A stretch of DNA of 44,999 nt, from positions 1 to 44,999 of the forward strand of contig REAR01000090.1 of assembly GCA_004295245.1 (NCBI GenBank). The letters are read 5' to 3'. This DNA is from Sphingobacteriales bacterium (GTDB lineage Bacteria > Bacteroidota > Bacteroidia > Chitinophagales > Chitinophagaceae). A program made the position numbers and the translations under genes. Below, in pieces: positions 1-44,999 of this stretch. Numbering within the stretch: position 1 is the first letter of the stretch; the number at the start of each line of letters is the position of its first letter. Below the pieces are notes generated by a model. The model did not search any database and was not told the origin of the DNA. It was given only the letters and a program-made list of their open reading frames with translations.

Positions 1-153
1 AGTGCCATAATTGTATTTTTTGTTTAAAATTATTTCAACTGTCTGAACTGATACAATCTTTAATTCCTTTGTTAAACTACTCTTTATCTGTAATTATTTT
101 AAAAGGTACTGTTTTTTGGGGGAGCTACACACAGCATGCAGTTATTTTTTTTG

Positions 154-251
154 TGTAACCAGCAGCAGTGCAAATGGCAGCAGTGGTTGCTTGTTGTAAA
201 CCCCGAGTTAGTTTGTGCAGCGCTTTCGGGGCACACTGCAACTCTTGTAAC
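154..251. repeat. degenerate copy of the palindromic intergenic element
   Basis: The left end reads GTAACCAGCAGCAGTG and the right end reads CACTGCAACTCTTGTAAC, so the ends are imperfect inverted repeats like those of the better copies at 23312-23430 and 31108-31285. The central GTTGCGTCGCAC core is not preserved. An internal CCCCGA / TCGGGG pair could form a small hairpin. The rest of positions 1-578, apart from the next repeat, is A/T-rich and shows no convincing gene; open frames here lie in the repeats. Confidence 0.45.
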
Positions 252-390
252 TTTAATAAACAACAAGTTTTTATGGGCTTGTATAAACTGCATAGCTAAT
301 GAGTTTGTTTTAAATAAAAAAGAAGTTGGATTATTATTGCGCTCTGGTTTTGTAATTATGCTATCCCCTCATTAAAGCTCCGTTATATTG

Positions 391-508
391 TACTGTACAA
401 GTTTGGCTAAAGTCGGAATGCAATGCAGCAGCTACTCGTCCCTCGCAGCGTTGCCGTTAACATGTGCGACGCAACCACTGCCGCCCAAAGCCTTGCGGCT
501 GGCTACCA
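391..508. repeat. palindromic intergenic element, long-module copy
   Basis: It contains TGTACAAG, a module with CAGCTACTCG and CCTCGCAGCG, then the core GTGCGACGCAAC at 464-475, and ends near GGCTGGCTACC. The same order of blocks recurs at about 16005-16115 and, reverse-complemented, at 27224-27494 and 31108-31285. It lies just upstream of the acyl-CoA-binding protein gene. Recurrence of one block order at four places shows a dispersed element rather than chance similarity. Confidence 0.8.
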
Positions 509-578
509 AAAACTACCCTCTTACACGTAGGATATGCCAAATTAAAATACCTTATTTTCGCAAAAAACCAAGGTGCAT

Positions 579-836
579 ATGGACTTGAAAATGCTTTTTG
601 ATCAGGCGGTGGCAGATAGCAAATCGCTTAGTGAGCGGCCCAGTAATGAAACGCTTTTGCAACTTTACTCTTTATACAAACAAAGCACCGAAGGTGATGT
701 AAATACCGACCCGCCCAGCAATCCGTTTGATTTTGTGAGCAAGGCCAAGTACGAGGCATGGAGTGGCTTAAAAGGCAAAACTAAAGAAGCTGCCCAGCAA
801 GAATACGTGGATCTTATTGGCAAACTTAAAAACTAA
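579..836 (+). CDS. acyl-CoA-binding protein (ACBP fold)
   Basis: A small soluble protein of 85 residues, the usual size of a stand-alone ACBP. The conserved ACBP core is visible: LYSLYKQSTEGDVN followed by a proline-rich turn, then KYEAWSGLKGKTKEAAQQEY, which carries the Tyr, Lys and Trp positions that contact the acyl-CoA. The family binds long-chain acyl-CoA esters in the cytoplasm and buffers or delivers them to lipid metabolism. The ATG at 579 is preferred to the GTG two codons upstream. The next gene starts 5 bases after its stop, so the two are probably co-transcribed. ACBP is mainly eukaryotic but known from some bacteria. Confidence 0.9.
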   Translation: MDLKMLFDQAVADSKSLSERPSNETLLQLYSLYKQSTEGDVNTDPPSNPFDFVSKAKYEAWSGLKGKTKEAAQQEYVDLIGKLKN

Positions 837-841
837 GCCGG

Positions 842-1906
842 GTGCAGGCTGCTTTGCTTACCTATTTACGTTGCCCGGTTACCCGCAGTGCGTTGCGCCT
901 GCAACCCATTAGCTCTTGCGTAAAAGTATATAACGGTCAGGGCCGCACCATACAGTGGCAGGCTATTTTATGGGCCGATGAAGATTGGTTTTACCCGGTT
1001 ATTAATGGCATACCCCGCTTAACCGTGGAGGCGTTTATTGACTATGACGAATTTTTAAAATCGCATATTGAAGATTATGCCCAGCGCCGCTCGTTTATAG
1101 AACAAAAATATCCGGGTCTGCTGGCCTATGTGCTTAAAAAAAATAAACGCACCAAACAGAGCTTTGCGCAGGAGTGGGGCCTTTTTAACTACGAAGAAGA
1201 TAAAGTGTGGGATGCGGGTAAAGCCGGTATGCTGCAACGTTTTTTACGGGAGACGGCAGAGACGCCACAATCTCTAAACGGTAAACTTATTTTTGATGCC
1301 GGCTGCGGCAATGGATTATTAAACCAACTGGTGTCAGCAGAAGGTGCTACCATATTGGGTATGGATTTTAGCAATAGCATTGAACGGGCTTTTGATAAAA
1401 ACGAGGAAGAGAATGCTTTGTTTATACAGGGCGATGTGCAGTTTCCGCCCGTGGCTTTTGAAGTGTTTGATATTGTGCATAGCAGTGGCGTTTTAATTTG
1501 CACCAATAATACAGAGCTGTCGTTTAGCTGCATCAGCCCCTGTGTAAAGGCAGGGGGCAAGCTGAGTGTGTGGCTTTACCACCCACGAAAAGATGCTATA
1601 CACAACCTCTTTAATTTTATACGCCGCTTTACCAGCAAACTGCCAGTGAAGCTGCAATACTATTTATACAAGTTTACGCTCTTACCCATCAGCTATATTA
1701 TTAAACGCATAAAGGGCAATAAACAAAACCCCCGCGAAATGATGATTGATATACTGGACTGGTTTTCTCCTGAGTTCAGGTGGGAGCATACACACGATGA
1801 GGCAAAAGCATGGTTTTATAAACGCGGCTTTGCCAATACGGCTATTACCACCAACGAAGTGTTTGGTTTTAATATTACCGGTGTTAAAACTGCTGCTGAT
1901 AAATAG
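842..1906 (+). CDS. class I SAM-dependent methyltransferase with Trm112-like N-terminus
   Basis: 354 residues. The N-terminal ~65 residues (YLRCPVTRSALRL ... NGIPRL) resemble the Trm112/YcaR-like small domain often fused to methyltransferases of surface glycan loci. The Rossmann methyltransferase core follows: motif I FDAGCGNGLL at ~151-160, acidic motif GMDFS at ~173-177, GDVQFPP at ~197, and DIVHSSGVL at ~210. It should transfer a methyl group from S-adenosylmethionine; the substrate cannot be read from the sequence. It starts with GTG. It follows the ACBP gene closely, and its 3' end overlaps the convergent glycosyltransferase gene by 23 bases. A role in modifying a lipid or glycan is inference from context only. 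Confidence 0.82.
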   Translation: MQAALLTYLRCPVTRSALRLQPISSCVKVYNGQGRTIQWQAILWADEDWFYPVINGIPRLTVEAFIDYDEFLKSHIEDYAQRRSFIEQKYPGLLAYVLKKNKRTKQSFAQEWGLFNYEEDKVWDAGKAGMLQRFLRETAETPQSLNGKLIFDAGCGNGLLNQLVSAEGATILGMDFSNSIERAFDKNEEENALFIQGDVQFPPVAFEVFDIVHSSGVLICTNNTELSFSCISPCVKAGGKLSVWLYHPRKDAIHNLFNFIRRFTSKLPVKLQYYLYKFTLLPISYIIKRIKGNKQNPREMMIDILDWFSPEFRWEHTHDEAKAWFYKRGFANTAITTNEVFGFNITGVKTAADK

Positions 1907-3044
1907 CTGTTAACTGCTGCGCCACTACCGGGTAACTGAATTTTTCTTTTGTAATAGCGGCAATATTATTTTTATTAAATGCCTGCGGATGGTTTTTTAG
2001 TTGCAACATTGCATGGGCTAAAGCAGGGGCATTGTAATTTTCTACCACCAGGCCTGTGCTATTGGGCACTACTGTTTCTTCAAACACTTTATAGTTGCTT
2101 ACAATAACGGGCAGCCCGCAAGCCTGCGCTTCTATTACTACAATGCCAAAACTTTCGTAGCGGCTGCAGAGTAGTAATGCGTTTGCCTGTTGCAGTGCTT
2201 TGCTTAATTGCTGGTGCGTAGCTTCTGCATAAAAATGTACTGCGTTTGCTATATGCAGTTGCTGGCACAGGGCTTTTAATGCTGGCCGCTGCGGGCCATA
2301 TAAATGCAATACCATGCTGTTGTTTTGCTGGTATGCAATGGCAAAGGCTTCTAATAACAGTTCGGGGTTCTTGGGGTAATCCAGCGAGGAAATATGGATG
2401 TAATGAAACCGGCCATCATTTGCAGTAGCAGCAGGGTAGAAGCTATCGGTATCTACCACATTGGGTACTACTATGGCGTTACGGTTAAACCATTGTTTTA
2501 AATAAGTAGCCAGGTGCGCCGATACACTCACCACTGCTTTGGCTTCTTTGTACACTTTTTTATACAGCCATTTATTAATAAAGTTGGTGCTGCGGTAATT
2601 GGGGTTGGCCTCTGGTAAAAACCAGCCATTGCGTTCTACAATAATAAAGGGCAGTTTAAATTTTTGTTTAGCCCATACGGCAGGCAGTCCAGCTTTCATG
2701 GCCACGTTTACCTGTATGCCGTTGGGCAAACCATTTTCTGCAATATGCTTTTTTATTTGCTGTATAAACAGTTTATAATACTGTATGGTGGAATATGTTT
2801 TTGCTACCAGCACCCCCCATTTGGCGGGCACCCCATAATACAGTTTTATAATTTCTAAATTGGGGTGTGGCTGTTCTGTAACGGTTTCTGTTTTACCTGC
2901 GGGCAGGTTGGGGTCTTTCTTTACAAACAGCAGGGTAATTTTACTAAGTGCAGCAGCAGCAAGGGCCAGCCGCTCTATCGGGTCGCCCTCAAAAGCATTA
3001 AGGCGGTTAGGAAACCAACTGCATAACCAAAGTACTTTTTTCAT
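1884..3044 (-). CDS. glycosyltransferase family 4 (GT-B fold)
   Basis: 386 residues. The N-terminus MKKVLWLCSWFPNRLNAFEGD is typical of GT4 enzymes, which carry a Ser-Trp-P(N/S) loop and a GD(F/P)xx segment. The C-terminal donor-binding domain has the E-x7-E signature at E297 and E305 (RYESFGIVVIEAQACGLPVIVS region) and an ISSLDYPKNPELLLEAF segment at ~218-233. These enzymes move a sugar from a nucleotide donor onto a growing glycan at the inner membrane. A polysaccharide flippase gene starts just upstream on the same strand with a ~29 base spacer, so an operon for a surface polysaccharide or glycolipid is likely (inference). Confidence 0.9.
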   Translation of the reverse strand: MKKVLWLCSWFPNRLNAFEGDPIERLALAAAALSKITLLFVKKDPNLPAGKTETVTEQPHPNLEIIKLYYGVPAKWGVLVAKTYSTIQYYKLFIQQIKKHIAENGLPNGIQVNVAMKAGLPAVWAKQKFKLPFIIVERNGWFLPEANPNYRSTNFINKWLYKKVYKEAKAVVSVSAHLATYLKQWFNRNAIVVPNVVDTDSFYPAATANDGRFHYIHISSLDYPKNPELLLEAFAIAYQQNNSMVLHLYGPQRPALKALCQQLHIANAVHFYAEATHQQLSKALQQANALLLCSRYESFGIVVIEAQACGLPVIVSNYKVFEETVVPNSTGLVVENYNAPALAHAMLQLKNHPQAFNKNNIAAITKEKFSYPVVAQQLTAIYQQQF

Positions 3045-3073
3045 GTAGTGCTGCTGTGTGCCGGCAAATATCT

Positions 3074-4381
3074 TTACTTATTTGGTGGCAGCAATAGTTT
3101 TTTAATTTCTGTAAAAGAAAACTGTCGGTTATAAAAAAAGCTGCCAATACCGGTGGCGTATTTTTTATTAAACTGCAACAACAGATAACCCATGTATAAC
3201 AGATAGCCCACACTGCTTACTGCTGCTGCTGCTGCAATGCCATAAACGGGTATCAGCCACCAATCGCCCAGCACTATTATTACCAATGCCAGTATGCCGC
3301 CTGTTAAATTATGCTTCACCAAATTTAAACCTGCAAAATGCGCCGCCACCACCCGCACCACTGTTAATGCTAATATGCCCGGTATTAATAAAACAAATGG
3401 GGTGTACATATTATTAAAGCTGCTGCCAAACACCCATACAAATAACCAGTGGCCGCTTACTGCCAGCATTGCACAGCCCAAAACACACAACCAAAAAAGA
3501 TAGAAAGCCAGTTTTTTTACCGGCTGGTGCAGGGCTTGCTGGTTGGCATTGGCCGTTTCCGGAAAAACAGCACCGGCCATAATAGTGGGCAATAATAATA
3601 ACAGTTGCGCCAGTTTAGAAGCTTGTATATAATTACCCAAATCTTCTGCAGCACAAACGGTGCAGGTTTTTTTTACCAGCCAATAATCTATTCTATAAAG
3701 TAAAAAGAAAACAATATTAGTAACCAGCGATAACATGGAGTAGTTTACCAACAGCCGCAATTCTGTTGCTGTAGGTAATTGCATTTTTTCTGCCAGGCGG
3801 TTGCTGCGCAAAAAAGCCATGCTTAACAAAACCCCTTGCACCAAAAAATTTATAAAATATACTTTTAATGCAAGCGCTGGTGCATTACCGGCGCCTTTGC
3901 TAAACAAAAGCACAATAACAACACTGGTAATTATATTGGCAACACTCATAATGCCATTGGGCAACTGATAGTTTTGCTGTGTATAAAACAACGCACAAAA
4001 ATAGTTGGTTAAAATAAGTCCGGTGGTATAGGTTAGTGCAAACAGTATAAACTCCTTTTTACTGTAAGGGGCAGCATCATTTACATAAAACAACCACAAC
4101 AGGCCTACAATAAGCAGTGCTGCCACTGCCGACCATATTAAACTAAGCGTTGCCAGTTTGTTGCGACTGATTTTTTTTTGAGCAGCATAATACGTCATGC
4201 CACTTTCTAAACTTAAACTGGCCAGCAGCAGAATAAAAGAAAAATAATTTGATATATAGTAAATCCAACCCGTGGCAGCAGCCTCGTAGTAGCGGGATAC
4301 AATAATGTTCAACAGCAGTACCGTAAAAAAATAAATGCCTCTCCACAGTAAACTGCTAAATAGTACCTGTTTAAATTTCAT
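3074..4381 (-). CDS. polysaccharide / lipid-linked oligosaccharide flippase (Wzx/MATE-like)
   Basis: 435 residues, almost entirely hydrophobic, with about 12-14 predicted membrane segments starting at residue ~10 (LLWRGIYFFTVLLLNIIVSRYY). The length, helix pattern and basic start MKFKQ fit the MOP superfamily polysaccharide transporters (Wzx, PST), which flip lipid-linked glycan units across the inner membrane. It is the first gene of a two-gene minus-strand unit with the GT4 glycosyltransferase. The region upstream is shared divergently with the potassium-channel gene and contains a palindromic repeat. Assignment rests on topology and neighbour rather than a sharp motif. Confidence 0.82.
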   Translation of the reverse strand: MKFKQVLFSSLLWRGIYFFTVLLLNIIVSRYYEAAATGWIYYISNYFSFILLLASLSLESGMTYYAAQKKISRNKLATLSLIWSAVAALLIVGLLWLFYVNDAAPYSKKEFILFALTYTTGLILTNYFCALFYTQQNYQLPNGIMSVANIITSVVIVLLFSKGAGNAPALALKVYFINFLVQGVLLSMAFLRSNRLAEKMQLPTATELRLLVNYSMLSLVTNIVFFLLYRIDYWLVKKTCTVCAAEDLGNYIQASKLAQLLLLLPTIMAGAVFPETANANQQALHQPVKKLAFYLFWLCVLGCAMLAVSGHWLFVWVFGSSFNNMYTPFVLLIPGILALTVVRVVAAHFAGLNLVKHNLTGGILALVIIVLGDWWLIPVYGIAAAAAVSSVGYLLYMGYLLLQFNKKYATGIGSFFYNRQFSFTEIKKLLLPPNK

Positions 4382-4445
4382 GATAGTCGTTTACTGCAAT
4401 CTTGTCGGCTTATGGCAAGCTTGCATTAAATTTGGTAGACCTATT

Positions 4446-4543
4446 GTTGGTAGCGGGCAGCAGTGGTACTATATAGCCTCCGTTGCGTCGCACCCTTCAA
4501 CTGTATATCTTTATTCAACCGGTGTTGCATTGCTGCAATGCTG
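4446..4543. repeat. palindromic intergenic element
   Basis: The core GTTGCGTCGCAC lies at 4482-4493, preceded by GTTGGTAGCGGGCAGCAGTGG and followed by AACCGGTGTTGCATTGCTGC. It lies in the divergent spacer between the flippase and the potassium-channel genes. The second half of the palindrome is decayed. An in-frame extension of the channel gene through this element is judged spurious. Confidence 0.7.
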
Positions 4544-4557
4544 TAAATTTAAGCCAG

Positions 4558-5553
4558 ATGGCATTACTGCGAAAAATAAATACAAGAGCCAAAGCAGAAG
4601 ACAATACGGGCTTTGGGGCAAACAGTTCATACAGTGGCGGTAGGTTTATAAACCGCGATGGATCGCCCAATATTATTAAACGGGGCTTACCCTTTTGGGA
4701 TAGAAACAGTATTTATCATACGCTCATTGGTTACTCCAGCTGGAAGTTTCTATTGGTGGTAATAGGCGGCTTTGTCCTTATTAACCTTGCCTTTGCCAGT
4801 TTGTATTATCTTATTGGTATCGATCATTTAGGAGGTATGGCACCCGGCACCCCATTAGAAAATTTTGGAGAAGCTTTTTTCTTCAGTGCCCAAACATTTA
4901 CCACGGTAGGTTATGGCCGCATCAGTCCGGTGGGTTTTGTTACCAGTTTTATTGCAGCATTAGAAGCCTTAATAGGATTGCTGTGTTTTGCAGTAGCCAC
5001 CGGTTTGCTGTATGGCAGGTTTGCCAAACCCAAAGCGTATTTACGTTTCAGCGATTATGCAGTAATTGCACCTTACCGTGGCGGCACAGCTTTTATGATC
5101 AGAATGTCTCCGTTTAAAAATAACCAGTTGCTGGATGCAGAAGCAAAGGTATCGCTTGGTATGAAAGTGGATGAAGGCGGGCAAATAATGAATCGCTTTT
5201 TCAACCTGGATCTTGAAATTTCTAAAGTAAATGCTTTAACGCTTAGCTGGACGCTGGTGCACCCCATTACAGAAAAAAGCCCGCTGTATAATTTAAAACC
5301 AGAAGAATATGAAAGCCTGAGTACGGAGTTTTTAATTTTTATAAAAGCGTTTGATGAATCTTTTTCTAACAATGTGGTAGCCCGCAGTTCTTATACTGCT
5401 AAAGAAATTGTATTTGGGGCAAAGTTTAAACCTATGTATTACCCCAATGAAGAGCGCAATAAAACCATATTAGATTTAGGCCGCCTCAATGAAATTGAAA
5501 TGGTGGCCTTACCCACACCGGTATTGATACAGGAAATAAATACAGCCGAGTAA
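4558..5553 (+). CDS. inward-rectifier potassium channel, KirBac type
   Basis: 331 residues from the ATG at 4558. TM1 is at ~63-87, a pore helix leads to the K+ selectivity filter TVGYG at 116-120 (FFFSAQTFTTVGYGRISPVGF), and TM2 is at ~127-150. The cytoplasmic C-terminal ~180 residues form the immunoglobulin-like Kir domain, with AYLRFSDYAVIAPYRGGTAFMIR typical of the family. The protein should conduct K+ across the inner membrane. An upstream in-frame ATG at 4483 lies inside the repeat element, so the later start is chosen. The gene is monocistronic and converges on the ABC ATPase gene. Confidence 0.93.
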   Translation: MALLRKINTRAKAEDNTGFGANSSYSGGRFINRDGSPNIIKRGLPFWDRNSIYHTLIGYSSWKFLLVVIGGFVLINLAFASLYYLIGIDHLGGMAPGTPLENFGEAFFFSAQTFTTVGYGRISPVGFVTSFIAALEALIGLLCFAVATGLLYGRFAKPKAYLRFSDYAVIAPYRGGTAFMIRMSPFKNNQLLDAEAKVSLGMKVDEGGQIMNRFFNLDLEISKVNALTLSWTLVHPITEKSPLYNLKPEEYESLSTEFLIFIKAFDESFSNNVVARSSYTAKEIVFGAKFKPMYYPNEERNKTILDLGRLNEIEMVALPTPVLIQEINTAE

Positions 5554-5612
5554 TTTTTTAACTATACAAGAGAAATGCTTTAATGCCTCGTATTGCTTAT
5601 ATGGTTCAGAAA

Positions 5613-5624
5613 AGGGTTAACCCT
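5613..5624. other. perfect 12-base palindrome in a convergent spacer
   Basis: AGGGTTAACCCT lies between the stop codons of the potassium-channel and ABC ATPase genes. It may act as a short bidirectional stem, but there is no clear T-tract, so a terminator role is only possible. Confidence 0.3.
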
Positions 5625-5630
5625 ATAAGA

Positions 5631-6395
5631 TTATGCTTCTTCTCTTAAAGTATGCCCGGTTAAATGTATAAACACATCTTCCAGATTGGCTTTTTTAACT
5701 TCTTTGGGGCGTTCAAAACCGGTGGCCACTAAATTGTCTATTAATTTATCGGGGCTTTCTAATGCTATTATTTTACCACTATCGATGATGGCAACACGGT
5801 CGCACAGTATTTCTGCTTCATCCATATAGTGCGTGGTTATAATAACGGTAGTGCCTTTTTTACGTATGTCCAATATCAGCTCCCATAAGTTGCGGCGGGC
5901 TTGTGGGTCAAGGCCGGTGGTGGGCTCGTCTAAAAAAATAATTTTGGGTTCGTTTATTAAAGTAGTGGCAATAGAAAAACGTTGTTTTTGTCCGCCGCTC
6001 AGTTCTTTGTATTTGGCTTTTGCTTTATCCTGCAGGTTTACTTTAGCCAGCAGCTCAGCGGCATCTACATTTTTATTGTATAAACCGGCAAACAGGCCTA
6101 TCAGTTCTGTAAGCGAGAGGCCGGGGTAGTAACCACTGGTTTGCAATTGCACGCCAATACATTTTTTTATTTCGTTGGGGTCTTTGTCTAAATCAAAACC
6201 ATCTACGGTAATGGTGCCCGATGTTTTTTCTCTGAGGGTTTCAATAATTTCAAGCGTAGTGCTTTTACCCGCGCCGTTTGGGCCCAGCAAGCCAAAAATT
6301 TCTCCTTCCAGTACATTAAAGCTGATGCCTTTTACTGCTTCAAAATTACCGTATTTTTTATGCAGGTTTTGTACTGCTATAATTGTTTTACTCAT
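5631..6395 (-). CDS. ABC transporter ATP-binding protein (drug-resistance/ABC-2 exporter type)
   Basis: 254 residues with a complete nucleotide-binding domain: Walker A GPNGAGKST at 38-46, Q-loop near Q83-Q85, signature LSGGQKQR at 132-139, Walker B IIFLDEP at 152-158, and switch histidine H189 in ITTHYMDEAE. The C-terminal LEDVFIHLTGHTLREE is typical of the CcmA/DrrA-like ATPases that pair with ABC-2 permeases. No permease gene lies next to it. It starts 8 bases after the stop of the DUF2520 gene on the same strand, so those two are probably co-transcribed. The substrate is unknown. Confidence 0.93.
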   Translation of the reverse strand: MSKTIIAVQNLHKKYGNFEAVKGISFNVLEGEIFGLLGPNGAGKSTTLEIIETLREKTSGTITVDGFDLDKDPNEIKKCIGVQLQTSGYYPGLSLTELIGLFAGLYNKNVDAAELLAKVNLQDKAKAKYKELSGGQKQRFSIATTLINEPKIIFLDEPTTGLDPQARRNLWELILDIRKKGTTVIITTHYMDEAEILCDRVAIIDSGKIIALESPDKLIDNLVATGFERPKEVKKANLEDVFIHLTGHTLREEA

Positions 6396-6403
6396 AGTGG
6401 TTA

Positions 6404-7168
6404 TTATACTTTATGAAAATGCCGGATGCTTTTGCTAAGCACTTCATAAATATGTTTTAAAGGTTCGTTGTCTTTTAATAAATCAATATGTTTTTGCAAG
6501 GTGGTGGTATCGTTTCTTATTGCGGGCCCTGTTTGCACTTCTGCCGGCGAATACAATTGTATGCGGTTGGCGGTTTCCTGCAGCAGCGGGTGCAGCTTTT
6601 TAAAGTTAAGGTTATGCTGTATGCAATACTCTTCTGCTAATGCATACAGGTGGTTGGTAAAATTGCTTACCAGCACAGCTGCTAAGTGCAGGTGCAGGCG
6701 TTGCGCATCATTCAGCTCTGTTACCAGGGGCGATATGCTTTGGGCAATAGCCGTTAACTGTTCTAAACTTTTTGTGTTATTTGCTTCTACAATAATGGGC
6801 GTGGTGGGCAGGTCTTTTACATCTTTACGCAGGCTTTGCAGCGGATAAAACAAGCCATAATTGCCAGAGATGCTTTTTAATACTTTAATAGGCACAGCGC
6901 CGGCAGTGTGTGCCACCAGCTTATTATCAAGGTCAATATAATCAGATAGGTTTTGTAACACATCGTCTGATACGGCCACCAAATAAAAATCGGCGTTTTT
7001 ATGTAACTGGCTCCAACTGCTGCAATATGGCGCTTCTAAAATCAATGCCAGTTCATTGGCAACAATAGGGGTGCGGCCAAATACCTGCACAATACGGTGG
7101 CCGGCTGCTTTTAATTTGCGGCCTAAAACAGTGGCTACATTGCCGGTGCCTATAATTACAATATCCAT
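6404..7168 (-). CDS. Rossmann-fold protein with DUF2520 domain
   Basis: 254 residues. The N-terminus MDIVIIGTGNVATVLGRKLKAAGH is a dinucleotide-binding beta-alpha-beta with GxGNxA, as in F420/NADP oxidoreductase-like proteins. The C-terminal half (LTAIAQSISPLVTELNDAQRLHLHLAAVLVSNFTNHLYALAE...) matches the all-helical DUF2520 domain, including the conserved H-AAV-SNF-NHL pattern. Such proteins resemble ketopantoate or pyrroline-5-carboxylate reductases, but the substrate is not known. It is followed at once by the ABC ATPase gene. The upstream spacer is divergent with the hydrolase gene and contains a repeat half-element. Confidence 0.85.
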   Translation of the reverse strand: MDIVIIGTGNVATVLGRKLKAAGHRIVQVFGRTPIVANELALILEAPYCSSWSQLHKNADFYLVAVSDDVLQNLSDYIDLDNKLVAHTAGAVPIKVLKSISGNYGLFYPLQSLRKDVKDLPTTPIIVEANNTKSLEQLTAIAQSISPLVTELNDAQRLHLHLAAVLVSNFTNHLYALAEEYCIQHNLNFKKLHPLLQETANRIQLYSPAEVQTGPAIRNDTTTLQKHIDLLKDNEPLKHIYEVLSKSIRHFHKV

Positions 7169-7244
7169 CTGCTATCTTTGAGGCGTATTAAACAGAACCG
7201 TAAATTTAAGTATTACTATAGTTGCATAAAGATACAGGGCACAA

Positions 7245-7258
7245 GTGTGCGACGCAAC
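7245..7258. repeat. half copy of the palindromic intergenic element core
   Basis: The core GTGCGACGCAAC is at 7247-7258 in the divergent spacer. Only one half of the palindrome is evident. A GTG at 7245 could extend the downstream hydrolase frame through this core, but the ATG at 7305 is a more credible start. Confidence 0.6.
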
Positions 7259-7304
7259 AAAAGTTGAGGGTGGTGATACTGTTGGGTTCAATAAAAAGCA
7301 AATT

Positions 7305-8147
7305 ATGAAGCTGGCACAAAAAATGGCTGTTAATTATTACCGGGCAAAATTAAACCTGCTGGCACTTGTTAGCAAGGAAAGGGCGGCAAAGGCAGCGTTT
7401 AAATTATTTTCTACCCCAATAAGAAAAACAAAAAAGAAATGGCCGGCCGTGTTTGGCAAAGCAGAGCGCTTACATTTTATGCTGGGCAACAAAAAGATAA
7501 GGGGCTATCGGTTTAATAAAGGGGGTGTAAAAAAAGTATTAATCATACATGGCTTTGAAAGTAGTGTACGCAATTTTGACCAATACATTCACCCGCTGCT
7601 TAAAAAAGATTATGAAGTGCTGGCTTTTGATGCACCCGGCCACGGAGACAGTGATGGCAAACGCATTATTTTACCGATGTATCTGGATATGATTGCTGCT
7701 GTTTACCATCAATACGGCCCAATAGATAGTTTTATGGCACATTCTTTTGGTGGTATAGCGCTGGTACATTTTTTAGAAACCATTGCCACCACCCCGCAAC
7801 TAAAAGTGGCATTACTTGCACCCATGACGGAAACCACCACGGCCATTGATAGCTTTTTTGATTTTTTAAAAATAGATACTGAAGTAAGAGCGCCTTTTGA
7901 AAATATTATTACAGCTATACGAGGGATGCCTCCCAGTCATTATTCAACAGCAAGAGCTTTATCGTTAATAAATGCTGCTGTTTTTTGGGTGCACGATGAA
8001 GAAGATGATATAACCCCGTATGCAGATGTGGTGCCAGTAATTGAGAAACAATACCCGCATGTATCTTTTTTAATAACAAAAGGCCTGGGCCATCGGCGCA
8101 TTTACCGCGATACTAAAATAGTAAAAGCTATTGTTGATTTTCTTTAG
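7305..8147 (+). CDS. alpha/beta hydrolase
   Basis: 280 residues from the ATG at 7305. Alpha/beta-hydrolase landmarks are in order: strand and oxyanion loop VLIIHGFESSVRNFDQYI, then VLAFDAPGHGDSDGK, the nucleophile elbow AHSFGG (G/A-x-S-x-G with catalytic Ser), a late acid in WVHDEEDDITPY, and the His in LITKGLGHRRIYRD. The family includes esterases, lipases and peptidases; the substrate cannot be told. There is no signal peptide, so it is probably cytoplasmic. Its 3' end overlaps the convergent EamA gene by 20 bases. Confidence 0.88.
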   Translation: MKLAQKMAVNYYRAKLNLLALVSKERAAKAAFKLFSTPIRKTKKKWPAVFGKAERLHFMLGNKKIRGYRFNKGGVKKVLIIHGFESSVRNFDQYIHPLLKKDYEVLAFDAPGHGDSDGKRIILPMYLDMIAAVYHQYGPIDSFMAHSFGGIALVHFLETIATTPQLKVALLAPMTETTTAIDSFFDFLKIDTEVRAPFENIITAIRGMPPSHYSTARALSLINAAVFWVHDEEDDITPYADVVPVIEKQYPHVSFLITKGLGHRRIYRDTKIVKAIVDFL

Positions 8148-9063
8148 CTGCTGGTTGCTTTGTTTTTAAATTGGCAATTAATAAACCGCCAATAATTACC
8201 ACAAAACTGATGAAGTGATAGGGAAGTATTTGCTCGTTTAATAAAAGAGCTGCTTCTATTGTGCTAAAAATGGGTATCAGGTTGCCAAATAATGCGGTGC
8301 GGCCGGCCCCTAATTTATGTATGGCCGCATTCCAACATAAAAAAGAAAATACAGAAGCGCCGGCGCCCAGGTAAAAAATCATTAACAGGTTTTGCGTGTT
8401 CCAATGCACCGGGGCTGTTACTGATTGCTCCCACCAATACGCTGGTAACAACAACAGGGTACCGGTACAAAATATTACACATAAGTAGGCAATGTTAGAA
8501 AGCGCAACCGGTTTTTTACGGGTAATAATATTATATATGGCAAATGAAAAGGCGCCCAACAATACCCATACGTCGCCTTTGCTAAATTGCAGGTGCCATA
8601 AATTAGATAAGTTGCCTTTGCTTACTAATAAAGCAATACCGGTAATACAAATTAGTAAGCCAATTATTTTAAGCAGGTTTAGTTTTTCTTTTAAAAAAAA
8701 GTAAGCGAGTACAATAGAAATTACCGGAGAAGAAGTGGTGCCCACCAATGCAAGGTTAATGGCAGTACTGTAATGGCCTGCCATATAGACAAACGTATTA
8801 AAAAGACACACCCCGGTTAAAGCAGCAAAAAACAATAACAGCCAATGCGTTTTAATAATAGGCCACTCTTTTAACAAATGCTTCACAGCAAATGGCAACA
8901 TTATAGCGCTTGCGGTCAGCCACCTGAAAAATGCTAAGGTAACAGGCGGAATATCATTTTTTACGGCTCTTGCTACAATGAAATTACCACTCCACACCAG
9001 GGTGGCAACAATTGCTAACAGTATGCCTGCTACGGTTTGTTTACGGGTGGCTACAAAAGGCAT
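8128..9063 (-). CDS. EamA/DMT-family transporter
   Basis: 311 residues with ten predicted membrane helices in two repeated halves of five, as in the drug/metabolite transporter superfamily. Recognisable segments are GILLAIVATLVWSGNFIVARAV at the start, PVTLAFFRWLTASAIMLP, and the second-half repeat GDVWVLLGAFSFAIYNIITRK and LGAGASVFSFLCWNAAIHKLGAGRTALFGNLIPIF. The basic C-terminus LKTKQPAAKENQQ is cytoplasmic. The family exports amino acids, nucleotide-related compounds or toxic metabolites; the specific substrate is not predictable. It is transcribed toward the hydrolase gene. Confidence 0.9.
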   Translation of the reverse strand: MPFVATRKQTVAGILLAIVATLVWSGNFIVARAVKNDIPPVTLAFFRWLTASAIMLPFAVKHLLKEWPIIKTHWLLLFFAALTGVCLFNTFVYMAGHYSTAINLALVGTTSSPVISIVLAYFFLKEKLNLLKIIGLLICITGIALLVSKGNLSNLWHLQFSKGDVWVLLGAFSFAIYNIITRKKPVALSNIAYLCVIFCTGTLLLLPAYWWEQSVTAPVHWNTQNLLMIFYLGAGASVFSFLCWNAAIHKLGAGRTALFGNLIPIFSTIEAALLLNEQILPYHFISFVVIIGGLLIANLKTKQPAAKENQQ

Positions 9064-9182
9064 TCACTGACTGATTTAGGCAAATATAGGTTGTTTATGC
9101 AACCTTTCCTGATTGATGTGTATCTATAAGGCAACCAAACCAAAAAACCTAGCTGTTATTTATTAACCAGAAAAAAGTGAAG

Positions 9183-9791
9183 ATGCAAAACAGTTTAATG
9201 TCCTTACGTGAAGTTCTTAACAAAGTGCACCCTTTAACGGATGCAGAGTTCAGTAAGTTAGCTTCCTTCTTGTTTTTTAAGCAGGTAAAACCTAAAGAGT
9301 GGCTTATTAACGAGAACGAAACAGAAGAGCACCTGTACTTTGTTAATGAGGGTATGTTCAGAAAGTATTTTAGAAAAGACAAAGAAGAAGTAATTACCGC
9401 TTTTTATAAAGAGGGTGAATTTATGTCTTCTATCATTTCTTTTATTACAGGCGGCCCGTCTTTACACGTAATTGAAGCAACAGAAGCCAGCAGTGTGCTG
9501 GGTATTGAAAAAAAGCACCTGGAAGAATTGTTGGTGCAAATGCCCTCTTTAGGAACTACGTGGCGCTTATTGCTTACAAAAATGTATGCGGATAAGGAGA
9601 TGAACGAGTACAAAAGAGCCAAATTTTCTAAGCGTGAATTGTTCTTAAACTTTTATAACGAAGAACAAGAACTGATTCAACGTGTGCCACAAAAGTACCT
9701 GGCCTCTTACCTGCAGATAGCGCCAGAAACCTATTGCCGGTTAAAACATTACCGCTACAGTGAAGCTAAAAAAGTATTGAAAGCTTCATAA
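9183..9791 (+). CDS. Crp/Fnr-family transcriptional regulator
   Basis: 202 residues from the ATG at 9183 (a GTG two codons earlier is less likely). The N-terminal ~120 residues form a cyclic-nucleotide-binding beta-roll: LYFVNEGMFRKYFRKDKEEVITAFYKEGEFMSS is typical of Bacteroidota Crp-like sensors that lack the cAMP-contacting Arg/Ser pair. A long helix follows, then a C-terminal winged helix with RVPQKYLASYLQIAPETYCRLKHYRY, where the recognition helix carries the A-x-Y-L-x-(I/V) ... ET-x-(C/S)-R pattern. It should act as a DNA-binding regulator of unknown signal. No target operator was identified. Confidence 0.88.
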   Translation: MQNSLMSLREVLNKVHPLTDAEFSKLASFLFFKQVKPKEWLINENETEEHLYFVNEGMFRKYFRKDKEEVITAFYKEGEFMSSIISFITGGPSLHVIEATEASSVLGIEKKHLEELLVQMPSLGTTWRLLLTKMYADKEMNEYKRAKFSKRELFLNFYNEEQELIQRVPQKYLASYLQIAPETYCRLKHYRYSEAKKVLKAS

Positions 9792-9866
9792 CACTATTAT
9801 TGAAAAACCACTTTATTACTCCCTTTAAAAACATGGTTTAATTCGTACCCTTTAATTTTTTTTGTT

Positions 9867-9960
9867 ACCAGCTTTGGTAACAATGCGCATCAGTTGTTGC
9901 CACGCTCGTTTCATCGGCAGTGCTTGTGGCAGCCGTACCGCATACTTTTATAAAATGCTG
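9867..9960. repeat. variant palindromic element with TTGCCACGCTCG block
   Basis: It begins TTACCAGCTTTGGTAAC. At 9897-9931 it has a 35-base block beginning TTGCCACGCTCG and ending TGGCA, 31 of 35 bases identical to 43665-43699 by direct comparison. The outer TGCCAC / GTGGCA arms are inverted. The rest of the 471-base spacer 9792-10262 shows no convincing gene; its right end carries the edge of the accessory island. Confidence 0.6.
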
Positions 9961-10200
9961 GTGTGTTTGTAACAATCACTTGGTGCGGGTTCTTTCTAAA
10001 AGTTGTTTGGTTAATAATATTATTGAGGCATGATGGTTTAAAAAAGCCGCCCATACTTAAACACACCATTTGTCTATCATATCATTTCTGTCTTTTGTGG
10101 TAGCTAAAAGCTACAAAAGTATACAGTGTAGGCAAAGCCATATGTTGAGTGGGTTAATTTTATAATTGTTTACAAACTACGGAGAGTGAAGGGAAATCGA

Positions 10201-10238
10201 ATGGTTCGTTGAGACACGAACCATGGCGTTGGTTGGGC
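10201..10238 (-). repeat. degenerate terminal cassette-site remnant with 9-bp hairpin
   Basis: A perfect 9-base stem, ATGGTTCGT (10201-10209) with ACGAACCAT (10216-10224) and a 6-base loop, is followed by GTTGGGC at 10232-10238, which has the form of an integron outer box (GTTRRRY). It lies just downstream of the last island gene. The left half of a full element is not recognisable. The hairpin might also serve as a transcription terminator, though no T-tract follows. Confidence 0.4.
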
Positions 10239-10262
10239 CTTGTCAAAAGTGTAATGAAAAGT

Positions 10263-11522
10263 TTACCTGAGTTTTTCGTCTAACTTACTTTGTTCAAGAA
10301 ATTTTTTATAGTCTTTGATGTGCAACATTTCGTAAATAGCTTTTTTCTTGTCTTTCGCTTGCTCATAGTATGCTTTACAAATTTGGTAACCAACCCAATA
10401 ACCCAAATCAGAAGGCTTATCGAAATCTTTTTGTTCACCGTTTCCAATCCAGTTATATGCTCTATTTAAATACATTTCTTTTTTAAAATCTGCCCAAATT
10501 TCCTTTTCTTTCCCCTTTCCGTAAATTAAAAGACTTTCATTAGCTGATTTCCCTGAAATTAATTCCCCAATAAAATCCGCCATACCTTCTAAAATTGCAC
10601 CTTTTAAAAGTGTTGTATCTGAAGCCATTCCATCCTGTTGAAAATGTATCAATTCGTGAGCCACTGTATAGGGAAGGTTTTCAAACGTGCTAATATTTGC
10701 TTTTTCCCAATGGCTAAGTTCAGTCGTATCTGCACTTGGTGACATAACTGCTTGGTCTATTCCAAGTATTAAACCTTCACTTGAGGTTGTTCCAGCTGAA
10801 CGTAATTTTCCTATTACAAAATAAACTGGTGGAAAAATTGCTTGAGGATAAATTTGTTTAAGCTTTACAAAAGACTTTTGATAAATTGATTTTAGTTGCC
10901 CTGCCTTTAAAGTATTTTTTCTAATTGTTGCATAATATCTTTTACGAATATTGTGCATATAGACAAAGTTATTGATGTTGTAAATTTTATTGATGTAGTA
11001 ATATTGCAGTGCCATTGTGCCCTTATTTATATAGTTATCCATATAAATTTTTTCAGCATTTAAAGAGTCTTTTTCTACTAAATCATATGCTTTCCAAAAA
11101 TTACGAACATCAATATCTATAATTTTCAATTTATTTGGGTCGGTGGTATAAGTCGGTTTTATAAATTTGATTATTTTTTTCCACCTATTGCTAGATTTCA
11201 TAAATTCATAAGAATTATCATTTTTTAAAGATGGAAGATCGTTAAAACCTAATTTATATACCGCTAATTCAAGGCATCTAAAACTGTTTGTACTGTCTTT
11301 TGCACTTGCATAAGCACTTGCCGCATATGAGTAGTTTGTATTTTTTGATAATTTATTTTCTACAAGTAAAGCACCTTGCTCCCAAAGCGATGCAGCTTTG
11401 TCAAAATCTTTTTGTTTGTAAAATTTATTTCCAAGTCTCATTAAACTATCAACAGACGATTGCGAAAATGAGATATTAAAAATAAATAAAAATGCAAGTC
11501 CAAAGGAAATTTTAAATTTCAT
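10263..11522 (-). CDS. secreted TPR/DUF2268-like predicted zinc protease
   Basis: 419 residues when started at the ATG at 11522, which puts a signal peptide first (MKFKISFGLAFLFIFNISFS). One or two TPR-like helices follow (SLMRLGNKFYKQKDFDKAASLWEQGA). Near residue 289 the chain has AHELIHFQ, an HExxH zinc-binding motif, and ~19 residues on EGMADFIGE supplies a third ligand at E312, the arrangement of DUF2268/gluzincin-type proteins. An exported or periplasmic metalloprotease is likely, but its substrate is unknown. It is the last gene of the cassette-like array and lies between a full element (11564-11753) and a degenerate one. It is A/T-rich compared with genes outside the island. Confidence 0.7.
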   Translation of the reverse strand: MKFKISFGLAFLFIFNISFSQSSVDSLMRLGNKFYKQKDFDKAASLWEQGALLVENKLSKNTNYSYAASAYASAKDSTNSFRCLELAVYKLGFNDLPSLKNDNSYEFMKSSNRWKKIIKFIKPTYTTDPNKLKIIDIDVRNFWKAYDLVEKDSLNAEKIYMDNYINKGTMALQYYYINKIYNINNFVYMHNIRKRYYATIRKNTLKAGQLKSIYQKSFVKLKQIYPQAIFPPVYFVIGKLRSAGTTSSEGLILGIDQAVMSPSADTTELSHWEKANISTFENLPYTVAHELIHFQQDGMASDTTLLKGAILEGMADFIGELISGKSANESLLIYGKGKEKEIWADFKKEMYLNRAYNWIGNGEQKDFDKPSDLGYWVGYQICKAYYEQAKDKKKAIYEMLHIKDYKKFLEQSKLDEKLR

Positions 11523-11563
11523 ATTTTTATAGTTAGCAAAATTGTAAATTGGTTTCAAAAAAT

Positions 11564-11753
11564 GGCCTACGAGGGTTTTATGCAGATTTGGAATTAGAAA
11601 TTCGTCTGCCGATAACCGCTGCTGATTGAAAATATGTTGATGAAGTTAAGTACAAAAGTTGATAGATATTCGTCGGCTGGAACTGAAGCTTGGATTTGCT
11701 ATTAGCTGATGTTAAAATGTCATGCCCAACTTGCATAAAACCCAATGTTAGGC
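11564..11753 (-). repeat. attC-like intergenic element B
   Basis: The inner arms GGGTTTTATGCA (11573-11584) and TGCATAAAACCC (11732-11743) are perfect 12-base inverted repeats. The outer box on one side is GTTAGGC (11747-11753) and on the other GGCCTAC (11564-11570). Inside is a local hairpin GCAGA / TCTGC, then AACCGCTGCTGAT and TAGCTGATGTTAAAATGTCA, blocks shared with elements D and E. At 190 bases it is at the long end for an attC site. Confidence 0.65.
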
Positions 11754-11763
11754 ACAGTGTTTC

Positions 11764-12519
11764 TCACCAACGCTTTCGTTTCTCTGTCACAACAACTAAA
11801 TACTTTTTGTCAAGGTTATTGTTAATGTACGAAACAGCACTCATAATCATTCCGTAATGATTCATTGAGTTTTCTCTTTTGCTATCTTCAATCCATTGCT
11901 CATATTTCAAATCAAGTTCGTCAATAGTTATACAAGATTGTATAAAATTAGTTAAGTCATAAACTTCTCTGTCGCTATTTGAAACTAACTCTGTCAAACT
12001 GATTGGCTGCTTAAAAATTAATGACAACATACGAGCAAGGTCGTCTTGGTTTTCTGCATATGTTGTTTCAAATCCTTGTTCGTCAATGTCAGTAACAAAC
12101 GCCTTAATAAATTTTTCTTCGTCTAATAAAATGTTTGTGTCAATTGTGTTTGTCGCTACAAAATATACGTCCATAAACAAGTCAGCTAAATTCTCAAGAA
12201 GAGATACCGTCACAGTCTCTACTTGCTGGCTATTGGGAATTTCAGAACCTTCAATGTTATGATTAGTTGTCCATTGTCGCCCTAAAAACCTGCCCAATTT
12301 TTGAACAGCTTCATCTAATTCTTCACCATTGTTTAGCCTTTTGGTTAAGTCCTGCACTAACGGCTTAGTTCGTCTATTGAAGTCCAAAAGATATTTTGGT
12401 TGTCCGCTTTCAAAAACTATCCACTCGTCAATTGAAAGTTCGTAAAAGGGAATTGCTCTGAATTGTCCACCAGAGTTTTGAAATAAATATGATTCTGTCT
12501 GTAAGGTAACGGTCTCCAT
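11764..12519 (-). CDS. uncharacterised cassette-borne protein
   Basis: 251 residues; I do not recognise the family. It has no signal peptide and no membrane segment; it is acidic and mainly helical by appearance (LLENLADLFMDVYF, DEEKFIKAFVTDI, YDLTNFIQSCITIDELDLKYEQWIEDSKRE), ending in the basic tail VTEKRKRW. Likely a soluble cytoplasmic protein. The start codon lies 9 bases from the box GCCTAAC at 12528-12534, and the stop lies 10 bases from the box at 11747-11753. Both flanks carry the same boundary sequence, GTTAGGCACA(A/G)TGTT, in inverted orientation. That makes this the cleanest cassette-like unit in the window. Confidence 0.75.
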   Translation of the reverse strand: METVTLQTESYLFQNSGGQFRAIPFYELSIDEWIVFESGQPKYLLDFNRRTKPLVQDLTKRLNNGEELDEAVQKLGRFLGRQWTTNHNIEGSEIPNSQQVETVTVSLLENLADLFMDVYFVATNTIDTNILLDEEKFIKAFVTDIDEQGFETTYAENQDDLARMLSLIFKQPISLTELVSNSDREVYDLTNFIQSCITIDELDLKYEQWIEDSKRENSMNHYGMIMSAVSYINNNLDKKYLVVVTEKRKRW

Positions 12520-12527
12520 AACATTGT

Positions 12528-12631
12528 GCCTAACGTTCGAGTATTGCTGCAGTTGGGGAATTAACCAACTGTCTGCCCGGAACTGAAGCTAAATTTATAA
12601 ACAAAAGTTCATTATTTTTCCATTGCTGCAG
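12528..12631 (-). repeat. attC-like half element C (right half missing)
   Basis: The outer box GCCTAAC (12528-12534) is followed by TTCGAG, the arm GTATTGCTGCAG (12541-12552), a local hairpin AGTTGG / CCAACT (12551-12570), and CTGCCCGGAACTGAAGCT, all matching the left half of element E. The expected complementary arm TGCAGCAATAC is absent to the right. Instead ATTGCTGCAG recurs directly at 12622-12631. Confidence 0.55.
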
Positions 12632-12640
12632 AGTCCTCGG

Positions 12641-12718
12641 CTAATCTGCAAAGCCCTTTTGAGAAACGCTGCGAGGAAATAAAAGCAACAAAAGGGTAGC
12701 TGATAAAAGCTTTTTCAT
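12641..12718 (-). pseudogene. signal-peptide remnant of a lost cassette gene
   Basis: A 25-codon frame begins MKKLLSATLLLLLFPRSVSQ and stops six codons later. It looks like the N-terminal signal peptide of an exported protein: a KK start, a Leu-rich core and a plausible cleavage site. It lies between the 3' end of one island gene and half element C. Loss of the body of a cassette gene together with its upstream site by deletion would explain both the orphan signal peptide and the missing half site. Confidence 0.45.
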
Positions 12719-12750
12719 GTAGGTAAAATTTATTTTAAATAGTTGATATT

Positions 12751-13512
12751 TTATTTTGATGCTTTCCACAAATTATACTTCTTTATCACATCCAATAAGA
12801 GGTCGGTCTTTTTCAGGGTTTTAATAAATTCATCTTCTAACTCCAAATATTTTAATGCTTCTGCAAATTTCATTTTCAAAGGGTACTGGTCAGAAATATA
12901 AATATAGCCTTTGGTTGGATGTTTGAAAATAATATCTCTCTTAGTTGCATCCTTGTAATATTCTTTTTTAATAGCTGGTATACCGGGGTCAGGACGGTTG
13001 TCCCAACTCTGTTTAAGCAATTCAACTTCCTGAAACAATGAATAAATTTTAAAATATCCGGTAATGCTGTTTAGTATAAAGTAAACGCCATCAGGTACAA
13101 CATCACCCGTTGCCGGTATTAAGTAGAGTTGTTTATTTTCCGATACATCCCATACAATAAAGTCATACTGATGCTCTTCGTAGAAGAATCCAAATCCCTT
13201 TATTTTGAGTCGGTCAATTTTTTTAAATTTTCCTTCGGTTTCAGCGAATTTAAAGTCAAAAGTGAGTTTGCTGTAATTAATTTTTTTTGATTCTTTAATT
13301 GAATCATTGAATAAGGGGTCTGCTTCAATTTTGGGTGCTTGTCCCATTCCTGTACGGGATGAACCGACAATTAGAAGATTACGTTTTGTTGGAATCTCAA
13401 TCTTTCCTCTTACTGTATCCCCGGACTTATTGATGTAATATCCATTTGCTTCTTGCCCATATAAGCAGACACTTGAAAATATAATAAGGGCAATTAACGC
13501 TATCTTTTTCAT
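12751..13512 (-). CDS. uncharacterised exported protein
   Basis: 253 residues from the ATG at 13512, chosen because it places a signal peptide first (MKKIALIALIIFSSVCLYGQ). The mature part starts EANGYYINKSGDTVRGKIEIPTKR, a pattern common in Bacteroidota secreted proteins of unknown role in which a short beta-rich segment names the 'GYYINKSGDTVRGKI' strand pair. The rest is mixed beta/helix, with basic-acidic clusters near the end. I cannot assign a function. It is preceded by element D. The element that should follow it appears deleted, so its cassette may be fixed in place. Confidence 0.7.
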   Translation of the reverse strand: MKKIALIALIIFSSVCLYGQEANGYYINKSGDTVRGKIEIPTKRNLLIVGSSRTGMGQAPKIEADPLFNDSIKESKKINYSKLTFDFKFAETEGKFKKIDRLKIKGFGFFYEEHQYDFIVWDVSENKQLYLIPATGDVVPDGVYFILNSITGYFKIYSLFQEVELLKQSWDNRPDPGIPAIKKEYYKDATKRDIIFKHPTKGYIYISDQYPLKMKFAEALKYLELEDEFIKTLKKTDLLLDVIKKYNLWKASK

Positions 13513-13544
13513 ACTGAAAATGAAATTAATGATTTTATAATGCC

Positions 13545-13740
13545 GCAAAACATTCGAGTATTTTCGAAGGCTGAGAACTCATTGATTGTTCAGCCCGGTA
13601 CAAATACCCAATTAAAAATATGTTCTTGAAGTTATGAACTAAAGCTGAATATAGGACGTCGAGCCTGAACCGCTGCTGATATTTGCACATAGCTGATGTT
13701 TCATTGTCCAGCCCTGCTTTTGCAAATACTTTTATTAGCG
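13545..13740 (-). repeat. attC-like intergenic element D
   Basis: The left arm at 13558-13573 (GTATTTTCGAAGGCTG) pairs imperfectly with the right arm at 13709-13729, which ends TGCAAATAC. A local hairpin GGCTGA / TCAGCC (13569-13595) is followed by CCGG. The interior shares GAACCGCTGCTGATA and TAGCTGATGTTTCATTGTC with elements B and E. The right outer box ATTAGCG (13734-13740) leads to GGTAGTG, which matches the boundary on the other side of the HNH-like gene. Confidence 0.6.
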
Positions 13741-13748
13741 GTAGTGTT

Positions 13749-14810
13749 TTATTTCACTTTTTTATAGATTTCTAAATAGTCTCTTGAATAATTAAGCAAA
13801 GTTCTTTTAACCTCATAATAGTTATTCGTTTGCTCTTCGCTTAATAAACTTGTATCAGTTCTATATTTATTTAAGAGTTCCATTTGAAGTTCAATTGTCG
13901 GCTCAACAATTTTTACTGGTGCACCATTTTTTATTTTTTCTTTCATAGAAAAATTTACTTCTTCATCTTTTTCCATCGAATAGAGTAAATTGTCATGCTC
14001 TAGAAATATTTTGCCAATTCCACTTTCTATGTCGTAGGAATTTTCTTTCACATATTCGTTGTCATAAAACTCAGGAAGAATGCCTTTTCCTTGTTTATAA
14101 ATAGGCTGCATGATTTTAATATGTGGTTCTGATATTTTTGTGTTAAATAATCTCCTATTAAATTTTTTACTTGCTGGACCAATTAAATAATCTGTCATGC
14201 CATTATTGGGTTGTAGTTGACAAATTTTGGGAAACGGAAATCCTAAATGTTCAGATACAATAAACTCATAGGACACATTTAATAGTAGTAAATTATTTAT
14301 TTGAAGACTTAGGCATGTTGGACTATATATGAAGCATGGTGAATTTGCACCAATCCAAGTTAATCCCTTATGATTATTATACAAATTCGTGATTGCAAGA
14401 AATCTATCTTTAAGTCCTACTCTTTGATTGATAAAGAATTTGGGTTCAATTTGGAAATGCCCTTTATTAAGATAATTGACAGCAAGCCAAATGCCAATTC
14501 TGATTTTATCTAACCAATCAAGAAAAAGATTTATTTGTTCGTAATTCAAATACTCGTCAACCAGTAATCTTTCAACAATTACTTTAACTTTAGATTCTAC
14601 TTCAGCAAATTTACTGTTACATGTCTCACAAGCTGGAAATGTAAAAGATGAAATATTAAATTCTATTTGTTGTTGCGTTTTCCAGTTGTAACCAAGGTTG
14701 ACAGTCCTAAATTCATCACCTGTCAATTTGAGAAGCCACTTTGGTAAAACATGCTCCTTGTTTTTGTCTGTTGGAGGGTTGCCGCAAAAAATACACTTCT
14801 TGCTAATCAT
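13749..14810 (-). CDS. HNH-endonuclease-like zinc protein
   Basis: 353 residues. The N-terminus has C6-x2-C9, then KEHVLPKWLL with H20, then PACETCNSKFAE with C61 and C64. Two CxxC pairs around an (E)H(V/I)(L/I)P motif are the plan of zinc-stabilised HNH nuclease domains, with H20 at the catalytic position. The remaining ~280 residues have no motif I recognise and may hold a partner or sensing domain. It could be a nuclease of a defence or mobile element, but nuclease activity is only inferred. It sits between elements D and E, and both flanks carry TTAGCGGTA(A/G)TG in inverted orientation, so it forms a complete cassette-like unit. Confidence 0.65.
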   Translation of the reverse strand: MISKKCIFCGNPPTDKNKEHVLPKWLLKLTGDEFRTVNLGYNWKTQQQIEFNISSFTFPACETCNSKFAEVESKVKVIVERLLVDEYLNYEQINLFLDWLDKIRIGIWLAVNYLNKGHFQIEPKFFINQRVGLKDRFLAITNLYNNHKGLTWIGANSPCFIYSPTCLSLQINNLLLLNVSYEFIVSEHLGFPFPKICQLQPNNGMTDYLIGPASKKFNRRLFNTKISEPHIKIMQPIYKQGKGILPEFYDNEYVKENSYDIESGIGKIFLEHDNLLYSMEKDEEVNFSMKEKIKNGAPVKIVEPTIELQMELLNKYRTDTSLLSEEQTNNYYEVKRTLLNYSRDYLEIYKKVK

Positions 14811-14828
14811 GATGTCAATTCACATTAC

Positions 14829-15028
14829 CGCTAACGAACAGGTATTGCTGCAGGTGTGGAATTCATTGAATGTCCTGCCCGGAACTGCTGCTCAATAAAG
14901 ATTTAAAAGTACAAGATAAAAACTAAAAGCCCAACAGAATTCCGTCGGCCGAAACCGCTGCTGATAGAGAACTATAGCCGAAGGTTACAACGTCAAGCCA
15001 GACTTGCAGCAATACCCATGTTGGTGGC
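14829..15028 (-). repeat. attC-like intergenic element E
   Basis: The inner arms GGTATTGCTGCA (14841-14852) and TGCAGCAATACC (15005-15016) are perfect inverted repeats. The outer boxes are CGCTAAC (14829-14835) and GTTGGTGGC (15020-15028). The interior has CCTGCCCGGAACTGCTGCT, GAAACCGCTGCTGATA and CGTCAAGCCAGACTTGCA, paralleling elements B, C and D. Beyond the perfect arms the pairing continues imperfectly with unpaired bases, as in attC sites. Length is 200 bases. Confidence 0.65.
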
Positions 15029-15030
15029 AG

Positions 15031-15666
15031 TTATTTCTTTTTCCAACTCAGAATAATTTCAGTGATTAATAAAGGTATTGCCCAACAAAGCCAAATTATT
15101 GTAAGACCTCTTTCTTTGAACTCTGGTATTATTGATTTTACAAAAACCGAATTATTGAAAATACGGAAAAAGAAAAATCCAAGTGTGACAACATAGCTTC
15201 TAATCATCCATTCTTTGTGTTGGATTATGCGTCCTCTCCTTACGAAAATATAAGCCATCAAAGCTGTCGAAATCCAAGCAAATGCTAATGCTTGTAAACC
15301 AAAAGCCCATGAAAAACTTATCTTATATCCACTTGTCCAAGCTAAATTAGTTGCAGAGATTGTACCTAACAAAATTGCTATTAGATATACACGTCCAAGA
15401 AATCTGTGTGTTTTGATATATTTTCCTCTAAATGTTTTCCAAAATTGGAATGGGCCAATTATCATGGCAATAAGTCCACATGAAATATGAAAAAACAATG
15501 GAATTTTATAATCCCAAAACCTGCCGTAACTTTCTTTATTAAGAATTAAATAAGGTAGAATCTCTTGAAAAGTAATTACACCTATGTAGAGAACTAGAAT
15601 TAATGTAAAACCAAATTTCAAATATGATTTTGGTTTAAGCTTATTTAAAGCACTAAGTTTTTCCAT
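15031..15666 (-). CDS. DUF2306 family membrane protein
   Basis: 211 residues with about six or seven membrane helices. The DUF2306 pattern is visible: FFHISCGLIAMIIGPFQFWKTFRGK, then THRFLGRVYLIAILLGTISA, then a late HKEWMIRSYVVTLGFFFFRI. The conserved histidines (FFH, THR, QHKEW) could bind a cofactor, as in cytochrome-like membrane proteins, but no function is established. It is the first gene of the array in transcriptional order. Both flanks carry GTTGGTGGCA(A/G)TTAT as inverted copies, so the gene forms a cassette-like unit bounded by elements E and F. Confidence 0.82.
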   Translation of the reverse strand: MEKLSALNKLKPKSYLKFGFTLILVLYIGVITFQEILPYLILNKESYGRFWDYKIPLFFHISCGLIAMIIGPFQFWKTFRGKYIKTHRFLGRVYLIAILLGTISATNLAWTSGYKISFSWAFGLQALAFAWISTALMAYIFVRRGRIIQHKEWMIRSYVVTLGFFFFRIFNNSVFVKSIIPEFKERGLTIIWLCWAIPLLITEIILSWKKK

Positions 15667-15705
15667 TGTTAATTCTTGGTTTGTTAATTTGTCTGCGTTA
15701 TAATT

Positions 15706-15840
15706 GCCACCAACGATTGTATTGCCGCAATATACGCAGCTTTTTTAGCCAGCGACAATTTTTTTAAAAAATTATGATTCAATTATTTACGCAAAAAAGC
15801 GTAAGTTTTTTAGTTTGTTTTTAGTGCGGCAATACAATTG
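15706..15840 (-). repeat. leading-end element F of the island with perfect 13-bp arms
   Basis: TTGTATTGCCGCA (15717-15729) and TGCGGCAATACAA (15825-15837) are perfect inverted arms, and the outer box GCCACCAAC is at 15706-15714. At ~135 bases it is shorter than elements B, D and E and lacks their shared centre. Inside is a second hairpin, TTACGC / GCGTAA (15787-15804), next to a T-run. It marks the upstream limit of the island and could be an attachment site or a divergent cassette site. The whole 510-base gap 15667-16176 holds only this element, a short hairpin, a dispersed repeat and a terminator. Confidence 0.5.
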
Positions 15841-15915
15841 CGCACTTTACTACTAATTTGGGAGCTGCTTAACCGGTGTGAGAATTGAAGTTAAGCAATG
15901 TGCTTTAAAAAATGA

Positions 15916-15932
15916 AAATAGCCCCGCTATTT
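15916..15932. terminator. short hairpin
   Basis: AAATAGC and GCTATTT form a 7-base perfect stem with a 3-base loop, followed by CTTTTAC. It is weak and has no adjacent gene that clearly needs it. Confidence 0.25.
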
Positions 15933-16004
15933 CTTTTACAAATGCAGGGGTTAGGCAACTACAAACCCCAAACCACCAACCACCAACAATTTTGTTCAAC
16001 TCTG

Positions 16005-16115
16005 CTATGCGGCATAAGCCCCGCTAAATGCGGGATGCAGTGCAACAGCTACTCGCCTCGCTGCGTTGCAGCTAACAGGTGCGACGCAACCACTGCTGCC
16101 ATTACTACCGCTGCC
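16005..16115. repeat. palindromic intergenic element, long-module copy
   Basis: It contains CAACAGCTACTCGCCTCG, GCTAACAG and the core GTGCGACGCAAC at 16079-16090, the same block order as at 391-508. It lies between the island edge and the terminator of the M1 peptidase gene. Confidence 0.75.
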
Positions 16116-16130
16116 GGCTCACCCAAAATA

Positions 16131-16156
16131 AAAACCCCGCCATGCGGCGGGGTTTT
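16131..16156 (-). terminator. Rho-independent terminator of the M1 peptidase gene
   Basis: AAAACCCCGCC (16131-16141) and GGCGGGGTTTT (16146-16156) form an 11-base perfect stem with a 4-base loop, followed on the minus strand by TTATTTT. It lies 20 bases beyond the stop codon of the M1 peptidase gene. Confidence 0.85.
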
Positions 16157-16176
16157 GTTGTTGTATGCTGTTGTTG

Positions 16177-18570
16177 TTAGAAACCTTTTTTATCAATTGC
16201 CTTTTTCTCTTCGGCTTTTTGCATGGGGTTAATGCCTTGGCTTTGGCCACGCACTGCACCTTGTTTCATTTTAAACGATTGAAACTTGCTGGGCTCATCG
16301 GCAATTTTTGGCCAGCTGTTGTTGCCGGTGTTAATATCGGCAGTTTCTTTCATGGGGTCTAATTGCACTTTGGCTACCTGCTTGTCTTTTACAAAGGTCT
16401 TAATCAGTTTACCTTCGTTTTTGCGCCATACCTGTGCGGGTATGCGTTCTATTTCTTTGGTGCCATCTGCATAGGTCCACTCTAAAATTACGGGCATTAC
16501 CAAACCGCCTTTGTTGCTAAAGGTAATTTCGTAAAAATGTTTATTGGCCATTTGGGCTTTCATTGCTGCATCCATGGGTTCAATAGCGCCGCGTACAGGC
16601 ACCTGATATTTGCTGGTATCGTAGGTTTCCATGCCACGGTTGTAGCGCCAGTAAAAATCGCGTTGGGTGGTATCAGCATCGGTTTCAAATACAATGCTTT
16701 TATCCTGGCGGTTGCGTATTTTAGAAATATCATCAAAGGTGCTGCCGGCAGGTTTTGCCAGGCTGCGGGTGGCAACAGTATCTTTTGTATTAGCTGTGGG
16801 TACAAAATCTAAATCTGCCTTATAGTATTTAATGGTGTCTAAAGAAATATCGCAGGCATCTGTACCATAAAACCAACCTCTCCAAAACCAATCTAAATCT
16901 TCGCCACTGGCATCTTCCATGGTGCGAAACAGATCGCCTGGTTCTGGGTGTTTAAAAGCCCAGCGGCGTGCATACTCTTTAAATGCATAGTCAAATAACT
17001 CGCGGCCCATAATGGTCTCCCGCAATATGTTCATGCCGGTGGCGGGCTTGGTATAAGCGTTGGGGCCAAACTGTATAATGTTTTCGCTATTAGTCATAAT
17101 AGGCTCTAACTGATCTTTTGGCAAACGCATATAATCAGTAATCGTCCAGGCTGGTCCGCCGCGGGTAGGAAATTTATTATCGTACAGTTCTTCTGTTAAA
17201 TACTCAACAAAAGAGTTCAGGCCTTCATCCATCCAGCTCCATTGGCGTTCGTCGCTGTTAATAATCATCGGAAAGAAGTTATGACCCACTTCATGTATGA
17301 TTACACCCAGCATACCATACTTGGTGCCTTCGCTGTAACTGCCATCTTTTTCGGTGCGGCCATAATTAAAGCAAATCATGGGGTACTCCATACCATTGGC
17401 AGCTTCTACGCTTTGTGCCACCGGGTAGGGGTAGGGTATGGTAAACTTAGAGTAGCTTTTAATAGTGTGTGCTACGGCTTTGGTGCTAAGCTTGCGGTAC
17501 AAGCCATACGCTTCTTTTGGGTATTCGCTCATGCACATTACTTTCTTGCCTTCTACATAAGCAGGCATGGCATCCCAAATAAATTTGCGAGATGAGCCCC
17601 AGGCAAAGTCACGCACATTATCTGCTTTAAAAATCCATGTTTTCTTTTTACTGCTTTTTTGTTTTTCAGCAGCTTTTGCTTCGTCAAGCGTTACTACTTC
17701 TACCGGCTCTTTTGCTGTAGTGGCTTTTTGCCAACGGGCTAATTGCGCTGCAGATAAAACAGCTGCATAGTTCTGGCACTCGCCGGTAGCTGCTACCACA
17801 TGGTCTGCAGGCACCGTCATTTGTACTTTAAAGTTGCCAAAGCCTAATGCAAACTCTCCGCGGCCGGTAAACTGGTGGTTTTGCCAACCCTGAAAATCGC
17901 TGTACACACACAGGCGGGGGTACCATTGTGCAATGGTAAAAATATGATTGCCATCTTCAGCAAAATACTCGTAGCCACCACGACCACCCACACTCATTCT
18001 ATCGGTTATTTTATAATTCCAGTCTATGCTAAAAACAAATTTCTGACCGGGCTTAACAGGTGCTGGTAATTCTACCCGCATCATGGTTTTGTTTACCGTG
18101 TAGTTTAATTTTTTACCCATGGCATCTACCATGCGGGTAATATTTACACCGTAATCATTTTCTTTTTTTTCAACACGGCTCAGCATGGCATCACTTATCT
18201 GGCGGGGCATGCTTTGCCCATCCTGGTAGTTGGCGTTTTTGCTGCTGCTGTGTTCATTCTCATCTACCTGCAGCCACAGGTAAGTTAATACATCGGGGCT
18301 GTTGTTGTAATACGTAATGGTTTCGCTGCCGGTTAACTTTAAATTGGGTTCATCCAATTCGCATTTAATGTCATAGTCGGCACGTTGTTGCCAGTATTTA
18401 GGGCCCGGTGCGCCGCTGGCAGTGCGGTACTCATTGGGGGTAGGTAAAATACCGTTTAACTGTTCAAATTTGTTGCCATGGTTGCTACCCGGGTTGTTTT
18501 GCGTGTTTTGTGCGGTTGCCACATTACACACTGCTAAGCCCAGGCCACAGGCAAAGAGTAGCTGTTTCAT
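16177..18570 (-). CDS. M1-family (gluzincin) metallopeptidase, exported
   Basis: 797 residues. A signal peptide (MKQLLFACGLGLAVCNVATAQ) is followed by an M1 N-terminal beta domain. The substrate-binding G-x-M-E-N-like loop reads ANGMEYP (391-397). The zinc site is HEVGH (H426, E427, H430) with the third ligand E449 in WMDEGLNSF. An aminopeptidase acting in the periplasm or outside the cell is expected. The C-terminal part (~630-797) is beta-rich, probably the domain that caps M1 enzymes. It starts 2 bases after the stop of the HupE/UreJ gene, so the two form an operon, and it ends at a strong terminator. Confidence 0.92.
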   Translation of the reverse strand: MKQLLFACGLGLAVCNVATAQNTQNNPGSNHGNKFEQLNGILPTPNEYRTASGAPGPKYWQQRADYDIKCELDEPNLKLTGSETITYYNNSPDVLTYLWLQVDENEHSSSKNANYQDGQSMPRQISDAMLSRVEKKENDYGVNITRMVDAMGKKLNYTVNKTMMRVELPAPVKPGQKFVFSIDWNYKITDRMSVGGRGGYEYFAEDGNHIFTIAQWYPRLCVYSDFQGWQNHQFTGRGEFALGFGNFKVQMTVPADHVVAATGECQNYAAVLSAAQLARWQKATTAKEPVEVVTLDEAKAAEKQKSSKKKTWIFKADNVRDFAWGSSRKFIWDAMPAYVEGKKVMCMSEYPKEAYGLYRKLSTKAVAHTIKSYSKFTIPYPYPVAQSVEAANGMEYPMICFNYGRTEKDGSYSEGTKYGMLGVIIHEVGHNFFPMIINSDERQWSWMDEGLNSFVEYLTEELYDNKFPTRGGPAWTITDYMRLPKDQLEPIMTNSENIIQFGPNAYTKPATGMNILRETIMGRELFDYAFKEYARRWAFKHPEPGDLFRTMEDASGEDLDWFWRGWFYGTDACDISLDTIKYYKADLDFVPTANTKDTVATRSLAKPAGSTFDDISKIRNRQDKSIVFETDADTTQRDFYWRYNRGMETYDTSKYQVPVRGAIEPMDAAMKAQMANKHFYEITFSNKGGLVMPVILEWTYADGTKEIERIPAQVWRKNEGKLIKTFVKDKQVAKVQLDPMKETADINTGNNSWPKIADEPSKFQSFKMKQGAVRGQSQGINPMQKAEEKKAIDKKGF

Positions 18571-18572
18571 AA

Positions 18573-19280
18573 TTATGATGGTTTATGTAATTGAGTTAAT
18601 AAAAATACCGGCGCTTGTTTTTCATAGCAACATCGTTGCGTCGCAATCACTTCATCTGTTAGTTCATTGGGCAACGGTGTACTAATAACAGTTGCTTCTT
18701 TTTTTGGGTAGCGTTCTATTGCCATTAAAAGCGCCACGCCAAATATGGCACCAGATGCATACAACAAATATTCCCGGCGGTTTACTTTTAATAATTGCAC
18801 TACAAGGTAGGTGATTACTAAAATGCCCGCTACAATTAATAGTTGCCCGGCTTCAAGCCCCAGGTTAAAAGCCAATAGCTGCAATACAATACTTTCATCT
18901 TTACCCAACAGGGCCTTAAGGTAATTAGAAAAACCCAAGCCATGTATTAAACCAAAGAGCAGTGCTATAAAATAAATAAACGGTAATCGTTGCTTAAACA
19001 AAAAATCTTTTTGCCACGCATTGCTGAGGGCTGTTAAAACAATGGTTACGGGTATAAAAAATTCTATCCAGTTTACAGGTATGTTTACCACGGCAAACAC
19101 ACTTAATGCCAAGGTTACTGAGTGGCCAATGGTAAATGCAGTAACCAATACCAGTATTTTTTTCCAATCGGCAAAAGTATATCTCAGGCAAAGGGCTGCT
19201 ACAAACAAAATATGATCGTACCCTGCCCAATCCAATATATGGTCTTTACCTAAACCCAGATACAGCCAAAATTCCTGCAT
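18573..19280 (-). CDS. HupE/UreJ family membrane protein
   Basis: 235 residues with six to seven membrane helices. The family's metal-ligand-like residues are present: GKDHILDWAGYDHILF (D13, H14, D22, H23), IGHSVTLALS (H53) and LIHGLGFSNYL. HupE and UreJ proteins are thought to carry nickel or cobalt, but Bacteroidota copies without urease or hydrogenase neighbours have unknown cargo. The last ~25 residues (around VIATQRCCYEKQAPVF) are encoded by a copy of the dispersed palindromic element, so the native C-terminus has probably been replaced. It is the first gene of the operon with the M1 peptidase. Confidence 0.85.
   Translation of the reverse strand: MQEFWLYLGLGKDHILDWAGYDHILFVAALCLRYTFADWKKILVLVTAFTIGHSVTLALSVFAVVNIPVNWIEFFIPVTIVLTALSNAWQKDFLFKQRLPFIYFIALLFGLIHGLGFSNYLKALLGKDESIVLQLLAFNLGLEAGQLLIVAGILVITYLVVQLLKVNRREYLLYASGAIFGVALLMAIERYPKKEATVISTPLPNELTDEVIATQRCCYEKQAPVFLLTQLHKPS
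18618..18680. repeat. palindromic element core inside the 3' end of the HupE/UreJ gene
   Basis: GTTGCGTCGCA (18635-18645), followed by CTGTTAG, lies in the last codons of the gene and encodes the tail of the protein. Only one half of the palindrome is clear. Confidence 0.6.
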
Positions 19281-19376
19281 AGTATTGATTAATGCCGCTT
19301 GTAAAGTTTTAACGGTTCAGTTTATCAGGTGTGGAAAATAAACAAGAGATTTGTGGTAGAAAAATTTAGTTTTTCA

Positions 19377-19904
19377 ATGGCAATAATTATACATCAATGG
19401 TTTAGCATTTTACTGCTGTTTTTAGGCGCCGGGCACAGCCCAGCCAAAGAAGCTGCTGCAGCAAAACACCCTTTTTATGTTTCTGTTACAGAAATTGAGC
19501 ACAATGCCAAAGAAAAGCTACTGGAAGTATCGTGTAAAATGTTTTTAGACGATACGGAGAAAACGCTGAACAAAATTCATAAACAACCGGTAGAACTTAC
19601 AAACCCTAAAAACCCGCAGCTGGCCCAGCAACAGGTATTTGACTATATGAAGGGGCATCTTAAAATTAAAATAGATGGCAAGCCGGTTGCTTTAGAGTTT
19701 GTGGGCTACGAAATTGAAGGCGCTTCTATCTGGAGTTATTATCAGATTGCTAATATTGCTGCTTTTAAAAAAGCAGAAACCACCACTACTATTTTTTACG
19801 AAACCTACCCCACACAAATAAGTATTGTGCATTGTACGTTTGGCGGCACAAAAAAAAGTAACCGCGTTACCAACCCAGAGACGCTATCTGTATTTGACTT
19901 TTAA
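19377..19904 (+). CDS. DUF6702 family exported protein
   Basis: 175 residues from the ATG at 19377; an earlier GTG at 19329 is possible. The start MAIIIHQWFSILLLFLGAGHS is a signal peptide or membrane anchor. The mature part begins HPFYVSVTEIEHNAKEKLLEVSCKMFLDD, the hallmark of DUF6702, and continues to TQISIVHCTFGGTKKSNRVTNPE. The function is unknown. It is divergent from the HupE/UreJ and M1 peptidase operon; I recall the three families as neighbours in Bacteroidota, which would suggest a shared metal or protein export job (inference). The stop codon overlaps the end of the convergent esterase gene by 4 bases. Confidence 0.82.
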   Translation: MAIIIHQWFSILLLFLGAGHSPAKEAAAAKHPFYVSVTEIEHNAKEKLLEVSCKMFLDDTEKTLNKIHKQPVELTNPKNPQLAQQQVFDYMKGHLKIKIDGKPVALEFVGYEIEGASIWSYYQIANIAAFKKAETTTTIFYETYPTQISIVHCTFGGTKKSNRVTNPETLSVFDF

Positions 19905-20794
19905 TTTTTGTTGCTACAGGTTCTACTGTTAAAGGGTGCGACGCAACAGTTGTTGAAAATAGTACAACAGTTGGTTACAAAAATAAAACCTTTCGTCCAG
20001 CAATCGTGACCACCACTGGGCCAGATTGTTTTTTGTGCAACCGGTGTTGGGCCAAATGAATTGGTAAAATCAATAATCATATTAGTAATACCTGCGCCAA
20101 CAGTGCCATCATCGTTATTATGAAAAGCCCATATTGGTAACCTGGCAGTTGCCATATTACTACATTGCGCTTGTGTGGGCCATGCGGCACCGCACATAGG
20201 TACTACCGCAGCAATACGATTTGGGTAGGCAATGGCATACTCCCACGCAATGCCGCCACCCATGCTTAAGCCACTTACATAAATGCGACTTTGGTCTACC
20301 CGCATATTTGCCACGGCCCAATCTATTACAGCATTTACATCTGCAGCAACCGGCCATTGCTTAAATTGGGGCGATACCACCAGAAAAGAATGATTCTCTC
20401 CGCTTACATTAAATCTTGATGGAAAAGTTCTGGCATTTAATAATTTGGGAATGCCGTTGGCCAACACCTTACTTAATTGCGTGGTGCCATTGCCTAACTC
20501 ACCCACACCATGAATGAAAATAATTAATGGGTATGTTTTTGAAGTAGAATCGTACCGGTTGGGTAACGCTTTATACAAGCCACCAACATTGGTACCAATG
20601 TTTACTGTTACCGCTGTTTGATTGGCGGGTTGTGTTTCTGGTATCAGATTAGGATCTATTTGCGTAGGAAGACTTCTGATTTGTTTTGTTTCAGAGGTAG
20701 CGGCGGTTTCCATAGCATTATCTTTCTGACAGCTGGTTTGGACAATAAGAGTCCATGTTAGTGCCAGCGCACTAATCAGAGCATTAACCTTCAT
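19901..20794 (-). CDS. esterase lipoprotein (alpha/beta hydrolase), C-terminus altered
   Basis: 297 residues from the ATG at 20794, which puts a lipoprotein signal first (TWTLIVQTSC, lipidated C22). The hydrolase fold shows PLIIFIHGVGELGNG, nucleophile elbow SGLSMGG (S177), acid region HNNDDGT (D228/D229) and catalytic histidine in GGHDCW (H263). Relatives act as phospholipase/carboxylesterase or polysaccharide-side-chain esterases. After H263 the last ~30 residues (Cys-rich, NNCCVAPFNS) are encoded by a dispersed palindromic element, so the natural final helix seems to have been replaced. The catalytic residues are kept, so it may still be active. Confidence 0.82.
   Translation of the reverse strand: MKVNALISALALTWTLIVQTSCQKDNAMETAATSETKQIRSLPTQIDPNLIPETQPANQTAVTVNIGTNVGGLYKALPNRYDSTSKTYPLIIFIHGVGELGNGTTQLSKVLANGIPKLLNARTFPSRFNVSGENHSFLVVSPQFKQWPVAADVNAVIDWAVANMRVDQSRIYVSGLSMGGGIAWEYAIAYPNRIAAVVPMCGAAWPTQAQCSNMATARLPIWAFHNNDDGTVGAGITNMIIDFTNSFGPTPVAQKTIWPSGGHDCWTKGFIFVTNCCTIFNNCCVAPFNSRTCSNKN
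19910..19979. repeat. palindromic element forming the 3' end of the esterase gene
   Basis: It contains the core GTGCGACGCAAC at 19936-19947 and the end GTTGGTTAC at 19970-19978. It provides the codons of the esterase tail and lies at the convergent junction with the DUF6702 gene. Confidence 0.7.
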
Positions 20795-20955
20795 AATAGT
20801 AATCAGAGTTTGGTGATCGAACAAATAGTATGTTGACCTAGTTTTCCAAACACCTTGCCAGAATCTACCCATTAACATGAATGTGGAAATCTTGAAAGTA
20901 ATAATTGACTATTATCAATGTTGCAACAAATAATTAGAAAAACTACGAGGGAAAA

Positions 20956-22257
20956 TTAGTTTTCTTCTTCCATTTCTTCCTTGAGTTCTTTACTAATATG
21001 TACCAGTATTTTATCGATGCGTTGTGCATCCATATCTACTATTTCAAAGTCAAAACCCCGCCAGGTAAGCGTATCGCCGGTTAAAGGAATGCGTTCTAAT
21101 TGATGCAGAATAAAGCCAGCCAGTGTATCAAACTCCTGCTCGCCTTCATTCATCCATTCTGTTTTTTCAAAACGTGTTAAGAAGTCGTAGAAAGGTATTT
21201 GTGCATCAACCAGGTAAGAACCATCTTCCCGTTCTGTAATTTCATAATCATCTACATTTGGCTCTGGTATTTCACCTATTATGGCTTCTAATATATCATT
21301 TAATGTTATCATACCTTGCAGGCTGCCATATTCATCTACAATAAAGCAAGTGTGTATTTTGCTTTCTTTAAATTTCTCTAATACCTGGTAGGCGGTATTA
21401 TTTTCTGGCACAAACAAGGCCTGCTTCATTATTTTTCTAAAGGCTACATCATCATCGGTTACATATAAATCTTTTATTGAAATAATGCCTTTAATATTAT
21501 CAATGGCGCCATCGCAAATTGGGTATGAAGAATGGGGTTCTTTAAGTATTTTTTCTTTAATAATAATTTCATTGTCGTTCACATCAAACCAAATAATATC
21601 GCTGCGGTGTGTCATTAAAGAAGTAATGTTACGGTCGCCCAAATGAAAGACACGTTCTATAATTTCCTGCTCAGCTTCTTCAATAGCACCATGCTCTGTA
21701 CCTTCACTAATAATGGCTTTAATTTCTTCTTCTGTAACCTGGCTATCGTTGGGTTTAATATTAAACAGTTTTGTAATCAGGTGGCTCGATTTGGTTAGCA
21801 GCCATACAAAGGGATGTGTTATTAAACTCATTATCCGCATCGGTCTGGCCAGTAATTTTGCAAACCGCTCTGGGTTAGATAAGCCAATGCGTTTGGGCAC
21901 CAACTCTCCTAATACCAACGAGAAAAAAGTGATAATGATAACCACAATTGTTGTTGCAAGTCCTTCACTATAATTTTTAAGAGATTCAAATTTAGAAAGA
22001 AAGACAGTAAGGTCTTTTGTAATGGTTTCTCCAGAAAAAATACCCGTTAAAATACCAATAAGGGTAATGCCTATTTGTACGGTGCTTAAAAATTTATCAG
22101 GATGTTCTGCAAGGTTTAGTGCCTCACGGGCACTAATGTCGCCTTTATTGGCTTGCGCTTCTAAGCGGCTTTTGCGGCTGGAGACGAGGGCAATTTCAGC
22201 CATTGAAAACAATCCATTCAGCAATATCAGCCCAAGAATTATAAGGATTTCTGTCAT
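20956..22257 (-). CDS. CNNM/CorC-type membrane protein (DUF21, CBS pair, transporter-associated domain)
   Basis: 433 residues. The N-terminal DUF21/CNNM domain has about four membrane helices and the typical start LILLNGLFSMAEIALVSSRKSRLE, with LGELVPKRIGLSNPERFA at ~115-133. A CBS pair follows (MTHRSDIIWFDVND ... FIVDEYGSLQGMITLNDILEAIIGEI), then a CorC/HlyC transporter-associated domain with GSYLVDAQIPFYDFL and a TLAGFILHQLERIP strand. Such proteins were once called hemolysins and are now linked to magnesium or cobalt export. It is probably an inner-membrane ion-handling protein. It follows the PAP2 gene at an 18-base spacing and may share its transcript. Confidence 0.92.
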   Translation of the reverse strand: MTEILIILGLILLNGLFSMAEIALVSSRKSRLEAQANKGDISAREALNLAEHPDKFLSTVQIGITLIGILTGIFSGETITKDLTVFLSKFESLKNYSEGLATTIVVIIITFFSLVLGELVPKRIGLSNPERFAKLLARPMRIMSLITHPFVWLLTKSSHLITKLFNIKPNDSQVTEEEIKAIISEGTEHGAIEEAEQEIIERVFHLGDRNITSLMTHRSDIIWFDVNDNEIIIKEKILKEPHSSYPICDGAIDNIKGIISIKDLYVTDDDVAFRKIMKQALFVPENNTAYQVLEKFKESKIHTCFIVDEYGSLQGMITLNDILEAIIGEIPEPNVDDYEITEREDGSYLVDAQIPFYDFLTRFEKTEWMNEGEQEFDTLAGFILHQLERIPLTGDTLTWRGFDFEIVDMDAQRIDKILVHISKELKEEMEEEN

Positions 22258-22275
22258 TGTATTTAAAAATACTGG

Positions 22276-22872
22276 TTATTGTTTAATGAGGCCTATTTTT
22301 TTATTAAAAAGCGTGGCCATAAAACGCCCGATAGCAGTGCCTAACAAAGCACCACCCACTACATCAATAGGGTAGTGAACCCCCACGTATACTTGTGCCA
22401 GGCAAATAGCAGCTGCCCATAACCAGAAAAAATGCAGCCCTTTACCCAGGTAGTTTTTTAAAGTAAATACTATAAATGCAGCCACCCCAAAATGATTGGT
22501 GGCATGAGATGAGGTGAAGCTGAAATTTCTTCCGCAATAGCTGGCTAATAAACGTACCTGATCACCAATCTCTTCATTCCAGCAGGGGCGGGGCCTTTGT
22601 ATTAAAGGTTTTAAAATATGGCTGCTTACAATATCTGTTAGTGCTGCCGTGCTTAAAATTACCAACACCCAAAGCCAACCTCTTTTGCCAAAATTTAGCG
22701 GCATAAACACCAAAATAAAAAGATATAACGGAACCCAAAAGGTAGCTTCTCGCAGGTAGGGCAACACCGTATCAAATATATTGTTGCTAAACCCTCTGTT
22801 TACGGCAAAAAATAGTTGCCTGTCAATTGCATCTATTGCCGAAAAAAAACTGTTTACCTCTAATAAAAACAT
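22276..22872 (-). CDS. PAP2-family membrane phosphatase
   Basis: 198 residues from the ATG at 22872. The three phosphatase motifs are seen: KPLIQRPRP (K-x6-RP), SFTSSHATNHF (the PSGH motif with Ser-Ser-His) and QVYVGVHYPIDV (H-x3-D). There are about five to six membrane helices. It should remove phosphate from a lipid phosphate such as undecaprenyl pyrophosphate or phosphatidic acid at the inner membrane; undecaprenyl recycling is only one possibility. It lies upstream of the CNNM/CorC gene on the same strand, and divergent from the mutarotase-like gene. Confidence 0.9.
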   Translation of the reverse strand: MFLLEVNSFFSAIDAIDRQLFFAVNRGFSNNIFDTVLPYLREATFWVPLYLFILVFMPLNFGKRGWLWVLVILSTAALTDIVSSHILKPLIQRPRPCWNEEIGDQVRLLASYCGRNFSFTSSHATNHFGVAAFIVFTLKNYLGKGLHFFWLWAAAICLAQVYVGVHYPIDVVGGALLGTAIGRFMATLFNKKIGLIKQ

Positions 22873-22977
22873 GCGCAAAAATAACACTTGTTTTTGGTAA
22901 AACTATTTGCAGTTGCTAACAGCTTATTATATATACATACACTGCTTTTTCTGTATTTTACCAGCAAAATTCAGCAC

Positions 22978-23310
22978 ATGCCCCAACAATACTGCCTTGC
23001 GCTTGATTTAAAAAACGATGCTGCATTAATTGAAGCTTATAAACAATACCATCAAGAAATTTGGCCCGGTATTGTGCAAAGTATAAAAGACAGTGGCATA
23101 CTTACCATGCAGATATATAATGCCGGCAATCGGTTGTTTATGATTATACAAGCTTCAGCCGATTTTAATTTTACCAAAAAAGCTGCTGCAGATGTTGCTA
23201 ACCCGCTGGTACAACAGTGGGAGCAATTGATGTGGCAATACCAACAGGCCCTGCCTTTTGCTGCACCCGGCCAAAAATGGGTGCTGATGGAGAAAATTTT
23301 TGAAGTGTAA
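22978..23310 (+). CDS. L-rhamnose mutarotase-like protein
   Basis: 110 residues, the usual size of the RhaM/YiiL family; the ATG at 22978 is chosen because it matches the family N-terminus. The chain CLALDLKNDAALIEAYKQYHQEIWPGIVQSIKDSGILTMQIYNAGNRLFMIIQ shows the catalytic tyrosine/histidine neighbourhood Y-x2-Y-H-x2-I-W-P and the ferredoxin-like fold. The family interconverts alpha and beta anomers of L-rhamnose or related sugars. No rhamnose catabolic genes lie nearby, so the physiological sugar is unknown. A full palindromic element starts 2 bases after the stop. Confidence 0.88.
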   Translation: MPQQYCLALDLKNDAALIEAYKQYHQEIWPGIVQSIKDSGILTMQIYNAGNRLFMIIQASADFNFTKKAAADVANPLVQQWEQLMWQYQQALPFAAPGQKWVLMEKIFEV

Positions 23311-23311
23311 T

Positions 23312-23430
23312 GTTACCAGCAGTTGTGCTGCTATTGAGCGTTGGTTGCGTCGCACTCTTGTACATTTGTAATTCTACTGTTGAAGTGTGCGACGCAACAA
23401 TGTTTAACCGGAGCGTTGCCGCTGGTTACC
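23312..23430. repeat. full-length palindromic intergenic element
   Basis: It has the best ends of the family: GTTACCAGC (23312-23320) and GCTGGTTAC (23421-23429), with both cores, GTTGCGTCGCAC (23344-23355) and GTGCGACGCAAC (23387-23398). Length 119 bases. It fills the convergent spacer between the mutarotase-like gene and the amidase gene. Confidence 0.85.
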
Positions 23431-23435
23431 ATAAA

Positions 23436-24425
23436 TTATTTTTTACCATTGGCTGGCTTGGGGGCTGTATTGCCGCTGTTCTTAGGTGTTTCCAGTGCGC
23501 TTTTATATTTTTTAAAAGCTTCTAAAATATTGCCGGCAACTTCTACCTGTCCGTTTTCACTGTTGAGGTATTCTTCTTCTTGCTTATTGGTTATAAAACC
23601 GGTTTCTACCAATATGCTGGGCATGCCCGTGGCTTGCAGCACCCAAATGCCTTTATTGTTGCGCTGTTTTACACCATAGCTCTGGCGGCCGGTGGCTTTA
23701 AATTCTTCTTCTACCAAATAAGCTAACTGAGCACTGTTTTTGAAAAAATATTTGGTGTATAGTTGTGCTCTTATTTTTGCTTCGGGAGAATTAAGGTCTA
23801 ATACGTTCAGGGTATCTTCTACATTTTCTCCGGTTTCTGTTTCTTCAATAAAATCTTGTTTTTCATCGGTGCGGTCTGCAGCCCATACATAGGTTTCTGT
23901 ACCCACTCTTTTATTTTCTACCCAATAACTTTCATAGATGGGTTCTGTAATGGTTTTCTTTTTGCGGCGTTTGCCTTTACCTACATATACAACTTTAGGT
24001 TTATGGCCAATAATACGTTTGGCATACCAACCACCTGCTTTTTGGCCGGTTGCATTAAGGTGGATGCTTATAAATAAATCGGCTTTTGATTTGTTGGCTA
24101 AATCGGCCCGGTAGCGTAAGGCTTGTTGTACGTTGTTTAAATTGCCGGGCAATGTATTGGTGGTGCGGGTATAAATAATTTTTAAATCAGGAAAGGTCTC
24201 TTGTAATAATTTACCAAAGCGCAAGCTTATTTCTAACGCCACTACTGCTTCAGTAGAGATAAGGCCTTTAGCGCCGGGGTCTATACCGCCATGGCCAGGA
24301 TCGATGATAACGGTTTTTATGGTAGCTGCTGGCTTGGTTTTCTTTTTGGGTGCCTCGCCTATAAAAGCAAGGTTTGCCATTACGGCCAGGAATAAGCCCG
24401 ATACAATCAATCCTTTTTTTAGCAT
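23436..24425 (-). CDS. N-acetylmuramoyl-L-alanine amidase (Amidase_3)
   Basis: 329 residues. The signal peptide (MLKKGLIVSGLFLAVMANLAF) is followed by the catalytic domain: VIIDPGHGGIDPGA with the first zinc His, a Glu in the ISTEAVVALEI segment, SIHLNAT with the second His, and SILVETGFITN with the catalytic Glu. An insertion of ~75 residues (about 150-225, rich in Lys and acidic residues) separates the central motifs, a common feature of Bacteroidota amidases. It cleaves the amide link between MurNAc and the stem peptide in the periplasm. It is divergent from the LptD gene with a ~80 base shared spacer. Confidence 0.93.
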   Translation of the reverse strand: MLKKGLIVSGLFLAVMANLAFIGEAPKKKTKPAATIKTVIIDPGHGGIDPGAKGLISTEAVVALEISLRFGKLLQETFPDLKIIYTRTTNTLPGNLNNVQQALRYRADLANKSKADLFISIHLNATGQKAGGWYAKRIIGHKPKVVYVGKGKRRKKKTITEPIYESYWVENKRVGTETYVWAADRTDEKQDFIEETETGENVEDTLNVLDLNSPEAKIRAQLYTKYFFKNSAQLAYLVEEEFKATGRQSYGVKQRNNKGIWVLQATGMPSILVETGFITNKQEEEYLNSENGQVEVAGNILEAFKKYKSALETPKNSGNTAPKPANGKK

Positions 24426-24505
24426 ACTAATAACAGCATTTTAATGGGTTTAGAAATCTTAAGCTATTCATTTAAACAGTGATGCCTTATTTTTGCCCAC
24501 GTGTT

Positions 24506-27217
24506 ATGACCAATAGCTACAAAGTTAAATTAATTTACAGTTGCATAATGGCCCTTACAACCACACTCATATGTGTAACGTTGTTTGGTGCCGCTAATTA
24601 TATCAAACCGTCTCCTTTTCACCGCACTTTAACAGTAACTGCTGATACCACACCACTTAAAACAGCGCCCAAAGATACTATACTACCCAACAGGAAAGAC
24701 ACACTGCCCTATATTAAAGACACTACCGGAAAATTAGTGCCCATAATTGATACATTGGATTTAAAAATTTCAAAAGACTCTTTAGATGCTCCGGTTGAAT
24801 ATGCCGCCACCGATTCTATGGTGATGATTGTGCCCACCAAAAAAATATGGTTATATAGTAAAGCCAATATTAAACAGAAAGATGTTAACCTGGATGCTAA
24901 CCGCATTTTAATTGATCAGGAAACACAAACGGTGTATGCATACGGCACCATAGATACCGCTAACAATTATGTAGGCAGGCCACATTTTGTGCAAGGCGAT
25001 AATAATATGGACGCCGATACCATGGCATTTAACTTTAAAACACAAAAAGGCATTACAAAAAACACGGCAACGGTACAGGGCGAAATGTATGTGCAGAGTG
25101 AAAAGATGAAAAAAATTAATGAAAACGAATACTTTGCTTACCGCGGCCAGTTTACCACCTGCGATCTGGATGTGCCTCACTTTGCATTTCGTACGAAGAA
25201 GATGAAATTGGTAAACAAAAAAATGGCTGTTAGCGGCCCCGTGCATCCAGAGTTTGAAGGCGTGCCCGTGCCCATCTATATTCCCTTTGGTTTCTTTCCA
25301 TTGTCTCAAGGGCGTCACTCTGGTATATTGCCACCCACATTTACTACTAACGAGCAGTTTGGTTTAGGTTTAGAAGGTATGGGTTACTATAAAGTGCTGA
25401 ACGATTATTTTGATGCAACGCTTCGCGGCGATTTATATTCTTATGGCGGATACAGAATTAATTTAACGCCTACTTACCGGGTGCGGTACCGCTACCAGGG
25501 CACCATGACATTGAGTTACCAAAACTCAAGAATACTGGCCGATGCCGGCAAACAAGATTTTTTTTCTACCAAAACGTTTAATATTAACTGGAACCATTCT
25601 GTTGACAGCCGCGCCAGGCCCGGACAAAGTTTTTCTGCTAATGTAAATGCCGGCTCAACTAAGTTTAACCAATTGCTGGCTAATAATCCGAATCGTAATT
25701 TTCAAAACCTGTTAAGCTCTTCTGTAACGTACAGCAAAATGTGGAAGGATAAGTTTAACCTTACCATGAGTGCCAACCACCAGCAAAATAACAATACCCG
25801 TTTAATGAGTATGAATTTACCCAATGCCAATTTTACGGTTAATAATTTTTATCCTTTTCAGCGTAAAGAGTTTGTTGGAGAAAGTAAATGGTATGAAAAA
25901 TTAGGGGTGGGGTTAAACACCAGCTTTGCCAATCAGATTTCTTTTTACGACAGTGCGTTTAGTTTCAGACAACTGGTAGATACCTTACAATGGGGCATGC
26001 AGCACACGGTGCCCATACAATTATCATTACCACAATTAGGGCCTTTTCAAATTGGCCCCGGCATTTCTTTCAGAGAAAATTGGTACAGCCGCCAATTTGA
26101 ACGCCGGTGGAACGGTGCAAAAGTAGATACCGTAATTAGAAAAGGTTTTTACCGCAGCAGCGAAATGTCTTTTAGCCTGGGTATTAATACTGCTTTGTAT
26201 GGTACAATGGACAAGTTTAAGAAAACAAGCAGCGTAATGGCCATCCGCCATGTAATGCGGCCATCTTTTAGCATGAGTTATAAACCAGATTTGGCAGCAA
26301 AAGATTATTATACCACACAGGTAGATACCAGCGGCCGCCAATTACGTTTTTCTTATTACGATGGATCAATTTTTGGCCCCATGGGCGAAGGTGAGTTTGG
26401 CGGTATGAGTTTTGGTATTGATAATTTTTTAGAAATGAAGAAACGTTCTAAAACAGATACCACAGAAGCCGGTATAAAAAAAGTACGTTTAATTGATGGC
26501 TTTGGTGCCAACAGCAGTTATAACTTTTTAGCCGATTCATTCAAGCTATCACCCATAACACTTTACCTGCGCAGCACATTGGCCGAAAAAATAAATATAA
26601 CAGCCGGCGCCACCATGGATCCCTATCAGGTAGATTCTTTAGGTGCCCGCAAAAAAGAATATGCATGGAAAGGAGATAAATTTAGTTTAGGCCGCATTAC
26701 CAATGGAAATATTTCTATCTCCGCTAACTTTCAAAGCAAACCAAAAGATGAAAAGAAAGCAAGCGATGGTAAAACAGGTCCGGCACTAGACCGATTGAAC
26801 CAACCACTTACTTTAGAAGAGCAGCAACAACAATTACAGTTTGTGCGCAACAACCCTGCAGAGTTTGCCGACTTTAATGTGCCCTGGTCTTTACAGGTTT
26901 CATATTCACTTAACTTTAGCCGCCTCTTAAAATCAGACTATAGTGGTTTTAAAACCGAAGTAAACTCAAGCCTTAACTTTAGTGGCGATTTTAATTTAAC
27001 CCCAAAATGGAAAATGGGCCTCAGTTCTTACTACGATTTTAAAGAAGGTAAACTGGCCAATACCACGGCCTTTCTTTCCAGAGAAATGCATTGCTGGCAG
27101 CTAAGCATTAACTATACAAGGGGTTTGTATAATTCTTTCAGTATAAATATTAACCCTAAATCTTCATTGCTGAGAGATTTAAAAGTAAACCGCACCCGCT
27201 ACTTTTATAATCAATAA
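24506..27217 (+). CDS. lptD: LptD-like outer-membrane LPS assembly protein
   Basis: 903 residues from the ATG at 24506 (an ATG at 24482 and another at 24548 are alternatives). After an N-terminal hydrophobic segment, an OstA/LptA-like periplasmic domain runs (DANRILIDQETQTVYAYGTIDTANNYVGRPHFVQGDNNMDADTM region), then a long C-terminal beta-barrel of alternating aromatic strands ending NRTRYFYNQ. Conserved VPIYIPFGFFPLSQGRHSGILPP is typical of the Bacteroidota LptD. It should insert lipopolysaccharide into the outer leaflet of the outer membrane. An outer-membrane barrel is supported by length and strand pattern; the symbol follows the family. Confidence 0.88.
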   Translation: MTNSYKVKLIYSCIMALTTTLICVTLFGAANYIKPSPFHRTLTVTADTTPLKTAPKDTILPNRKDTLPYIKDTTGKLVPIIDTLDLKISKDSLDAPVEYAATDSMVMIVPTKKIWLYSKANIKQKDVNLDANRILIDQETQTVYAYGTIDTANNYVGRPHFVQGDNNMDADTMAFNFKTQKGITKNTATVQGEMYVQSEKMKKINENEYFAYRGQFTTCDLDVPHFAFRTKKMKLVNKKMAVSGPVHPEFEGVPVPIYIPFGFFPLSQGRHSGILPPTFTTNEQFGLGLEGMGYYKVLNDYFDATLRGDLYSYGGYRINLTPTYRVRYRYQGTMTLSYQNSRILADAGKQDFFSTKTFNINWNHSVDSRARPGQSFSANVNAGSTKFNQLLANNPNRNFQNLLSSSVTYSKMWKDKFNLTMSANHQQNNNTRLMSMNLPNANFTVNNFYPFQRKEFVGESKWYEKLGVGLNTSFANQISFYDSAFSFRQLVDTLQWGMQHTVPIQLSLPQLGPFQIGPGISFRENWYSRQFERRWNGAKVDTVIRKGFYRSSEMSFSLGINTALYGTMDKFKKTSSVMAIRHVMRPSFSMSYKPDLAAKDYYTTQVDTSGRQLRFSYYDGSIFGPMGEGEFGGMSFGIDNFLEMKKRSKTDTTEAGIKKVRLIDGFGANSSYNFLADSFKLSPITLYLRSTLAEKINITAGATMDPYQVDSLGARKKEYAWKGDKFSLGRITNGNISISANFQSKPKDEKKASDGKTGPALDRLNQPLTLEEQQQQLQFVRNNPAEFADFNVPWSLQVSYSLNFSRLLKSDYSGFKTEVNSSLNFSGDFNLTPKWKMGLSSYYDFKEGKLANTTAFLSREMHCWQLSINYTRGLYNSFSININPKSSLLRDLKVNRTRYFYNQ

Positions 27218-27223
27218 TTTTTT

Positions 27224-27494
27224 GTAACCAGCAGCGGTTTTTCATGGCGGCAACTGTTGCGTCGCACATGTTAGCTGCATCGCTGCGAGGCACGAGTAGC
27301 TGTTGCACATCATCCCAACTTTAGCGGGACTTGTACATTTGATTGCTGATTTTAAATTTCAATATCCAATCAGAACTTTTAAAGTAGAAGCCTTGTATTG
27401 CAGAATTAATTACAACTGCTATTTGCTCCTGATAGCATTGCCGCTAACAGGTGCGACGCAAGTAACGCTCAATAGTAGTACCATCGCTGGCAGC
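27224..27494. repeat. long copy of the palindromic element
   Basis: Ends are GTAACCAGC (27224-27232) and GCTGGCAGC (27486-27494); cores are GTTGCGTCGCAC (27256-27267) and GTGCGACGCAA (27451-27461). It carries the long module with GCGAGGCACGAGTAGCTG and TAGCGGGACTTGTACA. It begins 6 bases after the LptD stop and fills nearly all of the 324-base gap before the next gene. Confidence 0.8.
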
Positions 27495-27541
27495 ATATAT
27501 CTCTTTTAAACTTCAGTAATTTTAAGTAGCTTTATTACCAG

Positions 27542-27877
27542 TTGAAAAAAAACATTACTATATTTTTTTTAGCATCATTTTTTTTGCTGCAATACGGCAA
27601 GGTGGTAAGCTATTTATATTGTACGTATGAAAATTATAAGCAAACAGGCTCAGTAACCTGCGATTGCGAAAAGCAATTAACCGATGCACCCGCTACTACC
27701 ACTACGCACAATGGGCATATGCATGGTATTAAAACAGAAGAATGCTTGCAGCATATTGCCACTAATAATTTGTTGCAGACACCCTTTAATTATATTATTG
27801 TTTCTTACAGGGCCTACCAGGAAAATACATTACACCACCCACCCAAAGGGTTGCTGCGCCCACCTTGCGCCGGTTAA
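27542..27877 (+). CDS. small exported protein of unknown function
   Basis: 111 residues if started at TTG 27542; no in-frame ATG precedes it. A KK start and signal-like hydrophobic core (MKKNITIFFLASFFLLQY) are followed by YLYCTYENYKQTGSVTCDCEKQL, with three closely spaced cysteines, and a His-rich stretch HNGHMHG. It resembles the short secreted proteins found near metal-handling or TonB genes in Bacteroidota, but I do not assign a function. The TTG start and small size make the gene less certain than its neighbours. Confidence 0.55.
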   Translation: MKKNITIFFLASFFLLQYGKVVSYLYCTYENYKQTGSVTCDCEKQLTDAPATTTTHNGHMHGIKTEECLQHIATNNLLQTPFNYIIVSYRAYQENTLHHPPKGLLRPPCAG

Positions 27878-27906
27878 TTTTATTTCTGCAATTTTTATGT
27901 AAGCAC

Positions 27907-27926
27907 ACTGTTACAATCGTAACAGT
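27907..27926. promoter_or_regulatory. perfect 8-bp inverted repeat, possible operator
   Basis: ACTGTTAC and GTAACAGT are separated by AATC. The site lies 30 bases after the small exported gene and ~60 bases before the next start codon. There is no T-tract for a typical terminator, so an operator for the downstream lipoprotein gene is a reasonable inference. Confidence 0.35.
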
Positions 27927-27988
27927 AATTGCTATTTATTAATCTGCCAACCACGGTAGCAGTTATTTTTTACTATTAAAACTATTTT

Positions 27989-28891
27989 ATGAGAGTACTA
28001 TTTATTATAGTAGTTATGCTGTTGCAGGTATATGCCTGCAACCGTAAGCAACATACTATCATTACTAAAACTAAGGGCACCGAAATAATAACAGAAGAAG
28101 GCACTAAAATTTTATTAGGCAAACACAATAGTCATATTTTTTTACAACCACCGTATAACAGTTGGTACCTGCCTAATTACAACAACTATCAACCAGATAC
28201 AGTAACCCTGCAAACATTGGCACCGCAATTGGCAGCTAAGCGGTTTGAAATTTTCCTTGGCTCGTGGTGTGGCGATAGCCAACGGGAAGTGCCCCGCATG
28301 CTAAAAGTGCTGGCAGCGGCAGGTGTAAAAGAAAGTCAGGTGCAAATTGTGTTTGTAGATAACCGGGCAGGTGCCTATAAAAAAAGCCCGGGCAACGAAC
28401 AGCAGTATAAAAACATACACCGTGTACCAAATTTAATTGTGTATAATCAGCAAGAAGAAATAGGCCGCATTATAGAAACACCGGTTATAAGTATTGAAAA
28501 AGACCTGCAACAAATACTACAACAGCACTATACCCCTAATTACCGGGCAGCCCAACAATTGATTGGTTTTTTAGAAAAAGAAAAACCGGTAAACAGTAGT
28601 GAATGGATAGCGGCCAACTATCAACATTATAAAAATCTGATGCGTTATCAGGGTGAGCTGGTAAGTATTGGCCGCATCTGGATGGGGGAGTTGCAATACG
28701 AAAAAGCAACTATTGCTTTTAAGCTAACAGTTACTTTATATCCTTTATACTCACCGGCCTATTATTATCTGGCAGAGCTAAGTGCTATGCAACACGATAA
28801 AGAAGCTGCTATTGGGTATTGTAATAAAGTGTTGCAGTTAGACCCGGGCCATAAACCTGCAACCGATTTGTTGGCGGGCTTAAAAAAATAA
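27989..28891 (+). CDS. thioredoxin-fold lipoprotein with TPR tail
   Basis: 300 residues. A lipoprotein signal (MRVLFIIVVMLLQVYAC, C17) is followed by a thioredoxin-like domain with FLGSWCGDSQREVP (WCGDS at 93-97). The second cysteine of the usual CxxC is replaced by Ser, so a single redox-active Cys remains. VPNLIVYNQQEEIGRI supplies the cis-proline region. From ~210 on, a TPR-like segment (YEKATIAFKLTVTLYPLYSPAYYYLAELSAM ... AIGYCNKVLQLDPGHKPATDLL) follows. Likely a periplasmic, membrane-anchored protein; disulfide or thiol binding without full oxidoreductase activity is inferred. Confidence 0.8.
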   Translation: MRVLFIIVVMLLQVYACNRKQHTIITKTKGTEIITEEGTKILLGKHNSHIFLQPPYNSWYLPNYNNYQPDTVTLQTLAPQLAAKRFEIFLGSWCGDSQREVPRMLKVLAAAGVKESQVQIVFVDNRAGAYKKSPGNEQQYKNIHRVPNLIVYNQQEEIGRIIETPVISIEKDLQQILQQHYTPNYRAAQQLIGFLEKEKPVNSSEWIAANYQHYKNLMRYQGELVSIGRIWMGELQYEKATIAFKLTVTLYPLYSPAYYYLAELSAMQHDKEAAIGYCNKVLQLDPGHKPATDLLAGLKK

Positions 28892-28928
28892 GCCGGTACA
28901 GGTAGGCCCTAAAGTGAATATGAATTTA

Positions 28929-28982
28929 CCACAAACGCACAAAACAATGAAATGAGCAGCTAACTACTTTGTGCGTTTGTGG
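28929..28982. terminator. bidirectional hairpin in a convergent spacer
   Basis: CCACAAACGCACAAA (28929-28943) and TTTGTGCGTTTGTGG (28968-28982) form a perfect 15-base stem with a 24-base loop. It lies between the stops of the lipoprotein gene and the DUF4197 gene, so it can stop transcription from both sides. Confidence 0.6.
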
Positions 28983-28991
28983 CAATTCTGT

Positions 28992-29741
28992 TTACTTACT
29001 GCCAAATACTTTCTTTAATAAATCGCTGGCACGTGCTGCCGGGTCTTTGCGTATTTTTTTCTCTTCATCTGCTACATAATAAAAAATGCCATCCAATGCT
29101 TTTTGCGTAACGTAGCCCGTAAGATCTGTATTTACTTTTTTAAAAGTGGTGGGCAAACTGTTATACTTTTCAAATACTGCCTTCCAGTGTTTAGTGGCAT
29201 CTGTTTTTTGCAGAGAGCTTTCTATAACTGGTTTAAAGGCTGCGGTTAAATCGGTATTAGTACTTTTCTTTAAATAAGAAGTAGCAGCGGTATCGGTGCC
29301 CTTTAAAATAGTCAAAGCATCCTGAAAGCTCATTTTTTTAATGGCATTAACAAAAATAGGAGCGGCCGATTTACTGGCATCTTCTGCAGCCCGGTTAACG
29401 CTTAAAATGGCATCATCCACCAGTTTACCAAGGCCTGCACTGCGCAATGTTTTTTCAACTTTCTTAGCTTCTTCGGGCATTAAAACTTTTACGGCAGCAT
29501 CTTTAAAAAAACCATCTGCAGCAGATAGTTTGCTACCGCTGTTGGTAGCACCAACTGTTAATGCTTCTTTTAAACCTGCAATAATATCATCATTACTAAG
29601 TGTGCCAGTTTCGCCAGTAATTTTTTTTGCTTCTTTATTAATTTTGTCAAAAAGCGATGATTTCTTTTTAGTAGGGGTTTGTTGTGCCCAGCTTAAAAAG
29701 CTGATAGTTAATAATAAGAGGGTAAACACATTTTTTTTCAT
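28992..29741 (-). CDS. DUF4197 domain exported protein
   Basis: 249 residues from the ATG at 29741 (MKKNVFTLLLLTISFLSWAQ signal peptide); the upstream in-frame extension is not signal-like. The body is helical and matches DUF4197: LSNDDIIAGLKEALTVGATNSGSKLSAADGFFKD, FQDALTILKGTDTAATSYLKKST and the tail ALDGIFYYVADEEKKIRKDPAARASDLLKKVFG. The role is unknown; it is periplasmic by its signal. It follows the thioesterase gene at a 22-base spacing and may be co-transcribed with it. Confidence 0.88.
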   Translation of the reverse strand: MKKNVFTLLLLTISFLSWAQQTPTKKKSSLFDKINKEAKKITGETGTLSNDDIIAGLKEALTVGATNSGSKLSAADGFFKDAAVKVLMPEEAKKVEKTLRSAGLGKLVDDAILSVNRAAEDASKSAAPIFVNAIKKMSFQDALTILKGTDTAATSYLKKSTNTDLTAAFKPVIESSLQKTDATKHWKAVFEKYNSLPTTFKKVNTDLTGYVTQKALDGIFYYVADEEKKIRKDPAARASDLLKKVFGSK

Positions 29742-29763
29742 ACCTATATTGTTTAATAAATCA

Positions 29764-30204
29764 TTAATTGGTTGTCCAGCTAAAAGCATCACTTTTTTCA
29801 ATAGCAGCAAAGGTTACTTGTGCTGTGGCGGGGGGTGTGGTTAGTTTTCTTTTTTGGGTATTTAACCAGGCACCATCTACGGTAATAACGGCAGCAAGGG
29901 TATCTGTATTTTTATAAAGATGGTGTTGCAGTGTCCAGCGGCTATAGTCTTCAGTACTTTTTAACAGGTGCATATCAATAGTAATGGTGTCAGTGGCTTG
30001 TATTTCGCGTTTAAAAAGGGCTTCTTCTCTAAATAATACGGGGCCAAAGCCATGTTGTTGCATAAAATGTGCCGTTAATCCGTATTGGTTAAAAAATTCA
30101 ATACGGCAAAAAGCTCCATAATCGTAGTAGGCAGAATGCCTTAAATGAAAGTTCGGATCCAGATCGGACCAGCGAACCTGTATATTGCGGCTAAATAATT
30201 TCAT
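29764..30204 (-). CDS. hotdog-fold acyl-CoA thioesterase-like protein
   Basis: 146 residues, single 4HBT-like domain. The N-terminus has IQVRWSDLDPNFHLRHSAYYDYGAFCRIEFF, where D-x-D-x-(N)-x-H-(L) ... Y is the catalytic region of 4-hydroxybenzoyl-CoA-thioesterase-type enzymes. No signal peptide. It probably hydrolyses a cytoplasmic acyl-CoA thioester; the acyl group is not known. It is the first gene of a minus-strand pair with DUF4197. Confidence 0.82.
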   Translation of the reverse strand: MKLFSRNIQVRWSDLDPNFHLRHSAYYDYGAFCRIEFFNQYGLTAHFMQQHGFGPVLFREEALFKREIQATDTITIDMHLLKSTEDYSRWTLQHHLYKNTDTLAAVITVDGAWLNTQKRKLTTPPATAQVTFAAIEKSDAFSWTTN

Positions 30205-30385
30205 ATGTTATACGTTAAATGTATCAGCAAGATAGTAAGGCCCGGTTGTAGTGTTGCATAACCAACTATCAATCTTTGTTAAAAAATAAAAACAACCCGG
30301 GTTACTGATGAATAAATTGTAATATTTTCGCACCCGTTATAATATTTTATCACCTAATAATCTATCGTTAAAAAAATAATAAGTA

Positions 30386-31102
30386 ATGAAAAAATCCATC
30401 CTGCTGGCAGTTGCTTTAGTAAGTGTTACCGCAGCTACCGCACAAACAAAACCAGCACCCAAACCCAAGCCTGTTGTAAAGCCTGCGGCTGCGGCACCCG
30501 TATTAAAAAGTGCTATAGATTCTTTTAGCTACTCTATTGGCTTAAGTATTGCTAATTTTTATAAACAACAGGGTATTACAAAAATTAATACCAATATGGT
30601 AAGCAAAGCCATTAACGATGCTACAGCCAACAAAAAAACATTATTAACCGAAGAAGAAATGAACATGAGTATTAGTAACTATTTACAAAAATTAAAATCA
30701 GAGAAAAGTGCTGCTAACAGAAAAGCAGGCGAAGATTTTTTAGCAGAAAACAAAAAGAAGCCCGGTGTTATAACCTTGCCCAGTGGCTTGCAGTACCAAA
30801 TTATTAAAGAAGGTACTGGCGAAAAACCCACGGTGAACGATAAGGTGAAATGCCATTACCACGGCACCCTGTTAAATGGTACCATTTTCGATAGCTCTGT
30901 AGACCGTGGCCAGCCAATTGATTTTGCGGTAGGTGGTGTTATACAAGGTTGGGTAGAGGCTTTGCAGTTAATGCCCATTGGCAGCAAATGGAAATTATTT
31001 ATACCCAGCAATCTGGCTTATGGAGACAATCAGGCCGGGCCACATATTATGCCGGGCAGCACCCTTATTTTTGATGTGGAGCTGATAGATATTGTAAAAT
31101 AA
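30386..31102 (+). CDS. FKBP-type peptidyl-prolyl cis-trans isomerase, exported
   Basis: 238 residues. Signal peptide MKKSILLAVALVSVTAATAQ, then an Ala/Pro/Lys linker, an N-terminal helical dimerisation domain (~45-125) as in Mip/FkpA, and the C-terminal FKBP domain (~138-238). The latter has GLQYQIIKEGTGEKPTVNDKVKCHYHGTLLNGTIFDSS, GGVIQGWVEALQLMPIGSKWKLFIPSNLAYG and PGSTLIFDVELIDI, with the aromatic active-site residues. It assists folding of exported proteins in the periplasm. It is a single gene followed by a palindromic element and a terminator. Confidence 0.93.
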   Translation: MKKSILLAVALVSVTAATAQTKPAPKPKPVVKPAAAAPVLKSAIDSFSYSIGLSIANFYKQQGITKINTNMVSKAINDATANKKTLLTEEEMNMSISNYLQKLKSEKSAANRKAGEDFLAENKKKPGVITLPSGLQYQIIKEGTGEKPTVNDKVKCHYHGTLLNGTIFDSSVDRGQPIDFAVGGVIQGWVEALQLMPIGSKWKLFIPSNLAYGDNQAGPHIMPGSTLIFDVELIDIVK

Positions 31103-31107
31103 ATTAG

Positions 31108-31285
31108 GTAACCAACGGTGTTATTACATGGCATCACCGTTGCGTCGCACCTGTTAGCGGCAACGCTGTGAGGGGCGGGTAGCTGTTGCGTTTCATTCTA
31201 ACTTTAGCGGTACTTGTACAGTAGTATTTTAAATGCTGAAGGGTGCGACGCAACAAAAGCCAAATAAAGCACCACTGCCGGTAAC
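31108..31285. repeat. palindromic element with long module
   Basis: It begins GGTAACC six bases after the FKBP stop and ends GCCGGTAAC (31277-31285). Cores are GTTGCGTCGCAC (31139-31150) and GTGCGACGCAAC (31243-31254). The interior has GCGGGTAGCTGTTGCG and TTAGCGGTACTTGTACA. Confidence 0.8.
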
Positions 31286-31294
31286 AAAATAAAT

Positions 31295-31318
31295 AAGCCC
31301 CGCAATATTGCGGGGCTT
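31295..31318. terminator. Rho-independent bidirectional terminator
   Basis: AAGCCCCGCAAT and its exact reverse complement form a 24-base perfect palindrome. On the plus strand TTTGGTTTTTTT follows, on the minus strand TATTTATTTTG. It serves the convergent FKBP and thioredoxin genes. Confidence 0.85.
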
Positions 31319-31342
31319 TGGTTTTTTTATAGGCAAACAGCG

Positions 31343-31660
31343 TTAAATATGCTGTTCAATTTTCTTTACAAAATTTGCTTTAGGTTGTGCGCCTACTAAT
31401 TTGTCTACTACCTTACCACCCTTAATAAAAAGAATTGCTGGTATAGATGTGATGCCAAAGTTCATAGACACTTGTGGGTTGTGGTCTACGTTTACTTTAC
31501 CAATGTTAACCTTGCCTGCATAATCTTTACTTAGCTCTTCAATAACTGGCCCAATGGCACGGCAAGGGCCACACCACTCTGCCCAAAAGTCTACTACGGT
31601 TAATTTATCAGACGCAATTACTTCTGTTTGAAAGTTGGCGTCGTTGTACTCTGCTGCCAT
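31343..31660 (-). CDS. trxA: thioredoxin
   Basis: 105 residues, the exact size of a cytoplasmic thioredoxin. The active site WCGPC at 29-33 lies in [22 protein letters not shown]. The buried Asp (VDFWAEW), the cis-Pro loop ([12 protein letters not shown]) and the C-terminal helix are all present. It reduces protein disulfides, with electrons from thioredoxin reductase. It is a single gene with its own terminator; a ~210-base spacer with no visible gene separates it from the histidine-kinase gene. Confidence 0.96.
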
Positions 31661-31870
31661 AATGTTGAATTTAAATTTTATTATAGTTTTTTTTGTTTGC
31701 TACGGAGTGAGTGGCAAAATTAGCTCCAAGATGCATTGCCTGCATTGCTGGCACAAAGTTGTGCATAATTTGTCATTTGCTGTTGTCGGCTGGCTGGCAA
31801 AAGCTGTAAATAAGGCGGAACTGGTAGTTGTATTAGCATTTCTTTAGTATTTACGCAAACGATTGTTGGG

Positions 31871-34800
31871 CTAACCGGTTAATACGGCGTTGGGTATAAA
31901 AACAAATACAGTGGTGCCTGTATTTTTAATACTGTTTATGTTTAGGGTACAACCGGTTACTTGTAAAAGATCTTTTATAATTAAGTAGCCAAGCCCGTTG
32001 CCGGTTTTTTTATCAACGCTACTGCTGTTGATGGTTACTTCATTAGCCAGTAAATTTTGTACCTGCTCTGCAGACATGCCAATGCCTTCATCGGCTATGC
32101 TGAAACGAAAGCCATCGATGGAAAGATGCCCGTCTATGATAATTGTGCCTTTATTACTGAAGTTGATGGCATTGAGTAATAAATTATACACTAAAATTTT
32201 AATGGGCTCGTAAAACTGCACAATTTCAAGGCCGGGTATTATTTTGTTTTTGATGGATATGTTTTTTTGCCTGGCCATTGATTGCAATACACTTATTATA
32301 TCGTTTATAAGTGTGGCAACCTGAATATTTTCTTTGCTCAGGCGACGGTTTTCGTTTTGGTACTTTATCCAGTTAAGAATATTGGTAGAAAGAAGCTGCA
32401 GCTCTTGCGTGGTATTGGTTATTTCATGCAAGGTTTCATCTTGTAAAGAGGCAGACATGCGGCTGCGGTTTTCAGTAAGGCTTTTACTGGCAGCCGTTAC
32501 AAATTTTAAAGGCGTAACAATATCATGACTGATGATAGAGATAAGTCTGGTTTTAATATCATTTGTCTTTTGCAACTCGTTGTTTTTTTGTAAAAGCTCT
32601 TTTGTTTTATCAGACACCAGGTTTTCTAACTGGCTTTGCCGGGCTTTGTATTGCTGGGTTCTTACAGAAAAAATACTAAGTATAAATAAAATGCCCCCTA
32701 CTATTGCTGATATATAAAACCATCCTGTTTTATACCATGGGGTACTAATTGAAAATTTTATTTGCCTATTGGTAAAATTATTTGCACCAAACCCATTTCT
32801 TTTGCGGATGTTGATGGTGTAATTACCCGATTGAAGGCTGGAAAGCCGGATGACAAAACCATTCAAGGGATCGAGGCGCTGCCAGTTCTTATTGTTAATT
32901 TGATAATCTATATAAATATTTTCTTTATTGCACCAGGCAGCCAACGCCAATTTAATAACCAGTTCTTGCGTAGTGGGCGGCAATGGTTTTATTGATAAGG
33001 AGTCTAAAGAAAGCTGCCGGTTGCTACTTACTATATTTTCTATAAAAATATTGCCAACAGGTAATTGCGGTAGTTTTATTGTAGGGTTTATCATAACCAG
33101 TCCATCCATAGAAGGAAAAGAAAGCAGCTTGTTTTTTAATTGCAAGGCGCAGGGAGCGCAGCCGCCATTCAGTTCATTCGTAAGCATGCCATCGGTTTTG
33201 CCAAAATAATAATAATAAATGCCGGGCAGGTTTTTTTCATAAGCATTTATCATATCATCAATAGCAACTTTAAATAAACCCCGGTTGGTACTTATCCAGC
33301 AAAAGCCATTTCCATCTGGCATAAAACAATGCGTATAAAGCAGGTATTGAAAATTATCCAACGGCATTTTTTTTACCAAACCGTTTTTGAGTATATAAAA
33401 CCCGCTGCCATAAGTACCAAATAAAAGATAGTCTTTGTATTTCCATAAAGCTCTGATGCAATAATTGTTTGATTGAAAGACGGAACGCAGACTATTGGTG
33501 TTTATATTGTATTGTAATAATTCGCTGCAGGTGGCAATAATAAGTGTACTATCGTTTAAAGTACTGATGTTAACACTAAGACTACTAATGCCTGATGCAG
33601 GCATTTTATGTAGTGTTATAGCAGTATCGTCTTTTAAAATTCGTAATTCTTTTTTTGTAAGAATGTAAACCTGTTTTTGCACACTGGTATAAGCTGTAAA
33701 AATTTGTGTGTTTATTTTGCGGTAGTGTTTTCGCTCACCGGTTTTATAATTATAGCTGTGTAAACAGGCAGTTGCCGTTTTAGGGGTATTGCCGCTAAAC
33801 AACAAAACAGAATCTTGGGTAAGATGGGTATATATATCAAAGGTGCCGTTTGTTGGTATTGCGGCGGGTTGCCTACTACTACCAATAATATCTGCCTCAT
33901 TGGTTAATATATTGCCATTGCTCAGTTCAATCTGAGCATAATAGGAGTTTCTTCTTTTAGCTACTTTGGTAAAAGGGGTAAGTGAGTTAACACTGTTGCG
34001 ACTAATTACAAATACACCTTTTGAGTCTGTGCCAACAAACAATACCTGTAACTCGTGACTGTATTGTACATTTCTAATAAGTGCATTAAGCGGTACAACA
34101 TTGCAAATTAATTGTGCAATAATGCTGTTGCCTTTATATTCCAGCAGCCAGGCGTTTTCATTAATAATTAATATAGGTGCCTGCATTCCATTGTGCCAAA
34201 AAAATTGAGCATCTGTATTGGCTGTTTTTAAAACGCTTCCATCTGTGGTATAAATAGGTTGGGCCGTACTGTTGTTTATGCCAGCAGTATCAGTTAATAC
34301 ATGCACCTGCTTTGAGGTAGATACCCAAAAATTGTTGGCGCCAATTTTAAAAAGCATGTTTACCGGCTGCTTATTTTTTAAAAAAACCGGTTTTGTGGTG
34401 GCTACAGAAAAGTAATACAATTCGTTTCCGTTAAGTAAAAAAGTGCTGGTGTCGGTAACCGGCAAAATATGATTAAATGCAAAAGGCAAACTAACCGTAT
34501 CTGTTGCAGTAATTTTTTTTTCGAGCAGGGTGTTAGAAACCTGTAAAAGCAGGTTCAATGTATTGTTATAAACGGGTTTTTGTTCTTCAAATCCTTTTTT
34601 CCAAAATACAATGCGGTGTTGATCTACTTTAAAAATATTTCCGTTTAAGTCGGCCGTATAAATTTCGCCCTTACTATTCTTGGCAATAAAGTGCAGGCGT
34701 TCTGTTGCAATAAAAGGGTTGTTTTCTTTTGTATACACGCTAAAGTCCATACCGTTAAACCGCACCAGGCCGCCTTCTGTAGCTATCCATAAAAAGCGGC

Positions 34801-34942
34801 TGCGTTCATCCCATTGCATGCCTTTAAGGCCATTGGCCGGCAATCCGTTTTCTGTGTTAAACTGTTTTACAAAATAGCCCTGTTGCGCAAAGCCGGGTTG
34901 CAGTAGTAGTAGCAGTATAATGAAGTAGCAATATTTGCGCAT
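31871..34942 (-). CDS. sensor histidine kinase with two-component-regulator propeller
   Basis: 1023 residues. After a signal peptide (MRKYCYFIILLLLLQPGFAQ) the N-terminus YFVKQFNTENGLPANGLKGMQWDERSRFLWIATEGGLVRFNGMDF begins reg_prop propeller blades that fill ~700 residues. A Y_Y_Y-like immunoglobulin domain follows, then one membrane helix (TGWFYISAIVGGILFILSIF), a coiled linker, HisKA with phospho-acceptor H806 (ISHDIVTPLKF), and HATPase_c (NLLLNAINFS, ADEGIGMS, GNGLGYLI). No receiver domain is fused, so it is a classical kinase. It follows its likely partner regulator by 26 bases. The periplasmic propeller probably senses a carbohydrate or surface signal. Confidence 0.92.
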   Translation of the reverse strand: MRKYCYFIILLLLLQPGFAQQGYFVKQFNTENGLPANGLKGMQWDERSRFLWIATEGGLVRFNGMDFSVYTKENNPFIATERLHFIAKNSKGEIYTADLNGNIFKVDQHRIVFWKKGFEEQKPVYNNTLNLLLQVSNTLLEKKITATDTVSLPFAFNHILPVTDTSTFLLNGNELYYFSVATTKPVFLKNKQPVNMLFKIGANNFWVSTSKQVHVLTDTAGINNSTAQPIYTTDGSVLKTANTDAQFFWHNGMQAPILIINENAWLLEYKGNSIIAQLICNVVPLNALIRNVQYSHELQVLFVGTDSKGVFVISRNSVNSLTPFTKVAKRRNSYYAQIELSNGNILTNEADIIGSSRQPAAIPTNGTFDIYTHLTQDSVLLFSGNTPKTATACLHSYNYKTGERKHYRKINTQIFTAYTSVQKQVYILTKKELRILKDDTAITLHKMPASGISSLSVNISTLNDSTLIIATCSELLQYNINTNSLRSVFQSNNYCIRALWKYKDYLLFGTYGSGFYILKNGLVKKMPLDNFQYLLYTHCFMPDGNGFCWISTNRGLFKVAIDDMINAYEKNLPGIYYYYFGKTDGMLTNELNGGCAPCALQLKNKLLSFPSMDGLVMINPTIKLPQLPVGNIFIENIVSSNRQLSLDSLSIKPLPPTTQELVIKLALAAWCNKENIYIDYQINNKNWQRLDPLNGFVIRLSSLQSGNYTINIRKRNGFGANNFTNRQIKFSISTPWYKTGWFYISAIVGGILFILSIFSVRTQQYKARQSQLENLVSDKTKELLQKNNELQKTNDIKTRLISIISHDIVTPLKFVTAASKSLTENRSRMSASLQDETLHEITNTTQELQLLSTNILNWIKYQNENRRLSKENIQVATLINDIISVLQSMARQKNISIKNKIIPGLEIVQFYEPIKILVYNLLLNAINFSNKGTIIIDGHLSIDGFRFSIADEGIGMSAEQVQNLLANEVTINSSSVDKKTGNGLGYLIIKDLLQVTGCTLNINSIKNTGTTVFVFIPNAVLTG

Positions 34943-34968
34943 GCCTGAAAGTAAGAAAAAAGCCTGTA

Positions 34969-35580
34969 CTAATAATTTACATTGTATAAGCTGGCCAGTT
35001 CCAGCAGCTCTCTAATATTGCTGGCATTGGTTTTTTCGTAAATGCGGGTTTTAATAGTAGAAACGGTATTCATTTTTAAATTGAGTACTTCTGCAATTTC
35101 TTTGGTGCCACTGCCTTTTAGCAGGTAGTGCAAAATCTCCAGCTCTCGTGGTGCTAATGCCCTGAACGGATTTTGTTTATTAATAAAACTATTAGATGTT
35201 TTTGGTGGTTGCTCATTTTGTAAAAATTTTTTTAACGATATCGATATTGTTTCTTCGCTCACCGATTTGGAGAGATAATATTGAATATCGTATTGTTTCA
35301 GTGCTTCGCCATACACTTCTGCAGGCTGCATGCTAAAGACCATAATTTGTAAATCTGGATACACTTTTTTTATATTGGGTATTACTTCTAATGTGCTGCC
35401 GTCGGTTAATATAATATCCAATATTAGGTGGGTATATTTTCTTTTAACCAGTTCTTTCATCAGCTCGTTACAGCTGGCCACTTCATACACGTCGGTAATA
35501 CCAAAGTTTAATTGAATGTCAATTTTCAGTCCCTTCCGAATCATGCTATGGTCGTCTGCAATCAAAATTTTGGGGCTCAT
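34969..35580 (-). CDS. NarL/FixJ-family response regulator
   Basis: 203 residues. The receiver domain has the acid pocket (DD at 9-10), phospho-acceptor D55 (HLILDIIL), S83 and K105 (YYLSKSVSEE). The C-terminal LuxR-type helix-turn-helix reads LAPRELEILHYLLKGSGTKEIAEVLNLKMNTVSTIKTRIYEKT. When phosphorylated it should bind DNA and regulate genes; the target is not known. It is the first gene of a two-gene operon with the propeller histidine kinase. A palindromic element (35641-35740) lies in the promoter region upstream. Confidence 0.93.
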   Translation of the reverse strand: MSPKILIADDHSMIRKGLKIDIQLNFGITDVYEVASCNELMKELVKRKYTHLILDIILTDGSTLEVIPNIKKVYPDLQIMVFSMQPAEVYGEALKQYDIQYYLSKSVSEETISISLKKFLQNEQPPKTSNSFINKQNPFRALAPRELEILHYLLKGSGTKEIAEVLNLKMNTVSTIKTRIYEKTNASNIRELLELASLYNVNY

Positions 35581-35640
35581 GGTAGGCCTTCTTTTAATGT
35601 TTATAAAAATAGTACTGTTTTTTTATAGATATGTTTTTAT

Positions 35641-35740
35641 GTTACCAGCCACAAATTGCTATTGGGCATTTGTTGCGTCGCACACTTCAGCTGACGTGTG
35701 CGACGCAACAAATGTTGCACAAAGAACCAATGTTGGCAAC
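35641..35740. repeat. compact full copy of the palindromic element
   Basis: Ends are GTTACCAGC (35641-35649) and GTTGGCAAC (35732-35740). Cores GTTGCGTCGCAC (35672-35683) and GTGCGACGCAAC (35698-35709) are separated by only 14 bases, so this 100-base copy is the most compact hairpin of the family. It lies 7 bases after the 3' end of the IgGFc/PKD gene, upstream of the response regulator start. Confidence 0.85.
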
Positions 35741-35747
35741 CTACTTA

Positions 35748-38700
35748 TTATCGTATCAGCAGAAAACTGCCTCTTAATATTTTTGTTTCTGTTGGATGCA
35801 GTTTTATTATATATGCATAGCTTCCGTTGGGTTGTAATTGTCCGTTTAGTTTTCCGTTCCAGGGTTTGTTGTAATAGTTATCCGACTCGTAAATTTTTTG
35901 CCCCCATCGGTTATAAATTTTTACAAGGGCATTGGGGTATAGCACAATGCCGGGTATGGCCCACGTGTCGTTGTGGCCATCATTATTAGGGGTAAAAGCA
36001 TTGGGTATTGATAATTGCGTAATAACAGTAATAGTAATTGCATCGGTAGTACTGCAACCGGTTTGTGAATTAACTGCCGCAACGGTATAGGTAATGGTGG
36101 CGGCTGGTGTTGTGGTTGGTTGCAACACTGTATTGTTATTTAAGTAAGTAGCAGGCTGCCAATTAAAGGTTACACCATTGTTATTACTTACGGTTGCCGG
36201 AAGCAAAACAGCACTACCGGGGTTAATAAATTGATCAGGGCCTGCATTAACAACGGGGGTGGTATTAATAGTAATGTTTTGTGTAACCGGCAAGGAGCCG
36301 CAGCCATTATTATCTTTTACAGATAAAGAAATATTGTAGATGCCGGCATTGTTATACGTTTTTATAAAAGGCGGCACATTGGTTCCGGTGCCGTTACCAA
36401 AGTTCCAGTTCCATTGCGCAATATTTGTAAGTGCAGCACTAAAACTAATAGGGGAGCGTTCGCAAAAATCTGCTGCGGTAATATTGAATTGTGCCAGTGG
36501 GTTATTGTTAATAGCACCTATTGTAAAATTTGCGGTATCGCTGTTACACCCTTTGCCCAAACTAAGCACATGTTTTACAATTTGGTTACCTGCAAATGCG
36601 CTGTAAGTATGAGTAGCAATGGCACTACTGTTACTGATTTGTTGTTGCCCATCGCCAAAACTCCAAAACCAGGTGGCGGGTACACCATTAACCGGCGCAT
36701 AGCTGGAAGTAAATAAAATGCTACTATCTGCACAAAAAACACCTGTTGCAGAAAAACTTACCTGTGGCCGATTGCTAACCACAACGGTTTGATAGAACGT
36801 GTCGCTAACACAGTTTGTGACAGCCGTAACTATTAAAGAAATTTTATAGGTGCCTGCTTGCGCATAGCGATGATAAAAAGGATTATTATTATTGGTAACA
36901 GTAGCCGTGTTGTCTCCAAAATTCCAGCGCCAGCTGGTAATAGGGCCTGTATTGCTTACAGAACTGTCTGTAAGCAAAATTGAATCTCCAACACAAATAT
37001 TGTCACTGTAGCCAAATTTTGCCAGTGGCTTTGGTAGTACAGTAATTGTTTTAAAGGCAGTATCACTCGGGCAGTTATTGTTTGATACGGCAACTAGTTT
37101 TGCTGTGTATGAACCTGCCTGTGTATAGCGATGAAAAAAAGGATTGTTGTTGTTATTAACAGCAGTATTGTTATCACCAAAATTCCAATGCCATGCAGTA
37201 ATGTTGCCAATGCTGATAGAAGAACTATCTGTAAACCGTGCAGAATCTGCAGCGCAAATGGGGGTGTTGGTGCCAAATAAAGCAATTGGTGTATCGTAAA
37301 TAGAAATAGTTTTTGTAGTATCTCCTGTGCATCCGTTGCTGGCAAAAATTCTATAGCGTATGTTTTGCGTGCCGGCTGTGGTGAATTTTTTTACGGTATT
37401 AACACTACCTGCACTTGTGCCATCATCAAAATTCCATGTATAGTTTATAATGGTAAAATTACTGCTGTTGGAAGCGCCGGTGAAAAGCACACTATCTTTT
37501 AAGCAGGCTGGAACAGTTGAAGTGAAGTTTGCCACAGGGCCTTGCTTTACTATAATTTTTACAGCGGCTGTTTCGGTTTGGCTACAATTTTCTATTACAG
37601 CAGCGCCATAGGTAATGGGTATAAAAAAGGTACCTGTAGTATTAAAAGTAAAATCTTGCTGTAAGCTGTAAACGTAGTAGGTGCGGCCATTAATTTGCTC
37701 GGTACCTACCGGAACCGGATTGGCAATAATAGAATCAGCGGCAGGCGCAATGCCGGTAGCCTGACTGAGCTTCCAGTGAATACTTGTAGCAGGGTAGCCT
37801 AACTTAACAAAAACTCTTACAGGTGTTTTGGGGCAGGTAAATGTATCTGTACTGCCGCTACTATTTAAACTGTTTTTTATAGCACTGTAATAATTAAGAT
37901 TATTAATTAGTGTGCCCACGTTGTAGCCATAGCTTTCATAATTGCCCAATCCATAAACGGTGGCGGTAAAAGCCGCGTCGCAGGTTATAGTATGTTGTGC
38001 AGCGGGGCCAGCAAAGCGGGCCAATGCCACAGAATAAGAAGGGTAGTTGGGGTGAGTAACAATATTTGCGGCAGGTAAGCTAGCCCCATCAACTTTTAAT
38101 GAACCTATTGAAGCTGTGGGTAAATGTATATTGGCATAAACAAAATCAATGGTTGATTTGCGGCTTACATAAAACAGCACAGATTTTTGGCCTTGTTCAA
38201 TGGGGCTGATATAAAACATTTCGGGGTCGCCATAAGAAGGAGGTGCGGGGGAAGGAGGAGGGATTCTCCAGCATTCGTTTTTGTTAGGGGTATATTGTGC
38301 CACTAAAATAGGTCTGTCTGCTTCAATGTAATCGCCACCCGTAGAGTCCATAAATTCATAAAAGAAATTTTTTACTAATCCTGTTAATACTGTACCATTT
38401 CTTTTAACAACAGTGGCAGTGTCTTGCACACAAACGCGATAATAGTTTCTAAAAGTTTCGTTGATATCTGTATTAGTATTATTAATGGTATGGTAGGTAA
38501 GATAGCGGGTACCCCATGCCTGTGCAGGGAAAACCTGTTGATGAACAAATTCACCGCCATCGCCTTTACAAAGACGAATACCTCCGGAGCCTGAGAACAC
38601 ACCAACCGGATGGCATTTACCATCAGCGCCTGTAACTGATATTATTTTACTACCTGTCATGTCTTTGCTGCATAAATCAAAATTACTGGTACCAAAAGGG

Positions 38701-39341
38701 CCCGCTTTTCCAAATACATGATACATTTCTCCTTTGTTAAGATTGACTGTATATGTTTGGCCGGGCAGCCATCCATTTTTTGTAGAATCTGAAGGTGTTA
38801 TAAGAACCCTTGTATTGTCTTCTGTAGCAATTACAAAAAACCAGGAATACCAATCTGGCGGATTGCTTTCCGATTTTGTTTGATAGTAATTGATAGAGTA
38901 ATAAGAGAATCCATAAGTTTCAACAGGCATCAGCATAGTAGCGCCAGATACTAATGGTCCATATTGGTGTGCATAAACGGCAATAGGGGTATCGCTTACA
39001 ATATGAATTCCTTTGTTAGAGAAACCATCGGTTAATACACGGGCATCATCTGGCCCTGATTTTGGAATTAAAATAGAAGCATCAACAGTATTCGCTGGTA
39101 TTGCCAGCGTTTGCGACCAACTGGTACCATTAATGGATACGGTTACTGTTGCAGCCGCTTCTGTGCTTATATACAATGCCAGTTCCTGATTATTAAGCGG
39201 GAGTTCATTTAAAAATTTATAATTAAAACCATACCCCAGCCAAAACTCTTTGCCCCGGTTTGATTTGTCTTGTGCTAAAGCATTGAGACATAGTACAAGG
39301 TTTATTATTAGTACCCCAATAATCTTAATCGTACAACGCAT
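35748..39341 (-). CDS. secreted IgGFc-binding/PKD protein with T9SS type-B sorting domain
   Basis: 1197 residues from the ATG at 39341, chosen because it begins a signal peptide (MRCTIKIIGVLIINLVLCLNALAQ). An IgGFc_binding-like N-terminal domain follows (GKEFWLGYGFNYKF ... GIHIVSDTPIAVYAHQYG). Five PKD-like repeats then appear, each with a W-x-W-x-F-G-D/N-G/N core (WNFDDGTSAGS, WHWNFGDNNTA, WRWNFGDNTATV, WFWSFGDGQQQ, WNWNFGNGTGT). The C-terminus (IPNAFTPNNDGHNDTW ... YNRWGQKIYESDNYYNKPWNGKLNGQLQPNGSYAYIIKL) is a gliding-motility-associated type-B sorting domain, so it is exported by T9SS. It is divergent from another T9SS protein. A role in adhesion is inferred. Confidence 0.92.
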   Translation of the reverse strand: MRCTIKIIGVLIINLVLCLNALAQDKSNRGKEFWLGYGFNYKFLNELPLNNQELALYISTEAAATVTVSINGTSWSQTLAIPANTVDASILIPKSGPDDARVLTDGFSNKGIHIVSDTPIAVYAHQYGPLVSGATMLMPVETYGFSYYSINYYQTKSESNPPDWYSWFFVIATEDNTRVLITPSDSTKNGWLPGQTYTVNLNKGEMYHVFGKAGPFGTSNFDLCSKDMTGSKIISVTGADGKCHPVGVFSGSGGIRLCKGDGGEFVHQQVFPAQAWGTRYLTYHTINNTNTDINETFRNYYRVCVQDTATVVKRNGTVLTGLVKNFFYEFMDSTGGDYIEADRPILVAQYTPNKNECWRIPPPSPAPPSYGDPEMFYISPIEQGQKSVLFYVSRKSTIDFVYANIHLPTASIGSLKVDGASLPAANIVTHPNYPSYSVALARFAGPAAQHTITCDAAFTATVYGLGNYESYGYNVGTLINNLNYYSAIKNSLNSSGSTDTFTCPKTPVRVFVKLGYPATSIHWKLSQATGIAPAADSIIANPVPVGTEQINGRTYYVYSLQQDFTFNTTGTFFIPITYGAAVIENCSQTETAAVKIIVKQGPVANFTSTVPACLKDSVLFTGASNSSNFTIINYTWNFDDGTSAGSVNTVKKFTTAGTQNIRYRIFASNGCTGDTTKTISIYDTPIALFGTNTPICAADSARFTDSSSISIGNITAWHWNFGDNNTAVNNNNNPFFHRYTQAGSYTAKLVAVSNNNCPSDTAFKTITVLPKPLAKFGYSDNICVGDSILLTDSSVSNTGPITSWRWNFGDNTATVTNNNNPFYHRYAQAGTYKISLIVTAVTNCVSDTFYQTVVVSNRPQVSFSATGVFCADSSILFTSSYAPVNGVPATWFWSFGDGQQQISNSSAIATHTYSAFAGNQIVKHVLSLGKGCNSDTANFTIGAINNNPLAQFNITAADFCERSPISFSAALTNIAQWNWNFGNGTGTNVPPFIKTYNNAGIYNISLSVKDNNGCGSLPVTQNITINTTPVVNAGPDQFINPGSAVLLPATVSNNNGVTFNWQPATYLNNNTVLQPTTTPAATITYTVAAVNSQTGCSTTDAITITVITQLSIPNAFTPNNDGHNDTWAIPGIVLYPNALVKIYNRWGQKIYESDNYYNKPWNGKLNGQLQPNGSYAYIIKLHPTETKILRGSFLLIR

Positions 39342-39387
39342 ATAATTCAGAAAGTTTAAAGGTTCAATTTTTTCATCAAGATTAATC

Positions 39388-39403
39388 GTAGAATTTATTC
39401 TAC
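39388..39403. promoter_or_regulatory. 7-bp inverted repeat in a divergent promoter region
   Basis: GTAGAAT-TT-ATTCTAC lies between two divergent T9SS-secreted genes, 47 bases from one start codon and 64 from the other. A dimeric regulator could bind here and control both genes. No promoter consensus was confidently read. Confidence 0.4.
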
Positions 39404-39467
39404 AAATTGTACTTGCTGTTTTAATAACCTTGTAACTGTATATAACCAAAACTAAAAAGACCTTAAG

Positions 39468-42400
39468 ATGACCAACTACTGCTTTGCTAAAAGGCTTTGT
39501 TGCCTTTTACTGTTATTCTTATTCGTCATACCTTTTTGTGTGATGAGCCAATCTGGTCAGTACAATACTACTAACTGGAAGTTTAGCAATCCCAAACAAT
39601 TTGGATTTACACCTTTTGATGTTGACTTTATAGACAACACTACGGCTTTAGCCGTTGGTTCAGATGGGGGAATTGCCAAAAGTATAGATGGCGGTAAAAA
39701 CTGGACCTATGGGCCGTTCATTTTTTTTAATAGTGCGGGTGTAAGAAGCAAAACAGCTTTTCAGGACGTACATTTTGTTTCTTCAACAATTGCATATGCA
39801 GTTGGTACTTTAGGAGCCATGGCCAAAACGATTGATGGGGGTGTTACCTGGAGTTTTGTAACAACGCCTCTTTATGCAAATGCAAAAAACATTAATGCAG
39901 TTTGGTTTATTAATAAGGATACTGGCTACATTGGTGGTCAGTACAATTCCATAGACTCTATACCTAAGCTTTACTTTACCCGTAACGGTGGCGCCAGTTG
40001 GGATTCATTAGCCGCACCAGTAAACGGAAAATCAAGAGCTGGCTATGTTGCAAATCCCAGCCTGCAACCTTTTTTATTAGACGTAACAGCAAAGGATAAA
40101 GAAATATTAAAAATCATTTTTGTAAATGATAACCTTGGTTATGTTTCCGGTTCCGGTTTAAGTACTTTTGAAAGGCATCCTGCTTCTCCATCTGGAACCA
40201 CTACCACCGGTGCACACCATGCTTCAATGTTATGGAAGTTTAGTAGCGGCACTCTTACAGATTACTCTTTAAGTAAAGAAAGGTTAGGCTATACGGGTGT
40301 TAATACCACAACAGTTAACACCACTACCCGATATGGTTCAACACAAAACGCCACACAGAGTATGCGGGCCATGCAAATTATAAATGATAGTACAGTTTTA
40401 TTAATGTCGTTTAATAATAATATTGTAGTAAGGGTGCATACTGGTAAAAATGATAGTACTCAAAATGTGGCAGTACCGGGCTTATATGAAAAGGGGCGTT
40501 ATGTTACATTAAACTTTCCTTTTCCGCCTAATGGAGGAACACCTATTCCCAATCCTCAGGTATTATTAGCGTCTAACCCATATCATATACGTAAAGCTTC
40601 TAATGGTAAACTATTCGCAGCTGGCAATTTTGGTGCTTTATGGACATCTGTTGACACCGGAAAAAATTGGATACGTGAAAGTAGTTTACCTCAGGGTAAA
40701 AATTATAGCAGCAATGGCACCTGGGCTATTGATATTGCGCCTAATGGCCGTTTCCTAACATTAGGTACAAATGGCGTTGTGGCAGATTCAATGCCTGGTG
40801 GAACCTGGCAAAGTGCATATGTTTCCACTCCACTTTCGGCAGGGTATAATAAAATAGACTTTACAGATTGTAACAATGGTATTGCTGTTGGCGGAGGTAA
40901 TATTACCGTAACAACTGATGGCGGACAAAACTGGATTGATAAAGTGAGGCCAGATTTTGTAGCCACTTTTGTAAATATAACCGGTGTTACTTATCCTAAT
41001 CTTTCAAAATTATATTTAACCACCAATGTAGGTTCTATTTATCAGTCTCCTGATAAAGGCACCACATTAGACCCTGTATATATTAATGCTGCTTTTCAAA
41101 TGAATGATGTTACTGCTATTGGAAACGATACGGTGTGGGCAGTTGGTTACAGCGCTTTCTCAGTTCCTGCGGCTAGCCGAAAATCTTCTATTTTCAGATC
41201 TTTTAACAATGGGCTTAGCTGGCAAACATTTGATATTGCTGTTACAACTACAACGCCAGCATTTACTGCGCCAACTTTATCTCAGATGGCTTTCCCCAGC
41301 CGTACGGTTGGGTATGTGGCGGGTAGCCGTAATGGTGTATATAAAACAACAGACGGTGGCGCAACCTGGACAAATATCAGTCCTTTTCCTTCAGTAAATT
41401 TTGCACCTGCCGGATTTCCCAATGCTTCAATTACATATACTGAAGTATTTGCTTTAGATGATAATACGGTGTTTTTAACAGGTAATATGTTTACAAACGT
41501 GGGCGTTAAAAGAGTATATAAATCTATTAATGGCGGAAATACCTGGGTAGATATTACCGGCAACATAACGGCTATATTACCCGTAGGTAATTTAAATGGC
41601 ATTTTAATGCACGATGCCAATAATGGATATGTAGTTGCTCCGGGTGGTGCTTTACTTAAAACAACTGACGGAGGAGCCAGTTGGATTTTAGATATAGCAC
41701 CTACAAACAGTTTGTTTAATACAATGTCATTTGCACCCAAAAAAGTTCCTGCAAATATTGGCATGGTTAATAGAAAACTCTTTGTAACGGGTGCCAGTAT
41801 TTCTGGTGCTCCATTAATGGAATACGGAAACCCAGCTGATATAGCAGTAAATGCTGCTGAAACTATTACCAATGCTACATGTACCAATCCAAACGGTGGC
41901 AGCATTTTAATAGCTGCATCTGGTGGCATTGCACCATATACTTATAGCATCGACGGGGTAAATTTTCAAACAGCAAATAGTTTTAGTGGGTTAAGCCAAG
42001 GGGCTAAAACAATAACTATAAAAGACGCATACTGCGGACTGCTTGTGAAAAATCTCACAGTTGGCTTTACTGACAATTTAACGCTTACTACCAATAACGA
42101 TACACTGGCTTGTGCTGGCGCCCCCGTACAAATGCTGGCTACCAGTGCCGCAACAAATTATAGCTGGAGCCCTGCTACCGGTTTATCCAATGCAACTATT
42201 AGTAATCCTGTGGCAAGGGTAAACAACAATACGGCATACACCGTTACGGCCAGTTTAAATGGATGTGTAAAAACTAAAGTTGTTACCATTAACGTTAAAC
42301 CTTCACCGTCAGTTGAAGCAGGATCGGATAAAACTATTGTTACCGGCGATCAGGTTATTTTGGAAGGTAGCAGTTCTGCCGCTACACCTGTTTCTATTGA

Positions 42401-42821
42401 ATGGACGCCAGCTTCATCTCTTTCGTTGGCTAATACATTCAGCCCGGTTGCACGTCCCAATACTACTACTATATACACACTTACTGTTAAAGACCTGAAC
42501 AATTGTACCGCTACAGATAACGTAACTGTAACAGTGGTTCCAAACTGTATTAAAGTAATGAATGCCTTTACCCCCAACGGTGATGGTGTAAATGAAAGAT
42601 GGGTGGTAACAACTGGTGGCTTATGTGCTACACAAATAAAGGCAGTAGTATTTAACCGCTATGGCAATATTGTTTACGAGAATACGAATTACCAAAATAA
42701 CTGGGATGGCACTTATAAAGGCAAGCCGGTTGCAGATGGTACTTATTATTATACGGTTACTTATCGTCTTCTGAATGGCCGAGATGTTATTATGAAAGGC
42801 GACGTAACTATTTTAAGATAA
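39468..42821 (+). CDS. secreted YCF48/BNR-repeat protein with T9SS type-B sorting domain
   Basis: 1117 residues. After a signal peptide (LCCLLLLFLFVIPFCVMSQ) a beta-propeller-like region carries several Asp-box type repeats (DGGKNWTYG, DGGVTWSF, NGGASWDSL, DGGQNWI, NNGLSWQTF, DGGATWTNI, GGNTWVDI, DGGASWIL), as in sialidase-like or YCF48-like proteins. Beta-sandwich segments follow, and the type-B sorting domain closes it (MNAFTPNGDGVNERW ... FNRYGNIVYENTNYQNNWDGTYKGKPVADGTYYYTV). Export by T9SS is expected. The porP/sprF-type gene starts 16 bases downstream, the usual arrangement. Enzymatic activity is not supported by residues I can see. Confidence 0.9.
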   Translation: MTNYCFAKRLCCLLLLFLFVIPFCVMSQSGQYNTTNWKFSNPKQFGFTPFDVDFIDNTTALAVGSDGGIAKSIDGGKNWTYGPFIFFNSAGVRSKTAFQDVHFVSSTIAYAVGTLGAMAKTIDGGVTWSFVTTPLYANAKNINAVWFINKDTGYIGGQYNSIDSIPKLYFTRNGGASWDSLAAPVNGKSRAGYVANPSLQPFLLDVTAKDKEILKIIFVNDNLGYVSGSGLSTFERHPASPSGTTTTGAHHASMLWKFSSGTLTDYSLSKERLGYTGVNTTTVNTTTRYGSTQNATQSMRAMQIINDSTVLLMSFNNNIVVRVHTGKNDSTQNVAVPGLYEKGRYVTLNFPFPPNGGTPIPNPQVLLASNPYHIRKASNGKLFAAGNFGALWTSVDTGKNWIRESSLPQGKNYSSNGTWAIDIAPNGRFLTLGTNGVVADSMPGGTWQSAYVSTPLSAGYNKIDFTDCNNGIAVGGGNITVTTDGGQNWIDKVRPDFVATFVNITGVTYPNLSKLYLTTNVGSIYQSPDKGTTLDPVYINAAFQMNDVTAIGNDTVWAVGYSAFSVPAASRKSSIFRSFNNGLSWQTFDIAVTTTTPAFTAPTLSQMAFPSRTVGYVAGSRNGVYKTTDGGATWTNISPFPSVNFAPAGFPNASITYTEVFALDDNTVFLTGNMFTNVGVKRVYKSINGGNTWVDITGNITAILPVGNLNGILMHDANNGYVVAPGGALLKTTDGGASWILDIAPTNSLFNTMSFAPKKVPANIGMVNRKLFVTGASISGAPLMEYGNPADIAVNAAETITNATCTNPNGGSILIAASGGIAPYTYSIDGVNFQTANSFSGLSQGAKTITIKDAYCGLLVKNLTVGFTDNLTLTTNNDTLACAGAPVQMLATSAATNYSWSPATGLSNATISNPVARVNNNTAYTVTASLNGCVKTKVVTINVKPSPSVEAGSDKTIVTGDQVILEGSSSAATPVSIEWTPASSLSLANTFSPVARPNTTTIYTLTVKDLNNCTATDNVTVTVVPNCIKVMNAFTPNGDGVNERWVVTTGGLCATQIKAVVFNRYGNIVYENTNYQNNWDGTYKGKPVADGTYYYTVTYRLLNGRDVIMKGDVTILR

Positions 42822-42837
42822 TTTCAAAATAACAGTT

Positions 42838-43559
42838 ATGAGATATTTACTATTTAGTGTTATAGGTATTTTAACAGGCTATATTGCAGTTGCACAACAA
42901 CTACAAACATCTTCAATGTATGATGTGCAAGGCGTATTTCACAACCCTGCAATGGCCGGCACACAAAAAAATAATATAGTGGGTGCTACCTATCGTTCTC
43001 AATGGAGCGGTATCAGTGGCTCACCTAAAACAGCTTAGCATTAGACAGGGCTAAGCTGCTGGAAACATTGGGCGCTGATCCTGCAATTGGTACTGCCAGT
43101 AACGATGTTAAGTTTGATGCAGGCTTTGGGGTTGCATATGTTAGCGACAAATGGCAGATTGGTGCTTCCGTTTCTCAACTAGTGCAATCAAAGCTTAATT
43201 TTTATTCTGGTAATCTCAGTCGCAGTCAACAAGGCCGTTTATATCGGCATTATTATTTGCATGCAGCTTATAAATGGAATGTAGATGGCACTACCGATAT
43301 CATTCCTAATTTTTTAATGATCTATTTGCCCAATGCCCCGTTAGAATTTCAAGGCGGTTTCAGGGTAGAGCATAATGAAACTTTTTGGTGGGGGTTGGCA
43401 CTCCGTGCAAAGCAAAGTTTTATACTTACCGCCGGACTTCACGTAAACAAAAAGTTTACCATTGGTTATTCATTTGATATGTATAGAACTCCGCTCAGCA
43501 TTTTTGATCGTGGCTCTAATGCCCACGAACTAATGCTTCGCTATAATTTTTTGCAATGA
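42838..43559 (+). pseudogene. broken porP/sprF T9SS outer-membrane gene
   Basis: The first frame (42838-43038) encodes a signal peptide and the family N-terminus (SSMYDVQGVFHNPAMAGTQKNNIVGATYRSQWSGISGSPKTA) and stops. A second frame, open from 43029, continues LALDRAKLLETLGADPA ... FDAGFGVAYVSDKWQIGASVSQLVQSKLNFYSG ... HELMLRYNFLQ, the C-terminal two-thirds of the family. The usual segment between them (about 70-80 residues) is missing and the frames are offset, so both a deletion and a frameshift appear. The total is ~240 codons, against ~300-340 for intact PorP/SprF. The gene lies downstream of the T9SS-B protein it would normally help export. Confidence 0.82.
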
Positions 43560-43584
43560 GCAACCTCTCAGAGTAAAAACAACG

Positions 43585-43620
43585 GCAGCTGTAGTATGTA
43601 CAGCTGCTTTGTTGTTTTAT
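43585..43620 (+). terminator. Rho-independent terminator
   Basis: GCAGCTGTA (43585-43593) and TACAGCTGC (43599-43607) form a perfect 9-base stem with a 5-base loop, followed by TTTGTTGTTTTAT. It terminates the plus-strand unit of the T9SS-B protein and the broken porP/sprF. Confidence 0.8.
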
Positions 43621-43664
43621 AAAAATTGTATTGTTTCCGGCTTCGGTAATGCTATTAAACATCG

Positions 43665-43699
43665 TTGCCACGCTCGGTTCAACAGCAGTGCTGGTGGCA
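43665..43699. repeat. 35-base variant repeat, second copy
   Basis: It matches 9897-9931 at 31 of 35 positions, starting TTGCCACGCTCG and ending TGGCA. The TGCCAC / GTGGCA arms are inverted. It lies just after the stop of the GNAT gene. Confidence 0.6.
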
Positions 43700-43708
43700 A
43701 CAGGGTTA

Positions 43709-44272
43709 TCAAACAGACCTTTTATAAGCTTGTAAAATATACCCATCATTACCACCAATAGTAAATGTGTGTTGCCGCACAAACCCATTTAACTCATACC
43801 ATTTAAAATTACGCTGCTCAGATGTTTCAAGGTAAACAGGCAGCTGATTGCTTTGTGCCTCCTTTATAATTTGATTCAAAAGCCGGGTGCCGCTACCCTT
43901 TTGTTGCATTGCAGGTAGCACACCCACATACCATAAGTGGTAAAAAGCTTTCTCAGGGTAAAGCTTTTTTAAATCTTTCTCCCGTTTCATCACCCGTTTA
44001 ATACGCCCCCAGCTAAGTATTTTTATTACAAACTTAAAATCTCTCAGAATAGCTTTTACACTATTGTTTTTTTGGTGTGGTAATAGTAACAAAGCTGCAG
44101 CTCCGCTTTTTTCATCCAGATAAATTTTGCCAAATTCATCACAACAGTCATAGCAATAACTTAATAACGCTAAAATTCTGCTGTCAGCAGCACCTGCTAT
44201 ATATACAACGCTTCTATTATGCCTGAAAGCAGGCAATAAAATTTCCAGCACCTTTTTTTTGGTAGCATTCAT
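43709..44272 (-). CDS. GNAT-family N-acetyltransferase
   Basis: 187 residues. The acetyl-CoA binding region is HLWYVGVLPAMQQKGSGTRLLNQIIKEA (motif A with Q-x-x-G-x-G), followed by PVYLETSEQRNFKWYELNGF (motif B region). The N-terminal half contains the basic segment GRIKRVMKREKDLKKLYPEK. It transfers an acetyl group from acetyl-CoA to an amine of unknown identity. It stands alone on the minus strand, convergent with the T9SS unit. Confidence 0.88.
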   Translation of the reverse strand: MNATKKKVLEILLPAFRHNRSVVYIAGAADSRILALLSYCYDCCDEFGKIYLDEKSGAAALLLLPHQKNNSVKAILRDFKFVIKILSWGRIKRVMKREKDLKKLYPEKAFYHLWYVGVLPAMQQKGSGTRLLNQIIKEAQSNQLPVYLETSEQRNFKWYELNGFVRQHTFTIGGNDGYILQAYKRSV

Positions 44273-44822
44273 GCGTATAAGCTGTAAGTAAAAAAGACTA
44301 CTGTTTAAACCTTTTTCTAAAACCTATCTCAAAAATAACAGTTACTTAAATAAAGTCTGTAAATCTAAAATCCATTTTTTATATGTTGGTATAATTTTGA
44401 GGCAACCAGTAATCTGTATTTGTTGAAGTTCCTTAAAATAAAGAATCGAAATTCTTGGCAAGGGCTGGGGTTATACGGTTATGGGTATTGCAGGCAAATT
44501 CAAAGCAGATTGAAAAATATTTGGTATTGCATTCAACAGCAAAGAGAAGATCGATTTTTTAAACGACAATCCAATCACCGTTGGGTGAATAAGAAATAGG
44601 CTTCGGTAAAATGAAGTGGTTTGATTGTGGGTTGACAGGTGCCGCTGGTTTTGAAGGCAATGTAATTGTAGTAGCGGCAAATTATGTATTGGGGTTGGCC
44701 AAATTATAATCTGGCACAACCAATGAAACTCATCATAATAACAAACATCGGGAGATGCTTATTACTATCGGGTTTAAATTATAAAACCCGATGAAACGAA
44801 GCCATGTTTAACAACATGGCTA
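44273..44822. other. 550-base spacer without a recognisable gene
   Basis: I see no convincing gene on either strand. A short minus-strand frame at 44471-44719 has no family features and unlikely composition. The right end holds two hairpins: ATCGGGTTT / AAACCCGAT (44767-44792) and AGCCATGTT / AACATGGCT (44800-44821). Confidence 0.5.
44800..44821 (-). terminator. hairpin after the partial minus-strand gene
   Basis: AGCCATGTT (44800-44808) and AACATGGCT (44813-44821) form a perfect 9-base stem with a 4-base loop, one base after the stop codon of the partial gene at the window edge. A second hairpin (44767-44792) follows. There is only a weak T-tract, so termination is probable but not certain. 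Confidence 0.5.
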
Positions 44823-44999
44823 TTATTTACCCGCTTTAATTTTTAAAAAATCACTGCCATGCAGTAAACGGGTAAGGTTTTGGTTACCGGTATTAAAAAA
44901 CTGCTCCTGGTTGGTAAGTGATACAATGCGCCAGAAGTTTTTAATTTTTAATTCATCAAAGTCGTTACCCTTTACAAAAACACCGGTAAAGTTATTACG
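44823..44999 (-). CDS. 3' end of an unidentified gene (partial)
   Basis: The last 58 codons of a gene that begins beyond the right edge of the window. The segment contains NNFTGVFVKGNDFDELKIKN, then FWRIVSLTNQEQFFNTGNQ and the tail FLKIKAGK before a TAA stop at 44823-44825. The frame is open to the window edge, and two hairpins follow the stop, which supports a real gene. I do not recognise the family from this fragment. Confidence 0.6.
   Translation of the reverse strand, partial: RNNFTGVFVKGNDFDELKIKNFWRIVSLTNQEQFFNTGNQNLTRLLHGSDFLKIKAGK

Follow-up and report, generated by a model that had tools for sequence, protein, structure and literature searches.

A probable orphan array of an integron-like gene-capture system in a Bacteroidota genome

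Layout of the array in the window

The window (the whole stretch of 44,999 nt that was analysed, contig REAR01000090.1 of a Sphingobacteriales bacterium) contained five co-directional single-gene cassettes at positions 10234-15743 of the minus strand. Read on that strand, an attI-like site came first and the five cassettes followed. The features are given below in array order; R1 scores are those of a covariance model that had 25 sites as input, the A, C and D sites of the window among them.

15712..15743, minus strand: attI-like site at the array head, reading AAGCTGCGTATATTGCGGCAATACAATC up to the boundary and GTTGG after it
15700..15714, minus strand: R''-like box of cassette 5 (sequence; inverted repeat)
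15031..15666, minus strand: gene of cassette 5, DUF2306 membrane protein (Pfam PF10067, E 2.7e-28)
15020..15034, minus strand: R'-like box of cassette 5 (sequence; inverted repeat with 15700-15714)
14826..15029, minus strand: site D of cassette 5, attC-like, about 200 nt (R1 210.7 bits, E 9.6e-46)
14822..14835, minus strand: R''-like box of cassette 4 (sequence; cassette-pairing test)
13749..14810, minus strand: gene of cassette 4, no Pfam family
13734..13747, minus strand: R'-like box of cassette 4 (sequence; cassette-pairing test)
13542..13743, minus strand: site C of cassette 4 (R1 143.6 bits)
12751..13548, minus strand: gene of cassette 3, no Pfam family
12525..12667, minus strand: site B of cassette 3, lacking its end next to gene 3 (R1 only 53.9 bits, covering 143 nt)
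12520..12534, minus strand: R''-like box of cassette 2 (sequence AACATTGTGCCTAAC; cassette-pairing test)
11764..12519, minus strand: gene of cassette 2, no Pfam family
11747..11761, minus strand: R'-like box of cassette 2 (sequence GTTAGGCACAGTGTT; cassette-pairing test)
11561..11756, minus strand: site A of cassette 2 (R1 133.1 bits)
10263..11558, minus strand: gene of cassette 1, predicted Zn protease, DUF2268/GldB-like (Pfam PF25594, 7.2e-13; PF10026, 5.8e-9)
10234..10241, minus strand: R'-like box of cassette 1 (sequence GGCCCAAC)

The window sequence bore out the original prediction of five genes on one strand and of central blocks shared between the intergenic elements. These elements had been described as 190-200 bases long, which held for three of the four (A, C and D, full sites of about 200 nt), but site B was without its end beside the gene at 12751-13548. 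No partner was found for the box ATGCCGCAAAAC at 13542 in cassette 3. The GTT/AAC boxes were complementary as proposed, but instead of closing each element they flanked each gene, with long complementary boxes at 11747-11761 and 12520-12534, at 13734-13747 and 14822-14835, and at 15020-15034 and 15700-15714. The right-end element (about 15700-15840), at first taken for a site of the same kind, showed an attI-like sequence in which the GCGTATATT core and the GTT spacing at 15712..15743 matched what lies after the recombinase stop and ahead of the first cassette in relatives (for example at loci L207, L208 and L211). At the left end of the array, the site expected beyond the R' box of cassette 1 was missing, with no R1 match, and besides the R' box an unrelated hairpin was present at 10203-10226.

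Fold of the sites and pairing of the cassette ends

The stem in the site alignment showed 94.2% standard pairs compared to 73.5% after shuffling, with 110 double-changed cells against 42.7 in shuffled alignments (0/500 shuffles). Sliding the partner by 1-3 columns lowered stem pairing to 36-48%. Stem covariation was 0.517, compared to 0.173 for shuffled and at most 0.115 for slid alignments. The sites are thus conserved in fold more than in sequence. Site lengths ranged from 135 to 215 nt, mostly about 138 or about 200 nt with a similar stem in both forms, and the spacers were 4-5/2-3 nt. When the elements were folded, which had been proposed as a check, the energy of site D in its array context was weak evidence (z -1.6) and the energies became convincing only once each site's own cassette box was restored, when the mean z moved from -2.3 to -4.2. 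Invariant G.T pairs occurred on one strand in 25/25 and 23/25 sites, and site D carried them on the plus strand. This suggests an asymmetry equivalent to the bottom-strand-only recombination that extrahelical bases determine in classical attC sites, although folding by strand showed no clear favourite (mean z -4.2 and -3.8).

Pairing between boxes was assessed separately from the covariance model, which was not asked to fit the boxes. Boxes of the same cassette paired at 6/7 positions or better in 52/60 cassettes of relatives (mean 7.9 and maximum 17 in 5000 shuffles), whereas by the same test boxes belonging to one site paired in just 13/75. An independent genome, G302, gave cassette-wise pairing in 43/58 cassettes (shuffle maximum 17), and the site lay 3' of the longest ORF in 55 of the 58. 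Its 58 cassettes carried 40 distinct boxes and lay in one orientation, head to tail. Poor box pairing in the remaining cassettes (8/60 and 15/58) may reflect missed sites in between, or decay. The two ends of a cassette pair mutually, as in a circularised integron cassette.

Recombinases of the arrays and their distribution

A search for the same elements in related genomes, as had been suggested, showed by covariance model that 112/299 genomes in the order carry sites; the form of about 138 nt was found in 171/395 genomes of the phylum. Isolated R1 or R2 matches below about 30 bits were not counted as evidence. Genomes carried up to 119 sites, in arrays that come after a tyrosine recombinase and attI. 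The recombinase was upstream of 123/130 sites and the cassettes were co-directional; phylum-wide, recombinase and array were co-directional in 21 and divergent in 4 cases (n=26). A motif of GCGTATATTTAMGT followed by GTT was conserved after the recombinase stop. In the family to which the window belongs, 36/57 genomes with sites and 0/28 without had a match to the IntI integrase model TIGR02249 that was better than 1e-23. Because the genomes compared across the analysis are related and hence not independent, the P values are overstated. The plain TIGR02249 E-value is uninformative because XerC/XerD give matches in every genome, and approximately 20 of these 57 genomes had no recombinase above the Xer background.

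Arrays were present in the window's genome, while its assembly (96% complete) lacked an array-type recombinase and held two proteins of the family, both Xer-like, in agreement with the predicted orphan state. A search for a recombinase remnant within the window found none. Two congeners (85% complete assemblies) kept the flanking M1-peptidase gene, but the array was absent from this locus and neither assembly yielded any sites; the outcome named beforehand as refuting, retention of the five genes in all related strains, was thus not seen. A 15-base pattern scan of genome contigs was unspecific, with matches scattered over all phyla, and five Bacteroidota loci from it showed no sites when re-searched with the site models. 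A plasmid DNA similarity search with site D found nothing. On viral contigs, related recombinases with 33-51% identity were the only finding.

The array recombinase scored 189.1 bits against TIGR02249, for which the cut-off is 265, and the match broke at 179-240. In the I2 helix region it has 18 residues where IntI4 (2a3v) has 61, so that 43 residues of the IntI-specific region are missing. The best sequence and fold matches were XerA/XerC/XerD (NF040815, 4a8e, 5hxy); unlike these, the array recombinase has an additional N-terminal domain and is tied to cassette arrays instead of dif. The N-terminal part of approximately 80 residues showed a fold match and a weak sequence match to the SMARCAL1 HARP / XPB damage-recognition domain (Z 4-6, modest), which in those proteins belongs to eukaryotic or archaeal helicases. 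The full-length fold search returned the common Y-recombinase fold only. XerC/XerD-type proteins of the genomes fell outside the array-recombinase clade.

One rival reading was a classical integron array without its integrase (CALIN), with attC sites moved by an ordinary IntI encoded elsewhere. Cassettes, GTT/AAC R boxes, attI and hairpin sites share this logic, and the array recombinases resemble IntI in their tyrosine recombinase core, in ending in SPLDxL and in grouping with IntI, apart from Xer, in an unrooted tree with long branches. However, no IntI-type recombinase was found elsewhere in the genome, and the sole order genome that passed the IntI cut-off (1/299) had no R1 or R2 sites. 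Site lengths and spacers were also unlike those of classical attC. The array recombinase is not IntI, since its score is below the IntI cut-off, the IntI-specific insert is missing and the N-terminal domain is HARP-like. An IntI partner was rejected on this account, the recombinase at array heads being in the main shown to be of another kind, and a classical integron array is very unlikely.

Cassette movement, alternative readings and known systems

In genome G272, a 1577-bp cassette adjoined attI and recurred inside the array at 100% identity, flanked by other neighbours and with its breakpoints at GTT. A 478-bp cassette of G274 likewise had one copy at attI and another within the array, and in G163 a 475-bp cassette occurred at more than one position. 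These footprints, in which a cassette stands both at attI and far inside one array in identical form and with GTT breakpoints, support cassette movement and point to probable insertion at attI beside the recombinase gene. No sequence of an excised circle or an empty attI was found.

A second rival takes the elements for structured RNAs that serve as 3' UTR, terminator or processing elements and were copied from gene to gene, for which their uniform transcribed orientation and covarying stems would speak. This is highly improbable, since pairing of the boxes over the length of the gene would be superfluous for an mRNA 3' element, entire cassettes recur with GTT breakpoints and one copy at attI, a tyrosine recombinase stands at array heads, and no Rfam family matched the elements at gathering score. 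Least probable of all are miniature transposons moved by an unrelated transposase and landed in a cluster; inverted repeats do surround each gene and such clusters are common, but the terminal repeats vary by cassette, the units run head to tail in one orientation with a single common site at just one side of each, and the breakpoints that were compared showed no target-site duplications.

The window thus very probably contains an orphan array, in part decayed, that belongs to an integron-like gene-capture system. This system is widespread in Bacteroidota and differs from the integron in its recombinase and in its longer folded DNA sites. The integron-like interpretation is supported, with the above corrections, by paired gene-specific ends, covarying stems, one-direction cassettes, recombinase and attI at heads, and cassettes present in identical copies at attI and further inside; of the two wordings first offered, a related single-strand recombination system was the better one. 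The tyrosine recombinase would cut G/TT of the box at each cassette head and the cassette would leave as a circle, which would complete the site because the two gene-specific boxes would now form one stem. A single strand, probably the plus (bottom) strand, would fold into a box stem, a short unpaired spacer, a stem of about 15 bp and a centre of 100-150 nt, and recombination would then place this hairpin in attI or in a further site. The HARP-like domain may have a role here. The absence of the recombinase from this assembly would leave the array inert or served in trans.

Chromosomal (sedentary) integrons are alike in that each cassette carries one gene with the site 3' of it, all cassettes point one way, the R'' and R' boxes of a cassette pair with each other, attI heads the array, the crossover zone is G/TT and the arrays are large. 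In contrast to them, the recombinase here has no I2 insert, does not match IntI models and is usually co-directional and upstream, and the sites have shorter spacers. No description of such a system was found in the open-access papers searched. Bacteroidetes are considered poor in integrons, IntegronFinder 2.0 having found only integrases without cassettes and one complete integron, in Salinibacter ruber (PMC9024848); against this rarity, approximately 40% of the sampled phylum genomes carry one site family, and the arrays represent a large unread reservoir of accessory genes. The I2 helix is said to have given IntI its single-strand ability (PMC7790495). Were the array recombinase to act on folded single strands, it would manage this without the helix, and would then offer a natural second experiment on how a recombinase for double strands turns into one for single strands, a question of long standing. 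Tentatively, the system could even be a second, separately evolved integron, in which a Bacteroidota recombinase uses folded single-stranded sites with a HARP-like fork/hairpin-binding domain in place of the I2 helix, and from whose phylum-wide reservoir tet(X) was mobilised.

The xerD-tet(X)-res-ISCR2 module of Acinetobacter plasmids is mobilised by ISCR2 and was not described as integron-like (PMC7530245). The 'xerD' of the Acinetobacter tet(X3) unit fell in the array-recombinase clade (97/96), and one such unit showed the anatomy of the arrays, with recombinase, attI-like sequence, tet(X3) and a partial site of the form of about 138 nt. The gene-capture system seems to have also packaged tet(X3), and this anatomy suggests the array reservoir as the source of at least one important resistance gene. 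The module differs from the arrays in its N-terminally truncated recombinase and its single cassette.

Cassette array of the window and pairing of its boxes

The assembly that includes the window contig (C189) was 3.37 Mb and 96% complete. The minus strand of the window carried five genes, in agreement with the original prediction, while only three of the predicted 190-200-base elements between them were full (~200 nt) and one was damaged. A search with R1, a covariance model of the ~200-nt sites, found six sites in this genome, four in the window and two on contig C54. Alignment of 25 related elements showed an invariant AACG/TGTT box pair, an unpaired 4-nt/2-nt spacer, a 16-pair stem (GG.TTG...) that had both partners changed in 12 pairs, and a centre of ~150 nt. 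Repeated motifs GTCCAGCCCGGAACNGCTGC were present in the centre (alignment columns 45-70, 118-143 and 170-178; 14871-15000 in the minus-strand site at 14826-15029), which looks as though a shorter site had been duplicated internally to form it.

In integrons, a cassette has R'' at its start and R' with the rest of attC at its end, and the two boxes meet only in the circle; pairing within cassettes was therefore tested as a prediction of this structure. Three genes of the window were flanked by gene-specific complementary boxes, TTAGGCAC...gene...GTGCCTAA, TTAGCGGTA...gene...TACCGCTAA and TTGGTGGCA...gene...TGCCACCAA. With at least 6 of 7 variable box positions complementary as the criterion and shuffled partners as the null, R'' and R' of the same cassette paired in 52 of 60 cassettes from 16 arrays (shuffles: mean 7.9, maximum 17) and the two boxes of one element in just 13 of 75. 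The boxes thus belong to the genes and do not close the elements as first proposed. In G302, a related genome that had no part in model building, 43 of 58 cassettes paired (shuffle maximum 17) and the site lay 3' of the longest ORF in 55 of 58. Restoring the own box to the sites of another relative, G163, strengthened folding from a mean z of -2.3 to -4.2.

On the plus strand, which is complementary to the genes, two site pairs were G.T in 25/25 and 23/25 sites; the opposite strand would have C.A mismatches there. Such pairs could set strand choice, although folding energies gave no clear distinction between the strands. At its right end the array reads GCGTATATTGCGGCAATACAATC|GTTGG, which is best taken as attI. 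Directly beyond the distal end was a perfect hairpin (10203-10226, ATGGTTCGT-TGAGAC-ACGAACCAT), perhaps a terminator-like or repeat element.

Array recombinase and probable cassette movement

The G163 array (25 sites over 18 kb, single strand) began 1 kb past a 385-aa tyrosine recombinase; the stretch from its stop codon to the first cassette contained TTATTGCGTATATTTATT|GTTGCC. Many recombinases of this clade were followed by a similar sequence, GCGTATATTTAMGT|GTT or GCGTATATT plus ~15 nt and GTT. Across recombinase-centred loci, 123 of 130 sites were downstream with co-directional cassettes (25 of 30 loci entirely so), and most exceptions were divergent, as in classical integrons. Within the family Chitinophagaceae, a recombinase above Xer background was found in 36 of 57 genomes with sites vs 0 of 28 without, the P value being no more than indicative, as the genomes are related. 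The genome of the window, where a tyrosine recombinase of IntI type was to be looked for, had no recombinase above Xer background.

An IntI identity was not borne out at the array heads either: the array recombinase scored 189 bits vs the IntI cut-off of 265 bits and has 18 residues in place of the 61 of IntI4, therefore the IntI-specific region is absent. This insertion is reported as essential for integron function, yet incompletely conserved in the group (PMC8138268), and an archaeal integron study took the additional domain as defining (PMC9668308). The closest sequence relatives were XerA/XerC-like proteins. In trees, the array recombinases formed one clade, separate from the Xer proteins of the same genomes and adjoined by one true IntI. 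Because branches were long and rooting was by midpoint, the array recombinase and IntI may share a cassette-moving ancestor or may have separate origins. The N-terminal ~80 residues (pLDDT 94.5) gave a Pfam HARP match in 2 of 7 members (7e-5), SMARCAL1 HARP as the top-ranked Foldseek hit (prob 0.82, E 0.17), and VIA-align Z of 6.3 with the XPB damage-recognition domain vs 4.3 with HARP; the predicted fold is only suggestive of a HARP-like domain.

In three genomes (L217, L221, L222) the gene directly after the recombinase, on its 3' side, encoded an SSB-like single-strand-binding protein (MKGLNKVMLIGNLGKDPEV...), hinting at single-strand work. Another tyrosine recombinase, distinct from the first and accompanied by site-like repeats of ~94 nt, was present in the arrays of G274:
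L166 3233-4805 and L167 7640-8425, second recombinase region, one copy intact and one frameshifted

In G272, a 1577-bp cassette occurred twice at 100% identity, beside attI and in the array interior with different neighbours; identity started at GTT and stopped just beyond GTT. A 478-bp cassette of G274 showed the same double occurrence, and a 475-bp cassette of G163 was copied at separate positions. As read from sequence, such duplicates are the expected footprint of excised cassettes inserting at attI. Conservation of the same genes in the same order in all related strains had been named as evidence against a mobile array; congeners kept the flanking M1 peptidase gene with no array beside it, and no R1 site was found in their assemblies (85% complete). 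One array contained four to five copies of a short cassette, with about 260 nt from site to site and an identical box:
L168 14674-17196 and L169 3637-5085, recurring short cassette, box GTTACATGTA

Distribution and tet(X3)

The elements recurred in related genomes. Within the order Chitinophagales, R1 sites occurred in 112 of 299 genomes; across Bacteroidota, the ~138-nt form (model R2) occurred in 171 of 395 genomes, representing 95 of 171 genera. G302 (7.3 Mb) alone had 119 R1 sites. They were distributed across numerous contigs, some of which were short and broke off within arrays (e.g. L360, L362-L367). No earlier description of the system was found in the open-access literature. A plasmid of Chryseobacterium sp. 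SNU WT5 carried six R2 sites on a single strand downstream of a clade recombinase. Plasmids of Rufibacter tibetensis and Pontibacter kalidii had runs of small hypothetical genes with attC-like sites of ~65-100 nt, much nearer classical attC in length; read by eye, these sites had boxes of the same kind, specific to each gene:
L427 16129-21385, Rufibacter run downstream of a related recombinase
L429 16126-21184, Pontibacter run downstream of a related recombinase

Homologues of the array recombinase adjoined tet(X3) in Acinetobacter plasmids, one of which was read in detail:
L432 1552-3702, tet(X3) unit of Acinetobacter baylyi plasmid pJAT2044 (NZ_CP104735.1)

The order was a truncated recombinase, an attI-like ATATACGCCATTTGGCGTATAGCCACTT|GTTATGTGCC, tet(X3) and a partial ~138-nt site (R2 35.6 bits, E 4.5e-8). 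The recombinase gene beside tet(X3) has been called xerD and mobility credited to ISCR2 (PMC7530245); in this one plasmid tet(X3) looks like a cassette of the array system that was later moved by ISCR2.
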